From contig JAHBXV010000030.1 of assembly GCA_019636285.1 (NCBI GenBank), positions 1 to 64,000 of the forward strand: a stretch of 64,000 bases of DNA, written 5' to 3'. Every line of letters begins with the position of its first letter. Within the stretch, counting starts at the first letter, position 1. The stretch comes from Planctomycetaceae bacterium (GTDB lineage: Bacteria; Planctomycetota; Planctomycetia; Planctomycetales; Planctomycetaceae). Positions 1 through 64,000 of this stretch are shown in pieces. A model generated the notes under the pieces. The model did no database searches and was not told where the DNA came from. It saw only the letters and a list, made by a program, of their open reading frames with translations. The position numbers and the translations under genes were made by a program.

Positions 1-108
1 GCTCTCGCGGGAACCGTTCAACTCGACAAGTTGAATGACGAGTCGGCCATCATCCTCGTCCGTCGCGAAGGAGATCGGCTCGATCTGGAAACCGTTTCAC
101 TGCCGTAA
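1..108 (+). CDS. C-terminal fragment of an unidentified protein (cut by window edge)
   Basis: An open frame runs from the first base of the window to a TAA at 106-108 and gives about 35 residues ending ILVRREGDRLDLETVSLP. The alternation of hydrophobic and charged residues, with an 'LVRREG' strand near the end, resembles the last strands of a PDZ domain, as at the end of periplasmic trypsin-like proteases. That is only a resemblance and the family cannot be fixed from this fragment. A strong terminator follows about 35 bases after the stop, which supports this being the true end of a gene. Confidence 0.55.
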   Translation, partial: ALAGTVQLDKLNDESAIILVRREGDRLDLETVSLP

Positions 109-143
109 GGCAACCGGGACCAGAACTTCGTTGCAGCAGCCAG

Positions 144-180
144 GAGGACCAGTGCCAACACTGGTCCTCTTTTCTTTTTT
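144..180 (+). terminator. Rho-independent terminator
   Basis: An 11-bp perfect stem (144-154 with 159-169) and a CCAA loop are followed by a T-rich tract (170-180). It closes the gene that enters from the left edge. Confidence 0.85.
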
Positions 181-183
181 CAA

Positions 184-277
184 TGAGCCTCCGTCAAAAC
201 CCGGTTGGCAGCCCGGAAACCTCTACAAATTCAGAATCATTTCGGAAGTCCAGAGGGTTTTGACGGTACTACATGAG
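184..277 (+). repeat. 94-bp inverted-repeat element, family R1 copy 1
   Basis: The element has 12-bp perfect terminal inverted repeats (CCGTCAAAACCC near the left end, GGGTTTTGACGG near the right end) and diverged interior sequence. A second 94-bp copy lies at 17461-17554 and an inverted copy at 19034-19119; a half copy is at 1884-1909. It has no coding capacity and looks like a MITE or REP-type element. Confidence 0.8.
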
Positions 278-642
278 ACATCCAACCATCACATTGTGAA
301 TTTCCTTCGCCTGTTCTTCATAGTCTCCTGGCCCCCTTGCCGCTCTTCATCTTTCGCTAAGTTGACGCACGATGGCCATTTGTCGTCTATTGCGGGTCAT
401 TGCTGCGGGCCGAAACTCGCTTCGCCGATTCTTTACACAAAATAATGCCATTTCTTGATTTGCGGCCAGGATGACGTGCCGGCCCCGCCGTTTCCTGGCC
501 GTTCGCTTTGCTGCGGGCGATGTCCGACTGTGAAGTATTTTTCACGCAACCTACATCAAGTCTTCACGGCTGAACGGATGATTCACGGGACTTCTTGCAA
601 CGTGCGAGAAGGTTCGACACCCGTTCTCTTCCGAGGATCATC
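278..642. other. Intergenic region upstream of the DUF1559 gene
   Basis: About 365 bases without a convincing gene. Short open frames here have no recognisable protein features. A small AT-rich palindrome (GTGAAGTATTTTTCAC, about 530-545) is the only structure seen. A promoter for the DUF1559 gene should lie here but no clear consensus was found. Confidence 0.4.
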
Positions 643-1785
643 ATGAAGTCCCTGTCGCCGGTTGCGTCCCCGGCCCGTCGAGGTTTCACGCTCATCGAGT
701 TGCTCGTCGTGATCGCGATCATCGCGATCCTCATCGCCCTGTTGCTCCCTGCCGTCCAGCAGGCCCGTGAAGCGGCTCGCCGCACCCAGTGCAAGAATAA
801 CCTGAAGCAGATCGGCCTGGCCTCGGCCAACTTCGAAAGCACGTACCGCAAGCTGCCTCACCCGGGCCAGTGCGACAGCACCGGCGGCGCCAGCACCGTC
901 TACATGACCCAGTCGACTCCGACGCTGCTGCTGCCGTACATCGATCAGGCCAACGTCTACAACCAGATGGACCATACGTTGGAATACGCCAACATGACGG
1001 CGGCGGGCTACACCATCGCGCAGATTCATCCGAATGCCAAGGGAGCCGTCTACAACGACGTTAACTACCCCAACACGGTCGCGGCTGCCCAGACGCAGAT
1101 TCCGTCGTTCGTCTGTCCCTCGACACCCATTTCGGGCGAAGGCCGGAGCGGGTCCGATACCTTCAAGTTCGGAGCCTGGGACTACATGTTCATCGCCGTT
1201 TCGGACGTCGAAGACGGCTCGACCGGTGCGGCCGATCCGGTCGGTACGCGGCCGACCGCCAGTGCCCGACGAGTCGCGATGACCGTCCAGGGCGCCCTGT
1301 CTTGCGACAAGTCGTGGGGCTACGGCAGCGTGACCGACGGCACCTCGAACACCATTCTGTGTATTGAAGACGCTGGTCGCGCCCATCCGAGCGTCTCCGT
1401 CTTCGGTTCGCTATCAAGCCGTCCTTCGCCGATCGCCAGCGAGGGTCCGCAATGGTCCGGTGGGGCCACGGGCGGCCGCCGGATGTATGCCTGGGCTGAC
1501 CCGGACTCTGGCACGAATGGTCTTTCGGGACCGAGCAACGCGATTTCCCCCGCGTCGCGGCTCATGGGAATCAATCGCTACGCCACCCCGATGGGTGGAC
1601 CCGCGGAATGCCGCTGGACGGTCAACAACTGTGGCCCGAACGATGAACCGTTCAGCTTCCACACGGGCGGCTGCCACGCGGCGATGCTCGATGGTTCGGT
1701 GCGGTTCTTCAGCGAAAGCACCGACACCATGGTTCTGAAGTGGATGGCCGGCTCGCAGGACGGTCGGACGTTCGAACTGCCCTAA
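643..1785 (+). CDS. DUF1559 protein with type IV pilin-like N-terminus
   Basis: The N-terminus has the prepilin cleavage/methylation motif [24 protein letters not shown], i.e. a short basic leader, G/F cleavage site, Glu at +5 and a hydrophobic helix, followed by [23 protein letters not shown]. The body (380 aa in all) ends with the DUF1559 hallmark DGSVRF. Planctomycetes carry tens to hundreds of these paralogues. They are thought to be exported pseudopilin-like surface proteins, but their role is unknown. The ATG at 643 is chosen because a GAGG Shine-Dalgarno lies just upstream and the prepilin leader then has a normal length; the open frame extends 16 codons further upstream. A small lipoprotein gene follows, which is a common arrangement for this family. 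Confidence 0.93.
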
Positions 1786-1883
1786 TCGGTTCGGTGACGT
1801 TAGCTCGCTCAATCGGCCCACGAGCGCGACATTGTTCGCCTCGTGGGCCTCTCCGATTCACCATCCCGGCAACGCGGGCCACG

Positions 1884-1909
1884 CCAACCGGGTTTTGACG
1901 CAAACTCCA
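1884..1909 (+). repeat. Half copy of family R1 element
   Basis: The 17-nt string CCAACCGGGTTTTGACG is identical to one terminus of the R1 element (reverse complement of its left end). The other terminus is absent. It lies 12 bases upstream of the lipoprotein start codon. Confidence 0.6.
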
Positions 1910-1921
1910 AGGATTCTTTCC

Positions 1922-2266
1922 ATGCGCTGGGTCTCTCTGTTTCTGGTTGTCGCGGCGGCGGGCTGCGGTTCGGTCAAAATGAACCCCGATCCAGTGAATG
2001 TTTCGGGCTCGGTCACCGTGGGCGGGCAGCCCGTCAGCAACGTCATCCTCCAATTCCAGCCGACGGGAGACGGTTTGCCGGCCCCGGTTCCGGTGACGGA
2101 TGGCAAATTCACCGCTTCGCTCCTGCCCGGCCAGTATGCCTACTTCATCGGCGAAGGAACCGATGTGAAGGCGTACGAAGCCGTCCCCGCCGAGTTTCGC
2201 GCGGCGACGCTCGATCGGCAGATCACGGTTTCATCGTCAACCTCGTCGCTCGACATCACGTTTTGA
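1922..2266 (+). CDS. Small lipoprotein with transthyretin/carboxypeptidase-regulatory-like domain
   Basis: 114 aa. A signal peptide ends in a lipobox (VVAAAGC), so the mature protein is predicted to be lipid-anchored. The mature part is a single beta-sandwich-like repeat: VSGSVTVGGQPVSNVILQFQ, then LLPGQYAYFIGE, as in the small regulatory domains often encoded just after DUF1559 genes in planctomycetes. No enzymatic residues are visible. It is probably co-transcribed with the DUF1559 gene 136 bases upstream and is closed by the terminator at 2301-2340. The start at 1922 gives a signal peptide of normal length; the frame is open 30 codons further upstream. Confidence 0.8.
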   Translation: MRWVSLFLVVAAAGCGSVKMNPDPVNVSGSVTVGGQPVSNVILQFQPTGDGLPAPVPVTDGKFTASLLPGQYAYFIGEGTDVKAYEAVPAEFRAATLDRQITVSSSTSSLDITF

Positions 2267-2300
2267 GCCACGCGATTCACTGGGCGGAAACATGATCGAA

Positions 2301-2340
2301 GACGGATGGTGCCCAGCGCATCATCCGTCTTTTTGCTTTT
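2301..2340 (+). terminator. Rho-independent terminator after the lipoprotein gene
   Basis: A 12-bp stem (2301-2312 with 2318-2329, one G-U pair) and 5-nt loop are followed by a T-rich tail. Confidence 0.85.
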
Positions 2341-2362
2341 TCTCAGATGTTTAGCGGCATCT

Positions 2363-2568
2363 GGACACGCGCCAGCTCTCGCGGCTGCGGAGGCCGTCGA
2401 CCGCCGTGCTGACGATGCCGCCCGCGTAGCCCGCCCCTTCGCCGATGGAGTAGAGCCCGGCGATGTGCTGCCGTGGGCGCGTCATGCGGTCGCGGTCGAT
2501 GCGGACGGGCGAACTGCCGCGCATCTCCCGCCCTCCCCAGGATCCTGTTCTTCAGACAGTCGCCGCGG
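2363..2568 (-). pseudogene. Decayed 3' fragment of a COG2509-type FAD dehydrogenase gene
   Basis: On the minus strand this stretch is clearly similar to the 3' end of the intact FAD dehydrogenase gene at 9751-11355 (long shared strings around its EMRGSSPVRIDRDRMT and IGEGAGYAGGIVS codons). It is broken by at least two indels: one where the parent reads LVGPEMRG and one near the C-terminal GLRSARELA. Only about the last 70 codons are present, with no start or FAD-binding region. It abuts the 3' end of the acyltransferase gene that ends at 2592. It is either the remnant of a second paralogue or a partial duplication. Confidence 0.8.
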
Positions 2569-2591
2569 AGCCTGGCAACGAGAGCGCCCAA

Positions 2592-3779
2592 TTACTGCTC
2601 GTCCAACGGACGCGTCCCCGGTCTCGTCAGCTCGCCACGAAACTTTCCCAGAACTCGGCGGACGGACTGCAACCAGGAACTGGTCAGATCGACGAACTTC
2701 GACAGCGGAACCACCACGCTGCCAATCGGCAGATCGTCGGGCCACAGGTGGCTGAGGTACGAATCGGGCTTGGCACAGCCGTCAATCAGGGTGATGTCAG
2801 GGTCATGTCGCTGGACGTGGGCCACCAGTTCGAGTTCGTGAATCGCGCCAGGGCTGCCTTTGGCCAATTCCTGGTTCCAGCCAATTTTGAAGGCGTAGAC
2901 CGACGGTCCACACCGCAGATTGATCGCCGATGCCGCCAGCCGGTCGCCCGCCCAGAGCTGTGTCAGCAAGAGTCCCCCGTGTGCGAACATTCCCTCGGAG
3001 AAGTCCTTGAGGAACGAAGTCGTGGCCTCGTGCGCCCCCATGGCCGTGCCGGCGGCACCCTTCCAGCCCGACTGTTCGAGTTCCAGAAACTGCTCGATGG
3101 CCCGCGGCAACCGGTCGCGATCGCGAATCTCCTCGAAACGAATCGGCCCCACGGCCTCGAGCGCATTCCGGCTGCGTCGCAGCGACTTCCGCCGCGAAGC
3201 CGAGAGCAGCTCTTCCAGGTTCCCCGTGCGAATCAGAGGAAAAACAGCGGGAGACTTCGTCCGTGACTCAACCAGCAATTCCAGGTCCGCCGCCTGCAAC
3301 ACGCTGCGTAGCCGTTTCGCCAGGAGGCCATCCATTCGTAGCCGCGGAAACCGGATCGCTTGCCATCGTCCGTCTCTCCGCAACGATGCCAGCGCGACCG
3401 AAAGCGCATCGGCCCAGCGCTCCTCATCGAGAAGCATGTTGGTCCGAAACGTGAATGGCGTTCCCCCGGCGACCAGATGCGGGAAGCAACAGACTCGGCT
3501 GGGGGCCGCGCTTTCGAAGGCTCCCAGCAGCAAGAGGCGTCCGCCGGTCCCTTCGGAAACCGAGAACAGCTTCGTCCCCGCCACTTCCGGAAACCAGCGC
3601 TGGGCCGGCAAGACAAAATCGGGAGCCAGAAAGGCGTTCGGAACGCACGATCTCTTTAAGAGATCGCGCCATCGATCGACAAACTCCGGCGTCACGGCAC
3701 GCGGTTCATGCCAGTGAGCCGTCAGCGCCGACGTATTCAGCACCGGGAGAGGCTCGATTTCCTGAACCGGACTCTGCAT
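2592..3779 (-). CDS. GNAT/FemAB-like acyltransferase (Acetyltransf_6 type)
   Basis: 395 aa, no signal peptide. The C-terminal half carries the features of the FemAB-like/CelD-type GNAT fold: LRRSRNALEAVGPIRFEEI, then ELEQSGWKGAAGTAM, then a strand-loop region ending in GWNQELAKGSPGAIHELEL. These proteins transfer an acyl or aminoacyl group, and several sit in polysaccharide or exopolysaccharide loci. The substrate cannot be inferred here. The gene stands alone, transcribed away from leuS. Immediately downstream is the FAD-dehydrogenase pseudogene fragment, so this gene may mark a deletion or insertion junction. Confidence 0.75.
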   Translation of the reverse strand: MQSPVQEIEPLPVLNTSALTAHWHEPRAVTPEFVDRWRDLLKRSCVPNAFLAPDFVLPAQRWFPEVAGTKLFSVSEGTGGRLLLLGAFESAAPSRVCCFPHLVAGGTPFTFRTNMLLDEERWADALSVALASLRRDGRWQAIRFPRLRMDGLLAKRLRSVLQAADLELLVESRTKSPAVFPLIRTGNLEELLSASRRKSLRRSRNALEAVGPIRFEEIRDRDRLPRAIEQFLELEQSGWKGAAGTAMGAHEATTSFLKDFSEGMFAHGGLLLTQLWAGDRLAASAINLRCGPSVYAFKIGWNQELAKGSPGAIHELELVAHVQRHDPDITLIDGCAKPDSYLSHLWPDDLPIGSVVVPLSKFVDLTSSWLQSVRRVLGKFRGELTRPGTRPLDEQ

Positions 3780-4138
3780 GGGGTAGGCCCAGCGATGAAA
3801 AGGAGCCTGAAGTGCTTGTTGGGACGACGCTCACAAACCTTCACTCAATGTATTCGCCGATAGCTTACGGAAAATTAAGGTTCAGTCGAGTCCAGTCCAC
3901 AAGACGGTCGTCTCCTCGCCCTTGAAACCGCTCCAATCGCTGCGTTCGGCCCCGCCGAATTCCCTTCCGGCCCCATCCGCGCTAAACTTTGTCGCTGTGG
4001 AAGGTTCCGACCGACTGGCCGCCCGGCTCCCGATGTCGGGAACCCGGTAGCACTCAACCGTGTCATCCGGGGGCGCTGCTGGCGCAACCGGAAAGCCGGG
4101 CCGCCTCGCTCTCTCACTTCTCTCGAACGACAAGCACC
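3780..4138. other. Divergent intergenic region between acyltransferase gene and leuS
   Basis: About 360 bases that must hold the promoters of both divergent genes. The only AT-rich patch is around 3835-3885. No T-box, hairpin terminator or repeat family member was seen. An in-frame extension of leuS to 3989 is open but lacks family similarity. Confidence 0.4.
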
Positions 4139-7282
<3,144 letters not shown>

Positions 7283-7333
7283 GTGTTGCTCGGTTTCGGT
7301 ACAACTCAACCGTTAGCACAGGAAGAATCCACA

Positions 7334-8128
7334 ATGACCGACATCATCCTTTTTCATTTTGACGACTCGCCAAGCTTTGAAGATTTGGCCATCAAGAACG
7401 GCACAAATCTCTGGGAAGAGTTGGCCTTGATGCAGGCACTGGGATACCAAACACCAGATGCCTTCAAGAAGGTCGTCATGAAGGCGATGCAGGCATGTCT
7501 CACGTTAGGGATTCCCACCGAGGACAACTTTGTCCGTGCCGAGGCGGGTACTTATCGCTACACACGATTCGCCTGTTACCTTGTTGCGATGAATGCTGAC
7601 ACTCGCAAGCCGCAGGTGGCGGCTGCGCAACTCTATTTCGCCGCGCTTGCTGAGACGTTTCAATCAGCTCTCGAACATGCGGACGCGATCGATCGTGTTC
7701 TGATACGTGATGAAGTCTCCGAAGGCGAAAAATCGCTGAGCAGTACCGCCAAGAGTCATGGGGTCGTCAATTATGCATTCTTTCAGAATGCCGGGTATCG
7801 CGGTATGTACAACATGAATCTCAAGAAACTCAAAGAGAAGAAGGGGGTTAAGGCCAGTCAAAATTTGATCGATCGCATGGGAAAAGAAGAGTTGGCTGCT
7901 CATCTATTTCGGATTACGCAGACGAATGCCAAGATTCGCAACTCCGGAGTTCAGGGGCAAATAGCGTTGGAGCAAACTGCCGAGCAGGTCGGAAAGCAAG
8001 TTCGAAAGAGCATGCTAGAAATCAGCGGGCACAAGCCCGAAGATTTGCCTGCCGCTGCTCCGATCAACGACGTGAAGAAAAACCTGAAGGCCGCAAACAA
8101 GAAGCTCAAGGGGCTTGACGATAAGTGA
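7334..8128 (+). CDS. dinD: DinD-like DNA-damage-inducible protein
   Basis: 264 aa. It has the DinD layout: an N-terminal BRO-N/antirepressor-like part (FEDLAIKNGTNLWEELALMQALGYQ), then FACYLVAMNADTRKPQVAAAQLYF, then the conserved FQNAGYRGMYNMNLKKLKEKKG and LIDRMGKEELAAHLFRITQT, and the C-terminal GKQVRKSMLEISGHKPEDLP. In E. coli, DinD is SOS-induced and promotes disassembly of RecA filaments. The ATG at 7334 gives the family N-terminus. Base composition is visibly less GC-rich than leuS and hflX on either side, with more AAG/AAA and TTG codons, which fits horizontal acquisition. No LexA box was recognised upstream. Confidence 0.88.
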   Translation: MTDIILFHFDDSPSFEDLAIKNGTNLWEELALMQALGYQTPDAFKKVVMKAMQACLTLGIPTEDNFVRAEAGTYRYTRFACYLVAMNADTRKPQVAAAQLYFAALAETFQSALEHADAIDRVLIRDEVSEGEKSLSSTAKSHGVVNYAFFQNAGYRGMYNMNLKKLKEKKGVKASQNLIDRMGKEELAAHLFRITQTNAKIRNSGVQGQIALEQTAEQVGKQVRKSMLEISGHKPEDLPAAAPINDVKKNLKAANKKLKGLDDK

Positions 8129-8318
8129 GCGACGTCAGAGATATGATTTCGTTTTGTCCGCACCGGATTGGATTTCCTTCCGAGTTGCGTCAGGCCGCCC
8201 TAGGCGACTTGTGAGGAGGATTTGTCAGGCGCACACATTTCTCCACCAAATCTCCCCGCGACGGGGATGGTCTGACGGGGTATAATTCGGCGGGCCGCGA
8301 ACCTCTGGCGTTCGCCGC

Positions 8319-9713
8319 GTGTCCATCCTGATTGTCACCAGTGATCCCGTCCTCAAGGAAAGTTCCGCCTTGCCTGAACCGATTCGCGAAGAGTTGCAGA
8401 CCCAGCATCGGACCGCCGTGCTGGTCGCCGTTCCCGACCCCGATCTCAAGCTCCCGCGCGAGCGCGTGCTGGACGAACTCAAAGGCCTGGTGAAAACCGC
8501 GGGCGTCACGGTCGTCGGCGAAATCATCCAGAATCGCGAGCGGCCCCATGCCGGGACGCTGCTCGGCAAGGGCAAGCTCGAAGAGCTGAAAGACCTCATC
8601 GCCGAAACCGGCGCCGAACTGGTGATTGTCGACAACAACCTGACCCCCGCCCAGGGGCGTCGGTTGGAAGAGGAAACGAAGCGGATCATTGTCGACCGCA
8701 GCGAATTGATCCTCGACATCTTCGCGACGCACGCCCGCACCTACGAGGCGAAGTTGCAGGTCGAACTCGCGCAGCTCCTCTATATGCGCAGCCGCCTGAA
8801 ACGCATGTGGACCCACCTTGAGCGCATCGAAGGGGGCATCGGCGCCAGTCGCGGGCCCGGCGAAAAGCAGATCGAAATCGACCGCCGGCTGATTGGTCAC
8901 CGCATCGCCGAGTTGCGGACGAAGCTGACCGAGATCGAAGGTCGGCGCGAACGCATGGTCCGGCAGCGGCATTCGCACGCGTTGGTCTCGCTGGTCGGCT
9001 ACACGAACGCCGGCAAAAGCACGTTGATGAACGCGCTGACTGATTCGGGCGTGTACGTCGCGGATCAGTTGTTCGCCACGCTCGATACCCGTACGCGCAA
9101 GTGGGCGGTCCCCGGTTGGGGCGACGTCCTGCTCAGCGATACCGTCGGGTTCGTCCGCGACTTGCCCCACGCGCTGGTTGCCTCGTTCAAGTCGACCCTC
9201 GAAGAAGCCCGGCAAGCCGACCTGCTGCTGCATGTCGTCGATGTCAGTCATCCCGAAGCCGAGAAACAGGTGGCGACCGTCGAAGAAGTGCTCGACGAGA
9301 TCGACGTCAAGGATCGTCCGTTTATCCTGGTCCTCAACAAGATCGACCGCGTCGAGAATCGCTCGATCGCCGACGTCTTGCGGGCCAGGTTCTCGCACGC
9401 CGTCACGGTCAGCGCGGCAACGGGCGAAGGGATCGACCGCCTGGGCGAACTGGTGGCCAGCTTGCTCGGCGATGGCTTTCAGGAACTGGAGATCGTTGCC
9501 CCCGTCTCGAACGGCAAGCTGTTGGCCTGGCTTGCCTCGCACGGCGAAGTCCACGATCAGCAGTTCGACGAAGCGAACGTGACGGTCCGCTGCCGCCTCC
9601 CCAGCAACCAGGTCTGGAAGCTGGAGCAGGAAGAGGGTATTGAGATACGCCGATTGACCCCTGAAACCCGCCCTCAGCCTGTCGAACCGTTGCCGCTCGC
9701 GGAAACCGCCTGA
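8319..9713 (+). CDS. hflX: GTPase HflX
   Basis: 464 aa ribosome-associated GTPase that splits or rescues stalled ribosomes. The HflX N-terminal domain includes VVGEIIQNRERPHAGTLLGKGK and the linker GPGEKQIEIDRRLI. The G domain follows: P-loop GYTNAGKST, DTVGF (G3), NKID (G4). The C-terminal part is short. The start codon is GTG at 8319, with no in-frame ATG upstream in a sensible place. A TATAAT hexamer sits at 8281-8286, about 38 bases upstream of the start and possibly a -10 element, but no matching -35 was found. It is monocistronic, convergent with the FAD dehydrogenase gene whose stop lies 38 bases away. Confidence 0.95.
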   Translation: MSILIVTSDPVLKESSALPEPIREELQTQHRTAVLVAVPDPDLKLPRERVLDELKGLVKTAGVTVVGEIIQNRERPHAGTLLGKGKLEELKDLIAETGAELVIVDNNLTPAQGRRLEEETKRIIVDRSELILDIFATHARTYEAKLQVELAQLLYMRSRLKRMWTHLERIEGGIGASRGPGEKQIEIDRRLIGHRIAELRTKLTEIEGRRERMVRQRHSHALVSLVGYTNAGKSTLMNALTDSGVYVADQLFATLDTRTRKWAVPGWGDVLLSDTVGFVRDLPHALVASFKSTLEEARQADLLLHVVDVSHPEAEKQVATVEEVLDEIDVKDRPFILVLNKIDRVENRSIADVLRARFSHAVTVSAATGEGIDRLGELVASLLGDGFQELEIVAPVSNGKLLAWLASHGEVHDQQFDEANVTVRCRLPSNQVWKLEQEEGIEIRRLTPETRPQPVEPLPLAETA

Positions 9714-9750
9714 GGGTCCGCAAGCATCTCGCGAGGTTTTCGGCAAAATC

Positions 9751-11355
9751 TCAACGTGTTGGCGCGTGTGTCCGCGCCAGCTCCCGCGCGCTGCGGAGGC
9801 CGTCGACGGCCGCGCTGACGATGCCGCCCGCGTAGCCAGCCCCTTCGCCGATGGGGTAGAGCCCGGCGATCTGCTGGCATTGGCGCGTCATGCGGTCGCG
9901 GTCGATGCGGACAGGCGAGCTGCCGCGCATCTCCGGTCCCACCAGGACCGCATTCTTCAGGAAGTCGCCACGCAATTTGCGATCCATCAGCGGCAATCCC
10001 TTGCGGAGCGCCGTGGCGATCACCGGCGGAAGCACCTCATCCAATGGCATCGCGAAGGTGCCGCGTTCGTACGAGCACTCGTAGCGATCCCCAGACTGTG
10101 GAGTGCGAGCGGCAATGAAGTCTCCCGCTCGCTGAATGGGGCACAGGTAGTTTGATCCCGCCAGACGAAACGCGGCGGCTTCGTACTTGCGCTGCACTTC
10201 CACACCGGCGAGTGGATGATCGCTGCCGAATTCGCTCGGCTCCAGCGTGACCACGATCCCACTGTTGGCGAACGGCGTGTCGTGCCGCGAATTGCTCATG
10301 CCGTTGGAACAGAACATCTCCGGTTCCGACACGCTGGGAATGATGATCCCTCCCGCGCACATGCAGAACGTAAAGACATCCCGCGTGCTGGTGGCCTGAA
10401 CGGTGTAGTCGGCTGCCCCGAGAATGTTGAGGTACTCGTCGCGGCCATACTTGTGCCGATTGATCTGTTCCTGGGGCTGCTCGATGCGCACGCCAAGCTG
10501 AAACGCCTTAGGGAGCAGCGGCACTCCTAGTTCCAACAGTTGCCGATAGGTATCGCGGGCGCTGTGACCGATTCCCAGAAAGACCTGCGACGTTGCGATC
10601 CGTCCCGATGACGTGTGGACGCCGCGAATCGCGCCGTCGACAATCTCCAAGCCTTCCAGCCGACAGCCGAAGCGGTACTCGCCGCCGAGCGCTTCGATCT
10701 TGCGGCGGAAGTTGCGGCAGATCATGGGAAGTTTGTTGCTCCCCAGGTGCGGGCGATTCTCGTAGACCAGTGACGGCCGGCCCCCGCATTCCACAAAACG
10801 GTGCAGCACCCAGTCGACATCGGGGCCTTCCATCCGGCAGGTCAATTTGCCATCGCTGAAGCACCCGGCGCCCCCTTCGCCGAACAGGTAGTTGTTCTCC
10901 GGCTCGAAGGAGCCGCCGCGATCGAACGCGCGAACGGCGGGCACACGCTCTTTCACCGGCTGACCCCGCTCCAGCAGGATCGGACGATACCCCTTGAGCG
11001 CGAGATAGTAACCCGCCAACAGTCCAGCCGGTCCCGTTCCCACGACCACCGGCCGCTCGGCCAGGGGCTCGCTACCCGGAAGTGGGTCGTCGAACTCAGG
11101 GGGCGAATAGATGCCGGCTCCGTCGCGCAAATTCTGGCGCAGCGTCGCCGAGGCCAGCGTCTCCTCCGGCAGATCGACGAGTGTCGTGTAGACAAATTGC
11201 AGATTGGTCGACGACCTCGCATCGAGGCTCTTTTTGAGAATCCGCCACTGCGAAAGATCGTTCGGATCGACCCCCAACCGCCGCGCGAGCACCCCCGGCA
11301 GTTCCGATTCGGGAACATCGACAGGGAGACGAATATTAGGGACGCGGACGGACAT
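9751..11355 (-). CDS. COG2509-type FAD-dependent dehydrogenase
   Basis: 534 aa. An N-terminal domain (VRVPNIRLPVDVPESELPGVLARRL, then YTTLVDLPEE) precedes an FAD/NAD Rossmann motif (VVVGTGPAGLLAGYYLALKG). Further family blocks are NNYLFGEGGAGCFSDGKLT, LGIGHSARDTYRQLLELGV and the C-terminal GEGAGYAGGIVSAAVDGL. Members are described as uncharacterised FAD-dependent dehydrogenases and the substrate is unknown. The start at 11355 (MSVRVPNIRL) is preferred over an upstream extension to 11436 with no family character. A broken copy of its 3' end lies at 2363-2568. Confidence 0.9.
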   Translation of the reverse strand: MSVRVPNIRLPVDVPESELPGVLARRLGVDPNDLSQWRILKKSLDARSSTNLQFVYTTLVDLPEETLASATLRQNLRDGAGIYSPPEFDDPLPGSEPLAERPVVVGTGPAGLLAGYYLALKGYRPILLERGQPVKERVPAVRAFDRGGSFEPENNYLFGEGGAGCFSDGKLTCRMEGPDVDWVLHRFVECGGRPSLVYENRPHLGSNKLPMICRNFRRKIEALGGEYRFGCRLEGLEIVDGAIRGVHTSSGRIATSQVFLGIGHSARDTYRQLLELGVPLLPKAFQLGVRIEQPQEQINRHKYGRDEYLNILGAADYTVQATSTRDVFTFCMCAGGIIIPSVSEPEMFCSNGMSNSRHDTPFANSGIVVTLEPSEFGSDHPLAGVEVQRKYEAAAFRLAGSNYLCPIQRAGDFIAARTPQSGDRYECSYERGTFAMPLDEVLPPVIATALRKGLPLMDRKLRGDFLKNAVLVGPEMRGSSPVRIDRDRMTRQCQQIAGLYPIGEGAGYAGGIVSAAVDGLRSARELARTHAPTR

Positions 11356-11564
11356 CGGTAGGAACTGCGTTAGAACCGGATCTGGCGAGCCCCGCATTAT
11401 CAACGACCAACGTCCCGCGCACAACATGGAAGCCAAAGAGTGGCCATCAGCCGTCAGGGATCAGCCATCAGTGATGAGTCACGATGAAGATCCGACCTGT
11501 TTGGCGACTGGCCGAGGATGCCGCTAGAATCCCGACGCACCATAACCCTTGAAAGAGACAACCC

Positions 11565-12314
11565 ATGCGTCATGACGGACGGCTTCCCGGTCAATTGCGG
11601 CCTATTCGCATTCAGCGGCAGTTCACCGGATCGGCTCCGGGAAGCGTGCTGATTCAGGCGGGAAAGACCACGATTCTCTGCACGGCGAGCGTCGACCAGA
11701 CCCTGCCGCCCTGGAAACTGGCCGGAGTGACCGACCCCTCGAAGCTGACCGGCTGGCTGACAGCCGAGTATTCGATGCTGCCGGGAAGTACGACTCCGCG
11801 CAAACGTCGTGATCGCGACAAAATGGACGGCCGCTCGACCGAAATTCAACGACTCATCGGCCGCAGCCTTCGCGCGGCGGTCGATTTCGTCGCACTGGGG
11901 CCGCGGGCGATTACCATCGATTGCGACGTGCTGGAAGCCGACGGCGGGACGCGAACCCTCAGCATCACGGGGGGCTTCATCGCCCTGTGCGACGCCCTCG
12001 CGACGATCAAGGAGAATCTCCCAGCCGATCGGCCGGTGCTCAAATCGAGCATCGCGGCCGTCAGTGTCGGCATCGTGAACGGCGAACCCGTGCTGGACCT
12101 CGACTACGAGGAAGACAGCCAGGCCGAAACCGATCTGAACGTCGTCATGACCGGAGCCGGATCGTTCATTGAAGTGCAGGGAACGGCGGAGGGAGCCGCC
12201 TTCGCGCGGCAGGAACTCGATCAACTGCTCGACCTGGCAACTGCGGGAATCGCGGGGCTGACCAACGTCCAGCGGAATGCGTTGGGGGAAGAGTGGTCAG
12301 TGGTTGGGGGGTAG
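11565..12314 (+). CDS. rph: Ribonuclease PH
   Basis: 249 aa phosphorolytic 3'-5' exoribonuclease that trims tRNA 3' ends. Family blocks in order: [81 protein letters not shown]-like (here [17 protein letters not shown]) and [20 protein letters not shown]. The last residues (EEWSVVGG) are encoded by a dispersed TGGTCAGTGGTTGG repeat that runs across the stop codon, so the native C-terminus has probably been rewritten by the repeat. The gene is monocistronic. Confidence 0.95.
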
Positions 12315-12328
12315 TGGTTGGTGGATGG
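12291..12328 (+). repeat. Family R7 repeat (TGGTTGGTGG units) at the rph 3' end
   Basis: Tandem GTGGTCAGTGGTTGG and TAGTGGTTGGTGG units overlap the last codons and stop of rph. The same units occur at 20501-20536 and, as a two-armed palindrome, at 28929-29031. Confidence 0.7.
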
Positions 12329-12521
12329 AGTGGGCGCCTTTCCATGAAAAGCCGTCGCCGCTGGCGACGGTCCCCGCACACACCTGGAAAAACGCAACCA
12401 TAATCACAGAAAACACTTACACTGTCGCGCCGCCCGCAAACTCCGGTTGACCTGATCGCCGACTTCGACATATAACCCGCCGCTTCGCGCAACAGCCCTG
12501 CGTGGAGTAGGAGGGGTAGCG

Positions 12522-13565
12522 ATGGAGGCCAGACAGCAGCGGCAGGCGCCGGTCGCCGAAAGTCGGGGTATCGTCCCGGCGAGCGAACTCGATTGGCTGC
12601 GCGCCGGTCGGGCGGTCGTCGCGTGCGAAGGTCAGGCGGTTCTCGATCTGTCGCGGCGACTCGATTCGCGGTTTTCGGAAGCGGTCGCGCTGGTCGCGGC
12701 CTGCCGGCAGTCGGTCGTCGTGACCGGTGTCGGCAAAGCCGGTCTCATCGGCCAGAAGATCGCGGCGACGATGTGCTCGACACGGACCCGCGCGCGGTTT
12801 CTCCATCCCACGGAAGCCCTGCATGGCGACCTGGGCTGTCTGACGCCCGACGATGTGATGCTCATCCTGTCGAATAGCGGCGAGACGGATGAAATCCTGC
12901 GGCTGCTCCCGTCGCTCAAGGAGCGGCAACTGCCGATCATTGCGATCACGGCTCACGATCAAAATACGTTGTCCCGTGCGGCGGATGTCACGCTGTGCTT
13001 GGGACGATTGCCGGAAGCCGGGGCTCATGGTCTGGCACCGTCGACCAGCACGGCCGCAATGCTCGCGCTGGGGGACGCCCTCGCGCTGGTCGCATGCGAG
13101 GCGCGGGGATTCACGCCCGAACAATTCGCGGTCTGTCATCCGGCGGGAAGCCTGGGCGAACGATTGCGGCCGATTCGCGAGGTCATGCGCTCGGGCGATC
13201 AATTGCGCCTGGCCAGCGAAGACGCCACGATTCGCGAAGTGCTGACACAATCGAGCCGCCCCGGACGACGAACGGGTGCGGTCATTCTGGTCGATGCCGA
13301 GGGACGGCTCGCGGGACTGTTTACCGACAGTGACCTGGCGCGATTGCTGGAACAGCGTCGCGACGACCAACTCGATCGTCCGGTTCACGAGGTGATGACT
13401 CGTCGGCCATCCACGGTACCTGTTGACGGCATCCTGGAAGAAGCGCTCCAACTGTTGGGGGCGAAGCGGATCAGCGAATTGCCGGTGGTCGATAACGAAG
13501 ATCGTCCGTGTGGACTCATTGACATCACCGACGTGATTGGCCTGATTCCTGTGGAAGAAGGTTAA
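12522..13565 (+). CDS. kdsD: D-arabinose 5-phosphate isomerase (SIS plus two CBS domains)
   Basis: 347 aa. It interconverts ribulose 5-phosphate and arabinose 5-phosphate, the first step of Kdo synthesis for lipopolysaccharide. The SIS domain (residues ~45-210) has VVVTGVGKAGLIGQKIAATM, FLHPTEALHGDLG, LSNSGETDEI and APSTSTAAMLALGDALA. Then come VCHPAGSLGERL and two CBS domains (~215-345). The downstream gene encodes a giant LptC/LptA-like protein, matching the kdsD-lptC-lptA neighbourhood of Gram-negative LPS loci. Start: ATG at 12522, preceded by GGAGGGG about 8 bases upstream. Confidence 0.93.
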   Translation: MEARQQRQAPVAESRGIVPASELDWLRAGRAVVACEGQAVLDLSRRLDSRFSEAVALVAACRQSVVVTGVGKAGLIGQKIAATMCSTRTRARFLHPTEALHGDLGCLTPDDVMLILSNSGETDEILRLLPSLKERQLPIIAITAHDQNTLSRAADVTLCLGRLPEAGAHGLAPSTSTAAMLALGDALALVACEARGFTPEQFAVCHPAGSLGERLRPIREVMRSGDQLRLASEDATIREVLTQSSRPGRRTGAVILVDAEGRLAGLFTDSDLARLLEQRRDDQLDRPVHEVMTRRPSTVPVDGILEEALQLLGAKRISELPVVDNEDRPCGLIDITDVIGLIPVEEG

Positions 13566-13620
13566 GGCGTGGACATGGAAGCGGCTCGACGAATTCGTGC
13601 TTTTTCACGACCTCATGTTC

Positions 13621-13698
13621 GTGTGCCACTGGCTTCGCCAGTGTGTCTTTCAGTGGATTTCAAATAACAAGATGCCCTGGCAGAGCCAGTGGCCCACG
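13621..13698 (+). repeat. Two-hairpin element, family R3 copy 1
   Basis: Left half GTGCCACTGGCTTCGCCAGTG and right half GGCAGAGCCAGTGG are inverse to each other, and each is itself a hairpin. It lies between kdsD and the LptC/LptA-like gene and overlaps the most upstream possible start (13689) of the latter. Other copies: 30114-30189, 33793-33866, 58652-58680 and 61199-61222. Confidence 0.8.
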
Positions 13699-13727
13699 TG
13701 CAGCCGCCCCGCGAACAGGGTTTGATT

Positions 13728-16634
13728 GTGGACTTCCGAACGGTGCTGACAGTCGCGACAGTCGCCGGGCTCACGAGCCTGTATGGGCTGTATTCGCAAC
13801 TGACGCGCCCGCTGTTTGTCGTGAAGGCGGTCCACCAAGCCGAACGATCGGTTCCTCAGCGCATCAACACCACGCGCCCCGTCAAGTACGTGGAAGTCGC
13901 CGCGGAACACCTTGCTGAACAAGCGTGGGCGGAAAAGGCGCGCTACCAGACGTCGACCCAGCAGGGCTACATCTACACGAATCAATGGACACCCGAGGAA
14001 GACGGCGGCAAGGGAATTGTCCGCCTGGAACCGTTCGCCATGGTCTGGCTGCTGCCAGACAAAGACGGCGAATCGCGGGCGGTCACTTTGGTGAGTGAAT
14101 CGGCTCGTCTGAAATTCGACGGCAAACTGGAAGGGCAGAACCCCCAGCCCGGCCGCGTCGTAGCCGCCGCGATGCAGGGGGAAGTTCAGGTCACCGGTCC
14201 GGACGGTCTCAAACTGGTCGGCCGCAACTTCTACTTCGAAGAAGCGGCACTCCGGATCTATTCCGACAACAGCGTGGTGTTCGACATCGGGCCGAATCAT
14301 GGCTCGGCCAGCAGCGTGCAGCTCGACCTGATTCCGTCGTCCGGCTTGATCAGCGACGATCGACCGCAGGTGTTCGGGATTCAGACGGTTCGTCTCAACC
14401 AGAACATCCGGCTGGATGTCGAACTGCGGCAGCGGAACGACAAGATTCCCGTTTCGATCGAATGCGCGGGAACGCTTGAGTACGACATTCCCACGCATGT
14501 GTCGACCCTGCGGGAAGACGTCTGGGTCTGGCGCAAGACCGGGCCGAACGAATCGGACTACATGCAGTGCGATAAGTTGACGCTGCGGTTCGGGCCCCGT
14601 CCCGTCGACCAGGCAGCCGGCGATCTTGCTCAGGCTCCCGAGGAACCCGCCATTCGTCAGGTTTCGGCCGAGGAGGATTACCAGCGCATCGAAACGGAAC
14701 TGGCCTTCAGCTCGCTGACAGCGGAAGGGAACGAAGTTCGGCTGCGATCCGACAAACAGGATCTCACCGCCACTCTGACCCGGCTTGACTACGAGGTGGA
14801 ACGAGACGGGGTGATGCTCCGGCATCCGGAGTCCGTCACCGTGTTCCAGCGCAAGAGTTGGATGAAGTCGCCCGAAATCTTCGTGCAGTTCGATGACAAG
14901 TCCGGTGGCGCGGCGACGTGCAAGGGGCCGGGTGAGCTCGTCAACTGCGATCCGGAGACTCGGGAGATTCTGTTTTCCGCGGAATGGCAGGAGTCGCTCT
15001 CGAAGTCGCGCGATGCTCGGACCGGGCTCGATGTCATCACTCTCCTGGGCGACGCCGTCTTCAAGCAGCCTCAGCGGGAGTCGGGGCTTCTGGCTCATCA
15101 AATTCGTCTGTGGGTCGATCCGATCGAACCCATCGATCCCACGGCTGCGTCGTCGCCCTCGCTCGAAGGGAACCCGGCGAACGTGCAGCCGCGGCGCATG
15201 CTGGCCGAGCGCGAGGTCGCCTTCGCGAGTCCGCAACTGGTGGGCGAATCGGAAATTGTTGAGCTCATATTTCGCGAACTCGGTCCCCTGGAAGCGCCGC
15301 CGGAAACGACGGACGAAGCCGCGCAGTCCGGTGGTAAGACTGTCTCGAAGGATGGAACCGAAAAACCCGCCGCGCCAGCACGACCGCCGGTCCGCGTCGA
15401 TGCGAAATCGATCACGGTGAATCTCATTTCCCTCGGCGAAAAGAAACAGCCTCACGTCGAGCACGTAACCACCATCGGCCAGGTTTCGCTGCGACAGCCG
15501 CGACCGGATGGGGGACAGTCGACATTCACAGGGGATCGCGTGGATCTCTTTAACCGAGGGGGAACGGCCCAGACGGCTAAGTTGGAAGGTACACCAGCAC
15601 TATTGCGCGATGGACCGATGGAACTTGAGGGCAACGTGATTCACATGAATCGCGGTGCCAATCTGGTCTGGGTCGAAGGGGCTGGTTTCCTGCGCCTGCC
15701 CGTCGATCGTTCCTTCGACGGCAAGCCCCTTCCTGAACCACAGAAGCTAAGCACCCGCTGGACCGAGCAGATGTCATTCGACGGCCAGCTCGCGCAGTTT
15801 GCGGGGATCGTCGAAGCAAATTTGGAGCAATCCCGGATGAACTGCCGCGACATGCGAGTCACTCTGAGACAACGACTCTCGTTCAGCGAATCACTTAATC
15901 AACCCGCGATCAAACCGGAACTAGCTTCGATCAAATGTACGCAAAATGTCGTTTTTCGGCACCTGGAATATGATGAACAGCAGCGATTGGCGAGCACTCA
16001 CCGGGTCTCGGTTCACGAGTTCCATGTGAACCAGATTACCGGAGAGACAATGGCCCAAGGTCCGGGCTTTCTCCAATCGTGGCGAAGGACGGAAGGAAAG
16101 GGATCGTCGTTGCCGACTCGAACCTCTGCCGATGCCAACCGGCCGCGCAAAGTCGATACCCATCCGTGGGAGTACACTCGTGTCGACTTTTCCGGGCGCA
16201 TGACGGGAAATGTCCACCGCGAGACGAGCACGTTCCGCGACCGGGTCCGCATTTTGCATGCGCCGGTCGCTCGGCCGGCCGATGAGGTGAACCCCGATGC
16301 CATGCCGGAAAACGGCATGTCGATGAAGTGCCGGGAGCTGGAAGTCTCCCGCGCTGCCGGAAGCAGTCGCGATAAGATGCAAGTCGAGATTGTCGGTTCG
16401 GGCGATGTGCTGCTCGAAGGGCATGGCTATGTCGGGCGGGCCGACCAGGTCAGCTTTGACCAGGCACGGCAGTTGTTCGAGTTCCGTTCGTTTGGCACCG
16501 CGATGGCGACGATCTGGAAAGAAGACGCGTCCGGAAACGCCGAGCCCGCGAACCGCAGCCAGCACATTGTGTTCGACCCGTGGAACAAGAAAATCACGGT
16601 CAGCCGCTCCGCGGGCGGCGCCGGGGGACCGTAA
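13728..16634 (+). CDS. Giant LptC/LptA (OstA)-like periplasmic protein
   Basis: 968 aa with one N-terminal membrane helix (TVLTVATVAGLTSLYGLYSQ), then a long all-beta region. Blocks such as LVSESARLKFDGKLEG, GPDGLKLVGRNFYFEEAALRIYSDNSVVF and ASSVQLDLIPSSG resemble the beta-jellyroll strands of LptC/LptA/OstA. Later repeats (GNVIHMNRGANLVWVEGAGFLRLP, MNCRDMRVTLRQ, IVGSGDVLLEGHGYVGRADQVSFDQ) look like further OstA-like 'bit' segments. The position after kdsD supports a role in LPS transport across the periplasm; that is an inference. GTG at 13728 is chosen because AGGG precedes it and the TM helix then starts normally. GTG at 13689 is also open but lies inside an R3 repeat. Confidence 0.7.
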   Translation: MDFRTVLTVATVAGLTSLYGLYSQLTRPLFVVKAVHQAERSVPQRINTTRPVKYVEVAAEHLAEQAWAEKARYQTSTQQGYIYTNQWTPEEDGGKGIVRLEPFAMVWLLPDKDGESRAVTLVSESARLKFDGKLEGQNPQPGRVVAAAMQGEVQVTGPDGLKLVGRNFYFEEAALRIYSDNSVVFDIGPNHGSASSVQLDLIPSSGLISDDRPQVFGIQTVRLNQNIRLDVELRQRNDKIPVSIECAGTLEYDIPTHVSTLREDVWVWRKTGPNESDYMQCDKLTLRFGPRPVDQAAGDLAQAPEEPAIRQVSAEEDYQRIETELAFSSLTAEGNEVRLRSDKQDLTATLTRLDYEVERDGVMLRHPESVTVFQRKSWMKSPEIFVQFDDKSGGAATCKGPGELVNCDPETREILFSAEWQESLSKSRDARTGLDVITLLGDAVFKQPQRESGLLAHQIRLWVDPIEPIDPTAASSPSLEGNPANVQPRRMLAEREVAFASPQLVGESEIVELIFRELGPLEAPPETTDEAAQSGGKTVSKDGTEKPAAPARPPVRVDAKSITVNLISLGEKKQPHVEHVTTIGQVSLRQPRPDGGQSTFTGDRVDLFNRGGTAQTAKLEGTPALLRDGPMELEGNVIHMNRGANLVWVEGAGFLRLPVDRSFDGKPLPEPQKLSTRWTEQMSFDGQLAQFAGIVEANLEQSRMNCRDMRVTLRQRLSFSESLNQPAIKPELASIKCTQNVVFRHLEYDEQQRLASTHRVSVHEFHVNQITGETMAQGPGFLQSWRRTEGKGSSLPTRTSADANRPRKVDTHPWEYTRVDFSGRMTGNVHRETSTFRDRVRILHAPVARPADEVNPDAMPENGMSMKCRELEVSRAAGSSRDKMQVEIVGSGDVLLEGHGYVGRADQVSFDQARQLFEFRSFGTAMATIWKEDASGNAEPANRSQHIVFDPWNKKITVSRSAGGAGGP

Positions 16635-16651
16635 GACGGCCTATAAAAGGG

Positions 16652-16690
16652 TCTCTCACGAAGCCGCCGAGGCGCGGAGAGAGGCCAGCA
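16652..16690 (+). repeat. GCGGAG-type dispersed repeat (family R10)
   Basis: TCTCTCACGAAGCCGCCGAGG followed by CGCGGAGAGAGG resembles the widespread 'cgcagaggcgcagaga' type of intergenic repeat. A longer two-armed member is at 35559-35681. Confidence 0.5.
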
Positions 16691-16698
16691 CAAAGAAT

Positions 16699-17439
16699 TC
16701 AAAATTCTTCCATGGCGGGTTCGGTCCACAAGATGTCGCGGCACCAGCCGGCTTCATCGACTGGCCAGCCGTGGACCTGGATGGTGTCGTCCACGGAGAC
16801 GGCCGGGCGGCGCTCGTTCCAGAGCTGATCGAGGCAATGGCGCTCGCCCGGGAGTAGTGGCGGTGGGCGCCGTGGTTGGCGCCATGATCGCCGTGTCACT
16901 CGCCGCTGATCGAAAATCGAAACGATCGCGGTTTCCACGAGGTCGAGCCAGCGTGTCACGATCAGCTCGCAACTGGCGGTCGCGTAGCGACGCTTGAACC
17001 ACCAGAGATCGCGCGGCTGTTGGGCGAAGTCGTTTCGCAACCAGGATTGCGGAAGCAGAAGACGCGCCGCGAAGGTGTTGGCGAAGTCTTCCCGCGCGCG
17101 GGACAGGCCATCCTCGTCGTCGAATGAGTCGGCCGATTGAGAGACGAAGAGCGATTCGCCAAGTTCATGAGCCACGGTCCATTGCAGGCGCTCGGACCGC
17201 GGTTCCGGACGGACGAAGATGACCTCCGCTCCGCCGATGATCTGGCGGCGACCCCGCTCGACCATCCCGCGATCGACGAGGACCGAAAGGCCGACTCCCC
17301 GCGCGATGCTGAAGACATCGACGGGAGGCTCCCGGCAACCGCAGCGGTTGAGGAGTTCGTCGACGACGGTATCAATGTCCCCGCAGGACACGGGGAGCGC
17401 GACGTCATGCGCGGTTTCCAGGCGGAACGGGAGCATCAT
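16699..17439 (-). CDS. ImmA/IrrE-like (COG2856) protein with degenerate zinc motif
   Basis: 246 aa. The N-terminus matches COG2856/ImmA-IrrE peptidases: DVFSIARGVGLSVLVDRGM, then LQWTVAHELGESLF, then DFANTFAARLLLPQSWL. In characterised members the zinc site is HExxH plus a downstream acidic residue. Here the motif reads HELGE, so the second histidine is Glu, while the downstream ANTFAARLLLP helix is kept. It may be inactive, or bind metal differently. IrrE/ImmA proteins cleave repressors (DdrO, ImmR), but no partner HTH gene is adjacent. The C-terminal ~80 residues are not recognised. An R1 element lies immediately upstream of the start codon (17461-17554). Confidence 0.8.
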   Translation of the reverse strand: MMLPFRLETAHDVALPVSCGDIDTVVDELLNRCGCREPPVDVFSIARGVGLSVLVDRGMVERGRRQIIGGAEVIFVRPEPRSERLQWTVAHELGESLFVSQSADSFDDEDGLSRAREDFANTFAARLLLPQSWLRNDFAQQPRDLWWFKRRYATASCELIVTRWLDLVETAIVSIFDQRRVTRRSWRQPRRPPPLLPGERHCLDQLWNERRPAVSVDDTIQVHGWPVDEAGWCRDILWTEPAMEEF

Positions 17440-17460
17440 GTTCCCAGACTGCTTCTACGA

Positions 17461-17554
17461 TGAGCCTCCGTCAAAACCCGGTTGGCGGCTCGAAGACCCC
17501 TGAAAATTCAGGAACACTTCGGGCGTCCAGAGGGTTTTGACGGTACTACATGAG
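17461..17554 (+). repeat. 94-bp inverted-repeat element, family R1 copy 2
   Basis: Same length and same termini as the copy at 184-277 (CCGTCAAAACCCGGTTGG at left, CCAGAGGGTTTTGACGGTAC at right), with a diverged interior. It starts 21 bases upstream of the ImmA/IrrE-like start codon. Confidence 0.85.
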
Positions 17555-17567
17555 TGGTACCCAGATA

Positions 17568-17594
17568 GGGAATGTATACGTTTGTATATTTCCC
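17568..17594. promoter_or_regulatory. AT-rich imperfect dyad in a divergent promoter region
   Basis: GGGAATGTATAC is followed after 3 bases by TGTATATTTCCC, an imperfect inverted repeat in otherwise GC-rich DNA between the ImmA/IrrE-like gene (minus) and the HlyD-like gene (plus). It may be an operator or a promoter core; no protein is known to bind it. Confidence 0.35.
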
Positions 17595-17789
17595 TAGGGT
17601 CGTTGTCAACTTTCGTGGCCGCGAAAATGACCGATTCGCGGCGATTGCCGACCCGCAACGCGCGAATCTAGCGAAGCTTTGCGGCGCCTAGCGGTCGAAC
17701 ACTCCTCCTCCGGTTGAAACGGACGCAACGCCGCGTTGGGCGCGGACCGATGGAATCTTTCAAGGACCGAAGCGGACTCGCCGCGCTCG

Positions 17790-18935
17790 ATGGATTTGTT
17801 CATGGCACAGCACACCAACCCGACCGACGTTTCCACCGGCGAAACGCCAATCGCCCTGAGCCGTCTCGTGCTCATGGCGGGGATGGCCGTTCTTCTGGGC
17901 GTGGGTGTCGTCGGAATTCTCGAACAGGGAATGGAACAGCCGATCCCCGCGACGTTCCTCACCGAAGGAGCCCGAATCGTCGCGGGACGGCAGGGCCGGG
18001 TCGCGGAAGTGCTTGTCCAGCCGGGTCAGTCGGTGGCGCCGGGCGACGTGCTGATCCGCCTGGCGGATGAACGGCTGATGTTGCGGATTTCAGCCAAGGA
18101 ACGCGAAGTTCGCGAGCTGTCGGCCGAAAAAGATCGCATTCAGGCCGCGGCGGAAATGGAACTGGAATGGCGGCGGCGTGATTTGAACGCGGAGATCTTC
18201 CAGACCGAATTGAAAGCGGCCTCGTGCCTGGAACAAAAGCTGACTCGGGAAGTGGAACAGATTGCCTGGAAGGAAAGGTTGTCGGCCGGGGCGCTCCTGG
18301 AGTCCAATCCGGGGGATCTGATTCGTCCGCTAACGCTTAACGATGACTCTCGATTTGACGCTCTCCTGAAAGAAGATGCCGCCGCGGCGGCCGTTGAGAC
18401 GCTCGAGACTCAGCACCGACTTTGCGAACGACGATTAGAAGAGTTGCGGGCCCTGGAAAAATCGCTGGTGGACCGGGTGCGATTGTCGGCGGGGGTTTCG
18501 CTCGCGGAAACCCGTCTGGCGGACGCGCGTCGGGAGCTGGGATTGCTGGAAGAACAGGCGAAGGGCCTCGACATTTGCAGCGCTTGCTACGGCCGGGTCG
18601 GGACAACGGTGCCGGATGTTGGCGATCCTGTTCAACCGGGGCAAGTCCTCGTGGAATTGCTCGATCAGGACCAGCCGTATTTGCTGGCACGCGTCCCGTC
18701 GCGACTGTTGTCGCGATTCGCGGCCGGAACGGAAGTGACCGTGGTCTTCTCGGGCGAAGGTGTCCGCCGGGGCGAAGTGCGAAACATTCCGTTGCAGGCC
18801 GTGCCCGGGTCGGCTGTCCATTTGTCAGACGCGTATGTGGACGTCCAAATCGTGCCGAAGGGGCGTCTGTGGCCGCGACTGCCGATTGGCAGCCGGGCGA
18901 ATATTGATGCGGAAACGGCAGGTCACGCCGGGTAG
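17790..18935 (+). CDS. HlyD/RND-type periplasmic adaptor (membrane fusion protein)
   Basis: 381 aa from ATG 17790 (an ATG at 17802 is also possible; the frame is open to a TTG at 17736). One N-terminal TM helix (LVLMAGMAVLLGVGVVGIL) is followed by a biotinyl-lipoyl half-motif (GRQGRVAEVLVQPGQSVAPGDVLIRLAD), a long coiled coil (~110-280), the second lipoyl half (VGTTVPDVGDPVQPGQVLVEL) and a beta-barrel domain. Such adaptors bridge an inner-membrane pump to an outer-membrane channel. No pump or channel gene is adjacent, so the partner is unknown. 'CSACYGRVG' in the lipoyl half is unusual for having two cysteines. Confidence 0.85.
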   Translation: MDLFMAQHTNPTDVSTGETPIALSRLVLMAGMAVLLGVGVVGILEQGMEQPIPATFLTEGARIVAGRQGRVAEVLVQPGQSVAPGDVLIRLADERLMLRISAKEREVRELSAEKDRIQAAAEMELEWRRRDLNAEIFQTELKAASCLEQKLTREVEQIAWKERLSAGALLESNPGDLIRPLTLNDDSRFDALLKEDAAAAAVETLETQHRLCERRLEELRALEKSLVDRVRLSAGVSLAETRLADARRELGLLEEQAKGLDICSACYGRVGTTVPDVGDPVQPGQVLVELLDQDQPYLLARVPSRLLSRFAAGTEVTVVFSGEGVRRGEVRNIPLQAVPGSAVHLSDAYVDVQIVPKGRLWPRLPIGSRANIDAETAGHAG

Positions 18936-19033
18936 AGGATGACTTGGTTTCTGGCTGCCGATTCGAGATTCCAAGAGTTTTTTGTTCACGAATTCGAGAG
19001 CAGGGTTCCTGCTGCGTCGCTAGCGATCAAGTC

Positions 19034-19119
19034 GTACCGTCAAAACCCTCTGGACGTTCGAAACATTTCTGAATTCGCAGGGGTATCCGAGCCACCAACT
19101 GGGTTTTGACGGAAGCTCA
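19034..19119 (-). repeat. R1 element copy 3 (inverted)
   Basis: Reverse-complement copy of the R1 family: GTACCGTCAAAACCCTCTGG at the left and CCAACTGGGTTTTGACGGAA at the right. It lies between the HlyD-like and TPR genes. Confidence 0.85.
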
Positions 19120-19176
19120 AGAGACATATTTTGTGTGCAAGGATCGGCCGAACCGCGGGCCGAGTGACGGACCGAG

Positions 19177-19911
19177 TTGTCAAAGAACAATCCGGAGCCA
19201 AAACCGACTGGCTCCCAATCGCCCGATGCCCTCTCGCCCGATTCGGGCAAGTCGCCTCTACGTCTGGATGTTCGTATGAAGGCATGGATCGCCGCCCATC
19301 GCACGACAATATTCATCGCGGTCGTCTGTGTGGCAGCACTGGCGGCGGTGGGCTTGTTGATCTTTCGTCGCAGCGGACCGACGACTCGGGAACTCGTCGC
19401 GGGCAACGGCCGCGTTGTGGGACACGAGTATTACGCCGGAACCAGCCAGCACGCCGAACTGTACGCCGAGGCAGCCGACTTGCAAGCCCGAGGAGATCTC
19501 CTTTCGGCCGAGCGCATTTACCGCCGCCTGGTGGAACTGGAACCGCAGGATCCGAGCGCCTACATCGGCCTGGCCGGCTCGCAACTCGGGCAACTGAAGT
19601 TCGAAGCGGCCCGCAATAACTACGCGAAAGCCCTGACCATCGACCGCGAAAATCCGGAAGCCCTCTACGGGCTGGGAGCGGTCTGCCAGAGCGAAGGGCG
19701 TCGATCCGAAGCCCGGCTGTACTACGAACGGGTCCTGGCGACGTCGGCCGACCATCGCCTGAGCCACTACGGCCTGGCCAAACTGGCGATGGGAACCGGG
19801 GAATTCGACATCGCCCGTCGTCACGCCCAACGATTCGTGGAACTCGCTCCCGATTCCGCTTTGCGGACGGAGATGTCGGGGATTCTGCGAACGCAGACGG
19901 CGTTGAGGTAG
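19177..19911 (+). CDS. Membrane-anchored TPR protein
   Basis: 244 aa if translation starts at the TTG at 19177; ATG at 19276 (MKAWIAAHR) is the alternative and would remove 33 hydrophilic residues. One TM helix (IFIAVVCVAALAAVGLLIF) is followed by about four tetratricopeptide repeats (e.g. ARGDLLSAERIYRRLVELEP, GQLKFEAARNNYAKALTIDR, GRRSEARLYYERVL). It is probably a periplasm-facing protein-interaction scaffold; the function is not identifiable. Confidence 0.75.
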   Translation: MSKNNPEPKPTGSQSPDALSPDSGKSPLRLDVRMKAWIAAHRTTIFIAVVCVAALAAVGLLIFRRSGPTTRELVAGNGRVVGHEYYAGTSQHAELYAEAADLQARGDLLSAERIYRRLVELEPQDPSAYIGLAGSQLGQLKFEAARNNYAKALTIDRENPEALYGLGAVCQSEGRRSEARLYYERVLATSADHRLSHYGLAKLAMGTGEFDIARRHAQRFVELAPDSALRTEMSGILRTQTALR

Positions 19912-19915
19912 CGGT

Positions 19916-19976
19916 CGATGGTTGAAGGTTTATGGTTGAGGAAGAGGGCAGCGCTCCCCTGCGGGTCGCGGCTAAA
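19916..19976 (+). repeat. R8 half-repeat followed by R6 repeat
   Basis: GGTCGATGGTTGAAGG and a second GGTTGAGG unit (19916-19942) match the left arm of the palindrome inside leuS. They run directly into AGCGCTCCCCTGCGGGTCGC (R6), which recurs at 21225-21254 and 23387-23417. Confidence 0.65.
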
Positions 19977-20012
19977 TTCCGTGCCAGAGATTCTTCCGCG
20001 ACTCTCGACTTC

Positions 20013-20483
20013 TCAGCCTCCCTGTTCGGCCATCATGGCGTCGAAGCGGCGTTGGACTTCTTCCTGGGTGACGTCTTCGACGTGCGTTGCGATGGTCCAG
20101 AGGTGGCCGTAGGGATCGCGGACTGTTCCCGAGCGGTCGCCGTAGAACTGGACCGCGACGGGGCGATCAACGGTGGCTCCCAACTGGACGGCGCGGTCGA
20201 AGACGGCGTCGACATCCGGGACATACAGGCAGAAGCCGACCGGCGTCCTTCGCTGCGGATCCGGCCCCACGATTCCCATGTCGGGCCATTCGTCGGCCAG
20301 CATCAGGCGGGAGTCGCCAATCTCGATTTCGGCGTGGGCGACTTTTCCTCCGGCGCCATTGAGACGAAGGGCTTCCGTTGCCCCAAACGCGGCCTTGTAG
20401 AACTCAATCGCGGCATCGGCCCCCGAGATGACGAGGTAGGGGGTTACCGAGTGATAGCCGGCTGGAATGGTTGAGACGGACAT
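20013..20483 (-). CDS. VOC/PhnB-like glyoxalase-superfamily protein
   Basis: 156 aa. Begins PAGYHSVTPYLVISGADAAIEFYKAAFGATE, typical of the PhnB/glyoxalase-bleomycin resistance family. It continues with HAEIEIGDSRLMLADE, FCLYVPDVDAVFDRAVQLGA and FYGDRSGTVRDPYGHLWTIATH. Function within the superfamily cannot be read from sequence. The start at 20483 is preceded by AGGATCTCCC in the reading direction; an extension upstream runs through an R7 repeat and is rejected. Confidence 0.88.
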   Translation of the reverse strand: MSVSTIPAGYHSVTPYLVISGADAAIEFYKAAFGATEALRLNGAGGKVAHAEIEIGDSRLMLADEWPDMGIVGPDPQRRTPVGFCLYVPDVDAVFDRAVQLGATVDRPVAVQFYGDRSGTVRDPYGHLWTIATHVEDVTQEEVQRRFDAMMAEQGG

Positions 20484-20500
20484 GGGAGATCCTGGGAAGA

Positions 20501-20536
20501 GAGTGGTTGGTAGTTGGTGGTCAGTGGTTGGTGAAG
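20501..20536 (+). repeat. Family R7 repeat upstream of the VOC gene
   Basis: Units GAGTGGTTGGTAGTTGGTGG and TCAGTGGTTGGTGAAGG match the R7 arms at 28929-29031. Confidence 0.65.
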
Positions 20537-20655
20537 GCCCGGACCTGGGGATGCCCAATTACGCGAAAATCTAATCGCAAGTACACTGAAACATGTGTAC
20601 ACTTTCAAGGCTCGTCCGTCAAGTGAGTTTGCGATTCCCGTGGGGCTCGCCGCGA

Positions 20656-21111
20656 TTACGGGCGGCTGGCCTGTTGTTTGAGGAGATCGCGGATTTCGGT
20701 CAGCAGGACGACGTCCTGTGGGGGCGGAGGGGGCGGGGCGGCGGCTTCAGCCTTTCGGGAGTGCATGATCCATCCCAAAAACTTGACGATGAAGACGAAC
20801 AGCACGGCCGCGAGAATCAGGAAGTTGAGGATCTGTGCCAGAAACAAGCCGGGATGAAGTTCCTGGCCGTTCAGCGGAATCGTCCACTCCGAGTAGTTGT
20901 TCGTGGACGGAGTGACCGCCGCGATGAGGGGCATGATGATGTTGTCGACGAGCGACTTGACCAGGCCCCCGAACGCTCCGCCGATCACGACCCCGACGGC
21001 AAGATCGACCACGTTGCCTTTGAACGCGAAGTTGCGGAATTCGTCGAACAGCGAGTACGTGGATTTCAATGGATTGAAGGTGGGGCCGTCGGTGGCGGTG
21101 GTGTCAGCCAT
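20656..21111 (-). CDS. mscL: Large-conductance mechanosensitive channel
   Basis: 151 aa inner-membrane channel that opens on hypo-osmotic shock. It has the MscL N-terminal helix and TM1 (FDEFRNFAFKGNVVDLAVGVVIGGAFGGLVKSLVDNIIMP, quoted in parts), a short periplasmic loop, TM2 (FLILAAVLFVFIVKFLGWI), a proline-rich linker (AAAPPPPPPQ) and the C-terminal helix LLTEIRDLLKQQ. Monocistronic. Confidence 0.97.
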   Translation of the reverse strand: MADTTATDGPTFNPLKSTYSLFDEFRNFAFKGNVVDLAVGVVIGGAFGGLVKSLVDNIIMPLIAAVTPSTNNYSEWTIPLNGQELHPGLFLAQILNFLILAAVLFVFIVKFLGWIMHSRKAEAAAPPPPPPQDVVLLTEIRDLLKQQASRP

Positions 21112-21224
21112 GGGAACTCCTTACAGGTGGGCGTTGTGATGGGAATTACGAATGGCCCGGTGATCCGGTCGCAGGGGGAGGGACCAGTTTGGCGTGTTGA
21201 GAGGCAAAATGGAAATCGTGCGAA

Positions 21225-21254
21225 AGAGAGCGCTCCCTGTTGGGTCGCGGCTAA
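21225..21254 (+). repeat. Family R6 repeat
   Basis: AGAGAGCGCTCCCTGTTGGG followed by TCGCGGCTAA; same family as 19950-19976 and 23387-23417. Confidence 0.6.
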
Positions 21255-21363
21255 CGAGCGATTCGACAGGTCGTCTTGCGAAACCTGTTGAAGAGACCGT
21301 ATTTTGAAGTGATCCTTCGACACGTGCGGCGGGCGCCGTGCCGCGGGTTTCCCATCCCAGTTG

Positions 21364-23376
21364 ATGGCCGTCATGAACTCAGACAATGGAGCATCGCCAG
21401 CCGGTCCGGACGCGTTCCTTTACGCGCAGGCGGGATCGCTGGAAGGAGAAAGCTTTGAGCTGTATCGGGGCCAGGTCGCCTCGATCGGCCGTTCGCCGAC
21501 AAATCGAGTGGTTATCGCGGACGAAGTGTGCAGCCGCAGCCATTGCGAGGTCTTCGATCGCGGCGGTCGATGGATTCTGCGCGACTTGGGGAGCCGTAAT
21601 GGAACCCGATTGCAGGGAATGCTGATCGACGGCGATACAGAACTGCGATCCGGATCGATCATCCAGCTTGGTTCCAACGTCTTTGAGTTTCGGCTGTCGA
21701 AGCACGTCGAGAACCTGAACGACACGACGCTCTCTCCGCGGGACACGCTGGACGAGCCCGATACGGGCCTGTTGTCGGCTCCCGAGATTCTGCACCGCGC
21801 CCGGGAGCATCGGTACGGCTTCCCGAATACGGAAACGCCCCCGACCGACCGGACGAACCTGGAGCTGGCGCGTCTCTATCGCCTCGCGCTCGACATGGGC
21901 GGGGCGACCGACGTCAAGCAGTTGTCGCAGATCGTCCTCGATGCCCTCTTTTCCGTAACGTCCGCGGATATCGGGGCCATCTTGCTGGGCGATGTCGATC
22001 GGCAGGCGAATCCGTCGCGACTGGCGATTGTCGCGTACAAGTCGCTGAAGGAACTCCCCTATCAGCGGGTCTCCGATTCCCTGTCGCGAATCGTGCTGGA
22101 AGACCGCGAAGGCGTGCTGGCACGCGATGTCTCGCTGGATCGGCGACTGGCCAACCGCGACAGCCTCGGAGAGTTGAGTGCCGAGAGCGTGATCTGCGTT
22201 CCCGTGTGCAGCAATGGCCACGATCGCGTCCACGGCGTCGTTCATTTGTACGCGACCAACTCGGACAACCCGCTGGAGAAGGAAGACCTGGAGTTTGTTC
22301 TCGCGCTCGCCGATCAGTTCGCCGTCGCGCTCGTGAATCTCGAGAGCCGCGAACAGCTCAAGGCGGGGCTCGTGCAGGCGGAATCGGAAAATGAAACTCT
22401 CCGCGAGCAGCTCGATCAGCAGTTTCGCCTCGTGGGGGAAAGCCCCGCGATGGTTCGTCTGCGAGAGATGATCCAGCGAATTTCCGGGACGGATGCGACG
22501 GTCCTCATTCGCGGGGAGAGCGGTGTCGGGAAGGAACTGGTGGCGCGGGCGCTGCACAACGGCAGTTCGCGACGCGATGGTCCGTTCGTCACCATGAACT
22601 GTGCCGCGCTGAGCGAAACGCTCCTCGAAAGCGAATTGTTCGGGCACGAGAAGGGATCGTTTACCGGGGCAACCGCGCGGAAGATCGGTAAATTCGAACA
22701 GGCCCATCGCGGGACAATCTTCCTCGACGAAGTGGGCGAAATGAGCGCGGCCATTCAGTCGAAGTTCCTGCGGGTGCTGGAAGGGCATCCGTACGAACGC
22801 GTCGGCGGTGGAACTCCCGTAAAGGTCGATGTTCGCGTGCTGGCTGCTACGAATCGCGACCTGGAAACATCGGTCGAAGCCGGAGAGTTCCGGAAGGACC
22901 TTTATTTCCGTTTGCAGGTCGTCGAACTCGACGTCGAGCCGCTGCGGTCTCGTCAGGACGACATTCCTCTGCTCGCCCATCATTTTCTGCAACGGTTTGC
23001 CCGCAAATCGGGACGGCCGCCGAAAGCCCTGGCTCCGTCGGCACTCGCAACGCTGAAGGCTTACCACTGGCCGGGCAACATTCGCGAGTTGCAGAACACG
23101 ATCGAGCGGGCCGTGATTCTGTCGCCCGAAGAAGTCATTGGTCCGCAGGACATTCAGCTCTCGGCCCTGGGGGCCGGCGCGCCGCCTGTGCCGGTCGCGA
23201 CGCCCTCGGAAGAGTTCCAGGTGGAATCGCTCGAGGATCTGGAACAGCGCCACATCCTGGCGACGCTCGAGCACACCGGCTGGAACAAGTCGCAGGCCGC
23301 GCAGCTTCTGGGGATCGAGCGGTCGACGCTGGATCGGAAGCTGAAGCGGTATGATGTGGAGCGGCCGCGGCGCTAA
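21364..23376 (+). CDS. Sigma54-dependent transcriptional activator with FHA and GAF domains
   Basis: 670 aa (ATG 21364, or ATG 21373). An FHA domain (residues ~25-105; [33 protein letters not shown]) implies recognition of phosphothreonine, usually from a Ser/Thr kinase. A GAF domain (~165-330) follows, then a short coiled coil. The AAA+ sigma54-interaction domain (~360-590) has Walker A GESGVGKE (384-391), the GAFTGA loop as GSFTGA (431-436), Walker [11 protein letters not shown] and an R-finger region. A Fis-type HTH ends the protein ([24 protein letters not shown]). Kinase and targets are not encoded nearby. A sigma54-like site precedes csrA in this window (53220-53236), but no direct link is shown. 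Confidence 0.95.
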
Positions 23377-23386
23377 CGCGCCGGGG

Positions 23387-23417
23387 AGAAGAGCGCTCCC
23401 CGTTGGGTCGCGGCTAG
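23387..23417 (+). repeat. Family R6 repeat
   Basis: GAAGAGCGCTCCCCGTTGGG then TCGCGGCTAG, just after the activator stop codon. Confidence 0.6.
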
Positions 23418-23422
23418 GGGCG

Positions 23423-24592
23423 CTACGACGCGATCGCGGGGTCGCCGAATTCGAGGGTGCCAGCAGCGACAGTGGCATGGACGCGGAGGGTCGCCGCCCG
23501 TGGGTCGTGATCGAACAGGAACAGATCGGCGCGGCCGCCCGGCGCCAGGCGGGGCGATTCGAGCCGCAGCATTTCCGCAGGAGTGAGCGAAGCCATCTCG
23601 ATCGCATCGCGCAGACTGCATCCCGTGGCGGCGATGAGGCGAGCCACGCAGACATCGGTCGTGTCGGCCGAGCCAGCGAGCAGTTCCTGCTGCCCGGCGA
23701 CGACCAGCTTGCCGCTGGGAAGAATCTCGCAGCTTCCCAGCTTGCCGGTGTACACGCCGGGGGTGCAGCCCGCCCAACCGGAGGCGTCGCAGGTTACGAC
23801 CACTCGCTTTGGCGACTTGGCCTTGAGAATCACCTTCAACCAGTCAGCTGGAAGGTGATGGCCATCGGAGATGACGCCGGTCATTAATCGGTCATCGGCG
23901 AGCTGGGCGATCAGCGGGTTGCGATGCCGATGGATCTGGGCGTGGCAGCCGTTCCCCAGGTGCGTGCTGAACGTCGCGCCGGCGTCGGCGGCGGCGTGAA
24001 TCTGTTCGGGAGTGGCCGCCGTGTGACCAATTGCCACCACGACGTTCGACTTCACCACTTGGGCGATGAACTCCGCCGTGTTGTCCCACTCGGGCGAGAT
24101 GGTCAGCAGGCGGATACGGCCTCCCGAGGCTTCCTGCAACCGCTGGAATTCGACCCAGTCGGGCGCGCGAACATGGTGCAGCGGATGCGCGCCGCGGGGA
24201 CCGTCCTCGCGCGAAAGATAGGGCCCTTCGACGTGGCAGCCGGCAACCAGGCGATCGGCCCACGGGTGTTGCTCGCAGACTTGTCGAATAGCGGTCAGCC
24301 CGCGTTCGAGAGCTTCGTACGAATTGGTGATGAGCGTGGGACACAGGCGCGTCACGCCGAAGCGGAACCACGGCATGAGGGCCGCCACGGCCTGCTCGGC
24401 GGTCAGTTCTTCATCGCTGAACCAGGTTCCCCCGAAGCCGTTGATCTGCATGTCGAACAGACCGGGGGCGACGAACGGCCACTCGGCGGCGTCGCCCACG
24501 GGATGAGCGGGAGTGATCGCGGCGATCCGATCGTCGCGAATGGTGACCACGATGGGTTCGCCGGTGTCGTAACGGCGGCCGCGAAGCTGCAT
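23423..24592 (-). CDS. nagA: N-acetylglucosamine-6-phosphate deacetylase
   Basis: 389 aa amidohydrolase. Removes acetate from GlcNAc-6-P in amino-sugar catabolism or peptidoglycan recycling. Family marks: PGLFDMQINGFGG (the QxN variant of the first metal motif, as in E. coli NagA), CHVEGPYLS, VVAIGHTAATPEQ, THLGNGCHAQIHRH (where the family usually reads HLFNAM) and SDGHHLPADW. The C-terminal beta-sandwich ends GGRADLFLFDHD. ATG 24592 is chosen because a GAAAG lies upstream; 24628 is an alternative 12 codons earlier. No nagB is adjacent; glmS is elsewhere in the window. Confidence 0.92.
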   Translation of the reverse strand: MQLRGRRYDTGEPIVVTIRDDRIAAITPAHPVGDAAEWPFVAPGLFDMQINGFGGTWFSDEELTAEQAVAALMPWFRFGVTRLCPTLITNSYEALERGLTAIRQVCEQHPWADRLVAGCHVEGPYLSREDGPRGAHPLHHVRAPDWVEFQRLQEASGGRIRLLTISPEWDNTAEFIAQVVKSNVVVAIGHTAATPEQIHAAADAGATFSTHLGNGCHAQIHRHRNPLIAQLADDRLMTGVISDGHHLPADWLKVILKAKSPKRVVVTCDASGWAGCTPGVYTGKLGSCEILPSGKLVVAGQQELLAGSADTTDVCVARLIAATGCSLRDAIEMASLTPAEMLRLESPRLAPGGRADLFLFDHDPRAATLRVHATVAAGTLEFGDPAIAS

Positions 24593-24727
24593 GATGTTCT
24601 TTCGGAACTGCCCGAACTGACGGGGCATGAAACGCTGTTTGTGCTCGTTCGACGACCCGCGCGGGACCGCCTACACTGGACAACGTATCAACCGTTGCCC
24701 CCGGATGCATGTGCGGAGACCTTTCTG

Positions 24728-25444
24728 ATGAATCGAATGACGTTGCCCCTGCTTGCCGTGCTGGTCGGATGCCTGTCGCAATACGGACTGGCCCAGGATG
24801 CGGCACCCGCCGCGCGCATCGACGGCAACGGCCCAGGCTGGAAACTCCTCACGCTTGACGACTTCATGAACGTCAACTGCGAAGAGACGACCTGGTCGAT
24901 GCGAGACGGCGTGATCCACTGCACGGGGACGCCGGTCGGGGTGATCCGCTCGAAGGAACCCGTGACGAATCTCGAACTGGTCGTCGAATGGCGGCATCTG
25001 AAACCGGCGGGGAACTCGGGCGTCTTTCTGTGGGGGACGGAAGAATCGCTGTCCGCCCTGAAGCCCGGTCAGCTTCCGCAGGGGATTGAGGTACAGGTGC
25101 TCGATCACGGTTACGCGCAACAGTACGAAGAGCGGACCGGCAAGAAACCCGACTGGTTCACCTGCCATGGCGACGTCTTCCCGACGGGCAAGAGCACGAT
25201 GACTCCTTTCCCGCCCGTCGCCCCGCGCGGCAGCCGCAGCTTCCCCTCCAAGGAACTGAGCAAGCCATCGCCGGAATGGAACCACTACTACGTGCGGGCC
25301 ATCAACGGAGAAGTGCGGCTGTGGGTGAACGGCGAAGAAGTCTCCGGCGGAACCGCTTGCAATCCCGCGACAGGCTTCCTGTGCCTGGAATCGGAAGGCT
25401 CGCCGGTCGAATTCAAGAACCTGAAGGTTCGCCTGCTGCCGTAA
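24728..25444 (+). CDS. Secreted DUF1080 (3-keto-disaccharide hydrolase-like) protein
   Basis: 238 aa with a cleavable signal peptide (MTLPLLAVLVGCLSQYGLAQDA). The mature concanavalin-like fold carries the DUF1080 marks WKLLTLDDF, WSMRDGVIHCTGTPVGVIRS, FELVVEWRHLKPAGNSGVFL-like (here NLELVVEWRHLKPAGNSGVF), GIEVQVLDHGY and WNHYYVRAINGEVRLWVNGEEV. The family acts on sugars in planctomycetes and Bacteroidetes. Its pairing here with a convergent Gfo/Idh/MocA oxidoreductase fits the oxidise-then-cleave scheme proposed for 3-keto sugars, as an inference. Confidence 0.92.
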   Translation: MNRMTLPLLAVLVGCLSQYGLAQDAAPAARIDGNGPGWKLLTLDDFMNVNCEETTWSMRDGVIHCTGTPVGVIRSKEPVTNLELVVEWRHLKPAGNSGVFLWGTEESLSALKPGQLPQGIEVQVLDHGYAQQYEERTGKKPDWFTCHGDVFPTGKSTMTPFPPVAPRGSRSFPSKELSKPSPEWNHYYVRAINGEVRLWVNGEEVSGGTACNPATGFLCLESEGSPVEFKNLKVRLLP

Positions 25445-25467
25445 TGACAAGGGCGAGATTCAGAACC

Positions 25468-25546
25468 CCTAACACAACCGGTTGTGCCTGTCAGAAGCCT
25501 GCGAAAATCCAAGCAAAAAGTCTCACTGCACAGAGGTTGTGTTAGG
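25468..25546. repeat. 79-bp element with 12-bp terminal inverted repeats
   Basis: CCTAACACAACC at the left end and GGTTGTGTTAGG at the right end are perfect inverses. The interior has no coding capacity. It lies between two convergent genes and next to the hairpin at 25561-25593. Only one copy was noticed in this window. Confidence 0.7.
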
Positions 25547-25560
25547 AATTCTCATAAGAA

Positions 25561-25593
25561 GTGGGCTGGGATAAGCCTTCTATCCCAGCCCAC
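25561..25593. terminator. Bidirectional hairpin between convergent genes
   Basis: A 13-bp perfect stem (25561-25573 with 25581-25593) and a 7-nt loop, with no long T-run. It sits between the DUF1080 stop and the oxidoreductase stop. Confidence 0.65.
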
Positions 25594-25613
25594 GATCGAC
25601 TTCAAGAATCGAA

Positions 25614-26951
25614 TCAGCTCAGTCCCTCGACTTCCCAGCCGGCGCGGTAGTCCTTGCGGACGAAGGCATTCGCTTCGGGCATGTTCTTGAACTTCAGGTT
25701 GACCGCGTCCCACTCGAGCGTCGTCTTGGGATAACGCGTGGCGATGCCTCCCAGCAGCACGGCTTCGGTCAATGGGCCGGCATAGTCGAAGTAGGTCGAC
25801 GTCTTGTCCGTGCCGGCGGCCGCGTCGATGAATTCGTGCCAATGGTTCTTTCCCGGAACCTGCGGAAAATCGACTTGGACGACCTTCGCATCGCGCAGCA
25901 CGATGGGCATGGCGATATGGGGGATGATGAGACTCCCCGATTCGCCGATCAGCAGCGATCCCTGTCCGGGCAGAGACGTCTCGCCCGCATGTTGTTTCGC
26001 GACCTCGACCGGCGGCTTGCGGTCGCCGTCGTACCAGGTCAGCGCGACCGTTGGACCGGCCGTGAACTCGGTGGCCGGGAAAACAAACTTCACGATCGCG
26101 TCCTGCGACCAGTTCCACTGGTTGGGAGCGGAGCCTTCCGAGCGAATCGAGACCGGCGCGGTCAGCTTGAGAGCCGAGAAGACCGGATCGAGGATGTGGC
26201 AACCCATGTCGCCAAACGTGCCGGTGCCGAAATCGAGCCGCTTCCGCCAGTTGCCCGGATGGTAGTATCCGCCGCCAATGAATGGCCGCTCGGCACAGAC
26301 GCCGAGCCACTGGTTCCAGTCGAGGTTTTCCGGGACGGGATCGCTCTTTTCAGGACGCGGGTTCGGGTCGCTCCACTTCTTGTCGCTCCACGTGTGGATT
26401 TCGCGAATCTTGCCAATGGTTCCCTGCTGAACCATGGCGACGGCGGTCTTGTACGCCTCGTGGGAGTGAATCTGAATCCCCATCTGGGTAACGAGGCCCT
26501 TTTCGCGGGCGACCTCGGCCAGTCGTCGGGATTCGTAGATGTCGTGCGTCAGCGGCTTTTGACAGTAAACATGCAGGCCGCGATTGAGACACGACATGGC
26601 CATGGGCGCATGCATGTGGTCGGGCGTTGAAACGTTAACCGTATCGAGATTGCCGGCTTCTTCGTCGAGCATCTTCCGCCAGTCGCTGTAAACGCGAATG
26701 TCGGGAAGCTCTTTCTTGAGAGCGGCGGCACGATCCGAATCGACTTCCGCGACGCAGACCAGCTTTACGCGCGGATGGGTGATGATCTGCGACAGGTCGG
26801 CTTTCGCCATTCCGCCGCCGCCAAAACTCGCGTGGCGAATCACATCGCTGGGGGCAGCCTGTGTCCGTCGGGACAACAACGGGCTTCCGAGAACGCCAGC
26901 GGCGGCTGCGGCTTTCAGAAAGGAACGACGGCTGATCGACGCATGTGACAT
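25614..26951 (-). CDS. Tat-exported Gfo/Idh/MocA family oxidoreductase
   Basis: 445 aa. A twin-arginine signal (SRRSFLKAAAAAGVLGSPLL) directs the folded protein to the periplasm. The NAD(P)-binding half follows: HASFGGGGMAKADLSQI, VCVAEVDSDRAAALKKEL, TVNVSTPDHMHAPMAMSCL and the YCQKPLTHDIYE motif (family EKP, here QKP). The C-terminal alpha/beta domain has GTGTFGDMGCHILDPVFSAL. This class is expanded in planctomycetes and thought to oxidise sugars. The start at 26951 leaves a short basic n-region before the twin Arg. Convergent with the DUF1080 gene. Confidence 0.93.
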   Translation of the reverse strand: MSHASISRRSFLKAAAAAGVLGSPLLSRRTQAAPSDVIRHASFGGGGMAKADLSQIITHPRVKLVCVAEVDSDRAAALKKELPDIRVYSDWRKMLDEEAGNLDTVNVSTPDHMHAPMAMSCLNRGLHVYCQKPLTHDIYESRRLAEVAREKGLVTQMGIQIHSHEAYKTAVAMVQQGTIGKIREIHTWSDKKWSDPNPRPEKSDPVPENLDWNQWLGVCAERPFIGGGYYHPGNWRKRLDFGTGTFGDMGCHILDPVFSALKLTAPVSIRSEGSAPNQWNWSQDAIVKFVFPATEFTAGPTVALTWYDGDRKPPVEVAKQHAGETSLPGQGSLLIGESGSLIIPHIAMPIVLRDAKVVQVDFPQVPGKNHWHEFIDAAAGTDKTSTYFDYAGPLTEAVLLGGIATRYPKTTLEWDAVNLKFKNMPEANAFVRKDYRAGWEVEGLS

Positions 26952-27102
26952 GGTGGGCTCCCGGACCAACTGATTGACAGCTTGACTCCCGACAAAGATG
27001 CGGGATTGGCGGGGGCGTGTCCAGCATGGACAGGGTGGCGCGCGGGGCGCTGGCGATCAGGCAGGGCTGAGTGCTCGCAGGCGGAGCCTGCGAATGAAGG
27101 AT

Positions 27103-27519
27103 CTACCAGACTTCCTTCCATTGACGTTCATGCACGATGGCATGGCGACCGGGGTCGAAGCACTCCGGGGCGCGGGCGGGAAGTCTCAACCAGACGTGGT
27201 GCTGCTCATAAAGACCTTCGACGGAGACATGCGCTCCGAGGTCGTCGGCTTCGTCGACCGCCATGGATTGCCACGAGCAGCCGCGGACTTCGTCGAAAAG
27301 TTCGAGCAGGGATTTGATGTCGAGATGAAACCGGGAGGGAGTGCGCGAACCATCGCGCGGTCCGCCGATGACTTCCGTCTGCGACGCGAACAGGGTTACC
27401 TCCCAGACACCATCAACCAATTGGTAATGACATCCCAGCGGGGGCAGGATGTCGATGGGATGAATCGAACTGGCGACACGGTCACCCAGGACCGTCAGCC
27501 AGTGTGGTGGGGCTACCAT
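27103..27519 (-). CDS. Conserved hypothetical protein
   Basis: 138 aa, cytosolic, no recognised domain. The text LPPLGCHYQLVDGVWEVTLF, then TEVIGGPRDGSR and HVSVEGLYEQHHVWLRL has the regularity of a genuine folded protein and reminds me of planctomycete hypothetical proteins, but no function is known. ATG at 27519 is preferred; the frame continues open to 27606 without family character. The gene lies upstream of and on the same strand as the Tat oxidoreductase, 151 bases apart. Confidence 0.6.
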   Translation of the reverse strand: MVAPPHWLTVLGDRVASSIHPIDILPPLGCHYQLVDGVWEVTLFASQTEVIGGPRDGSRTPSRFHLDIKSLLELFDEVRGCSWQSMAVDEADDLGAHVSVEGLYEQHHVWLRLPARAPECFDPGRHAIVHERQWKEVW

Positions 27520-27983
27520 GACGAGGAGAATCCTGCAAAAAGTCCTGCATCCATTATCCAGAGCCGGACCCGGGGCGCCTGCCTCGCGCCGCGACCGACT
27601 CGACACCGTTTGTCCTGCGTCCGCGTTGGCCCGTTAACGCAGTTCGATCGGGAACAACCTGATCGATTGCTCGACGGCGAACCAATCAAGCAATCGCGGT
27701 GCCGTGAAATTGGACATGTTGGTTTTCTGCAACTCCGGGAAAACACCTAAGTGGTCCCCAGATCGCCCGAAAACCTGTTGCGCCAGCGGTGACGGTCATA
27801 CCGCGGCATCGCCCCATGGATTAGACGGGTTATGCGCTTAGGGCAGAAACTTTGCCGAATTTCCTAGAGCCCATGCGCACAGAGGCGAATCGACGGAGAA
27901 AGGGCGCGAAAAAAACGCGCGCTCGGAAGTTTGAACAGCGCCTTAACGTTCTGTTCAAGATCCTGACAGGGCAGCCCGAGCGG
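27520..27983. other. Gene-free region between hypothetical gene and tadC
   Basis: About 460 bases. Short frames on both strands have biased, protein-unlike composition. The only structure seen is an inverted repeat around 27660-27695 (CGATTGCT ... AGCAATCG). The region is downstream of tadC and upstream of the hypothetical gene on the minus strand. Confidence 0.4.
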
Positions 27984-28916
27984 TTACAGCAACTGCTCGA
28001 TCATCTTGATCGCCGCGGGACCAACCAGCACGACGAAGATCCCCGGGAAGATGAAAATCACCATGGGGAAGAGCATCTGCACGGCGGTCTTCTGAGCTTT
28101 CTCTTCGGCGATCTGACGGCGCTTCACGCGCATGGAGTCGGACTGCACGCGCAGGGCCTGAGCGATCGACGAACCGAAGCGGTCGGCTTGAATGAGGATG
28201 GCGACCAGCGCCTTCACGTCGTCGACGCCGGTCCGCACGCCAAGGTCGTGCAGCACGTCGCGTTTCGAGCGGCCCATCTGTAATTGCAGGTTGCAGGCGT
28301 TGATCTCTTCACACAGTTCGGGATGCGTGTCCTTCAGCTCTTCGCCCACGCGCCGCATGCCCGAATCGAGTCCCAGCCCCGCTTCCACGCACACCACCAG
28401 CAGGTCGAGCGCGTCGGGCAGGCTCAGAAAGATGGCCTGCATCCGTTTGCTGCGCCAATACCACAGCACGATGCCGGGAATGTAGAAACCGGCTCCGGCC
28501 GAGAGGCCGAGTGTCGTCAGCCCTTGCTGGTTGAACCCGTAGGCCAGCATGCCGTAGCCGCCCCCGATCAGCGCGCCTAACACCATCGTCGTGAACTTGA
28601 CCGCCAGATAGATCTGCGGGGCCTTCGGGTTGGTGAAACCCGCGTTCGCCATGCGAACCTTGAGTTCGTTCTGTTCCAGTTCGGTTTTGGGTTCGAGCGC
28701 TTTCGAGAGGGCCGGCGCGGCGCGCTCGATCATCGAGGCCATGCCCTTGGGCTTGGCTGCCGCCGCCCGCGCTTTGTCGCGAGTCAGCGGATTGCGCAGC
28801 TCTTCCAACCGCTCGCTGGCTCGGCTGTCGCGCCCGGCGAAATAGTCCATCAGCGCCCACACGGCGAACGTGATGCCGCCGAACAGGGCCCAGGGGAGGA
28901 TTGTGACAAGGCTCAT
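27984..28916 (-). CDS. tadC: TadC-like type II/IV secretion inner-membrane protein (T2SSF domain)
   Basis: 310 aa inner-membrane platform protein of a Tad (Flp-type) pilus/secretion machine. It has TM helices at the N-terminus (ILPWALFGGITFAVWALMDY), a central pair, and a C-terminal pair around MLFPMVIFIFPGIFVVLVG. The T2SSF domain shows SLPDALDLLVVCVEAGLGLD and ALVAILIQADRFGSSIAQALRV. It follows tadB and cpaF on the same strand. The start at 28916 (MSLVTILPW) is used because the upstream extension to 29048 is encoded by the R7 palindrome. Confidence 0.9.
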   Translation of the reverse strand: MSLVTILPWALFGGITFAVWALMDYFAGRDSRASERLEELRNPLTRDKARAAAAKPKGMASMIERAAPALSKALEPKTELEQNELKVRMANAGFTNPKAPQIYLAVKFTTMVLGALIGGGYGMLAYGFNQQGLTTLGLSAGAGFYIPGIVLWYWRSKRMQAIFLSLPDALDLLVVCVEAGLGLDSGMRRVGEELKDTHPELCEEINACNLQLQMGRSKRDVLHDLGVRTGVDDVKALVAILIQADRFGSSIAQALRVQSDSMRVKRRQIAEEKAQKTAVQMLFPMVIFIFPGIFVVLVGPAAIKMIEQLL

Positions 28917-28928
28917 GAGGGTGCCGAA

Positions 28929-29031
28929 GTGGTTGGTGGTTAGTGGTCGGTGGTTGGTGAAGAGCGGGGAGGAAGGCGGATCGCAATTGGCTTTTTCTAA
29001 CCACCAACCACTAACCACCGACCACTCTTCC
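28929..29031. repeat. Two-armed R7 palindrome between tadB and tadC
   Basis: The left arm (28929-28963, TGGTTGGTGGTTAGTGGTCGG and GGTTGGTGAAGAG) and right arm (28998-29031, the inverse) flank about 34 nt. In mRNA it would form a long stem between the tadB stop and tadC start. The right arm abuts the tadB stop codon. Confidence 0.8.
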
Positions 29032-30030
29032 TCACACCTTAATATCAATGATCTTCTTGATCGCGACGGCGCCGAGGATCTGCATGACGATGCCGACGGC
29101 GATCATTTTCTTGCCGAGTTCCGTCGTGAACAGCAGCATCACGTAGTCGGGATTCAGGTAGTAAACGGCGAAGAAGATGACGATCGGCATGCCCATCAGG
29201 ACGGCACCGCTGAGGCGGCCTTCCCCGGTGAGGGCCTGGACGGTCCCCAGGATCTTGAACCGTTCGCGGATCACGTAGCCGATCTTGTCGAGAATCTCAG
29301 CGAGGTCGCCCCCTGTCTGCCGCTGAATGGCAACCGCCGTCACGAAGAACTTGAGGTCGAGATTCGGCATGCGATGAACCATGTTCTTGAGCGCCGCTTC
29401 AATCGGCACGCCCAGGTTTTGTTCTTCATAGGCGATGCAGAATTCGGTACTGATGGGAGCCGGCATTTCCTCGACGACCAGGTGCAGCCCCGAGTTCAAG
29501 CTGTGGCCCGAGCGGAGGGCCCGGCCAATCAGTTCCAGCGCGTCGGGGAGCTGTTTCGCGAACTTGGCGAATCGTTTCTTGCGCCGCCACCACAGCCACA
29601 GCAGCGGCACGACGCTGAGGCAGATGCCCGCGACCGGAATCAGCGGCGTCGGCGCGTTGGCGACGAATGCCGCCCCGCAACCGACGATCATGCAGCCGAG
29701 GCTGATGAGGATGAACACGTCGAACTTGATGGGCGAATCGGCCTGCTGGAAGAACATGCTCAGGCCGGCCAGGCGCTCGCGGAACCGCGTCGCCAGCGAG
29801 GCCAGCATCCCCGTTCCCAGGTTGAGAACTTCTTCCTTCATCAGACCGCGGCTGGCGTCGGCCTCGCCGTTGGGGCCGCCGCCCTTCATCCCGGCGATCG
29901 CTTCCAGCCGGCTCTCCACCGACTTGTCGCCGTCCTGCCGCATCAGAAACCACACGCCAATAAACAGCGACACCACGCCGACGAATGCCGACAGCGAGAC
30001 GAGCAGGATGGGATCGATGTCGATATTCAT
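29032..30030 (-). CDS. tadB: TadB-like secretion inner-membrane protein (T2SSF domain)
   Basis: 332 aa. N-terminal TM (PILLVSLSAFVGVVSLFIGVWFLM), a middle TM pair (FILISLGCMIVGCGAAFV, PVAGICLSVVPLLWLW), the cytosolic T2SSF domain (QLPDALELIGRALRSGHSLNSGL, MPNLDLKFFVTAVAIQRQTGGDLAEIL) and a C-terminal TM pair. Partner of TadC in the Tad pilus platform. It lies between cpaF and tadC with R3 and R7 repeats in both gaps. Confidence 0.92.
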   Translation of the reverse strand: MNIDIDPILLVSLSAFVGVVSLFIGVWFLMRQDGDKSVESRLEAIAGMKGGGPNGEADASRGLMKEEVLNLGTGMLASLATRFRERLAGLSMFFQQADSPIKFDVFILISLGCMIVGCGAAFVANAPTPLIPVAGICLSVVPLLWLWWRRKKRFAKFAKQLPDALELIGRALRSGHSLNSGLHLVVEEMPAPISTEFCIAYEEQNLGVPIEAALKNMVHRMPNLDLKFFVTAVAIQRQTGGDLAEILDKIGYVIRERFKILGTVQALTGEGRLSGAVLMGMPIVIFFAVYYLNPDYVMLLFTTELGKKMIAVGIVMQILGAVAIKKIIDIKV

Positions 30031-30113
30031 GGAATCATCGCCGGATGATGGTCGCGGGAAATCAGCAGTTCAAAACGCTTCGATCACCAATCGGGGGCCG
30101 AGACTGGGAAGCG

Positions 30114-30189
30114 GTGTGCCACTGGCTCCGCCAGTGCCGTTCGTCAATCAGGGCTCCAGGACAAGTCACACTGGCGGAGCCAGTGGCAC
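30114..30189. repeat. Two-hairpin element, family R3 copy 2
   Basis: GTGCCACTGGCTCCGCCAGTG at left and CACTGGCGGAGCCAGTGGCAC at right, about 30 nt apart; each half is a hairpin and the halves are inverse. It lies between cpaF and tadB. Confidence 0.85.
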
Positions 30190-30221
30190 GCAAATCTCGA
30201 GATTCGGGACTGAACTCTTCT

Positions 30222-31550
<1,329 letters not shown>

Positions 31551-31891
31551 GGGGGGAATGCCTTATCTGGAAGAGACTTACGAGAAATCCAAGCGTGGCA
31601 CAACCTCTCGCGCCACGCGACGACGTAGGAAATGTAGCTCACGATTCGGGAGGTTGCGGAAAGGGAACACGGGGAAATCCCAATCCCGCGCGGGGGCCGA
31701 CATTTTCAAGGCCGTTCGTGAGCTAGGCTTTGCTTGATTGCAATCCCATCGTGAGAGGGGGGGGATGCGCACCGCGCTTCACAGTTGTGAGGGGCTTGTC
31801 GGCGCCCCGTCAGTGCGGATTGACTCGTTTGGCAACACTCTGCTATGACCGCCCCGGCTGGGCGGGCCACCCTGGCTTGGGAGAGACATGA
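31551..31891. other. Divergent promoter region between cpaF and glmS
   Basis: About 340 bases that should hold promoters for the Tad genes and glmS. No repeat-family member or clear operator was seen. No glmS ribozyme-like fold was recognised upstream of glmS. Confidence 0.35.
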
Positions 31892-33754
31892 ATGTGCGGA
31901 ATCGTGGGTTACGTCGGGCCGAAACAGGCTTACGACTACCTGATCGAGGGCCTGTTCCGGCTCGAATATCGCGGCTATGACAGCTCCGGCGTGGCCGTCC
32001 ATGAAGACGGTCTCATCCAGATCCGCAAAAAATCGGGTCGGGTCAAACAGCTCGCCGATCTGTGCGAGGCCGATCCGCTCGCGGGTACCACCGGCATCGG
32101 CCACACGCGCTGGGCCACGCATGGACCGCCCAGCGATGTCAATTCGCATCCGCACACCGGCGGCAACGGCGAAGTCGTCCTCGTTCACAACGGCGTGATC
32201 GAAAACTACGGCCAGCTTCGCGACCAGCTTCGCGAGCAGGGCTATGTCTTCCGGACCGCCACCGATACCGAAGCGATCGCCCACTGGGTGGCGTACGAAC
32301 TCGATGAGCTCGTCAAACTCGGTGCCAATCCCACCGACGTGGCCACCTGCGTGACAGCCGTCGAAAAGACGCTGCAACAGCTCAAGGGAACGTACGGCAT
32401 CGCTGTTTTGTTCCGCGATGTTCCGGATGTCATTATTGTCGCCAGGCTGGGAAGCCCGCTGGTGGTGGGCGTCGGCAAAGGCGAACACTACGTGGCCAGC
32501 GACGCCAGCCCGCTCGTCGGTCATACCGACCGCGTCGTTTACCTGAACGATCACGAACTGGCGATTGTGTCGGCTGACGACTTGCAGATTGTCCACCGCG
32601 ACGGGGGCTCCCAGGTTCCCAACGTGCGCGTGCTGGAGCAGAAGTCGGAAGACACCGACCTCGGCGAGTTCGAACACTACATGCTCAAGGAAATCTTTGA
32701 GCAGCCGCAGTCGATTGAAAACGCACTGCGCGGACGTCTTGACGACGAAGAGGCCACCGCCCGGTTTGGCGGTCTGAATCTCGATCCCCAGACGCTGCGC
32801 CGGATCGACCGCATCGTGCTGACCGCCTGCGGGACAAGCTGGCACGCGGGCCTCGTCGGCGAATATCTCCTCGAAGAATTTGCCCGGATCCCCGTCGAAG
32901 TCGAATACGCGAGCGAACTGCGATATCGCAACCCGCCGATGAGCGATCGCACGATGGTCTTCGCGATCACGCAGAGCGGTGAAACGGCCGATACGCTCGC
33001 CGCGATGCGCGAATGCAAGCGGAAGGGGCATCCGTCACTGGCGATCTGCAACGTGGTCGGTTCGACGATCGCCCGCGAAGCCGATGGCGGCATCTATCTG
33101 CACGCGGGGCCCGAAGTGGGGGTTGCGTCGACCAAGGCGTTTACCTCGCAGGTCACGGTGCTGACGCTTTTGGCCTTGTTCCTCGGACGGATGCGGCACC
33201 TGTCGTACCCGGCCGGGAAGCGCATCATCAGCCATCTCCGCGAGATGCCGAACAAGCTGCGCGAAACGCTCGAATGCCACGAAGCGGTGAAGGAACTGGC
33301 CCAGAAGTACTACCAGGCGGAAAACTTCCTGTACCTGGGGCGGTTGTACAACTTCCCGGTGGCGCTCGAAGGGGCGCTGAAGCTCAAGGAAATCAGCTAC
33401 ATCCACGCGGAGGGCTATCCGGCCGCCGAGATGAAGCACGGGCCGATCGCGCTGGTCGATCAGGACACGCCCAGCGTGTTCGTGGTTCCCAAGTGCAACA
33501 TCTACCCGAAGGTCATCTCCAACATGGAGGAGATCAAGGCGCGGGGCGGGCCGATCATCGCCGTCGCCTGTCATGGGGACGATCGCGTCGCGGAGCTTGC
33601 CGACGATGTGATTTACGTGCCGGAAGTCGACGAGTACTTGCAGCCGCTGGTCACCAGCGTGCCGCTGCAACTTCTGGCGTATCACGTGGCGCTCTTGCGG
33701 GGTTGCAACGTCGACCGTCCTCGGAACCTCGCCAAGAGCGTGACCGTGGAATAG
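31892..33754 (+). CDS. glmS: Glutamine-fructose-6-phosphate aminotransferase (isomerizing)
   Basis: 620 aa. Makes glucosamine-6-P for peptidoglycan and LPS. N-terminal glutaminase with catalytic Cys2 (MCGIVGYVG), RLEYRGYDSSGVAV, TRWATHGPPSDVNSHPH and VVHNGIIENY-like (here LVHNGVIENY). Two SIS domains follow (LTACGTSWHAGLVGEYLLEE, AITQSGETADTLAAMRE, GPEVGVASTKAFTSQV; then EGALKLKEISYIHAEGYPAAEMKHGPIAL, quoted in parts). It ends NLAKSVTVE as usual. Start ATG 31892, preceded by GGGAGAGAC. Confidence 0.98.
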   Translation: MCGIVGYVGPKQAYDYLIEGLFRLEYRGYDSSGVAVHEDGLIQIRKKSGRVKQLADLCEADPLAGTTGIGHTRWATHGPPSDVNSHPHTGGNGEVVLVHNGVIENYGQLRDQLREQGYVFRTATDTEAIAHWVAYELDELVKLGANPTDVATCVTAVEKTLQQLKGTYGIAVLFRDVPDVIIVARLGSPLVVGVGKGEHYVASDASPLVGHTDRVVYLNDHELAIVSADDLQIVHRDGGSQVPNVRVLEQKSEDTDLGEFEHYMLKEIFEQPQSIENALRGRLDDEEATARFGGLNLDPQTLRRIDRIVLTACGTSWHAGLVGEYLLEEFARIPVEVEYASELRYRNPPMSDRTMVFAITQSGETADTLAAMRECKRKGHPSLAICNVVGSTIAREADGGIYLHAGPEVGVASTKAFTSQVTVLTLLALFLGRMRHLSYPAGKRIISHLREMPNKLRETLECHEAVKELAQKYYQAENFLYLGRLYNFPVALEGALKLKEISYIHAEGYPAAEMKHGPIALVDQDTPSVFVVPKCNIYPKVISNMEEIKARGGPIIAVACHGDDRVAELADDVIYVPEVDEYLQPLVTSVPLQLLAYHVALLRGCNVDRPRNLAKSVTVE

Positions 33755-33792
33755 ACGGCGTTCTAACGCTTTGTCATGGCTGAATCCTCGGG

Positions 33793-33866
33793 TACCACTG
33801 GCTTCGCCAGTGTGCCTTTAGTGGTTCTGCCTATAAAAAGACGCACTGGCAAAGCCAGTGGCACAC
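33793..33866. repeat. Two-hairpin element, family R3 copy 3
   Basis: ACCACTGGCTTCGCCAGTGTG and CACTGGCAAAGCCAGTGGCAC about 30 nt apart, between the convergent glmS and reverse transcriptase genes. Confidence 0.85.
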
Positions 33867-33908
33867 CCCGTATTTTCCACATGGACTGTGACCGGCTGGG
33901 AGTGCGTC

Positions 33909-35201
33909 TTAGCGCTCCCAGTCGATCTGCTCGAAGATTGCCAGCAGCTTCGCGCCGCGTGCCGGATTGAGCAGCGAAACGTGCCCGATCCGGCCGCGCA
34001 GATGGAGCGCGAACTGGGGATGGTTGTCGCGATTCTGGCTCGTCGGGCCGTGGCGATGGCAGTTGGTCAGAATCGCCTTGAGCGTGTCATACGCGCGGCG
34101 ATCGATGTTTGGGCGTTCGTTGACCACGACGCCGGTCACGATCTGCCGTCCGGCTTGACGCAGCACGCGGGTTTTGCCGCGGTTCACCCGCAAGCCTTCG
34201 CGGCGAATGATCTGCTTCGCGAGCGGGATGAACACGGCCAGACTGGCGGCAAAGCGCTCGGGACCGGAAAACGTCAGGTCATCGGCATAGCGGGTGTAGG
34301 TTGCCCCGAACTTGCGGGCCAGACCCGCGAGCCGTGCATCGAGTCGACTGAGGACGAGGTTCGACAAAGCGGGCGATGTGGGGGCACCCTGCGGCAAGTG
34401 AGCCGGGAAGTACGGCCACAGCGTCAGCGAACTGGTTCCCGACTTTCCGGTCGGAAACGGCTGATTGAGGGGAAGCCGCGAAGTGACGAGCCGTCCCAGC
34501 CAGATGGCCGCTTCGCGGGAATACCCCAGCCCGCGAAACAGGCGAGCGATGCGGGCCAGGCGAATGCTTGGATAGAAACTCTCCAGATCGAGTTTCACCA
34601 CCACGCACTGTCCGACGTGCGGTTCGGCGTTGGTGAGGATGGACCGACCAAGGACGAAACCGTGAACGGCTGAATGCGTCGCGATCCGGGAGAGAATCTC
34701 ATCGAGGATGCGGGACTGCAGCGCTTTGAGCAGCCGTTTGGGGGACTCGATCAGACGCCAGCCGCCGCGGCGTTTTTCGATCCACCGGAAATGATAGTGG
34801 GCGCGCTGCGGGTCGATCGGCCGGCCGTGGCGAAAGTGGTTCGTCAGCCAGGCCAGTTCCTTGAGGGGAAGTCGCAGCCAATCGGCCAGTTCCTGCGGGT
34901 GATGAAAGACCGGGAGACCAGCGGCGATTAGCGCCTGGTCGTCGCCGTCGGTGCTCATGTCGAGATAGCCCCGCCCGGTGATCGACTTGCGAGCGAACGG
35001 ATAGGGTTTTTTCGGGACCACCACCCGCGTCGAGCGAAAGCGGTTGGACCACTGGCGGGGGCGGTCCTTCTTCAGTCGTACGCGGCCGTGAGTCTGGGCT
35101 GAAGAACGTGCGCCGCTCGTCTGGCTCATGGCCGTCGGGGGCGATGCGGCGCGGCGGGGGCTGCCGAACAGCAGGCTGAAGAACCAGTTCAGCAAACCCA
35201 T
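33909..35201 (-). CDS. Retron-type reverse transcriptase
   Basis: 430 aa. RT motifs in order: KRLLKALQSRILDEIL, HGFVLGRSILTNAEPH with the retron region-X motif NAxxH (N191-H195), VVVKLDLESFYPSI (catalytic D205), LPQGAPTSPALSNLVLSRLD (~269-288), TRYADDLTFSG with catalytic D307/D308, GLRVNRGKTRVLR and the retron region-Y motif VTG (V355-G357), then ERPNIDRRAYDTLKAILTN. These identify a retron RT rather than a group II intron maturase. No maturase or endonuclease domain is present. The first ~90 residues are basic with a hydrophobic start (MGLLNWFFSLLFG) and precede the core at PVFHHPQELADWL. The start is at 35201; ATG 34958 is an alternative. A candidate msr-msd lies 90 nt upstream. No effector gene is in the operon. 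Confidence 0.93.
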   Translation of the reverse strand: MGLLNWFFSLLFGSPRRAASPPTAMSQTSGARSSAQTHGRVRLKKDRPRQWSNRFRSTRVVVPKKPYPFARKSITGRGYLDMSTDGDDQALIAAGLPVFHHPQELADWLRLPLKELAWLTNHFRHGRPIDPQRAHYHFRWIEKRRGGWRLIESPKRLLKALQSRILDEILSRIATHSAVHGFVLGRSILTNAEPHVGQCVVVKLDLESFYPSIRLARIARLFRGLGYSREAAIWLGRLVTSRLPLNQPFPTGKSGTSSLTLWPYFPAHLPQGAPTSPALSNLVLSRLDARLAGLARKFGATYTRYADDLTFSGPERFAASLAVFIPLAKQIIRREGLRVNRGKTRVLRQAGRQIVTGVVVNERPNIDRRAYDTLKAILTNCHRHGPTSQNRDNHPQFALHLRGRIGHVSLLNPARGAKLLAIFEQIDWER

Positions 35202-35290
35202 GAATGTGTTCGATCCATCGAAATCGGGAACCGTCGTCCATCGTTCTCCGCGTGGAACGCCGTCAGACGGTCGATCCGCCGAAGGAAAAC

Positions 35291-35460
35291 CGGCCGGGGG
35301 GACGCACAACAATTCTTCGGGCGAATTGCGTGTCGGTACAAAGCGTACCGACGCGCAATTCCCAACCAGAGTGTCTGGCAAGGCGTCGAACGCGGGGTAG
35401 CCCCGCGCCTTGTGACGCGACGTGAATCGCGCACAACGAGCTTGGGCGTCCCCCAGGCCG
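35291..35460 (-). ncRNA. Candidate retron msr-msd RNA
   Basis: Read on the minus strand, i.e. the RT strand. a1 (35460-35446) and a2 (35305-35291) are a 15-nt inverted repeat with 14 matches. An AGC trinucleotide (35442-35440) lies three nt after a1, where retrons place the branching guanosine. Next come three small hairpins (35431-35416, 5-bp stem; 35411-35380, 7-bp GC stem plus 4 bp; 35378-35366, 5-bp stem), as in an msr. Then a 17-bp hairpin with one mismatch and 5-nt loop (35361-35323) could be the msd. The RT start is 90 nt downstream. The architecture fits retrons; msDNA production is inferred. Confidence 0.6.
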
Positions 35461-35971
35461 ATTCGGGAGCATCGTAGGCGAGTCGAGAGACGAGAGTCCA
35501 GAGTCGAGACAGCGGTGCTCGCGGATTTCCCCTGCGACGTCGCGCGGATTCGAAGATGGTTTCGCGCGGAGACGCGGAGGCACAGAGAAAAGCGAAGAAC
35601 GAGTTTTGAAAGGTGGTTCAAACCAGTTGGACCGGATTTCTCCGTGGCTTTGCGGCTTTGTGAGAAATCAAAAGAACGATTTTTGAGATTCTTGAACACC
35701 GCAAGGCTGTGCTGGGTTACGCCTTCGGCTAACGCCAGCCAACGGGGATGATGTCTGCGGAGGGTGGCTCGCCAAGGCTGGTTGCGGATCAATTGCCCGG
35801 ATCGGGCGAAAATGCGATACTCAGGAGGAATAGGTTTGGTGCCGACAGTCGGCGTCCGAACTTCACCCGCCTGCGGCGACTGCCGCCCTGGGTCGTCCGT
35901 CGAGTTGCTGCTCGACTGGTTGCGAACCCGTTTGCGGGGATTTCTTACGCTCAACGAAATGATGGTTCGCG
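35461..35971. other. Repeat-rich intergenic region upstream of the retron
   Basis: No gene. It contains GAGTCGAGAGACGAGAGTCC-type units (about 35479-35512), the long R10 element (35559-35681) and a GGTTACGCCTTCGGCTAACGCC hairpin (about 35714-35735). Promoters for the retron (minus) and the charged protein (plus) must lie here. A long minus-strand open frame crosses this region but has no protein-like character. Confidence 0.5.
35559..35681. repeat. R10 element with imperfect terminal inverted repeats
   Basis: TTTCGCGCGGAGACGCGGAGG at one end and CTCCGTGGCTTTGCGGCTTTG at the other are imperfect inverses. Related to the short unit at 16652-16690. Confidence 0.55.
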
Positions 35972-37384
35972 ATGGACGGGTTTGGCTCTGCCAAGTCGGG
36001 CAAAGATGACGATAGCTGGGGCAAACTCGCCTCCGATCTGTTTGGCGTGACGTTTGGAAACGACGACGACGTCGAACTCCCCGATCCCGAGCCGATCGTG
36101 GCCCCGGCTCCGAAGCCGGTCGCGGAGGTAGCACCTCCCCCTGCCCCGAAACCCTCGCGTGTCGAAGACGAGCCCGATCTGTCGTTCGACTCGTTCGATG
36201 ATCTGCCTCCCGAGGTCGTTCCGGTTCCGCCTCCCCGCCAGGCCGCACGTCCGGCCCCCGCAGCGCGCGTGGAGAAGGAACGGGTCGAAAAGGAGCGCGA
36301 ACCCGAGCGGAACGAACCTGCCGAGGTCGAAGCCCAGAAAACGGAAGACAAGGGCGAACGGGACGATTTCTGGGATGCGCTCGATAGCTGGAACTGGGAC
36401 GATCCGGAATCCTCCGAAGGGACAAAATCTTCGGCGGTCGGTGGATCGGAAGACTCGTCCGGACGCTCCCGCGACCGCGGCGATGGCCGTCGTGGCTCCG
36501 AGAGAGGCCGACGAGATCGTGGACCGCGCGAGCGTGGCGGCGAGCGTCGTGACCGCGGCGAACGAGGCGATCGCTCCGAGAGCCGCCGTGCGGCTCCCGA
36601 AAGTTCCGAACGTCGTCGCCCGCGCCCGGTGGAAGACGACGCCCCCAGCCGACCGGCAGCCTCCGAATCGTCGGCCCCCGCCGAGGAACCCCGTCGCGAA
36701 GAACGGCCGCCGCGCCGTCGGCGAGATGGCCGACGTGCGGGAAGCGAAGGAGCGCCTGCCGCGCGAGCCGAACGTCGTCCGCCGCGCGAAGTCGATGAAT
36801 TCGCGGGTGAATTATTCGACCTCGATGATGAAGAATTGACGTTGGACGAGGATCTGGAAGAAGTTGCGGATGTGGAACCGGGCGAAAAGCCGGCGTCGCG
36901 ATCTGAAGACGGTGAGGACGAGGATCGTCCTCGCCGCCGCCGTCGCCGCCGTCGTGGCGGTCGCCGCCGCGAGCCCGTGCATACCACCGCCGAAGACGAT
37001 GTCGATGCCGACGATGAGCCGGCTGGTTTCGCGGATGACGAACTTACCGACGAAGAACCGGTAGAGTCTGAAGCCGTCGGCGAAGACGATGACGACGAGG
37101 AAGAGGAACAGCCGCGCCGCCGTCGTCGCCGAGGACGCCGTCGCGGTCGTGGCGGTTCGTCGAGCGAATCGCGTCCGGTGGTGAAAGACTCGGACGACGA
37201 CGAAGAAGAAGACGTCGAGGACGAGGAAGACGCGCTGCCGGAAGAGCGAGCGCCCCGCAAAGTCGCTCCAGTCACCTACGACGACGTTCCGACCTGGGCC
37301 GAAGCAATTTCGTACCTGATCGTGCCGCGTGACAAGGGTCCCAGTCGCGATTCCTCGCGAGGCCGCGGTCGCGGACGGAACTGA
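35972..37384 (+). CDS. Highly charged, intrinsically disordered protein
   Basis: 470 aa, no signal peptide or folded domain recognised until the end. Composition alternates in blocks: Asp/Glu/Pro (residues ~25-95), Arg/Glu/Asp (~100-270, RERGGERRDRGERGDRSESR), acidic (~275-310), an octa-Arg stretch with RGGRR (~330), acidic again, Arg-rich (RRRRRRGRRRGRGG), acidic, then a short ordered tail YDDVPTWAEAISYLIVPRD followed by SRGRGRGRN. The RGG-like and Arg-rich blocks suggest nucleic-acid binding or a condensate-forming role, as inference only. ATG 35972. mtaB starts 79 bases after its stop on the same strand. Confidence 0.75.
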   Translation: MDGFGSAKSGKDDDSWGKLASDLFGVTFGNDDDVELPDPEPIVAPAPKPVAEVAPPPAPKPSRVEDEPDLSFDSFDDLPPEVVPVPPPRQAARPAPAARVEKERVEKEREPERNEPAEVEAQKTEDKGERDDFWDALDSWNWDDPESSEGTKSSAVGGSEDSSGRSRDRGDGRRGSERGRRDRGPRERGGERRDRGERGDRSESRRAAPESSERRRPRPVEDDAPSRPAASESSAPAEEPRREERPPRRRRDGRRAGSEGAPAARAERRPPREVDEFAGELFDLDDEELTLDEDLEEVADVEPGEKPASRSEDGEDEDRPRRRRRRRRGGRRREPVHTTAEDDVDADDEPAGFADDELTDEEPVESEAVGEDDDDEEEEQPRRRRRRGRRRGRGGSSSESRPVVKDSDDDEEEDVEDEEDALPEERAPRKVAPVTYDDVPTWAEAISYLIVPRDKGPSRDSSRGRGRGRN

Positions 37385-37463
37385 GAGACTCGGGCTCAAC
37401 TGATTGCGTGAGGGACGATGGAGCGTCAGGGTCCGGAGCGACGTCTCGACTGGCGCAGGAACC

Positions 37464-38753
37464 ATGTCCACTTCTTCCCGCACGATGAAGCTGGTCACGC
37501 TTGGCTGCAAGGTGAACCAGTACGAAACGCAGTTGCTCAAGGAAGGCTTGGAACGCAACGGATTTCGCGAAGCGCGCCAGGGTGAGACGGCCGATCTGTG
37601 CGTGGTCAACACCTGCACGGTGACGAACAACGGCGATTCGCGATCGCGGCAGGTCATTCGCCAGTTGGCGCGGGAAAACCCCGGCGGCCGAACGCTGGTC
37701 ATGGGGTGCTACGCGACGAATGACCCGGAAACGGTTCGCGGCCTGCCGAACGTCTTCGAGGTGGTGACCGACAAGCGCGAACTGCCCGACATTCTTGGCC
37801 GCCATGGGATTTACGATCTACCGTCGGGAATCAGCCGCTTCGAAGGCCGCAAGCGGGCGTATGTGAAGGTGCAGGATGGCTGCATCCTGAAATGCAGCTA
37901 CTGCATCATCCCGCAGGTGCGTCCTGGCCTTCGAAGTCGATCGGCAGACGACGTCGAGGATGAGGTCCGGCGGCTCATCGACGCGGGCCATCAGGAAATC
38001 GTCCTCACGGGGATTCACGTCGGCCACTACGGCGTGGAGATGACACGCGGCAAATCGGGGCTGCCGCCGTTTCGGCTGTGGCATTTGTTCGAGCGGCTCG
38101 ATCGGTTGCCGGGCGACTGGCGGATGCGGCTGTCGAGCGTGGAAGCGGCCGAGATTCACGACGATTTCATATCGGCCGCCGCCAACTGCGAACGGCTGTG
38201 TCCGCAGTTTCATCCGGCCTTGCAGAGCGGCTCGGACACGGTCCTGCGGCGGATGCGGCGGCGCTACTCGGCCCGACGGTTTCTCGAGAAACTGGCCGCG
38301 ATGCGGGAACGGCTCGACGAGCCGACCTTCACGACCGACATCATCGTCGGCTTTCCCGGGGAGACGGACGAAGAGCATGCCGCGACGGTCGAAACCTGTC
38401 GGCAGGCGGGTTTCATCAAATTGCACCTGTTTCCGTTCAGTCCGCGAACCGGCACCCCGGCAGCCGCGTCGAAAGAGCGTGTGCCGGGTGACGTGGTTTC
38501 CCGCCGGATGGCGGAACTGGCAGCCGTGGAGCGGGAAAACCTGGCAGTCGCGGGAAAGCGGATGACGGGCCGTACCGTCCGCGCGATGGCGGAAAGCTTC
38601 GTAAATGGACGAACCGATCGCGTTGTGGGACACGACGAACGCTATTTTCAAATCGAATTTCCCGGTAGTGTGGACGATCTTGGACGATTGACCTCCGTCC
38701 AGATTCGCGAATCGGCCCCGGAAGCACTGCTTGGGGAGCGTGCAGAATCATGA
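37464..38753 (+). CDS. mtaB: MtaB-type tRNA t6A37 methylthiotransferase
   Basis: 429 aa radical-SAM enzyme that adds the 2-methylthio group to t6A37 of tRNA. The UPF0004 domain has the three cluster cysteines (LGCKVNQYE, VVNTCTVTNNGD, MGCYATNDPE). The radical-SAM motif is CxxxCxxC (CILKCSYC). Later blocks: EIVLTGIHVGHYG, RLSSVEAAEIHDDFI, HPALQSGSDTVLRRMRRRYS and TTDIIVGFPGETDEEH. The C-terminus is TRAM-like. ATG 37464 follows GCAGGAACC. The STAS gene overlaps its last 4 bases (ATGA). Confidence 0.93.
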   Translation: MSTSSRTMKLVTLGCKVNQYETQLLKEGLERNGFREARQGETADLCVVNTCTVTNNGDSRSRQVIRQLARENPGGRTLVMGCYATNDPETVRGLPNVFEVVTDKRELPDILGRHGIYDLPSGISRFEGRKRAYVKVQDGCILKCSYCIIPQVRPGLRSRSADDVEDEVRRLIDAGHQEIVLTGIHVGHYGVEMTRGKSGLPPFRLWHLFERLDRLPGDWRMRLSSVEAAEIHDDFISAAANCERLCPQFHPALQSGSDTVLRRMRRRYSARRFLEKLAAMRERLDEPTFTTDIIVGFPGETDEEHAATVETCRQAGFIKLHLFPFSPRTGTPAAASKERVPGDVVSRRMAELAAVERENLAVAGKRMTGRTVRAMAESFVNGRTDRVVGHDERYFQIEFPGSVDDLGRLTSVQIRESAPEALLGERAES

Positions 38754-39124
38754 CCGCCTGGACGAGCTTCCAGCCGACTTACCTCAACCTCCACGAAGAC
38801 CGTGGGGTGCTGGTCGCCAACTTCACCCGGGCTCGTCTCTCCGACGAGGAAAACATCGAGCAGATTGGCCAGGAATTGCTGCAACTGGTGGAACACTACA
38901 ACTGCCGGCGGTTGGTCGTCAGCCTGCGAAACGTCGTCTTCATCACGAGTTCGGTGCTCGGCAAGCTCATCACGCTCCACCGCAGGATGCATCGCAAGGA
39001 AGGGCGGTTGGTGCTGGTCGAGTTAGACGGCCCGGTCGCGGAAGTCTTTCGCATGAGCCGTCTGGAGACCTACTTCACGATGGCGTCTTCGCTCGACGAC
39101 GCGGTCAGTCTCGCCAGCGCGTGA
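38750..39124 (+). CDS. STAS-domain protein (anti-sigma factor antagonist-like)
   Basis: 124 aa single STAS domain. The strand-helix core RRLVVSLRNVVFITSSVLGKLITLHRR contains the usual phosphorylatable Ser position (ITSSVLG). The C-terminal part is GRLVLVELDGPVAEVFRMSRLETYF. Such proteins bind anti-sigma kinases or act in stressosome-like switches. No partner kinase or phosphatase is adjacent. The ATGA overlap with mtaB indicates translational coupling, an unusual pairing of a tRNA modification gene with a signalling protein. Confidence 0.88.
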   Translation: MTAWTSFQPTYLNLHEDRGVLVANFTRARLSDEENIEQIGQELLQLVEHYNCRRLVVSLRNVVFITSSVLGKLITLHRRMHRKEGRLVLVELDGPVAEVFRMSRLETYFTMASSLDDAVSLASA

Positions 39125-39134
39125 TGACTGAATT

Positions 39135-39256
39135 CGTTCCCAAGCTCCCACGAAGATAAGGCTGCTTGGGGCGTGACATGTCCGGTCTTCCGTTCAATAG
39201 CTGGCGACAAATTTTCATTCGCGACGGCGACAGCCAGTCGTGATACCTCCGCTGGC
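39135..39256 (-). repeat. About 120-bp element, family R5 copy 1
   Basis: Read on the minus strand it runs GCCAGCGGAGGTATCACGAC ... GGGAGCTTGGGAACG and aligns along its length with 45301-45412, with substitutions and small indels. It follows the STAS gene. Confidence 0.7.
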
Positions 39257-39277
39257 GTATGAAAGGGCAAGTCCCAG

Positions 39278-40768
39278 CTATCTTCGGCGCGCTTGCGACC
39301 AGGCGGCCAGGTGCTTCAGGCCGAGTTTGGCTCCGCCCGGTTCCTGCCACAACCCCGCGTTGGGAAATCGATGCGCCCGTTCATCGGTAAAGTGCGACCA
39401 GAACACCCCCGCGACGCTCGGCTTCGCCAGGAGCAAGGGGACAACCTCGTCGATCCATGTCGCCTGTTCGGTCTCGCCGAAATTGGCCGGGCTGATCCGG
39501 CTGTCGACCTCGGTGTCTCCGCTGACCTGCATGTCAAGATCGGCACGGCTGGGATACGCCAGCGTGACATACAGCGGCAGGCCCAGCAGGCTCCACATAT
39601 CGATCATGCGGCAGAAATCGAGCGCGTGACGATTGGCGGTCCCGCACGGCAGAAAGCCGACGGCGATCTCCAGGTTGACGCCCCCGAGGCCGACACCCGA
39701 TCGCGCCAGCGCGTCGATCGCCTGTAGCGGTGTCAGCCGATGCTGGCCGCGGGCCTGGTACTCGCCCCACGGCTGGTCGACCCGCACGAGGTACTGGCTT
39801 TCCCCATCGACCTGGCGAGCCGTGTCGAGCACGCGGGCCACCAGCGATAACCGCGACTCTTCATTCAAAGACAGAACACCCCCCGTGTTGAACCGGGCGG
39901 CAACTTCCCATAGCCGCACGCGGCCGACATAGCGCGAGATCGCCGTTTCCACGAAGTCGCACACGAAGCTTTGCAGATTGAAGAAATCGTGCTCCCAGGG
40001 AGTCAGCCAGTCCGGCAGGCCGCCCGCCCCCAGATCGATGAGCGACCCGGCGCGGGTCGTCAGTCGATGCGATTCGCAATACTCCAGATGCCGATCGGCG
40101 GTCGACCAGTCATATTCCCCTTCGGCCGATTCGACGTCGCGCCAATCGACGCGCACCGCCGCGGCGTTAAAGACCTGCTGAAACTCGGCTTGTCCCGAAA
40201 ACGGAACCTCGGAAACATTCAATTCGCAGCCCAGCAGCACCGGCATGGTGGCGAAACTTCGCTGGCGTCCGGCCAATGCCTGCTGGCGGAAGGCATCGGC
40301 CAGCCAATCCGCCGCATCCAGTCCGACTTCCAGCGCCCGCAGCGCGAGATCCCAGGCCAGACCTTCGTCGTGCTGCGACAATGCTGCCTTGGCGAAGAGA
40401 CGCTGGGCTTCGAGCAGGCGGTTCGTGAATTCGTCCGGAACCAGCATGCCCGCCAGTTGCCAGGTGGACGACTGATTCCGCAATTGAACGATCAGTCCGC
40501 GCGCGAGTTCAACGCTCAGGAGATATGGTTGGTCTCGCTCGGGGAGCGTGGTCGTCGCGATGACGACCGGTCCCCGACCGGGAATCGGAAACGCCACATG
40601 AAAGTGGCAGCTTTCCGAACTCGACCGTCGGCAGAGAACCTGGCGATCTTCCACTTCGATTCGCGTGGCGAAGATGCGGCCGTCGCCGCCGCTGAGATAA
40701 CCGCGATGAACCTCCGGCCAATTCGCCAGAAACTCAGCCGACTCGACCGAGAAGCGAATCACGCCCAT
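39278..40768 (-). CDS. GH10-fold protein lacking catalytic glutamates
   Basis: 496 aa, no signal peptide. An N-terminal beta-rich module (~1-110) and helical linker precede a TIM-barrel like that of GH10 xylanases. FNAAAVRVDWRDVESAEGEYDWSTADRHLEYCESHRL matches the 'F...WxxxEPxxGxYxFxxxDxxvxxa' block (quoted in part). GLPDWL matches the post-beta3 block, LWEVAARFN replaces the acid/base motif WDVVNEA, and LYVTLAYPS replaces the nucleophile strand (xITELD). Both catalytic Glu are therefore absent. It is likely a carbohydrate-binding or structural pseudoenzyme; alternatively a divergent hydrolase with moved residues. Confidence 0.7.
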   Translation of the reverse strand: MGVIRFSVESAEFLANWPEVHRGYLSGGDGRIFATRIEVEDRQVLCRRSSSESCHFHVAFPIPGRGPVVIATTTLPERDQPYLLSVELARGLIVQLRNQSSTWQLAGMLVPDEFTNRLLEAQRLFAKAALSQHDEGLAWDLALRALEVGLDAADWLADAFRQQALAGRQRSFATMPVLLGCELNVSEVPFSGQAEFQQVFNAAAVRVDWRDVESAEGEYDWSTADRHLEYCESHRLTTRAGSLIDLGAGGLPDWLTPWEHDFFNLQSFVCDFVETAISRYVGRVRLWEVAARFNTGGVLSLNEESRLSLVARVLDTARQVDGESQYLVRVDQPWGEYQARGQHRLTPLQAIDALARSGVGLGGVNLEIAVGFLPCGTANRHALDFCRMIDMWSLLGLPLYVTLAYPSRADLDMQVSGDTEVDSRISPANFGETEQATWIDEVVPLLLAKPSVAGVFWSHFTDERAHRFPNAGLWQEPGGAKLGLKHLAAWSQARRR

Positions 40769-40881
40769 GCCGCTTCCCCGGTGATCGTCATGACCGGCAC
40801 CGCCGTTGTCCGTTGAAAAGAGACCTTGCGAAGAAACCGTACGGCCCGCCCAAGGGGTGAAGACCTCCCCTTATCATCGCG

Positions 40882-41122
40882 TCCCAACCCGGTCGGCGTA
40901 CACTGCCCGATGAATTCGATCGCTCGGATTTCACGTCGGAGAATTGGAACCCCATTTGCCTCATGTTCCACCCCGGTTGGCGTCCCTGGCACAGTCCAGA
41001 CAATCATGCCGCTTCGAAGCCAGAGGGATGGAACCCAACCTGTTCTTCGCGTTCCACCCCGGTTGGCGTCACTTGCACAGCCAAAGTGTTCGTACCGCTC
41101 CGTCGCCAGAGGGGTGGAACCC
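40882..41122. repeat. Tandem array of about 86-bp hairpin units (family R2)
   Basis: Two clear units (40965-41035 and 41051-41122) begin GTTCCACCCCGGTTGGCGTC and end with the inverse GGGGTGGAACCC. A degenerate third unit starts near 40882 (CCCAACCCGGTCGGCG ... TTGGAACCC). Period about 86 bp, head to tail, upstream of purC. Units lack conserved direct repeats with unique spacers, so it is not CRISPR. Confidence 0.8.
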
Positions 41123-41219
41123 AACGAAGACAGTGTAGTTTGGGCCTACTTGTTGTTCAAGAAGCCCCGGCGGGCTACGCTCTTCGGCAATTCGGCCCCG
41201 TTTTCAGGACTTTCGCACG

Positions 41220-42104
41220 ATGGCTACCCATGTCGTCTCCCGCATTGAACTTCCCGGCATCCCCGTGCGGCGAGGCAAGGTTCGCGATGTGTTCGACTTC
41301 GGCGATCGGCTGCTGCTGGTCGCCACCGATCGCATCAGCGCTTTCGATTGGATTCTTCCCACCCCCATTCCGGACAAAGGGCGGCTGCTGACGGCGATCA
41401 GCGCGTTCTGGTTCGAGCGAGTGGGGATCCCCCATCACCTCCTCGACCTCGATCCGCGCGTCCTTCCCCTCCCGGCTGGATTCGATCCGGCACCGCTGCT
41501 GGGGCGGAGCATGGTCGTGCGCAAGACCACGGTTGTCCCCATCGAATGTGTCGCCCGAGGCTACCTGGTCGGGTCGGGCTGGAAAGACTACCGGGCCACC
41601 GGAAAAGTCTGCGGCCTCCCGCTGCCCGCGGGGCTTCAGGAATGTGGCCAGTTGCCCGAAGTTCTCTTCACTCCCGCGACCAAGGCCGAATCGGGGCACG
41701 ACGAGAACATTTCGTTCGAGCAGATGTGCCAGGCGGTTCCCCAGGAACTGGCGAGTCGGCTGCGCGAGTTGACGATCTCGCTGTACCAGCGGGCCGCCGA
41801 CTATGCGCGCGGTCGCGGAATTATCATTGCCGACACCAAGTTCGAATTTGGCCAGGCGGGCGGCGAACTCTATCTGATCGACGAAGCGCTCACCCCGGAC
41901 AGTTCCCGGTTCTGGCCAGCCGACGCTTACCAACCCGGCCGCGCTCAGCCTTCGTTCGATAAGCAGTTCGTTCGCGACTGGCTCGAATCAACGACCTGGG
42001 ACAAGAACAGCCCGCCGCCGGAATTGCCGGCTGACATTGTCGAGCGAACGCGGCAAAAGTACGCCGAAGCCTACGAACGCCTCACCGGCCGCCCGTGGAG
42101 TTAA
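41220..42104 (+). CDS. purC: Phosphoribosylaminoimidazole-succinocarboxamide synthase
   Basis: 294 aa. Joins CAIR and aspartate with ATP to give SAICAR in purine synthesis. Family blocks: [101 protein letters not shown] and [12 protein letters not shown]. This is the longer purC type. Start ATG 41220. Monocistronic and closed by a hairpin at 42121-42145. purA is elsewhere in this window (59419). Confidence 0.97.
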
Positions 42105-42120
42105 TGTCGCACAACATTTC

Positions 42121-42145
42121 GCCCCCGGTTGCCGCAACCGGGGGC
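42121..42145. terminator. Hairpin between convergent purC and lipoprotein gene
   Basis: An 11-bp perfect GC-rich stem (42121-42131 with 42135-42145) and 3-nt loop; no T-tract. Serves both converging genes. Confidence 0.6.
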
Positions 42146-42150
42146 ATCCC

Positions 42151-43989
42151 TCACTTCACCACAAAGTTCGCCGTATAGCTCGACATCTTCCCACTCAGCT
42201 CATCGAAGATCGTGAGCTTCAGACGATGCGGCCCCAGGGGGAGCTTGTCGGGAATGGCGAACTGGTAGTTGTGGAAGTAGTCGCGCCGGGGAGCGCGGCA
42301 CAGGTCTTCCGTCGCCGGAAAATCACGCTTCCAGCGAACTTCGCCCGTGGGACTCAGGATTTCGAGCGTCGACCGTAGGACGGTGCGATACCGTCCATCG
42401 AGCGTGGGGTCGCTGCGATAGTTGTCGATCTCGGCATAAACAAGCACTTCCTGACCGGGGCTGAATTCGTCGCGAGGGAAGCGCTCGTAGATGCCAAAGT
42501 CGAGGATGCGCTGACAGAACCCGACGCTGCGAATCTCCAGATCAGCCACTTCTCGAAGACGACGCACAGCCGTGTTCAACTGGGAGATCGCCTGCCCCGC
42601 TCGATCGGCCGAACGCGGCATGTGTTCGACATCAAGATAGTTTGCCAGTCCCCACAACACCTGCTGGCAGAATTCCTGGTCGACTGGATCGAGCCCCGGA
42701 ATCGCCGTCAGAGCCCGTTCCGGCCGATTGGCCATCAGGTAGAGCATTCGCAGGTAAAGCTGCTGCCGCAACTGGGCGTGTCGACCTTCCGCAGTGGTCG
42801 GGACGGCGACGCGCGCGACATCCTGTTCGACGATTCCAATCAAACGGTCGAGATCGCTCTGCCACGGCATGGGAGTGGCGACGGCGGTACTCACGGGCGA
42901 ATTCAATTCCGGCGGGAGATGGGTCTGACTGGCAGCCGTGGTCTGCACGCCGTTTGAGGCTGCCCCCGCGCCGTCCGCCGTCACGACATTCCCTCCGGGG
43001 ACTTCCTCCGGATACGGAATTCGCCGGACAGCGAATGGGCCTAGATTGTCGGCTGTTCCCGTGCTTCCGTGGGCAGCGCGCAACAGGGCGGCATCGTTGG
43101 GGTCGGAATACGGTCCAATGGCCGCGGCGGCTCCCGGATGACCAGCGCCGGCCAGCACCTGCATGGCTGCCTGGGCCATCGCCTGATCGCCATTCGGCAT
43201 CGTGTTGTTGGCAGCAGAAACACCTGGAGCATTCGCGGGGGTGCCAACGCTCGGGGCGGTCCCCCACGGGTTCACCGCTCCCAGCCCCGCTTGGGCGGCT
43301 GGGGTAGTAGGCGTGGTCGTTGCTACCAGCGGAGCAGCGGGGTCGATCGAAGCGCTGACGGTTTGAACGCCGGCCTCGCCTTCTTTCGGTTTCATCCGTT
43401 CGGCAAGTTCGATCGAGAGCCGCCGAGCACGCAGAATGTCGGGAATGACGGCCGGGTCGACCCGCTTGAGTTGACCGTACCAGTAGTCCTTCTCATCAGG
43501 CGGCGCGCCGCGAAGTTCCGATTCGATCAGCGCCAGCGTCTCGGGCTTCCAAGCCGGATTGCTGCCGGGTTTCGTCTCAGCCGGTTTCACGTCCGCAGCC
43601 GGCGCTGTTTCACTGGCTTGGGCCGTGGCTGCGGCCTCGGGCTTGGGTGTGTCTGCCGGTTTCGTCTCGGCAACGGCTTCGGGAGCAGGCTTGGTTTCGG
43701 TCGCGGGTTTTGCGTCGGCCTTCGCCGGCGGCTGGTCGGCCACTTCGGTCACAGCGGGTTTTGTGCCCGCCTTCTTGAAGGGGTTCCCCTTTTTAGCCTC
43801 GGCGACTTTCTCTTCGGCAGCGGGCTTCTCCGCGGTCTTTGGTGCTCCGGCCTCCGCGACCTTCGCCGCGTCGGGCTTACGAAACATCGCCAGAGGATTC
43901 ATCGACCGCGCGCCGCTCCCCGTCGCGGCACAGCCCGTGAGGACTGCCGAGATGACCGCGATCGAAGACCAAAGCACGAAGCGATCCAA
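42151..43989 (-). CDS. Large lipoprotein of unknown function
   Basis: 612 aa. The signal peptide ends in a lipobox (SAVLTGC). Residues ~40-150 are a low-complexity Lys/Ala/Glu/Pro/Thr linker able to span periplasm or peptidoglycan. A short helical block (NPAWKPETLALIESELRGAPPDEKDYWYGQLKRVDPA, quoted in part) precedes another Pro/Ala/Gly-rich linker. The C-terminal ~230 residues are folded: a helical part (LYLRMLYLMANRPERALTAI), then beta-rich text (FSPGQEVLVYAEIDNYRSD, LPLGPHRLKLTIFDELSGK). The family is not recognised; a surface or envelope role is inferred only from the anchor and linkers. Confidence 0.7.
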   Translation of the reverse strand: MDRFVLWSSIAVISAVLTGCAATGSGARSMNPLAMFRKPDAAKVAEAGAPKTAEKPAAEEKVAEAKKGNPFKKAGTKPAVTEVADQPPAKADAKPATETKPAPEAVAETKPADTPKPEAAATAQASETAPAADVKPAETKPGSNPAWKPETLALIESELRGAPPDEKDYWYGQLKRVDPAVIPDILRARRLSIELAERMKPKEGEAGVQTVSASIDPAAPLVATTTPTTPAAQAGLGAVNPWGTAPSVGTPANAPGVSAANNTMPNGDQAMAQAAMQVLAGAGHPGAAAAIGPYSDPNDAALLRAAHGSTGTADNLGPFAVRRIPYPEEVPGGNVVTADGAGAASNGVQTTAASQTHLPPELNSPVSTAVATPMPWQSDLDRLIGIVEQDVARVAVPTTAEGRHAQLRQQLYLRMLYLMANRPERALTAIPGLDPVDQEFCQQVLWGLANYLDVEHMPRSADRAGQAISQLNTAVRRLREVADLEIRSVGFCQRILDFGIYERFPRDEFSPGQEVLVYAEIDNYRSDPTLDGRYRTVLRSTLEILSPTGEVRWKRDFPATEDLCRAPRRDYFHNYQFAIPDKLPLGPHRLKLTIFDELSGKMSSYTANFVVK

Positions 43990-44225
43990 CGCAGCGTCCC
44001 TGCTGGCGAAGTGATCCTGTCAAAGACGCGACCCCCGCCGGTGGACCGACGGACTTCGCGCCTGAAAACATCGGATTGTGTCGAGGAGTACCGGGGGTGT
44101 TAGCTCAATTCCGCCAACACGGCAAGACCAAATACGGGTCGAGTGGCACGCCATGAGTCTTCGAAAGGCGTGGTGAGCGGACACCTCCCACGCCCTTTTG
44201 CAAAGTCTTCAGGGCGTGCCCCCCA
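43990..44225. other. Intergenic region between rsmE and the lipoprotein gene
   Basis: About 235 bases holding the promoter of the minus-strand lipoprotein gene. A GGGCGTG ... CACGCCC inverse (about 44177-44218) may act as a weak terminator for rsmE. Confidence 0.35.
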
Positions 44226-44981
44226 TCATACGGTCACAGGAGTCCGGCGAATCCGCTCCAGCCCGGCAATCGCCGCGTAGGCCACACCCGCAGTTTCCAC
44301 ACGCAGGACAGAGGATCCAAACGTGCGGAGCAGGAAGCCCGCCTGGCAAGCCGACTCGACCTCGGCCGGGGAGAAGCCCCCTTCCGGTCCCACGGCACAC
44401 AGCATCGACGACTCGGGCGAACCATCGAGAGAAGGCGCCCAAGGGGTGCCCTGCGGATCCGCAAGAATGGCTTTCTGATTCGATCGCGAGCCGCTGAGGA
44501 ACTCAGCGAACGAGACAGGCTCGCGGATGACCAGCAGATGTCGCCGACGCGATTGCTTGCAGGCAGCAACGACCGAGGCGCGTAGTCGGTCGAGCTTCGT
44601 GGCTCGCGGTTCAACCACGCTCCGTTCCGTGACAAGCGGGATCAGCTCGTCGACTCCCAGTTCGGTCGTTTTCTCGACGAGCCAGTCGAAACGGTCTCCC
44701 TTGGGAATGGCGGTTGCCAGAATGATGCGACAGGCCGCCGGGGGAATGTGTTCAATCGACCCGATCTCAATCATCAGCGCCCGTTTGCCGACGTCGCGAA
44801 CGACACCCGTGGTCCAGCCCCCCGCGCCGTCGAATAGCTCCAGACTCTGCCCCGATCGCATCCGCAAGACATGCAACGCGTGATGAGCCTCGGGACCGTC
44901 CAGCGTCACAAGCGCGCCGGACTCACCACGAGCGGCCGTCTTCAGCGCGGGATAATAAAAACAGTCCACGAAGTTACTCAC
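44226..44981 (-). CDS. rsmE: 16S rRNA m3U1498 methyltransferase
   Basis: 251 aa SPOUT methyltransferase. N-terminal PUA-like part (HHALHVLRMRSGQSLELFDGAGG), then IILATAIPKGDRFDWLVEKTTELGVDELIPLVTERSVV (quoted from the family core), AVGPEGGFSPAEVESACQAGF (SAM-binding knot) and LRTFGSSVLRVETAGVAYAAI at the C-terminus, where the family has LGxRILRxETA. Start ATG 44981. Monocistronic. Confidence 0.95.
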   Translation of the reverse strand: MSNFVDCFYYPALKTAARGESGALVTLDGPEAHHALHVLRMRSGQSLELFDGAGGWTTGVVRDVGKRALMIEIGSIEHIPPAACRIILATAIPKGDRFDWLVEKTTELGVDELIPLVTERSVVEPRATKLDRLRASVVAACKQSRRRHLLVIREPVSFAEFLSGSRSNQKAILADPQGTPWAPSLDGSPESSMLCAVGPEGGFSPAEVESACQAGFLLRTFGSSVLRVETAGVAYAAIAGLERIRRTPVTV

Positions 44982-45060
44982 ACTGGCCAGAAAGAACTCT
45001 CTTATTCCTCGTTCCCCGGCGGGAGCCTGGGAACACTGTCCAATTCATCAACTGTTTTCC

Positions 45061-45283
45061 TGACCGCGAAGCGGTCAAAGAGGGTAGCCCTGGGTCGCGC
45101 AGCGCACCCACGGTCCGGAATCATCGTTCTTATGTTTCTTCCCACCCCCAGCGGGGGTCGCAGATACGTACGAATGTCTGCGACCCCCGCTGGGGGTCGA
45201 GAGCCTGAAAAGGACCATTGAACCGTGGGTGCGCCCGCGACCCACGGCTACCATCTCCGATGCCGGAGGCATCGGAGGAATCA
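45061..45283. repeat. About 223-bp nested-palindrome element, family R4 copy 1
   Basis: Order: TGACCGCGAAGCGGTCAAAG, GGTAGCC, CGCGCAGCGCACCCACGG, a central pair of CCCCAGCGGGGGTCG and CGACCCCCGCTGGGGG arms, then CCGTGGGTGCG, CCACGGCTACCATC and GATGCCGGAGGCATCGGAGG. Outer parts are inverse to each other. A copy with the same order lies at 61296-61520. Confidence 0.85.
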
Positions 45284-45300
45284 ATTTCTCTCATTCCCAA

Positions 45301-45412
45301 AGCAGAGGCATCACAACCGGCTGTCGCCGTTGCGAACGAAAACTTGTCATCACAAAAGAACAGAGAAATACGCCCACTGCCGCCCTATTTTCGTGTGAGC
45401 TTGGGAACAAGT
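45301..45412 (+). repeat. Family R5 element copy 2
   Basis: AGCAGAGGCATCACAACCGG, GCTGTCGCCGTTGCGAACGA and GTGAGCTTGGGAAC match the minus-strand reading of 39135-39256. It directly follows the R4 element. Confidence 0.7.
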
Positions 45413-45436
45413 GCAATCTTTCACACGATCAAATCA

Positions 45437-45664
45437 CTAACTCTCATGGATCGCGACCCGCTTGATTCGCGATGACGCGCCCGTGGCGATCGTGACGGCC
45501 GATTTGGAGCAGCCAAAATGCCGGGCAACGAGCGCGATCAACTCCGCATTTGCTTTGCCGTCGACCGGAGAGGCCTTGACCGAGGCGAGGTACGTGCCGT
45601 CTTCCTGAAGAGTCAGGATGCTGGTCTTGGCGTTCGGTTTCACTTTGACCTGGATCGTGGCCAT
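45437..45664 (-). CDS. DUF167 (YggU-like) protein
   Basis: 75 aa, complete for this very small family. VKVKPNAKTSILTLQEDGTYLASVKASPVDGKANAELIALVARHFGC (quoted in blocks) and VTIATGASSRIKRVAI match DUF167. The function is unknown; the family is often found near other housekeeping genes. Start ATG 45664. It is followed by the R5 and R4 repeat block. Confidence 0.9.
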   Translation of the reverse strand: MATIQVKVKPNAKTSILTLQEDGTYLASVKASPVDGKANAELIALVARHFGCSKSAVTIATGASSRIKRVAIHES

Positions 45665-45713
45665 AGTCGTCTCATTCGTTTCCTGGCTCCGCCTGAAACG
45701 CCCCCTCGGAAAA

Positions 45714-45773
45714 GTAACCCGAAGCGTCAGCGAGGGATCTTCCCGTCTCTCCCTCGCTGACGCTTCGGGTTAC
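45714..45773. repeat. 24-bp perfect inverted repeat hairpin (family R9)
   Basis: GTAACCCGAAGCGTCAGCGAGGGA (45714-45737) is exactly inverse to 45750-45773 with a 12-nt loop. It lies between the PQQ-repeat gene and the DUF167 gene, both on the minus strand, so it would end or block the upstream transcript. Confidence 0.85.
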
Positions 45774-45811
45774 TGAACGATCGGACCACCGCATAAGCGG
45801 CCGACATGCCC

Positions 45812-47224
45812 TCATCGAATCTGAGCGCCGCTCGCCGCTTCCGCCGAAGCTGTTACCACCGGCATGCTGACCACGGTGAGTTGGCGGCCCGTTGTCGTCA
45901 ACAATTCGTCGCGAGTCGTCGTGACGGGACCGGTTGGCGCTGCGACAGGTCCGAGCGGCCGAAAGTCCGGCGTGGTTCCATCGATCAGCCGCACCAGAGA
46001 CCACATCGGTTCATCGGTGGCAACCAGCAACTGATCGCCAAAACATTGCAATCCCGAGGTCGGTTTGCCCGGAAGCGAGAGCCGCCAGCGAATGAGTCCC
46101 GTGGAATGGCTCATGCCGACGACCGCTCCGCCGCGATCAAGAACGACAAGATGTCCGGCCATGAGCGCGGGACGCCCCAGCGTCGATCCCGTCGTCGGGT
46201 TGCGCCACGCCACGTGCGTTTCGCCGACGTTGCCGCGCCCGTTGGTTCGAATCGCGAGAGTCTGTGCCTGCGGTGTATCGACACTCAAGTAAACCCGTTT
46301 GTCGTCCGCCGTGATCGCCGGAAGCGCTCCCCAGCTTTCCCAGCCGCAATGCCAGAGGGGTTTCCCCAGATCGGGATGCCACGCAGCAACGCCCTCCGCC
46401 CCCGCGAGCACGATTTGCGGTCGACCGCCGGTTTCCCGCACGATGGGCGGAGCCACATCCCGGCACATCGGATGGACCCGGCGATAAATCATCGCGCCCG
46501 TCTGGCGATGCACGCCGGTCAGCGTGGCCGCCGCACGCAACACCCCGGTTGTCCGTCCGACCACCAGGACCAGGTTGCCCGACAGGACGGGCGGGCAGGG
46601 GGCGGTCTCGGGCGCGGAACCCAGTTCCAGCCGCCAGACAATGCGGCCCGAGGCATCAATTGCCGACAGCCACTGCTCGTCCCCTCCCTTCGAGATGACG
46701 AACACATGCTTACCGTCGTCGGCCGGCATGGCGAGTTCGAGCGTGCTGCCCGATCCAGTGGACAACCCGTTACGCGGAAAGCCATCAACCTGCCAAAGCA
46801 GACGTCCGGTGCGGCGATCCAAGGCCACCACCGCCCGTTCCCCGGTCGGCCGCGCGATCGGGACCGTGATCCGGTTCCCCGCGACGCAATAGTCGGCAAT
46901 CGGTTCGCCGGGCAGAACCCGCCCCCATTCTTCCACGACCGCGGGGACTTCGGTCGACGTCGCGCGGGGCCATTCCTGTCCTAACTCGGCTCCCCAGAAG
47001 GCGCGGTCGCCGGTCTCGCGATGAACGGGGACCAGATCGAAGTTATCGGCCGAGTCGATCCGCGAAAACTCGACCGTCGAGTTGAGCCACAAGGGAACCG
47101 TCAGCCAGACGACGAGCAACAGTGCGACCAGCGCGCCCCAGCGGCCGAGGTCCACGGCAGGGCTCTGTCGACGACGCGACCGGGATGGCGATCGGGCAAA
47201 TTCAAACGGGACGACGCGCATCAT
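45812..47224 (-). CDS. Membrane-anchored PQQ-type beta-propeller protein
   Basis: 470 aa. One TM helix (WGALVALLLVVWLTVPLWL) anchors a periplasmic domain with repeated propeller blades: AVVALDRRTGRLLWQVDGFP, LSAIDASGRIVWRLELG, AAWHPDLGKPLWHCGWESWG, VVGMSHSTGLIRWRLSLPG. The blades resemble BamB/PQQ repeats, with no PQQ-ligand set visible, so a scaffold role is more likely than dehydrogenase. The ATG at 47224 overlaps the ABC exporter stop by one base (TGATG), so the two are translationally coupled and probably act together at the inner membrane. Confidence 0.82.
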   Translation of the reverse strand: MMRVVPFEFARSPSRSRRRQSPAVDLGRWGALVALLLVVWLTVPLWLNSTVEFSRIDSADNFDLVPVHRETGDRAFWGAELGQEWPRATSTEVPAVVEEWGRVLPGEPIADYCVAGNRITVPIARPTGERAVVALDRRTGRLLWQVDGFPRNGLSTGSGSTLELAMPADDGKHVFVISKGGDEQWLSAIDASGRIVWRLELGSAPETAPCPPVLSGNLVLVVGRTTGVLRAAATLTGVHRQTGAMIYRRVHPMCRDVAPPIVRETGGRPQIVLAGAEGVAAWHPDLGKPLWHCGWESWGALPAITADDKRVYLSVDTPQAQTLAIRTNGRGNVGETHVAWRNPTTGSTLGRPALMAGHLVVLDRGGAVVGMSHSTGLIRWRLSLPGKPTSGLQCFGDQLLVATDEPMWSLVRLIDGTTPDFRPLGPVAAPTGPVTTTRDELLTTTGRQLTVVSMPVVTASAEAASGAQIR

Positions 47225-49266
47225 CAGGCGGCTCTCTGCCAGGCGTGACCGAAAAGATGCCGATACAGCGGACACGCGACCAGCAAATCTTCATGCCGAC
47301 CGACAGCCACCACCTGAGAGCGATCCATCACCACGATGCGATCGACGACTTTCAACAGGCGTTCATTCAGCGAATGCGTAACCAACAGCGACGTGCGACC
47401 CGGCAGAAATCGCGCCAGCGCGTCGTGAATCATCTCTTCGCTCTGAGCGTCGATGGCCGACGTCGGTTCGTCGAGCAGAATCAACGACGGGTTTCGCAGG
47501 ATGGCGCGGGCCAGTCCCACCCGCTGTCTCTGCCCCCCCGACAGTTCGCGGCCGAAGCGGCCCACCGGTGTCTCGAGGCCCTGCGGCAACTCGTCGACAA
47601 ACTCGAGGACGTGCGCAATCTGTGCCGCCGCGCGGACCTCCTCGGCGGAAGCCATCGGCCGACCCCAGCGAATGTTGTCTTCGATGGTTCCTTCGAACAG
47701 GACCGTCTCCTGCGAGACCCAGCCCAGGTGCGAACGGAGATCCTTGATCTTCAGATCGCGCAAGTCGACTCCATCGACCAGGATCGATCCTTCATCCGGG
47801 TCGAAGAATCGGGCCGCGAGCCCCAGCAGAGTCGACTTGCCGCACCCGTTCGGTCCCACCAGCGCCACGACCTCGCCGGCCCGCACGGTCAGTTGCACAT
47901 TCTCCAGCGACGGTCGCGGCGGCGTGTCTGATCGGTCTTCGCGGGCATAGGCGAATCGCACGTTGCGAAACTCCAACTCTCGCGCTAAACCCGGCCACAA
48001 CTGGGCCTGACGCGGATCGGGTGTTCGCGAAACCTCGTCGAGATGCTCGAACACACGCTCGGCCGCGACGCTCGACTGTTTGAAAATCGTCACGAACTTG
48101 GAAAGCTTCCGCAGCGGGTCGAGAATGCCCGCCAGCAAGGTGTAAAGCACAGCCAGTTCGGCAATGTCCATCGGCCGGTCCGTCAGCCGCAATCCCCACA
48201 GGCTTTCCTGGGAACGCAGGACGAGGTAAGCCCCCGGCAGCACGGCCGCGAGAACAGCGAGCAGGCCCACGAACTCGGTGACCGGAGCCGCGATCGCATC
48301 GATCCGCACGATCTTCACCGCTTTGCCGTAAAAGTCGCGGTTGAGCTGGCGAAACAGCCGTCGCTGGCGACCCGCCAAGTTGAACGCAATGACGACCTGG
48401 GCGTTGTCGAACGATTCTTCCAGGTGTTTGTAGATGCGCGACATGCTGTCGAGCACGCGCTGCGTCGCCCGCTTCATCTGGCGTCCAATGCGATACAGCA
48501 GCATTCCCGCCACGGGCAATAGCAACAGCGACAACGTCGTCAGCTGCCAGCTCACCAACATTGCCGAGACCAGACAGCCAATCCCTTTCAGAGGTTCGCG
48601 AACCACCCGCCCCCCAAGTTCCGAGAGGCCATAGCCCAGCGTCTGCAAGTCGTACGTGAAGCGTGAAAGGAGCTTGGGCGTTCCCGACAGCGCGATCGTT
48701 TGCGCGTCGAGATCCAGCGTTTTGCGAAACAAGGCTTTTCTGAGATCGACCACCGTCCGCTCGGCGATGCTTCCCGCGAGGACGTCCTGCACAACCGAGA
48801 ATGCACCCTTGGCTAGAGTGACAACTGCCAGCACGCAGAAGAGTAGCAGCAAGAGTTCGAACGAATCCTTGGGCAATCGCGGCAGAACGCGCGTCTCGGC
48901 CCATGTCATCCACCAGCGATGCCACGAGGCCGCGTTGGAAGCGCGCTGCGCCCGCGCGCGATCGTTCAAAAGTTCCACGCGTTCCAGTTGCAGCCGCCGT
49001 TCGCCGGTTTCCGGAATTTCCACCAGCCGCGCATCAATGCGCGTCAGCTTCGTCTCGAAATGAGCCAGATCCCGCTCGGCAGCGTCGATCTCGTGCCGAA
49101 CGTACTCGCCGAGCGACTGTCCTTGCAGGAAAACCTTGACGACGGGAAACGTCAGCAGCAGTTCCGCGCTCCACAACAGCGCTACCGCCGCTCCGAAGAG
49201 GAGCGATGCGAAAAAGCGCGCGCGGTACGGCCAGGCGTACCGCAGGATGCGGCCCCACAAATCCAC
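47224..49266 (-). CDS. MsbA-like ABC exporter (fused membrane and ATPase domains)
   Basis: 680 aa half-transporter, acting as a homodimer. The membrane domain (~15-420) has six TM helices. Between TM1 and TM2 is an extra charged helical insert (LGEYVRHEIDAAERDLAHFE ... LLNDRARAQRASNAASWHRW) of about 70 residues not usual in MsbA. The ATPase domain has Walker A (VGPNGCGKST), Q-loop, signature GRELSGGQRQR, Walker B (LILLDEPTSAID) and H-loop (LLVTHSL). The likely substrate is a lipid or amphiphile, by family; the PQQ-repeat partner is coupled downstream. ATG 49266. Confidence 0.93.
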   Translation of the reverse strand: MDLWGRILRYAWPYRARFFASLLFGAAVALLWSAELLLTFPVVKVFLQGQSLGEYVRHEIDAAERDLAHFETKLTRIDARLVEIPETGERRLQLERVELLNDRARAQRASNAASWHRWWMTWAETRVLPRLPKDSFELLLLLFCVLAVVTLAKGAFSVVQDVLAGSIAERTVVDLRKALFRKTLDLDAQTIALSGTPKLLSRFTYDLQTLGYGLSELGGRVVREPLKGIGCLVSAMLVSWQLTTLSLLLLPVAGMLLYRIGRQMKRATQRVLDSMSRIYKHLEESFDNAQVVIAFNLAGRQRRLFRQLNRDFYGKAVKIVRIDAIAAPVTEFVGLLAVLAAVLPGAYLVLRSQESLWGLRLTDRPMDIAELAVLYTLLAGILDPLRKLSKFVTIFKQSSVAAERVFEHLDEVSRTPDPRQAQLWPGLARELEFRNVRFAYAREDRSDTPPRPSLENVQLTVRAGEVVALVGPNGCGKSTLLGLAARFFDPDEGSILVDGVDLRDLKIKDLRSHLGWVSQETVLFEGTIEDNIRWGRPMASAEEVRAAAQIAHVLEFVDELPQGLETPVGRFGRELSGGQRQRVGLARAILRNPSLILLDEPTSAIDAQSEEMIHDALARFLPGRTSLLVTHSLNERLLKVVDRIVVMDRSQVVAVGRHEDLLVACPLYRHLFGHAWQRAA

Positions 49267-49483
49267 GTCAGCGTCCTTGCCCGTTCGGCGGCCGTGAATG
49301 CGGCTTATTGCCGCTCCGCCGATTTCTTCCCGACATCCCTGCCGGGGAATCTTGCCAATCGTCCATCATCCAGTCCGGCCTATTGAAGCCGGATTTGCCG
49401 CGAACGTCCAGACCGGTTTCGGTCGAACGCTTCAGCGGCAGGATGGGGACATTCAGGGCGTGTGGAGACGGTAACCTTATCAG

Positions 49484-50101
49484 CTACAAAGCGTTACGCG
49501 TCGTGTCCTTGTCGGCCTGAACTGTGTCTGACGTCGATTCGGACGCGCTATCTCCCACGGCTTTCAGGCGGAAGACTTTTCCCTTCCCCGATCGCATGGC
49601 GAGCGTCTCGTCGTCCAGAGTGTCCAACGTATAAACGAATGACGACCCAAAGAGTTTGCCCAGCGTCTCGGCTGTCCCTTTGGGTTCTCCTCCGGTCATC
49701 GACAGCTTCAGATCGCGACCTTCCAGCTTCCAGTCGAACCGGAACAGAACTTCTTTCCCGTAAAGAAGTTGGCCGACGGAATCGAGTTCCAGCCGCATCG
49801 TGCCCTGGCCTTCCGGCAGAAACTCGAACGTGCGCACCCCATGAAAATTGTCGCGCCACGCACCCACGAGCAGCGATTCCAGCGTCGGCACTTCAACGGC
49901 CGCAGCGGAGGGAGTCGACGTCGCAACCGGCTTGGCCTCAGGCGTCTTGACCGCAACCATGGTGTCCGGAGGAAGAGATTCCGGCTCACCGGCGAGAGAA
50001 CGCCAGAAGGCAAAGGCCAGCAAACCGGTCGGAATAAGAACCCAGAAGACGAACCGTCGGCGCGAGGTCCGCACAATGCCGGAGGAATCAGATGTCGACA
50101 T
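49484..50101 (-). CDS. Membrane-anchored protein with lipocalin-like domain, unknown function
   Basis: 205 aa from ATG 50101 (209 if ATG 50113). One TM helix (FVFWVLIPTGLLAFAFW), a Pro/Ala/Thr linker, then a beta-rich domain: LLVGAWRDNFHGVRTFEFLP, GQGTMRLELDSVGQLLYGKE, FRFDWKLEGRDLKLSMTGGEP. The pattern is of up-and-down strands like lipocalin-type DUFs. No function is recognised. Upstream of the ABC exporter/PQQ gene pair on the same strand, 217 bases away. Confidence 0.7.
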   Translation of the reverse strand: MSTSDSSGIVRTSRRRFVFWVLIPTGLLAFAFWRSLAGEPESLPPDTMVAVKTPEAKPVATSTPSAAAVEVPTLESLLVGAWRDNFHGVRTFEFLPEGQGTMRLELDSVGQLLYGKEVLFRFDWKLEGRDLKLSMTGGEPKGTAETLGKLFGSSFVYTLDTLDDETLAMRSGKGKVFRLKAVGDSASESTSDTVQADKDTTRNAL

Positions 50102-50406
50102 GAGGAGCCTCAATCGCGTGGAGTCCCGTCCGTCACGAGCGGGGACTTCAAACCCTGGTCATCGCGAGTCAACGGCCCCCCGGGTCGCGATTGCCCACGT
50201 TGACAATCTTCGAGGGTTCCCCCATTTGGGTCAATGGGGGTTTTGCGGTGCCAAATCAAGTTCAGGGTCTTGAAACGGGGCGATTTTTCGGCGGTGTCGA
50301 CGGGCGAATCGAGGCCCGCGCATTCTTTCGCTTTCGATGCCGTTCCTGCAAGATAGCGGCAGGACAGCGCACGGACCGGGCACGATTCAAAGCGGTGGAG
50401 TCACGA
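50102..50406. other. Divergent region upstream of recQ
   Basis: About 300 bases between the minus-strand membrane protein gene and recQ. The recQ frame stays open through it, but the translation lacks family similarity. A GGGTTCCCCCATTTGGGTCAATGGGGG patch (about 50213-50240) can form small hairpins. No clear promoter. Confidence 0.35.
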
Positions 50407-52236
50407 ATGACGGCGGTTGATCGGTTGCGGCAGGAACTGCACCGATATTGGGGTTACGACTCTTTTCGGCCGCTGCAGCAGCCCGCGATGGAGGCCGTTC
50501 TCGCCGGGCGCGATTCCCTCGTGGTGCTGCCGACTGGCGGAGGCAAATCGCTCTGTTTTCAGACACCGGCCGTCGTCATGGATGGGCTGGCCGTTGTTGT
50601 CTCGCCGCTCATCTCGTTGATGAAAGATCAGGTCGACGCCCTCACGGCCTGTGGAATTCCGTCGGCTTGCCTCAACAGCTCCCTCTCGCCCGGCGAACGC
50701 CGCGACATCGTCGATCAGTTGCGCGACGGATCGATTCGACTGCTGTATGTCGCGCCCGAGCGACTCTGTTCCGAATGGATGCTGGATCAGCTTCAGTCGC
50801 TGAACGTCGGGTTCTTCGCCGTCGACGAGGCTCACTGCATCAGCGCGTGGGGGCACGACTTTCGGCCCGAGTATCGCCTTCTCGGTCAGTTGCGGGACCG
50901 GTTTCCCCGCGCGGGCATGCATGCCTACACGGCGACCGCGACCGAGCAGGTGCGCAACGATATTATCCGGCAACTCCGGCTGCGCGACCCTGAAGTCCTC
51001 GTTGGATCCTTCGATCGGCCGAATCTGAGCTATCGCGTGGAGCGCCGCAAGAATCTGCTCGACCAGATCCGCGAGGTTCTGGCCCGGCACGCCGACGAAG
51101 CGGGCGTCATTTACTGCATCTCGCGGCGGCAGGTCGACGAACTGACCGCAACACTCCGCGCCGAAGGCTTTAAGGCGGTCGCCTATCATGCCGGACTCTC
51201 GGACCTCGCACGGCAGCGAAACCAGGAGGCATTTCTGAAAGAGCGCGCCGACATTGTCGTGGCGACCGTGGCTTTCGGCATGGGGATCGACAAATCGAAC
51301 GTCCGGTTCGTCATCCATGCCGGGGCGCCCCGCTCGATCGAGAATTTCCAGCAGGAAAGCGGTCGGGCCGGTCGCGACGGGCTGGAAGCCGAGTGCTGCC
51401 TGTTCCACGGACCGGGAGACTTCATCACCTGGCGGAAGATGCAGTCGGACCTCCCCGAAGAAGCCCTCGCCCAGGCGAACGAGGTGCTGAGGCGGATGGA
51501 GCAGTTCTGCACGGGCATTCTCTGCCGGCATCGCGCGCTGGTCGAATACTTCGGACAGGAGTATCCCGCCGAAAGTTGCGGGGCGTGCGATGTCTGTCTC
51601 GACGCGGTCGCGACCGTTCCCGACTCGGCGGTCCTCGCCCAGAAAATCCTTTCGTGCGTGGTCCGCGTGAAGCAGCAGTTCGGCGCGGACCATGTCGCGA
51701 ACGTGCTCCTGGGTTCGCGCGAACAGCGAGTTCTCAGTCGTGGCCACGATCAGCTTTCAACGTACGGACTCCTCAAAGGGGCTCGCAAGCAGGATGTGCG
51801 CATGTGGATCGAGCAACTCGTCTCGCAGGGGCTGCTCGACCGCGAAGGCGAGTACGCGACGCTGGTGGTAACCGACGCCGGCTGGTCGATTCTGCGCGGC
51901 GAATCCCAGGGCGTGCGCCTGCTGGCCGGAACGGGGAAAGCCGCCGGGAAGAAGGGAACGCGCGCGACGAAAGCCGCCGCCGATGGCTGGGAAGGCGTCG
52001 ACCGCGATCTCTTTGAAAGCCTGCGCTCGTTGCGGCGGACTGTTGCCGAGGCGAAGGGAGTGCCGCCATTCATCGTCTTCGGTGATGCCAGCCTGCGCGA
52101 CATGGCCCGACGTCGCCCCACGACTCTCGAAGAGTTCGAAGAGGTCCACGGCGTGGGTACGAAGAAGGCGGGCGACTATGGCGACGCGTTTCTGCGAGCC
52201 ATCGCCAGCCACCTCGCCCAGGTTGGCGCGTCGTAG
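50407..52236 (+). CDS. recQ: ATP-dependent DNA helicase RecQ
   Basis: 609 aa. 3'-5' superfamily 2 helicase for recombination and fork repair. Motifs: FRPLQQPAMEAVLAGRDSLVVLPTGGGKS (motif 0 and I; quoted in parts), FFAVDEAHCISAWGHDFRPEY (DEAH, motif II), AYTATATEQVRNDI, ATVAFGMGIDKSNVRFVIH and QESGRAGRDG (motif VI). Zn-binding cysteines appear in SCGACDVCLD. A winged-helix RQC domain and C-terminal HRDC domain follow (LFESLRSLRRTVAEAKGVPPFIVFGDASL, quoted in parts). ATG 50407 gives the family N-terminus. A strong terminator follows. Confidence 0.97.
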   Translation: MTAVDRLRQELHRYWGYDSFRPLQQPAMEAVLAGRDSLVVLPTGGGKSLCFQTPAVVMDGLAVVVSPLISLMKDQVDALTACGIPSACLNSSLSPGERRDIVDQLRDGSIRLLYVAPERLCSEWMLDQLQSLNVGFFAVDEAHCISAWGHDFRPEYRLLGQLRDRFPRAGMHAYTATATEQVRNDIIRQLRLRDPEVLVGSFDRPNLSYRVERRKNLLDQIREVLARHADEAGVIYCISRRQVDELTATLRAEGFKAVAYHAGLSDLARQRNQEAFLKERADIVVATVAFGMGIDKSNVRFVIHAGAPRSIENFQQESGRAGRDGLEAECCLFHGPGDFITWRKMQSDLPEEALAQANEVLRRMEQFCTGILCRHRALVEYFGQEYPAESCGACDVCLDAVATVPDSAVLAQKILSCVVRVKQQFGADHVANVLLGSREQRVLSRGHDQLSTYGLLKGARKQDVRMWIEQLVSQGLLDREGEYATLVVTDAGWSILRGESQGVRLLAGTGKAAGKKGTRATKAAADGWEGVDRDLFESLRSLRRTVAEAKGVPPFIVFGDASLRDMARRRPTTLEEFEEVHGVGTKKAGDYGDAFLRAIASHLAQVGAS

Positions 52237-52257
52237 CCCTGATCAAACAATAAAAAA

Positions 52258-52287
52258 CCCGGCAGCAAATGCCGCCGGGCTTTTTTC
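52258..52287. terminator. Rho-independent terminator, bidirectional
   Basis: A 10-bp stem with one mismatch (52258-52267 with 52270-52279) has an A-run on one side (52251-52257) and a T-run on the other (52281-52286). It serves recQ and the convergent Tyr-rich gene. Confidence 0.85.
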
Positions 52288-52358
52288 AGAGGAGGTTAGT
52301 CGGACAGATTGTCCGGTCTCACCCGATCACGAACAGTTCGGAATTCGGGAAGCGGACC

Positions 52359-52817
52359 TTAGCGGAAGAACGGGCTGTTGTTGGACGCCGGCTGCGAATA
52401 CCCCGACGGGTAGTAGTTCGGCGACGGCGTGTAGGGCAGTGTCTGATAGTTCGGCGAGCCCTGATAGACCGGCAGCGTCCGGTAGTTCGTCGGGTACGTC
52501 GTGGGATAGGTGTTTCGGTACTGGGTAACCGGCACCGTGCCGTAATTGGGACGGTACGCGTTGTACCCGTAGCCACTGTTCGGCGGGCAGTACCCGTTCA
52601 CACAGCCACCCGGCAGAACTCCATAGTTCGCCCCGTACTGGCCGTTCGTCTGCGGAAAGCACTGGCCGTTCGCGCAGTTGGCGTAGCCGGTGTTGTAGCT
52701 CGAACCGCCAAACCAGTTCAGCGGATTGAGCATCCGCAGATCCTGGGCCTGGGCATTGCCCGAGGCAGCCAGCGAAGCAACGGCGACGAGCGAAGCGGAC
52801 AGCAGATTCTTGGTCAT
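52359..52817 (-). CDS. Small secreted Tyr/Asn/Pro-rich protein
   Basis: 152 aa. Signal peptide (LLSASLVAVASLAASGNAQAQ), then MLNPLNWFGGSS and a low-complexity region rich in Tyr, Asn, Pro, Gly and Thr (GYANCANGQCFPQTNG, GYNAYRPNYGTVPVTQYRNT, YPTTYPTNYRTLP). Four Cys lie in two pairs (CANGQC, CVNGYC). It looks like a surface or matrix protein; Tyr-rich repeats and paired Cys could cross-link. Not assigned to a family. ATG 52817. Confidence 0.72.
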   Translation of the reverse strand: MTKNLLSASLVAVASLAASGNAQAQDLRMLNPLNWFGGSSYNTGYANCANGQCFPQTNGQYGANYGVLPGGCVNGYCPPNSGYGYNAYRPNYGTVPVTQYRNTYPTTYPTNYRTLPVYQGSPNYQTLPYTPSPNYYPSGYSQPASNNSPFFR

Positions 52818-53219
52818 GGCATGGTCTCCAGAATCGGGCCCCATGGGGGCGAATCAGTCCCGAAATTCGTCGGGGCGAGTGACCCACCAACAGTGGCGGG
52901 CGATGCACTCACTCTGATGCACGCGCCGTGCCAAAAGTTGTCTTTTCGATTCTTCTGAGTGTCGCGTTAATGTGGCATACCTCTTATGTCATGAAGAGAA
53001 ATATCTCACCTGGGCCGCGAATCGCCAGCGTCTTTGCCGGATTCGTAGAGTCTGCCATGCCAGGCGTCGTCCGCGATTTGTCAGAATGACAAAGGTGAGT
53101 GTTGTCAAAGATACACCATTGAAAGTTTGGTGTCTCAGGGGTTGGCCGTAAACTTTACGCAGATTTCCTTCCATTCGAATCAACTGGATTTCGAGTGATA
53201 TTTCGCAGCTTTTTCAGCC
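52818..53219. other. Gene-free region upstream of csrA promoter
   Basis: About 400 bases with two small hairpins (53077-53093, 7-bp stem; 53110-53136, 8 pairs with one mismatch). AT content is higher than elsewhere. No reading frame is convincing. Confidence 0.45.
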
Positions 53220-53236
53220 TTGGCACGAGGCGTGCG
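53220..53236 (+). promoter_or_regulatory. Candidate sigma54 (-24/-12) promoter of csrA
   Basis: TTGGCACG-AGGC-GTGCG against the consensus TTGGCACR-N4-TTGCW: the GG and GC elements have the right spacing, with mismatches at the first T of TTGC and the last W. Predicted transcription start is near 53247, where the leader hairpin begins. A sigma54 activator is encoded at 21364-23376. Confidence 0.45.
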
Positions 53237-53246
53237 ATACAGTTCT

Positions 53247-53313
53247 CCTGTGCTCGATGAACAATGTTGAGCACAGGACGCTCGCCGGAACAAGACAAGG
53301 AAAGGAAGTCGCC
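53247..53313 (+). promoter_or_regulatory. csrA leader: hairpin and four GGA motifs (putative CsrA autoregulation)
   Basis: A 9-bp perfect stem (53247-53255 with 53269-53277) and 13-nt loop are followed by GGA at 53276, 53287, 53299 and 53304. The last two overlap the Shine-Dalgarno region AAGGAAAGGAAG. CsrA binds GGA motifs and in other bacteria represses its own mRNA this way; here it is inferred from sequence only. Confidence 0.5.
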
Positions 53314-53541
53314 ATGTTGATCCTGACGCGAAAACGAAACGCAACGATCCGAGTGGGTGAAGAGGTTGTTATCCATGTGATCCAGACGGCTAAGGGGAGT
53401 GTCAAGTTGGGCATCGACGCCCCCTCCCATGTCCGGATCCTGCGTGGTGAACTCGATGTCCGCAGCGGAGCCTCCGCGGAAGACTGCGAGCCGGTAGGTG
53501 TCTGCGGTGAGACAGGTGCGGACTGGCAGGTTGTGTCTTAA
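53314..53541 (+). CDS. csrA: Carbon storage regulator CsrA (RsmA)
   Basis: 75 aa homodimeric RNA-binding regulator. MLILTRKRNATIRVGEEVVIHV (N-terminal strand with R6-R8-like basic residues), IQTAKGSVKLGIDAPSHVRILRGEL match the family. The C-terminal ~20 residues (ASAEDCEPVGVCGETGADW) extend beyond the usual length and are not conserved-looking. ATG 53314 has AGGAAG 7 bases upstream; a longer frame to 53257 is rejected. The S41 protease gene follows after 76 bases on the same strand. Confidence 0.95.
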   Translation: MLILTRKRNATIRVGEEVVIHVIQTAKGSVKLGIDAPSHVRILRGELDVRSGASAEDCEPVGVCGETGADWQVVS

Positions 53542-53617
53542 GTCCTCTTTTCAAATGCGAACGATTGGCAGTGTGGCCTTCCGGCGGAAGCCGGTCCTTT
53601 CAGAAAGGAATCTTGCA

Positions 53618-55579
53618 ATGAACAACTGGAATGACGGACGTCGTGCCGTGGTGAGCTGGTTGATGATGGGGACCACGGTTGCCCTGGCCGTGGTCCTGGC
53701 CGCTACGTCGAGCGAGGCACAGTCGGGGTGGAACAACTCTGCTCCGGGAACGTCCGGTTGGTCGAACGACTTCGGCCCCAGCCCGGATGATTACCGAAGC
53801 CGCGGCGGAGCGGTGGACGACTTCCGGTCGAATGGCTGGGACATGCCCCGCTACGAGAGCCGTCCGCAGCGCCCGTCTCCTTCGTACGGAGACGACTATG
53901 GCTGGGACATGGGCCAGCAGCGATACCCGATGGGCAATTCGGGTATGCAGGGACCGATGCGCGATCGGCTGAGTCGCGGTCGGAACCTGGACGACTACGA
54001 CCTGTTGCGGGACTATCAGTCGCGGCGGCCGAGCTACGACCGCAACGACCGCGGCTACCCGAACGACCCCTGGAATTCGGACTGGAACCAGCAGAATCCG
54101 CGTGACCCTTGGGCGAACCCCGCGCCGCGGCCCATGAACCCGACCCGCCCGGTTGCTCCGGCTGAGCCGACCGTTCGGGAGATCATTGCCAAGCGATACG
54201 GTGACCCGAAGGTCGCGAACCTCTTGCGGCAGCTTTCGCCGCAAGCCGCCGAAGCCCTGTTCGTGGAAGTTTCCCAGTACGTCGATGGTCGTCACGTCAG
54301 CCCCGCGCCGTATGCCCAGCGTGTCGCCAAGGCACTCGAAAACATCGCCGTGGCCGCCGAAGTGACCGAGTTCCAGAACCTGTTGCAAATCCGGCCGAAC
54401 GGCCAGCAGTTGCAGAGCCTGTACCAGGGCCTGCGACAGGTGCCGGTCTCGTCGGCCCAGAACATGAACGATGCCCTCGGGATGATGCGTCAGGCTGGTC
54501 AGATCGCGTCGCAGACCGCGAATATTCCGCCAGCCGTCGTCACCCTCGAATTCGTGTATGCCTCGATGGAGTCGCTCGACAAGTTCTCGATGCTGGTCCC
54601 CGCCGAGCTGAGCGGTACGGCCAAGACCGGCCTGGAGAACAACTTCGTGGGAATTGGCGTGGAGGTTGAAATGGCCCCCAACGGACTGAAGATCGTCAAG
54701 CCCATCACCGGGGGTCCGGCTCACCAGGCCACGTTGCAGCGAGGCGATGTGATCTCGGCGGTGAACGGCCAGCGGTTGGCGGGAATGTCGATGGACCAGG
54801 CCGTGGCGCTGATTGCCGGTCCGGCCGGTACGCAGGTGTCGCTCGAACTGCTGCGAGGCAACATGGTCGGGGACATCACGCTGACCCGTCGGCAGGTGAT
54901 CGTAAATAGTGTTGCCGAAGTGAAGATGCTCGATCCGCAGCAACGCATCGGCTACATCAAGCTGGAAAAGTTTGCCGAAGCGACGACGCGGGAACTGGAT
55001 GCCGCCTTGTGGAGCCTGCACAACCAGGGAATGCAGTCGCTGGTGATGGACCTGCGAGGCAATCCTGGTGGCTTGCTGACGACGGCGATTGACGTCTCGA
55101 ACCGGTTTCTGCCCCAGGGAACGATTGTCTCCACGAAGGGCCGAAACACGCAGGACAATTCGCTGGAACAGGCTTCGTTGCAGAATACGTGGAAGGTGCC
55201 GCTGGTGGTGCTGATCGACAGCCACAGTGCTTCGGCCAGCGAAATCTTCGCGGCTGCGATTCAGGAAAACGGTCGAGGGTTGATCGTCGGCGAAACGTCG
55301 TACGGCAAGGGGACTGTCCAGACGCTGTTCCCGCTGCGGACGGCTGGTGCGGCGCTGCGGCTGACGACCGCCAAATTTTACGCTCCGAGTGGACGGGAAA
55401 TGGCCAGCGTGGGGGTGACGCCCGACCTGCGAGTTTCCGGTCTTCAGGGGCCGAATGCCGACACACTGGCCTTTCAGGCCGCCGTGTCGGCCATCAATGA
55501 CCCCCGGATGCAGCAATTCCAGAACGTCGGCTTCAAGACGGGCGACGCCAGCAAGGTTCTGACCATCGAGGAGACGTAA
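53618..55579 (+). CDS. S41 (C-terminal processing) peptidase with low-complexity N-terminal region
   Basis: 653 aa. Signal peptide or anchor (VVSWLMMGTTVALAVVLAATSSEAQ), then ~170 residues rich in Asp, Arg, Tyr, Pro, Gly and Asn (DDYGWDMGQQRYPMGNSG, RNLDDYDLLRDYQSRRPSYD), a helical region (~190-340), a PDZ domain (FVGIGVEVEMAPNGLKIVKP ... GDVISAVNGQRLAGMSMDQA) and the S41 catalytic domain. Ser is in SHSASASEIFAAAI and Lys in TSYGKGTVQT, the Ser/Lys dyad of CtpA/Prc. Periplasmic protease; substrate unknown. ATG 53618 is preceded by AAAGGAAT. Confidence 0.92.
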   Translation: MNNWNDGRRAVVSWLMMGTTVALAVVLAATSSEAQSGWNNSAPGTSGWSNDFGPSPDDYRSRGGAVDDFRSNGWDMPRYESRPQRPSPSYGDDYGWDMGQQRYPMGNSGMQGPMRDRLSRGRNLDDYDLLRDYQSRRPSYDRNDRGYPNDPWNSDWNQQNPRDPWANPAPRPMNPTRPVAPAEPTVREIIAKRYGDPKVANLLRQLSPQAAEALFVEVSQYVDGRHVSPAPYAQRVAKALENIAVAAEVTEFQNLLQIRPNGQQLQSLYQGLRQVPVSSAQNMNDALGMMRQAGQIASQTANIPPAVVTLEFVYASMESLDKFSMLVPAELSGTAKTGLENNFVGIGVEVEMAPNGLKIVKPITGGPAHQATLQRGDVISAVNGQRLAGMSMDQAVALIAGPAGTQVSLELLRGNMVGDITLTRRQVIVNSVAEVKMLDPQQRIGYIKLEKFAEATTRELDAALWSLHNQGMQSLVMDLRGNPGGLLTTAIDVSNRFLPQGTIVSTKGRNTQDNSLEQASLQNTWKVPLVVLIDSHSASASEIFAAAIQENGRGLIVGETSYGKGTVQTLFPLRTAGAALRLTTAKFYAPSGREMASVGVTPDLRVSGLQGPNADTLAFQAAVSAINDPRMQQFQNVGFKTGDASKVLTIEET

Positions 55580-55615
55580 TCATTAATCTCGCACGAAAAC
55601 GCACGGACGCGTGAG

Positions 55616-55650
55616 CGCCACGGTGAACAACCGTGGCGTTCGTGTTTTTA
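55616..55650 (+). terminator. Probable terminator after the S41 protease gene
   Basis: A 9-bp perfect stem (55616-55624 with 55630-55638) and 5-nt loop are followed by TTCGTGTTTTTA. Confidence 0.7.
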
Positions 55651-56043
55651 GGGGAACCCGTTTCACCGCTTCAATGAGGCGAGCCAGGACCGGGTTACGG
55701 AAGCTTTGCGGGCGGGCCTTAATTGGTTGCCAATGTCCACTTTGCGACGATCAAGAATTGTACGATCGGCAAGAGATTTTCGTCTTATCTGTTTCACGGA
55801 TTCGCCGATGTAAGCCTTGGTGAAAATTGACCACTGAAACCTACCTCCTGTAGTTCAGGTAGTGAACGTAAGCCATCAAGCCGCGGCAGGGCTCAAGAAA
55901 CTCGGGGCATAGTCGGTCCAGAGCGGGCCGATCTGACGACACAGAGACCGATGAGCAACACCCCGTATCGCGAAGCGATTTGATGCTCAATGAAGCCGGT
56001 ATCAGGCTCGTCAATTGGTGGACAACCAGGAAGAAGTCGCGAC
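55651..56043. other. Intergenic region upstream of the hybrid kinase
   Basis: About 390 bases with no convincing gene. The kinase frame is open back to 55990 (ATG). A GGAAGAAG ribosome-binding stretch at 56029-56036 favours the GTG at 56044. No other signal was seen. Confidence 0.4.
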
Positions 56044-58632
56044 GTGTCCAAGACTGAGTCATCCACAAAGGTCGCCGAGCACCTTGCAAAAGCGCGCGGC
56101 AACCAGAGTGGAGTTCGGACCAAACTGGGACACCGCTGGCGGAGCGTGCTCGCCGCGCGCGAATCAGCCGTCGCATTCGGGTTGCTATTTGCGCTCTCCA
56201 TGCTCGTGCTGGTCACGTTCGATCAAGCGGAATCGAACGATGCCGCGACGGCGAACTCCGGCTGGACGCCGATTCTTGCTGCCGGCTTTTCCATGGTGGG
56301 TGCTCTGATTGCGGCCTGGGGACTGCGGCCCTCGACTTGGGAAATTGTTCCGACGACAGCCGGCCACGGTCTCGCGATATTTCCCGAAGGCAGCGTGCCG
56401 CCAGTTTGCGAGCCCCTGCGGCAACTGGCGGACGCGGAAGTCCGCGTGCTGTCCGTGCTCCTGCAAAGCAGCGAGTCCGATCGCTTCACCAGTCTGCTGG
56501 ACGAAGTGCTCGAGCTGCTGGACAGTCCGAATGGAATGATTGGTTACATTCGCGAAGCTGACGGCGCGCTGGTTTGCCCCGCCTTCACGGGGGACGTGTA
56601 CCCCAAGGCCATGGTGGAAGACGGCTGTGCCATCATTCCGCGAGCCATCTGGGGTGGACTGTGGGGGCGCGTGCTGACCAGTGGGCGCAGCGAGTACAAG
56701 AACGGCCATCTCGTCGTCCCGGATCAGCATCTTCCCATTCGCAGGGCCATGGCTGCCGCGATCATGGCCGACAATCGCCTCATCGGCTCGATTGTTGTTG
56801 CCAACCGCGATGTGGATTACACCGATTGCGATCTGCGGATGCTCGATCGGATCGCCGCCATCCTCGGGATGGTGCTGGGACGCACGCTGGAACGCGACGT
56901 GGCGCTCGCCGAATTGCGAAACGCGAATCGACAATTGGCGATCAGCGAGGCACGACTGTCCCAGGCCCTGGTCTGCGGACAGGGAGGATTCCTGGACTGG
57001 AACCCCGCGAATCAGCGTCTGGTCTTCTCGAACGAATTTCTCGGACTCCTGGGCTACTCCAGGGAAGACGCGCCAACTGGTCCTGTCGCGCTCGATGACC
57101 TGTTGCATGCGGATGATCGCGAGCGCGTTGCCTCCCTGGTCGCGAAAGCCCGTGAAGAATGGGTTCCCCTGGAGATTGATTGTCGGCTTCGCCGCGCGGA
57201 TGGCACCGTTCGCTGGTTCCAGGTACGCGGACACCATGTGTTCGCCGACTCGGAAAGTACGACGCGGCTGCTTGCCGTGGCGTTCGATATGACCGACCGG
57301 AAGCTGATCGAAGAGGTGCGGATCGAGCACCTCGATGAAATGGAAGATGCCTGGAGCCGCCTTTCGCGTCAGGCGGAACTGCTGGAAGAGCAGGCCGTCA
57401 GCCTGGCATTGGCGCGCGACCGCGCCGAGGCGGCGGATCAGGCGAAAACCGTGTTCCTCGCGAACATGAGCCACGAAATCCGCACGCCGTTGACGGCGAT
57501 TCTCGGATACGCCGACCTGCTGCCAGAGATGATCGACCTCGAGAACCAGGACGAGGAAGTTCGCGAAGGCTTGCAGAGCATCGCGACCAACGGGCATCGA
57601 TTGCTCGAGGTGATTGGCGACATTCTCGATCTGACCGACGACCAGTCGAAACTCGGCCAGCCCTCGTTGTCCCGGCAGCAACTCGATCTGCGGACAATTC
57701 TCGATTCGGTCGCCAGTGCCTACAGGGTTCGCGCGCAGGAGAAGAACCTGAAGTTGTCCGTCGTCTGGTCGCCCGACACGCCGGCCCGCATCATCAGCGA
57801 CGGGCATCGGCTGCGCCAGATTCTCATGAAACTGGTCGACAACGCGATCAAATTCACCAATCACGGCGAGATCGTCATCGAGACCGGGCTGCACGACAAC
57901 ACGCTGGAGATCGCGGTCCAGGACACGGGGATCGGAATTCCCGCCGAATTCTGCCGCCGGCTCTTTCAGCCGTTCCTGCAAGCGGACGGTTCCACCACCC
58001 GGCAGCATCAGGGGATGGGACTGGGGTTGGTCCTGGCCCGGCAGTTCGCCGAGGCGATTGGCGGTCGTGTCAACGTCGTGTCGCGCAGCGGCGCCGGCAG
58101 CAAATTCATACTGACACTTCCGGTGCGGGTCGGTGGCGAAACCAGCGACTCCCGTTCGGTCAATTCATCGACGCTGCCCGCCATCGGCTCGGGAGCACAC
58201 GGCCACGCGGCGCGAGACGTCCAGTCCGAGGAATCCCTGTCGGGACTTCATATCCTGATTGCCGACGACATCGAAGCGAACCGTCGCTTTCTGGGATTCG
58301 CGGCGGAAAAATCGGGGGCGACGGTGGCGACGGCCACAGATGGTCGCGACGCGGTTGAGCGCGTTCAGTTCGCCGCTTCCCAGGAACGGCCGTACGACGT
58401 GATCTTCATGGACCTCCATATGCCCGTTCTCAACGGCATCGAGGCCATTCGCCAATTGCGGGAGAATGGCTACGGCGGCGCGATCATCGCGCTCTCCGCC
58501 GATGCTCAACTCGCCACGCGCCAGAAGTGCCTGGAAGCGGGCGCCGACGAGACGTTGACCAAGCCGATTAGCCGCGCGGATCTTGTTCGCCACTGCCGCG
58601 AACTTCTGAACCGCGTGCGAGTCAACGCCTGA
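56044..58632 (+). CDS. Hybrid sensor histidine kinase (2TM-GAF-PAS-HisKA-HATPase-REC)
   Basis: 862 aa from GTG 56044 (ATG 55990 is an alternative). Two TM helices (AVAFGLLFALSMLVLVTF and WTPILAAGFSMVGALIAAWGL), a GAF domain (~120-280), a short coiled coil, a PAS domain (~305-415), a coiled coil, then HisKA with the phospho-His at 477 (FLANMSHEIRTPL). HATPase_c follows (DNAIKFTNHGEIV, DTGIGIP, GMGLGLVLARQFAEAIGG) and a C-terminal receiver with phospho-Asp 790 (VIFMDLHMPVLNG; LTKPISRADL). No HPt or output partner lies nearby. The sensed signal is unknown. Confidence 0.95.
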   Translation: MSKTESSTKVAEHLAKARGNQSGVRTKLGHRWRSVLAARESAVAFGLLFALSMLVLVTFDQAESNDAATANSGWTPILAAGFSMVGALIAAWGLRPSTWEIVPTTAGHGLAIFPEGSVPPVCEPLRQLADAEVRVLSVLLQSSESDRFTSLLDEVLELLDSPNGMIGYIREADGALVCPAFTGDVYPKAMVEDGCAIIPRAIWGGLWGRVLTSGRSEYKNGHLVVPDQHLPIRRAMAAAIMADNRLIGSIVVANRDVDYTDCDLRMLDRIAAILGMVLGRTLERDVALAELRNANRQLAISEARLSQALVCGQGGFLDWNPANQRLVFSNEFLGLLGYSREDAPTGPVALDDLLHADDRERVASLVAKAREEWVPLEIDCRLRRADGTVRWFQVRGHHVFADSESTTRLLAVAFDMTDRKLIEEVRIEHLDEMEDAWSRLSRQAELLEEQAVSLALARDRAEAADQAKTVFLANMSHEIRTPLTAILGYADLLPEMIDLENQDEEVREGLQSIATNGHRLLEVIGDILDLTDDQSKLGQPSLSRQQLDLRTILDSVASAYRVRAQEKNLKLSVVWSPDTPARIISDGHRLRQILMKLVDNAIKFTNHGEIVIETGLHDNTLEIAVQDTGIGIPAEFCRRLFQPFLQADGSTTRQHQGMGLGLVLARQFAEAIGGRVNVVSRSGAGSKFILTLPVRVGGETSDSRSVNSSTLPAIGSGAHGHAARDVQSEESLSGLHILIADDIEANRRFLGFAAEKSGATVATATDGRDAVERVQFAASQERPYDVIFMDLHMPVLNGIEAIRQLRENGYGGAIIALSADAQLATRQKCLEAGADETLTKPISRADLVRHCRELLNRVRVNA

Positions 58633-58651
58633 CAGGGTGTCTTCCTGTTTC

Positions 58652-58680
58652 GTGTGCCACTGGCTCCGCCAGTGTGTTTT
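58652..58680 (+). repeat. R3 half element acting as hairpin terminator
   Basis: GTGCCACTGGCTCCGCCAGTG followed by TGTTTTTC just after the kinase stop: one R3 hairpin with a T-run, so it may serve as the kinase terminator. Followed by a TCGTTCCCAGGCTCTCCC patch like the one near 45010. Confidence 0.7.
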
Positions 58681-58733
58681 TCTTCTTCTCGTTCCCAGGC
58701 TCTCCCTTACTCAACCTGGAAGGAGTCAAAGCT

Positions 58734-59072
58734 CTAATCGCCATCGGCGATATTCCTCGGCGGCGGCGGAATCAGAATCTTGCCGTTTTCCACGCGTAGC
58801 GCATGGCAACGCAGCCGCACCGGCGACTTTGGGTTATCGAGCCAGGTTCCATTCGCCACGCAGAACCGCCACGCATGCCACGGACAGGTGACAGCCGTCC
58901 CATCGAAATATCCGCCCGCCAGCGAGGCCCCCATGTGCGGGCAAATATCGTCGACCGCGAAGAACTCGCCGCCGCGGCGAAAAATCGCAACAACCGTGTC
59001 TCCGTAGGGATACGTTCGCGACTCTCCTTCCGGGATCTCATCGGCTTCGGCGATCATGATGGGTTCGGTCAC
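58734..59072 (-). CDS. Rieske [2Fe-2S] ferredoxin-like protein
   Basis: 112 aa soluble single-domain Rieske protein. Cluster ligands in DICPHMGASLAGG (CxH) and VTCPWHAWRFC (CPxH). N-terminal AEADEIPEGESRTYPYGDTVVAIFR is typical of NirD/dioxygenase ferredoxin types. No oxygenase or nitrite reductase gene is adjacent. GTG at 59072 is used; ATG at 59057 is possible. It is divergent from purA. Confidence 0.92.
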   Translation of the reverse strand: MTEPIMIAEADEIPEGESRTYPYGDTVVAIFRRGGEFFAVDDICPHMGASLAGGYFDGTAVTCPWHAWRFCVANGTWLDNPKSPVRLRCHALRVENGKILIPPPPRNIADGD

Positions 59073-59418
59073 GGGTACACGGTCTTGCTGGCGGTCGTCT
59101 CGTGGGGTGGTTTCGCCCGGATTGTAGCAAGTCGGCCCCCTGTGAAAGGCTGAAATCGGCTGGGAGGGTCGCTCCGGAATCTTCCGCCAGAGTCCGGTTC
59201 CAGCGGAACGGGGGCATTTTTTCCCAACCGCGACCGCGATACACTATCGGGGTTGCGCCCGTGGGGCGGTCGGCGGTTCGTGGCGAGTCGCCACCGGGCG
59301 AATGAATCATCGCTCGACTGCCGGATTCTCGCGAAATCGCGCTTTGCCAGTTCGGGCCGCCTGGGCCGTGGAACCTTCCGCGGATCGTGTTCCGTTCCTC
59401 CAGAAGAAGAGACAACTC

Positions 59419-60699
59419 GTGTCGGTGACTTCGGTAGTCGGTTTGCAGTGGGGCGATGAAGCCAAAGGCAAGATTGTCGATCTGCTGACCGACGAGCATC
59501 AGGTTGTCGTTCGTTACCAGGGAGGGAACAACGCGGGACATACGGTTAAGTTTGGGGGCGAGACCTACAAGCTGTCGCTCCTGCCAACCGGCATTTTGCG
59601 GCCCGGCGTGGTCTCGGTCATCGCCAACGGCTGCGTCGTTCATCCCGGCGCGCTGCTGAAAGAAATGCGCGGGCTGACCGATCGGGGAATCGACCTGACC
59701 GGGCGGCTGCTCGTCAGCGATCGGGCCCATGTCATTTTCCCGTGGCACATCGCGGAAGAAGCCGTTCTCGAGTCGAGCCGCAAGCAGGATGCCATCGGCA
59801 CCACCATGCGCGGCATTGGCACCTGCTATCGCGACAAGGCCGGCCGGACCCATGCCATTCGCGTGGGCGACCTGTACCACGAAGACCTGTTGCGGCAGCG
59901 CGTCGAAGACGTGGCGGCGCAAAAAATAGCCGTCATTCGCGCGGTCGACCCTTCCGCGGCTGCCTTGGACCCGGCCGCAATTTTCGAGGAGTACCGTGCC
60001 TACGCGGCGGCCATCAAGCCGTGCGTGGTGGACTCCACCGCCTGGCTGCATAAGAAGCTTCGCGAGGGAAGCAACGTCCTGTTCGAAGGGGCACAAGGCA
60101 GCCTGCTCGATGTCGATCACGGAACTTTCCCGTTCGTGACCTCGTCGAACAGTTCGGCCGCCGGCATCCACACGGGTAGCGGCGTTCCCGAACGCGTCAT
60201 CGATCGCATGATCGGCGTCGTGAAGGCGTACACCACGCGCGTCGGTGGTGGGCCTTTCGTGACCGAGCTGCACGACGAGATCGGGCAGCACATTCGCGAC
60301 ACGGGAAATGAATACGGCACCGTGACAGGCCGCCCGCGGCGCTGCGGCTGGTTCGACGCGGTGGCGACGGGCTACGGCGCTCGCGTCTGCGGCGTCGACT
60401 GCATTGCCGTCATGCTGCTCGACGTGCTGGCACAACTGGATGAGTTGTCCGTTTGCGAGGCTTATGAGATTCGCGGCGAGCGGACCACCGACTTCCCCTC
60501 GCACGTCGCCGATCTTCAGGCGGCCAAGCCCGTGTTTCGCAAGCTGCCGGGATGGAAGCAGGATATTACCGGCGCCCGCAAGCTCGGCGATCTCCCCGCC
60601 GGTGCTCGCAAATACGTCGATACCGTATCGGAACTGCTCGATCGCCCGGTCGCCTATATCTCCGTCGGACCCGATCGTGAGCAGACTATTCTCGTCTGA
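59419..60699 (+). CDS. purA: Adenylosuccinate synthetase
   Basis: 426 aa. GTP-dependent joining of IMP and aspartate, the first AMP-specific step. GTG 59419 gives [21 protein letters not shown]; the P-loop is GDEAKGK (usual GDEGKGK, a Gly-to-Ala variant). Other blocks: [36 protein letters not shown]-like, [54 protein letters not shown] and [13 protein letters not shown]. The length is normal for the family. The frame is open upstream to 59302 but that part is not conserved. Shine-Dalgarno GAAGAAGAGA precedes it. Confidence 0.96.
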
Positions 60700-61198
60700 A
60701 ACGGCCATTTCAGGCGTCTTAGTCTCGTAAGACAGACTAGCGCCGGGGCGCGACCGTTCTATCACGCATCGGCCGAATTCGCCGTACAATCGTCACGATG
60801 ATCGCCTCTGGCGCGTCGTTCGATCCACTGAATTCTCTTGCGCGGGGGGTCGATACACCTCTGTGCCGGATGATTCGAGGGGACGGCGATCGTCACGATC
60901 GTCTTGAGAATCGACCAACTACGGATGGAATCGACCGGCACCCGACGAACCCACATTCACTGCCGCACTCCTGAAGTTACCCGTCGTCGGAGCGGACGAG
61001 TGTTTGAACCCACACCTTGAATCGACATCTGACGATCCCTCCCGCCCATCCGGCGGCAGGATCCGTGCTTTTCCGCAGTCGCCGTCGTCGTTCACCCCCC
61101 CTCGGAACGGCGGCGGCGATTTTTTCTTGCGCGGAACAAACACGCGCCGGCGTCTCCGACTGACCCGTTTGGGAGGTTGTCAAGGTTGAGTGTTCGGG
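60700..61198. other. Gene-free region downstream of purA
   Basis: About 500 bases. Two small hairpins follow the purA stop (60696-60713 and 60716-60733) and may terminate it weakly. Short frames on both strands (for example minus 60919-61143) look protein-unlike. No repeat-family member was seen before the R3 half at 61199. Confidence 0.45.
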
Positions 61199-61222
61199 TG
61201 TGCCACTGGCTCTGCCAGTGTG
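61199..61222 (+). repeat. R3 half element
   Basis: GTGTGCCACTGGCTCTGCCAG then TG; single hairpin arm of the R3 family. Confidence 0.7.
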
Positions 61223-61295
61223 CCTTTATTCCAGATTTCTCGGACCTGGACTCCGCCTCACTCAATGTTGAACAAGGCAGATTCTCGGGATTCCC

Positions 61296-61520
61296 TGACC
61301 GCGAAGCGGTCAAAGACGGTAGCCGTGGGTCGCGCAGCGCACCCACGGTAAACAGAGACATCTTTTTTTCTATCGACCCCCAGAGGGGGTCGAAGATACT
61401 CGAGCGCTTCTGCGACCCCCGCAGGGGGTCGATAGCCAAGAGAGAAGGTCCATGCTTTCCGTGGGTGCGCTGCGCGAGCCACGGCTACCATCTTCGATGC
61501 CTCCGGCATCGGAGGCATCA
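61296..61520. repeat. About 225-bp nested-palindrome element, family R4 copy 2
   Basis: Same block order as 45061-45283: TGACCGCGAAGCGGTCAAAG, CGCGCAGCGCACCCACGG, central CGACCCCCAGAGGGGGTCG and CGACCCCCGCAGGGGGTCG arms, CCGTGGGTGCG, CCACGGCTACCATC and the CCTCCGGCATCGGAGG end. It lies just downstream of the TPR lipoprotein gene. Confidence 0.85.
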
Positions 61521-61554
61521 AAGCCTCTCGATCGAGGGCTCGATCCCAGCGAAT

Positions 61555-62361
61555 TCAGCGCTGTTCGCGAACGCCTGACGCCTGGCGGACGGTATTTACC
61601 TGCCCCTGGCGCACAACGGCCGTATTCGGACGGCCTTCCTTCAGACTGGCCAACAGTGCCTTCGCCGGCAGCAGGTCAGCCTTGATGGACAACGCCTTCT
61701 GCAGGTGCTGTTCGGCCAAGCCGGTTTGACCCTTCTCGTTGTAAATGAAAGCGATGTTGTAGTGCGCTTCCGCCGCGCCGACAGCCTTCTCCAGTTCCTG
61801 GTAAGCCGACTGCGAATCGCCGGAACGCATCAGCACGATGCCCAGTTCGAAGCGATACACCGCGTTGCCGCCGCTCGCATCGGTCGCGCGGCGCAACTGG
61901 TCAATTGCTTCCGGCCATTTCTGTTGCGCGGCGTACCATTGTCCATACGCGGCGAGCACGCGCGCGTCGCCAGGGAACGCGGCTTCGGCGCGAACCAGAT
62001 GTTCTTCGGCTGCCGCCATCCGCCCGTTGAGCTGGTCAATCCGCGACAACCCCAGAAGCGCGTCGAGCGATTTCGGATTGTGCTCGAGCACCTTCTGATA
62101 CGAGGCCCGCGCTTCGTTCGGCTGTTGGATCCGCTCCTGCCACCGGGCATAAGCCAGGTGAACCTTCTCCGGATTTTTGAGCTTCGTATTCGAAGTGAAG
62201 CTTCCCGCGCCCGGTTGAGACGTCGCTTCAACCGGTTTGTCACGCTGACCCAATGAGGCCAGATCGATGGTTTTGCAACCCGTCGCCACGAAGCACGCGG
62301 CTGTCAGCAGGACGCACCACCGGGCCGTTCGGGGCACGGCATTCGAGGGAGACGTCTTCAT
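61555..62361 (-). CDS. TPR lipoprotein
   Basis: 268 aa. Lipobox LLTAACFVATGC, a short linker, then five or so tetratricopeptide repeats (AYARWQERIQQPNEARASYQKVLEHNP, GRMAAAEEHLVRAEAAFPGD, QQKWPEAIDQLRRATDASGG, SGDSQSAYQELEKAVGAAEA, GQTGLAEQHLQKALSIKADL; each quoted in part). Membrane-anchored scaffold similar in style to the TPR lipoproteins near Tad/pilus or outer-membrane assembly genes; no partner is proven. The AAA ATPase gene lies upstream on the same strand, 60 bases away, so the two may form an operon. Confidence 0.85.
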   Translation of the reverse strand: MKTSPSNAVPRTARWCVLLTAACFVATGCKTIDLASLGQRDKPVEATSQPGAGSFTSNTKLKNPEKVHLAYARWQERIQQPNEARASYQKVLEHNPKSLDALLGLSRIDQLNGRMAAAEEHLVRAEAAFPGDARVLAAYGQWYAAQQKWPEAIDQLRRATDASGGNAVYRFELGIVLMRSGDSQSAYQELEKAVGAAEAHYNIAFIYNEKGQTGLAEQHLQKALSIKADLLPAKALLASLKEGRPNTAVVRQGQVNTVRQASGVREQR

Positions 62362-62421
62362 GATTCTTCTTTCCAGATTCGGGGGTTGGTCCGGAATTCT
62401 TCGCGATCGGAAGGCAGACGG

Positions 62422-63948
62422 CTAAGCCGTCGAGCCCACCGATTTCGTCATGTTCGCGGGACTTTGGAAGAACCTCTGACAGACGTCGTCAAAGGCGGGC
62501 GATTCCAGCGAGGGAGATTCGCCCAGGTAATGGCACGTGGCCAGCAGCAGATCAGCCAGGTCCCGGGGATCGCTGGCCCGTGGTCGTCGATGGGGGCCGT
62601 AGTAGCCCAGCGATACAAGGCGCTCGATTGTTCCCGGTCGCCACGCCAGACCACGGTCCTGGCAGACTCGCGCGAAGATCGCCGACAGCGTTTCCGCGCT
62701 CGGAGCCGGAATCGCGATGCGATGCCGAATGCGACGCAGGAAGGCGTCGTCCACCAGATCCTGCGGATCGAGGTTGGTTGAAAAGATGGTCAACTGCTCG
62801 AACGGCACGGCGAATTTACGACCCGTGATGAGTGTCTGGTAATCGATCCGCTCTTCCAGCGGCACGATCCAGCGGTTCAACAGTTCGCGCGGACTGACCA
62901 GTTGACGGCCAAAGTCGTCGATCAGAAACACGCCGCCGTTGGCCTTGATGTGCAGCGGAGCGGCGTAGAAGTTCCCGACCTTGTTGAATTGCAGTTCCAA
63001 CTGTGAAAGCGTCAGTTCGCCCCCGGTAATGACCACCGGCCGGCGCACCCGCCGGTAACGGGGATCCGCTCTGAGTTCTTGCGTGATGGCACCGGGCCGA
63101 TTGCCGGGTTCTCCGGGCAACAGGCCCGCCTGAATGAGTTCCTGGTCATCGCAAGTCCGATGCACGATCGGATCGAAGACCGTGATGATGCTCCCCTCGC
63201 TATGAATCGCGTAGGGAACATGAATCTCGCCACCGTTGTCGTGCAGGAACTGCCCGAGTCCCTTCGCGATCAGCGTCTTGCCGTTGCCGGGCGGTCCGAA
63301 CAGAAAGATCGAACGCCCGCTACAAACAGCGGGTCCGAGTTCGGCCAGCAGTTCCGGCGCGATGACCAAATTCTCGAATGCCTGCCGCAACGTCTGGGGA
63401 TTGCAGGTAAATCCCGCGACCGTTTGACGACGGCACTGTTCCACGAAGTCGGTCAGCGTGACGGGAGCTGGTCCGCAGTAGCGGCACTGATCGAACGCCT
63501 CGCGTGCTCGCAGCCGTCCCAGTTCGGTCAGATTGAACCGGTAAGACATCTTGCCGACCATGTCGGCCGAGAGGACTTCCAGACAGCGCTGTTGCTGAAG
63601 CGCGTCGAGGCCCGCGGCGATCACGCCAAACGACAGCCGCAACTGGCGCGAAATTTCCTGACCGGTCTGCACCCCTTGGAGGTACAACAGTTTCAGGATG
63701 AGCTCGTTCAGCAGTCCCGTCGGAAGTCCGCTTTCCGCCAGCGTTGCGGGCGGCTTTGGTCCGATCGGATTAGCCGTTCCACCGAACGGGCGCGAACTCG
63801 CCGCCGACTGCCGGGGAATCGGGGCGAACAGTTCTCGGTAGAGTTCGCGGCCACTTCGATCGGAGGTCCGCTCGCCCGCGGAACCCGCGGCTGGCGGCAA
63901 TCCGCTCGGAATCGATGAAGGCTCCGTCCGCGAACTCATTCCTGCCAA
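62422..63948 (-). CDS. AAA ATPase of unknown role
   Basis: 508 aa (ATG 63948 or 63939). The N-terminal ~75 residues are Ser/Pro-rich and disordered. A winged-helix-like part (LPTGLLNELILKLLYLQGVQTGQEISRQL, quoted in part; then LSFGVIAAGLDALQQQRCLEV) precedes the ATPase core: Walker A FLFGPPGNGKTLIAKGLG, Walker B-like GGVFLIDDFGRQLVSPRELLNRW, sensor-1 IFSTNLDPQDLVDDAFLRRIRHRI. C-terminal helical lid. Resembles MoxR/ClpX-like ATPases of planctomycetes; the target is unknown. It probably forms an operon with the TPR lipoprotein gene downstream. Confidence 0.82.
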   Translation of the reverse strand: MAGMSSRTEPSSIPSGLPPAAGSAGERTSDRSGRELYRELFAPIPRQSAASSRPFGGTANPIGPKPPATLAESGLPTGLLNELILKLLYLQGVQTGQEISRQLRLSFGVIAAGLDALQQQRCLEVLSADMVGKMSYRFNLTELGRLRAREAFDQCRYCGPAPVTLTDFVEQCRRQTVAGFTCNPQTLRQAFENLVIAPELLAELGPAVCSGRSIFLFGPPGNGKTLIAKGLGQFLHDNGGEIHVPYAIHSEGSIITVFDPIVHRTCDDQELIQAGLLPGEPGNRPGAITQELRADPRYRRVRRPVVITGGELTLSQLELQFNKVGNFYAAPLHIKANGGVFLIDDFGRQLVSPRELLNRWIVPLEERIDYQTLITGRKFAVPFEQLTIFSTNLDPQDLVDDAFLRRIRHRIAIPAPSAETLSAIFARVCQDRGLAWRPGTIERLVSLGYYGPHRRPRASDPRDLADLLLATCHYLGESPSLESPAFDDVCQRFFQSPANMTKSVGSTA

Positions 63949-64000
63949 TCCTGGCGACGTCGTGCCGCTCTCTGTCTTGACCTATTGCGAAGTGGTGGGG

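Follow-up and report, generated by a model that had tools for sequence, protein, structure and literature searches.

The interval 35460-35291, read on the minus strand, is very probably the msr-msd RNA gene of a two-part retron, made up of this RNA and the reverse transcriptase (RT) encoded beside it, without a linked effector. Retrons are bacterial systems that make short single-stranded DNA and are best known as mobile phage-defence cassettes. The window analysed here is a stretch of 64,000 nt from a Planctomycetaceae bacterium (contig JAHBXV010000030.1, positions 1 to 64,000). Judged from its sequence, the system is a retron: it combines an RT carrying YADD, NAXXH, and VTG with an RNA closed by a1/a2 arms, a priming G, and a short-loop stem.

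The original prediction paired 35460-35446 with 35305-35291, and these arms indeed match at 14 of 15 nt. They can be lengthened inward by four nt, giving 19-nt arms (a1, 35460-35442; a2, 35309-35291; both on the minus strand) with 17 of 19 positions matching. An arm pair scoring as well appeared in 1 of 132 Markov-shuffled upstream regions. The 19-nt a1 ends immediately before G35441, which had been proposed as the branching guanosine within an AGC context; the context is as described, and the base is the G of AAGC directly 3′ of a1, where it is predicted to serve in 2′-OH priming. The predicted folding energy of the 190-nt RNA is −104.4 kcal/mol (z = −6.6), a value equalled by none of 200 shuffles. 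The start codon of the RT (35201-35199) lies 89 nt beyond a2, in agreement with the earlier estimate of 90 nt.

Between the guanosine and a2, three small hairpins and a 17-bp hairpin had been described. The second of the small ones (msr hairpin 2, 35408-35390; an 8-bp stem with a 3-nt loop and a GGGG-NTA-CCCC core) is conserved; the first (msr hairpin 1, 35437-35410) is exchanged for other stems of varying sequence and size in other species; and the third, within 35381-35366, is absent from relatives. The large hairpin, which we assign to the msd (35361-35323), is really two 8-bp stems separated by one C.A mismatch and capped by a 5-nt loop. The segment between it and a2 (35322-35310) is conserved in relatives as CGCCACAGGATCNG and is the predicted start of reverse transcription.

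Based on its motifs, profile matches, and predicted fold, the neighbouring gene (33909-35201, minus strand) encodes a retron RT of 430 aa. Its frame is intact, and all of the RT hallmarks are present: NAXXH of region X as NAEPH (191-195), YADD (305-308), and VTG of region Y (355-357). These motifs are known as the hallmarks of retron RTs (PMC6868368; PMC4244168). The best PADLOC RT profiles were RT_other (2e-126), RT_outgroup (2e-120), and RT_XIII (4e-104), and the retron Ec86 RT came first among PDB profile matches. An AlphaFold model with a pLDDT of 85 had retron RTs as all of its best PDB fold matches, again with Ec86 on top. A Pfam search of the protein returned no domain besides RVT_1.

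The N-terminus of the window RT, MGLLNWFFSLLFG, belongs to a type of start shared by the RTs of three planctomycete lineages (such as MGLFDFLRRLLFG) and absent from nearly all other relatives. AlphaFold predicted the first 39 residues poorly, save for a low-confidence helix at 3-12. Several versions of this helix in the family have a hydrophobic moment of 0.38-0.51; because the window version (0.21) and that of another planctomycete family, f27 (0.13), have no clear hydrophobic moment, membrane binding by the helix is only a conjecture.

The same RNA was found upstream of 27 orthologous RTs. We built a covariance model, as the original prediction had suggested, from the sequences of 25 relatives with 40 modelled pairs. 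Compensatory changes were strong: 26 of the 40 pairs had changed on both sides, doubly changed cells numbered 138 (shuffles, 38.8), and pairing was possible in 95.6% of cells, compared with about 40% when partners were slid. The covarying parts were the a1/a2 helix, hairpin 2, and the msd stem. Loss of the a1/a2 pairing upstream of orthologous RTs had been named beforehand as a finding that would speak against a retron; the pairing is instead conserved, with both-side changes at 15 of 24 pairs. In the msd hairpin, all 8 modelled pairs had changed on both sides. Hairpin 2 was nearly invariant, pairing in 100% of cells across the 25 sequences and changing on both sides at 3 pairs, and the A and G of the branch site were invariant (25/25), followed by C, A, or T. 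This conserved a1/a2 pairing, together with an RT that is retron-like in motifs, profiles, and predicted fold, supports the interpretation of the element as a retron RNA.

The RTs of retrons Eco1 and Eco3 bind an msr stem of 8-9 bp with a 3-nt loop (PMC6868368). Since the stem of hairpin 2 is of the same size, we infer that it is the putative RT-recognition element. Most related RTs from outside the family likewise have its GGGG-NTA-CCCC core in their upstream region.

Within two genera, the blocks of the RNA were far better conserved than the fourfold sites of the RT gene, which indicates that the RNA is under selection. For the more distant pairs, msd identity was 84% (g10) and 55% (g51), against 40% and 34% at RT fourfold sites. 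One relative (G061, locus L108, minus strand) carries two tandem RNAs upstream of one RT, at 3932-4082 and 4251-4401, with identical msr and shared arms and with different msd stems. This pair had raised the idea of a hypervariable msd as the sign of an arms race, which we rejected as a general rule because the msd outconserves RT fourfold sites in the two genera.

A strict sigma-70-like promoter pattern (TTGAC-N16-19-TAnnAT) lies a short way 5′ of a1 in 15 of 27 relatives, compared with 0.04% of shuffles. The window has a −10 hexamer, TACGAT (35476-35471, minus strand), 10 nt before a1, which predicts a transcription start at or just before a1; its −35-like hexamer, TGGACT (35500-35495, minus strand), is a one-mismatch version of the pattern. 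The window copy is among the more divergent, with this imperfect −35, two mismatches in the 19-nt arms, and an altered post-msd segment.

Rfam held no family, the retron msr family included, that reached its gathering score over the window, and nothing credible appeared for the locus at E values up to 10. The covariance model defines an RNA family that is absent from Rfam. It matched 107 of 170 genomes of the family, nearly always with one strong match each. At thresholds of E up to 1e-100 for the RT and 1e-9 for the RNA, 102 genomes had both parts, 1 had the RT alone, 4 had the RNA alone (two of these with partial RT matches), and 63 genomes labelled as the same family had neither. The RT was thus present in 103 of 170 genomes, and about 60% of the species sampled from the family had both parts; the co-occurrence is highly significant (Fisher P = 1.6e-40, a value uncorrected for genome relatedness). 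In a sample of the phylum outside the family, the model found only three weaker matches, all in one other family. Related RTs with recognisably similar RNAs are more widespread than the model matches.

The RT orthologues of the family form one clade (support 99) that is sister to another planctomycete family. Distances between RTs correlated with those between RpoB sequences (Mantel 0.41; none of 5000 permutations reached this value), and the two trees had 8 splits in common, against 0.2 by chance, with no strongly supported conflict. This agreement points to largely vertical inheritance, and the data fit such a history with occasional transfer possible and many deep branches unresolved. GlmS was also tried as a species marker; it showed no correlation and split a genus that both RT and RpoB kept together, so RpoB was used instead. 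A mobile origin was considered and set aside: no place in the phage records covered 80% of the RT, and the RTs there were weakly similar. Among plasmid records, RT identity reached 47.5%, in Burkholderia records of about 1 Mb.

The search for a linked effector came up empty in the window, at 28 family loci, and at 60 related loci belonging to other families and phyla. The PADLOC accessory models gave no convincing match to the seven flanking proteins of the window; the marginal ATPase matches among these (E 2e-4 to 6e-4) fall on a CpaF-like secretion ATPase. In the 60 wider loci, with at most 4 kb of flank each, the ORFs that recur widely are those overlapping the RT itself, and no effector gene recurs. 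An effector encoded elsewhere in the genome is possible. As none was found, the system cannot be placed under retron types I-XIII.

Two neighbours recur widely among the 28 family loci: a divergent M50 peptidase upstream (13/28) and a membrane protein of about 250 aa downstream (12/28). The membrane protein (loci L086-L111) is conserved, has no Pfam match, and occurs in most family genomes tested and in 0 of 16 outside. We rejected it as an effector; it is also found in family genomes without the retron RNA and elsewhere in the window's genome, so we read its position as inherited, ancestral synteny. The M50 peptidase was rejected on the same reading. The window locus itself sits away from the synteny of the other genera. 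Divergent from the RNA gene, the window has a 470-aa, extremely charged, low-complexity protein rich in Arg, Glu, and Asp (35972-37384, plus strand) with no Pfam match.

The window also contains two kinds of palindromic sequence. One is a dispersed element of about 190 bp with long inverted arms (61305-61500 and 45070-45263), which gave 82 match rows at roughly 40 places in the genome, most of them counted on both strands. The other is the palindrome CACTGGCnnnGCCAGTG, with 8 matches against 0.02 expected. It occurs in pairs 48-49 bp apart at 13627-13691, 30120-30185, and 33796-33860, one pair lying between the RT gene (3′ end) and glmS, and singly at 58658 and 61204.

The system shares much with Retron-Eco1 (Ec86) and the other effector-bearing types I-XIII, including the RT fold (its best PDB match), NAXXH, VTG, the a1/a2 arms, the G after a1, a short-loop msr recognition stem, and an msd hairpin (PMC6868368). 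It differs from them in lacking a linked effector or fused domain, in its largely vertical inheritance, and in having no Rfam match, and the fold alignment shows only 27-28% identity between the RT and Ec86. The original suggestion that this may be a new type is fair and unproven: the RNA has no Rfam match, a comparison made with Rfam models alone, whereas the RT falls in the existing PADLOC catch-all class RT_other. That class, RT_outgroup, and RT_XIII gave the best RT profiles, yet no flanking protein convincingly matches a retron accessory model. In the passages covered of the literature on retrons and planctomycetes, including those of one paper that names Gimesia, these retrons are not described.

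Myxobacterial retrons (Mx162, Sa163) offer a precedent for vertical, near-ubiquitous retrons and resemble the planctomycete system in their extended RT N-terminus, their near-ubiquity in the host group, and their vertical inheritance (PMC6868368). Compared by description, the RNAs differ: that of Mx162 has a transcript of 241 nt, an msd of 162 nt, and CAGC as its branch context, whereas the planctomycete RNA has about 170 nt, a short msd, and AAGC. Related retrons occur in Burkholderia, Paraburkholderia, Acidobacteria, Verrucomicrobia, and Pyxidicoccus (L162-L222), whose RTs are 42-50% identical and which have the same RNA layout, the GGGG-NTA-CCCC hairpin in most cases, and no recurring effector gene. 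Unlike the planctomycete RTs, nearly all of these lack the N-terminal MGLF-type helix, and all fall outside the planctomycete orthologue clade. In family f27 (L133-L140), many sampled genomes have an RT; these RTs start MGLFDWLFGKKK, and at least 6 of 8 loci have a similar RNA whose a1/a2 arms differ in sequence (GAGATTTGA...). For retrons that lack an obvious effector, disruption of the system has been reported as well (PMC12548924).

Several other explanations deserve consideration. The RNA might be a cis-acting leader of the RT mRNA, which it would control as an attenuator, riboswitch, or mRNA-stability element, rather than a template for reverse transcription; its position immediately 5′ of the RT gene, on that gene's strand and with its own promoter, is what a leader would have. 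We consider this very improbable. In the three species of genus g16 (G051-G053; loci L105, L107, and L104), the RNA and RT genes are on different contigs, at least tens of kb apart in G053; the RNA sits in a conserved neighbourhood without an RT, and its core hairpin is missing from the sequence 5′ of the RT gene in G051 and G053. Both parts are kept although unlinked, which speaks against a simple cis leader and in favour of two parts that function together in trans. The variable RNA-RT spacing (about 30 to several hundred nt), the tandem copies in one relative, and the msr-msd architecture also speak against a leader. The proposal that the structure is a dispersed palindromic repeat or transposon end, upstream of the RT by chance, draws on the existence of such repeats in this genome. 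It can be regarded as refuted, given that a genome search found the element, including the large hairpin, in one copy and that it co-occurs strictly with the RT over 170 genomes.

The remaining two explanations accept a retron. One holds that the retron is real in the family and that the copy in the window, now in decay, has stopped making msDNA. This would account for the two arm mismatches, the altered post-msd segment, the single mismatch in the −35, and a position outside the synteny of other genera, but the RT frame is intact with all motifs and the RNA still scores 120.7 bits (E 2.8e-24) with a fold z of −6.6, so that decay seems unlikely. The other, to which we assign close to an even chance, is that of an ordinary anti-phage retron with its effector gene at another site in the genome. 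To our knowledge, all retrons tested for function are defence systems, and the unlinked RNA of one genus indicates that the present system does not need linkage. Defence retrons are usually patchy, however, and this one has a wide, single-copy, vertical distribution; in addition, the seven flanking proteins lack a convincing PADLOC effector match, and no effector gene recurs near relatives inside or outside the family.

The most likely reading overall is a working, vertically inherited, effector-less retron making a predicted msDNA of roughly 70-80 nt. By analogy with known retrons, the RNA would be transcribed from a start at a1 and then fold, the RT would bind hairpin 2, and synthesis would be primed from the 2′-OH of G35441. 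Copying of the template would begin at about 35310, proceed across the msd hairpin, and end short of hairpin 2, yielding a branched msDNA of about 70-80 nt. The DNA product should then be longer than the 35323-35361 first proposed, running from roughly 35310 to about 35385. Conjecturally, the RT-msDNA particle may sit at the membrane via the N-terminal helix of the RT. It may act through an unlinked host protein as a sensor of phage or DNA damage, or the msDNA or RT itself may have a housekeeping role; we hold a sensor with an unlinked partner and a housekeeping role to be about equally likely.

Retrons are currently viewed for the most part as mobile, patchy, toxin-armed phage sensors. The system described here is unusual for retrons in that it is mostly single-copy, vertically inherited over much of a family, and without an adjacent toxin, with an RNA able to reside elsewhere in the genome. 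We tentatively propose, at somewhat less than an even chance, that many planctomycetes carry a domesticated, membrane-tethered, vertical, effector-less retron with a cellular job other than abortive infection, within a wider effector-less clade that shares one RNA architecture across several phyla. The covariance model supplies many compact RNA-RT pairs for the production of single-stranded DNA, and a retron of this kind makes it directly testable, in cultured planctomycetes, whether some msDNAs work for the cell itself, which is an old question.

Follow-up and report, generated by a model that had tools for sequence, protein, structure and literature searches.

A csrA gene lies behind a sigma54-type promoter conserved across a planctomycete family, with a divergent promoter, dyad sequences and a leader hairpin in the same region

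Which promoter, and which signal, sets the supply of one particular csrA gene in a planctomycete whose genome (6.37 Mb in 113 contigs) contains 11 csrA-domain matches, a single rpoN (PF04552 match, 213.5 bits) and 25 matches to sigma54 activator domains, about 16 of them full-length? The gene, csrA1 (positions 53314-53541, forward strand), lies in the stretch of 64,000 nucleotides that was analysed as a whole, referred to here as the window. Its predicted product of 75 aa is placed in the CsrA protein family by the curated cut-off of PF02599 (62.5 bits against a cut-off of 27), and it falls below the cut-off of the stricter equivalog model TIGR00202 (57 vs 70.1). Located 3' of csrA1 is a gene on the same strand for an S41 C-terminal processing peptidase with a PDZ domain (53618-55579; PF03572, with TIGR00225 prc above cut-off). 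Comparison of 20 wide loci revealed csrA directly 5' of the S41 gene in every case, and no other steady neighbour was found among the window genes tested in these loci. This pairing is thus a matter of sequence and conservation, and the S41 gene is probably co-transcribed with csrA1. An upstream ATG at 53257, in frame and within the leader hairpin described below, would lengthen csrA by 19 codons (53257-53313); the alignment of orthologs begins at the later ATG, and a gene caller may therefore misplace the csrA start. Further downstream of the S41 gene, a hybrid histidine kinase (GAF, PAS, HisKA, HATPase and receiver domains) is encoded at 55990-58632, and no such neighbour was found in 20 relatives. 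Additionally, similar peptides recur in overlapping short ORFs at 61092-61580 (e.g., ALRDPRLPS and ALREPRLPS), which suggests a small repeated DNA element.

The initial annotation had proposed that csrA1 is controlled by a sigma54 promoter. A -24/-12 box of the form GG-N10-GC, TTGGCACGAGGCGTGCG, was indeed found with correct spacing at 53220-53236 on the forward strand; it scores 11/13 and predicts a transcription start at about 53247. Within the 64-kb window, a pattern with one mismatch allowed gave nine matches compared to a shuffle mean of 4.5, a number reached in five of 100 shuffles; since this is only mildly unusual, comparison with relatives was needed. The same csrA was traced in relatives via orthologs of the S41 peptidase. 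Eighty-eight loci were tested, the source genome included, and 83 of these had csrA, representing 40 genera of one planctomycete family, which we take to be the Planctomycetaceae; five loci at which csrA was not found (L034, L173, L201, L208 and L209, with L201 being a 132-base contig end) were excluded before counting. A box of at least 9/13 was present in 80 of the 83 csrA orthologs, at -86 to -139 from the start codon, and a box of at least 11/13 was present in 69; the expectation over 83 loci, with neighbouring DNA of the same loci as background, was 2.9 for scores of at least 9, 0.71 for at least 10 and 0.10 for at least 11. In the genus-weighted columns over -50..+80, two conserved blocks stood out, TTGGCACR and YGCWWW, and the remaining positions showed no comparable conservation. 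It should be noted that GG and GC were obligatory in box selection, which makes their conservation partly circular, and that this applies less to the other letters, for which at least 9/13 was needed. The strict pattern TTGGCACGN4KTGC occurs nine times in the 6.37-Mb genome vs two matches for the reversed control, and two of the nine matches form a divergent pair in the intergenic region upstream of csrA1. Taken together, conservation among orthologs and the single rpoN strongly support the predicted sigma54 promoter, and these data confirm that a sigma54-type box lies upstream of csrA1 and is conserved in nearly all orthologs examined in the family. Two of the nine strict boxes (L046 and L047) precede genes whose products have a pilin-like segment at the N terminus.

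The three misses were all three csrA orthologs of a single genus, g4 (L055, L162 and L167), in which TTGGCACAC is kept and the GC at -12 is absent; the promoter has possibly been lost or changed in this genus. At five csrA loci of other families, one box of 11 and two of 10 were found and two loci had no box, and for this reason conservation is claimed for one family only. Both boxes of the window also read GCACG-N3-CGTGC, as they would if the sequence were the binding site of a palindromic regulator and not a promoter; however, the palindrome occurs in merely 8 of the 83 orthologous boxes, whereas the TTGGCACR and YGC letters stay, which makes such a site scarcely credible as an explanation of the box. 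As a conserved feature of the csrA box, the palindrome was rejected on the same count.

A hairpin with 9-bp arms had been described at the predicted start of the csrA1 transcript, and exact arms are present at 53247-53255 and 53269-53277, forming a 5'-terminal leader hairpin on the forward strand (53247-53277) that begins at the predicted start. In the minimum-energy fold, the stem grows to 12 pairs, with -21.3 kcal/mol for the leader and a z of -4.5 for this sequence itself. When 45-nt windows were averaged by genus, the mean z was -1.41 (sem 0.21) at the predicted start, -0.94 five bases earlier and -1.23 five bases later; outside the leader hairpin, z was near background, both upstream (-0.22 to -0.49) and from +50 (-0.14). 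The structure signal across genera thus peaks at the predicted 5' end, which bears out the described position and supports the start position too, and the data support a leader hairpin that is kept as structure and not as sequence. These results also bear on the possibility that an overlapping sigma70- or ECF-type promoter gives the main transcript, with the sigma54 box being minor. The csrA gene of E. coli has several promoters, and ATACAG follows the box in the source genome, both of which would suit such an arrangement; however, the aligned region holds no conserved -35/-10-like pair, its conserved parts being the -24/-12 blocks and the A/T just after, and the hairpin signal sits at the start predicted from the sigma54 box. 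A main transcript from a sigma70- or ECF-type promoter is regarded as unlikely.

The leader had further been described as GGA-rich and autoregulatory. GGA motifs are located at 53276, 53287, 53299 and 53304; the first contributes its GG to the base pairs of the stem, and the other three are clear of the hairpin. Two of them (53299 and 53304) fall in the Shine-Dalgarno region (53299-53306, forward strand), which is a candidate CsrA site. In the 18-nt window that directly precedes the start codon, GGA was found in 94% of the 83 csrA genes (1.23 per window of this size), compared to 37% of 115 control ORFs (0.46 per window), the starts of the controls being rough. Outside the Shine-Dalgarno window the enrichment was weak (1.51 vs 1.21 expected; p 0.024 by genus). 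Among the 83 orthologs, 37 had GGA in the loop of a predicted hairpin, compared to 22.2 expected. In E. coli, csrA autoregulation involves a leader with four GGA motifs, at least one of them over the Shine-Dalgarno sequence (PMC7652899), and the csrA1 leader is alike in both respects. It differs in that the loop of its stable 5' hairpin contains no GGA, unlike the GGA in a hairpin loop of the E. coli type; moreover, E. coli csrA responds to sigmaS (PMC7652899), while csrA1 has a sigma54-type promoter and a putative CsrA site. The GGA-rich leader thus stands, with four motifs, two of them on the Shine-Dalgarno sequence, and enrichment in orthologs; CsrA feedback on its own leader is plausible and weakly supported.

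A second sigma54-type -24/-12 box, TTGGCACGGCGCGTGCA (52918-52934, reverse strand; a 12/13 match), faces that of csrA1 and precedes a gene for a small exported-looking protein rich in Tyr, Asn and Pro (52359-52844, reverse strand; 161 aa, with a signal-like N-terminal segment), which had no match in Pfam or NCBIfam. Of the 83 loci, 22 (from 12 of the 40 genera) have a divergent box at the corresponding position, and the distance from the csrA box to the divergent box was 285-332 bp in the 16 loci measured; the pair is in this way likewise read from sequence and conservation. The divergent ORF was considered at 16 divergent-box loci. At 13 of these it was read directly, and each product was exported-looking with an abundance of Tyr, Gly, Asn, Pro or Cys; the other three were the source genome (own translation used), L050 (taken from a homolog) and L179, which was left unassigned. 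Homologs of the divergent protein itself were present at the same place in 3 of the 20 wide loci. Divergent sigma54 promoters that share enhancer sites are known, for example from nif genes. The csrA1 region has in common with such pairs the facing -24/-12 boxes and a dyad between them; it differs in that the paired genes encode a global RNA-binding regulator on one side and an exported protein on the other.

Between the two boxes lies an exact 15-bp dyad, TTGTCAGAATGACAA (53078-53092), whose centre is 135 bp from the csrA box and 151 bp from the divergent box, about midway, and which is a candidate activator (enhancer) site; a weaker second copy, TTGTCAAAGATACAC (53102-53116), has two mismatches and may be due to chance. 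With at most one mismatch, this dyad, TTGTC-N5-GACAA (dyad A), was found in 22 of the 83 csrA upstream regions, from 8 genera, while its half-sites at other spacers (0-11) were found in 0-4 of 83. A second dyad, CGGCA-N5-TGCCG (dyad B), was found at the same stringency in 36 of 83 regions and 19 genera, vs at most 7 of 83 for its half-sites at other spacers (0-11). The distance to the box was nearly fixed per lineage for both, being mostly 141-142 or 169-170 bp for dyad A, and often 67-96 bp (e.g., 71, 77-78, 87 and 90) or 189-195 bp for dyad B. Dyad A or B was present in 50 of the 83 regions (21 genera), both were present in 8, and neither, at up to one mismatch, in 33. Most of the dyads in these 50 regions lie at lineage-fixed distances, and they are candidate sites for a sigma54 activator, which would be expected to bind roughly 70-200 bp upstream. 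The three g4 orthologs that lack the -12 GC still have dyad B, at 77 bp. Motif searches with an EM script yielded motifs that shifted, and these were taken as leads only.

Alternatively, the dyads could be sites of an ordinary repressor or other regulator and not of a sigma54 activator. Some copies of dyad B are only 9, 14 or 25 bp from a box, closer than a classical enhancer would be, and the occurrence of both dyad types together in 8 of the 83 regions likewise favours an ordinary regulator; against this, dyad A at up to one mismatch lies solely 135-181 bp upstream of the box, in the usual enhancer range. We consider an ordinary regulator a serious contender, though not the reading that we prefer, which is that dyad A is a putative enhancer. 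Because its proximity to some boxes is odd for an enhancer, dyad B is left without an assigned role. One CGGCA-N5-TGCCG palindrome, at 52250-52285 between recQ and the exported-protein gene, lies within a terminator-like hairpin with a T run, and B dyads are therefore not regulator sites in every case.

The dyads and boxes were also sought beyond this region. Exact dyad A was not over-represented genome-wide (four copies vs four in the control), and the three further exact sites had no box of at least 11/13 within the 3-kb stretch around them. Dyad B occurred at 55 sites vs 31 in the control; among 51 site instances, some counted twice, a box of at least 11/13 within 350 bp was found only at a second csrA and at one small exported-protein gene. 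The latter (L303, C50:42550-42581) encodes a small exported-looking protein rich in Gly, Tyr and His; its 11/13 box is preceded by an exact dyad B at a distance of 9 bp and by an A-like dyad at 85 bp. The second csrA (L004 / L302, C48:178899-179191), whose product is 70% identical to that of csrA1 over 47 residues, has a 12/13 sigma54 box, and an exact copy of dyad B precedes this box by 25 bp. An upstream box of at least 11/13 was present at two of the eight csrA paralog loci of the source genome that were examined, and at neither of the two csrA paralogs on contig C103. In relatives, six second csrA genes were examined; all had boxes of 10-11, and three had dyad B with at most one mismatch. 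A search for dyad-plus-box patterns in 120 genomes of the family matched some csrA loci, and its counts, judged by eye and untotalled, were no higher than those of the reversed control; no regulon was defined for this reason.

With regard to the activator, the initial annotation had pointed to one with an FHA domain in the same window, and hence to phospho-signal control of csrA. The protein is real by its domains (21361-23376; FHA, GAF, sigma54-activator and Fis-type HTH domains), and its place in the same window, 30 kb away, its fitting domain kind and the presence of orthologs in most family members searched could make it the dedicated activator of csrA. However, the ortholog is 0.28-1.6 Mb from csrA-S41 in all five single-contig relatives (G001, G004, G007, G013 and G018), so that a shared window is no evidence of a link; G040, which belongs to another family and has no csrA at its S41 locus, likewise has an ortholog, and the protein is one of about 16 with full activator domains in the genome. 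A dedicated role for this protein is thus very unlikely, and the proposed signal input to csrA was not supported.

A sigma54 link of csrA was reportedly described for Pirellula sp. strain 1 by Studholme and Dixon in 2004, as relayed by a 2025 paper. In that paper, csrA (COG1551) was enriched among predicted sigma54 targets in Planctomycetia (PMC12316311), and predicted sigma54 promoters upstream of csrA are common to that work and ours. The earlier evidence, in the part available, is a class-level enrichment, whereas the csrA-S41 locus, the divergent exported-protein gene, the dyads and the 5' hairpin are features described here. No publication on any of these four was found in the open-licence literature, judged by titles, openings of abstracts and selected passages. 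On these sources, control of csrA by sigma54 has been published before for Planctomycetia, and what is new is the breadth of conservation and the architecture of the region.

Altogether, we propose that a sigma54 (RpoN) promoter at 53220-53236 would transcribe csrA1 and the S41 gene, starting near 53247. Since sigma54 polymerase needs an activator, the supply of csrA1 would be gated by an enhancer-binding protein, bound most likely at the dyad at 53078-53092, and from this dyad the protein could activate the divergent sigma54 promoter in front of the exported-protein gene as well. The strong hairpin at the 5' end of the transcript would protect that end, we infer, and CsrA may damp its own translation through the GGA sites at the Shine-Dalgarno sequence. 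This explanation as a whole (sigma54 promoter with activator gating, dyad enhancer, divergent partner, 5' hairpin and possible CsrA feedback) appears to us likely to be correct. A wider proposal, in which a sigma54-to-Csr relay operates in the Planctomycetaceae and one dyad-recognising enhancer-binding protein switches on csrA1-S41, the second csrA and a set of exported Tyr/Gly-rich proteins, and in which csrA mRNA has a 5' hairpin as its cap and is subject to damping by CsrA, is speculative and in our judgment doubtful.

Planctomycetes have many csrA copies, here 11 matches, and many sigma54 activators, and both groups are poorly understood. With its promoter box retained in 80 of 83 orthologs, one csrA copy would be under activator-gated control across the family, and the exported protein encoded next to it may be a hint that the switch has to do with the cell surface. 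The dyads, being fixed in position, may serve as DNA bait in the search for the activator and its signal.
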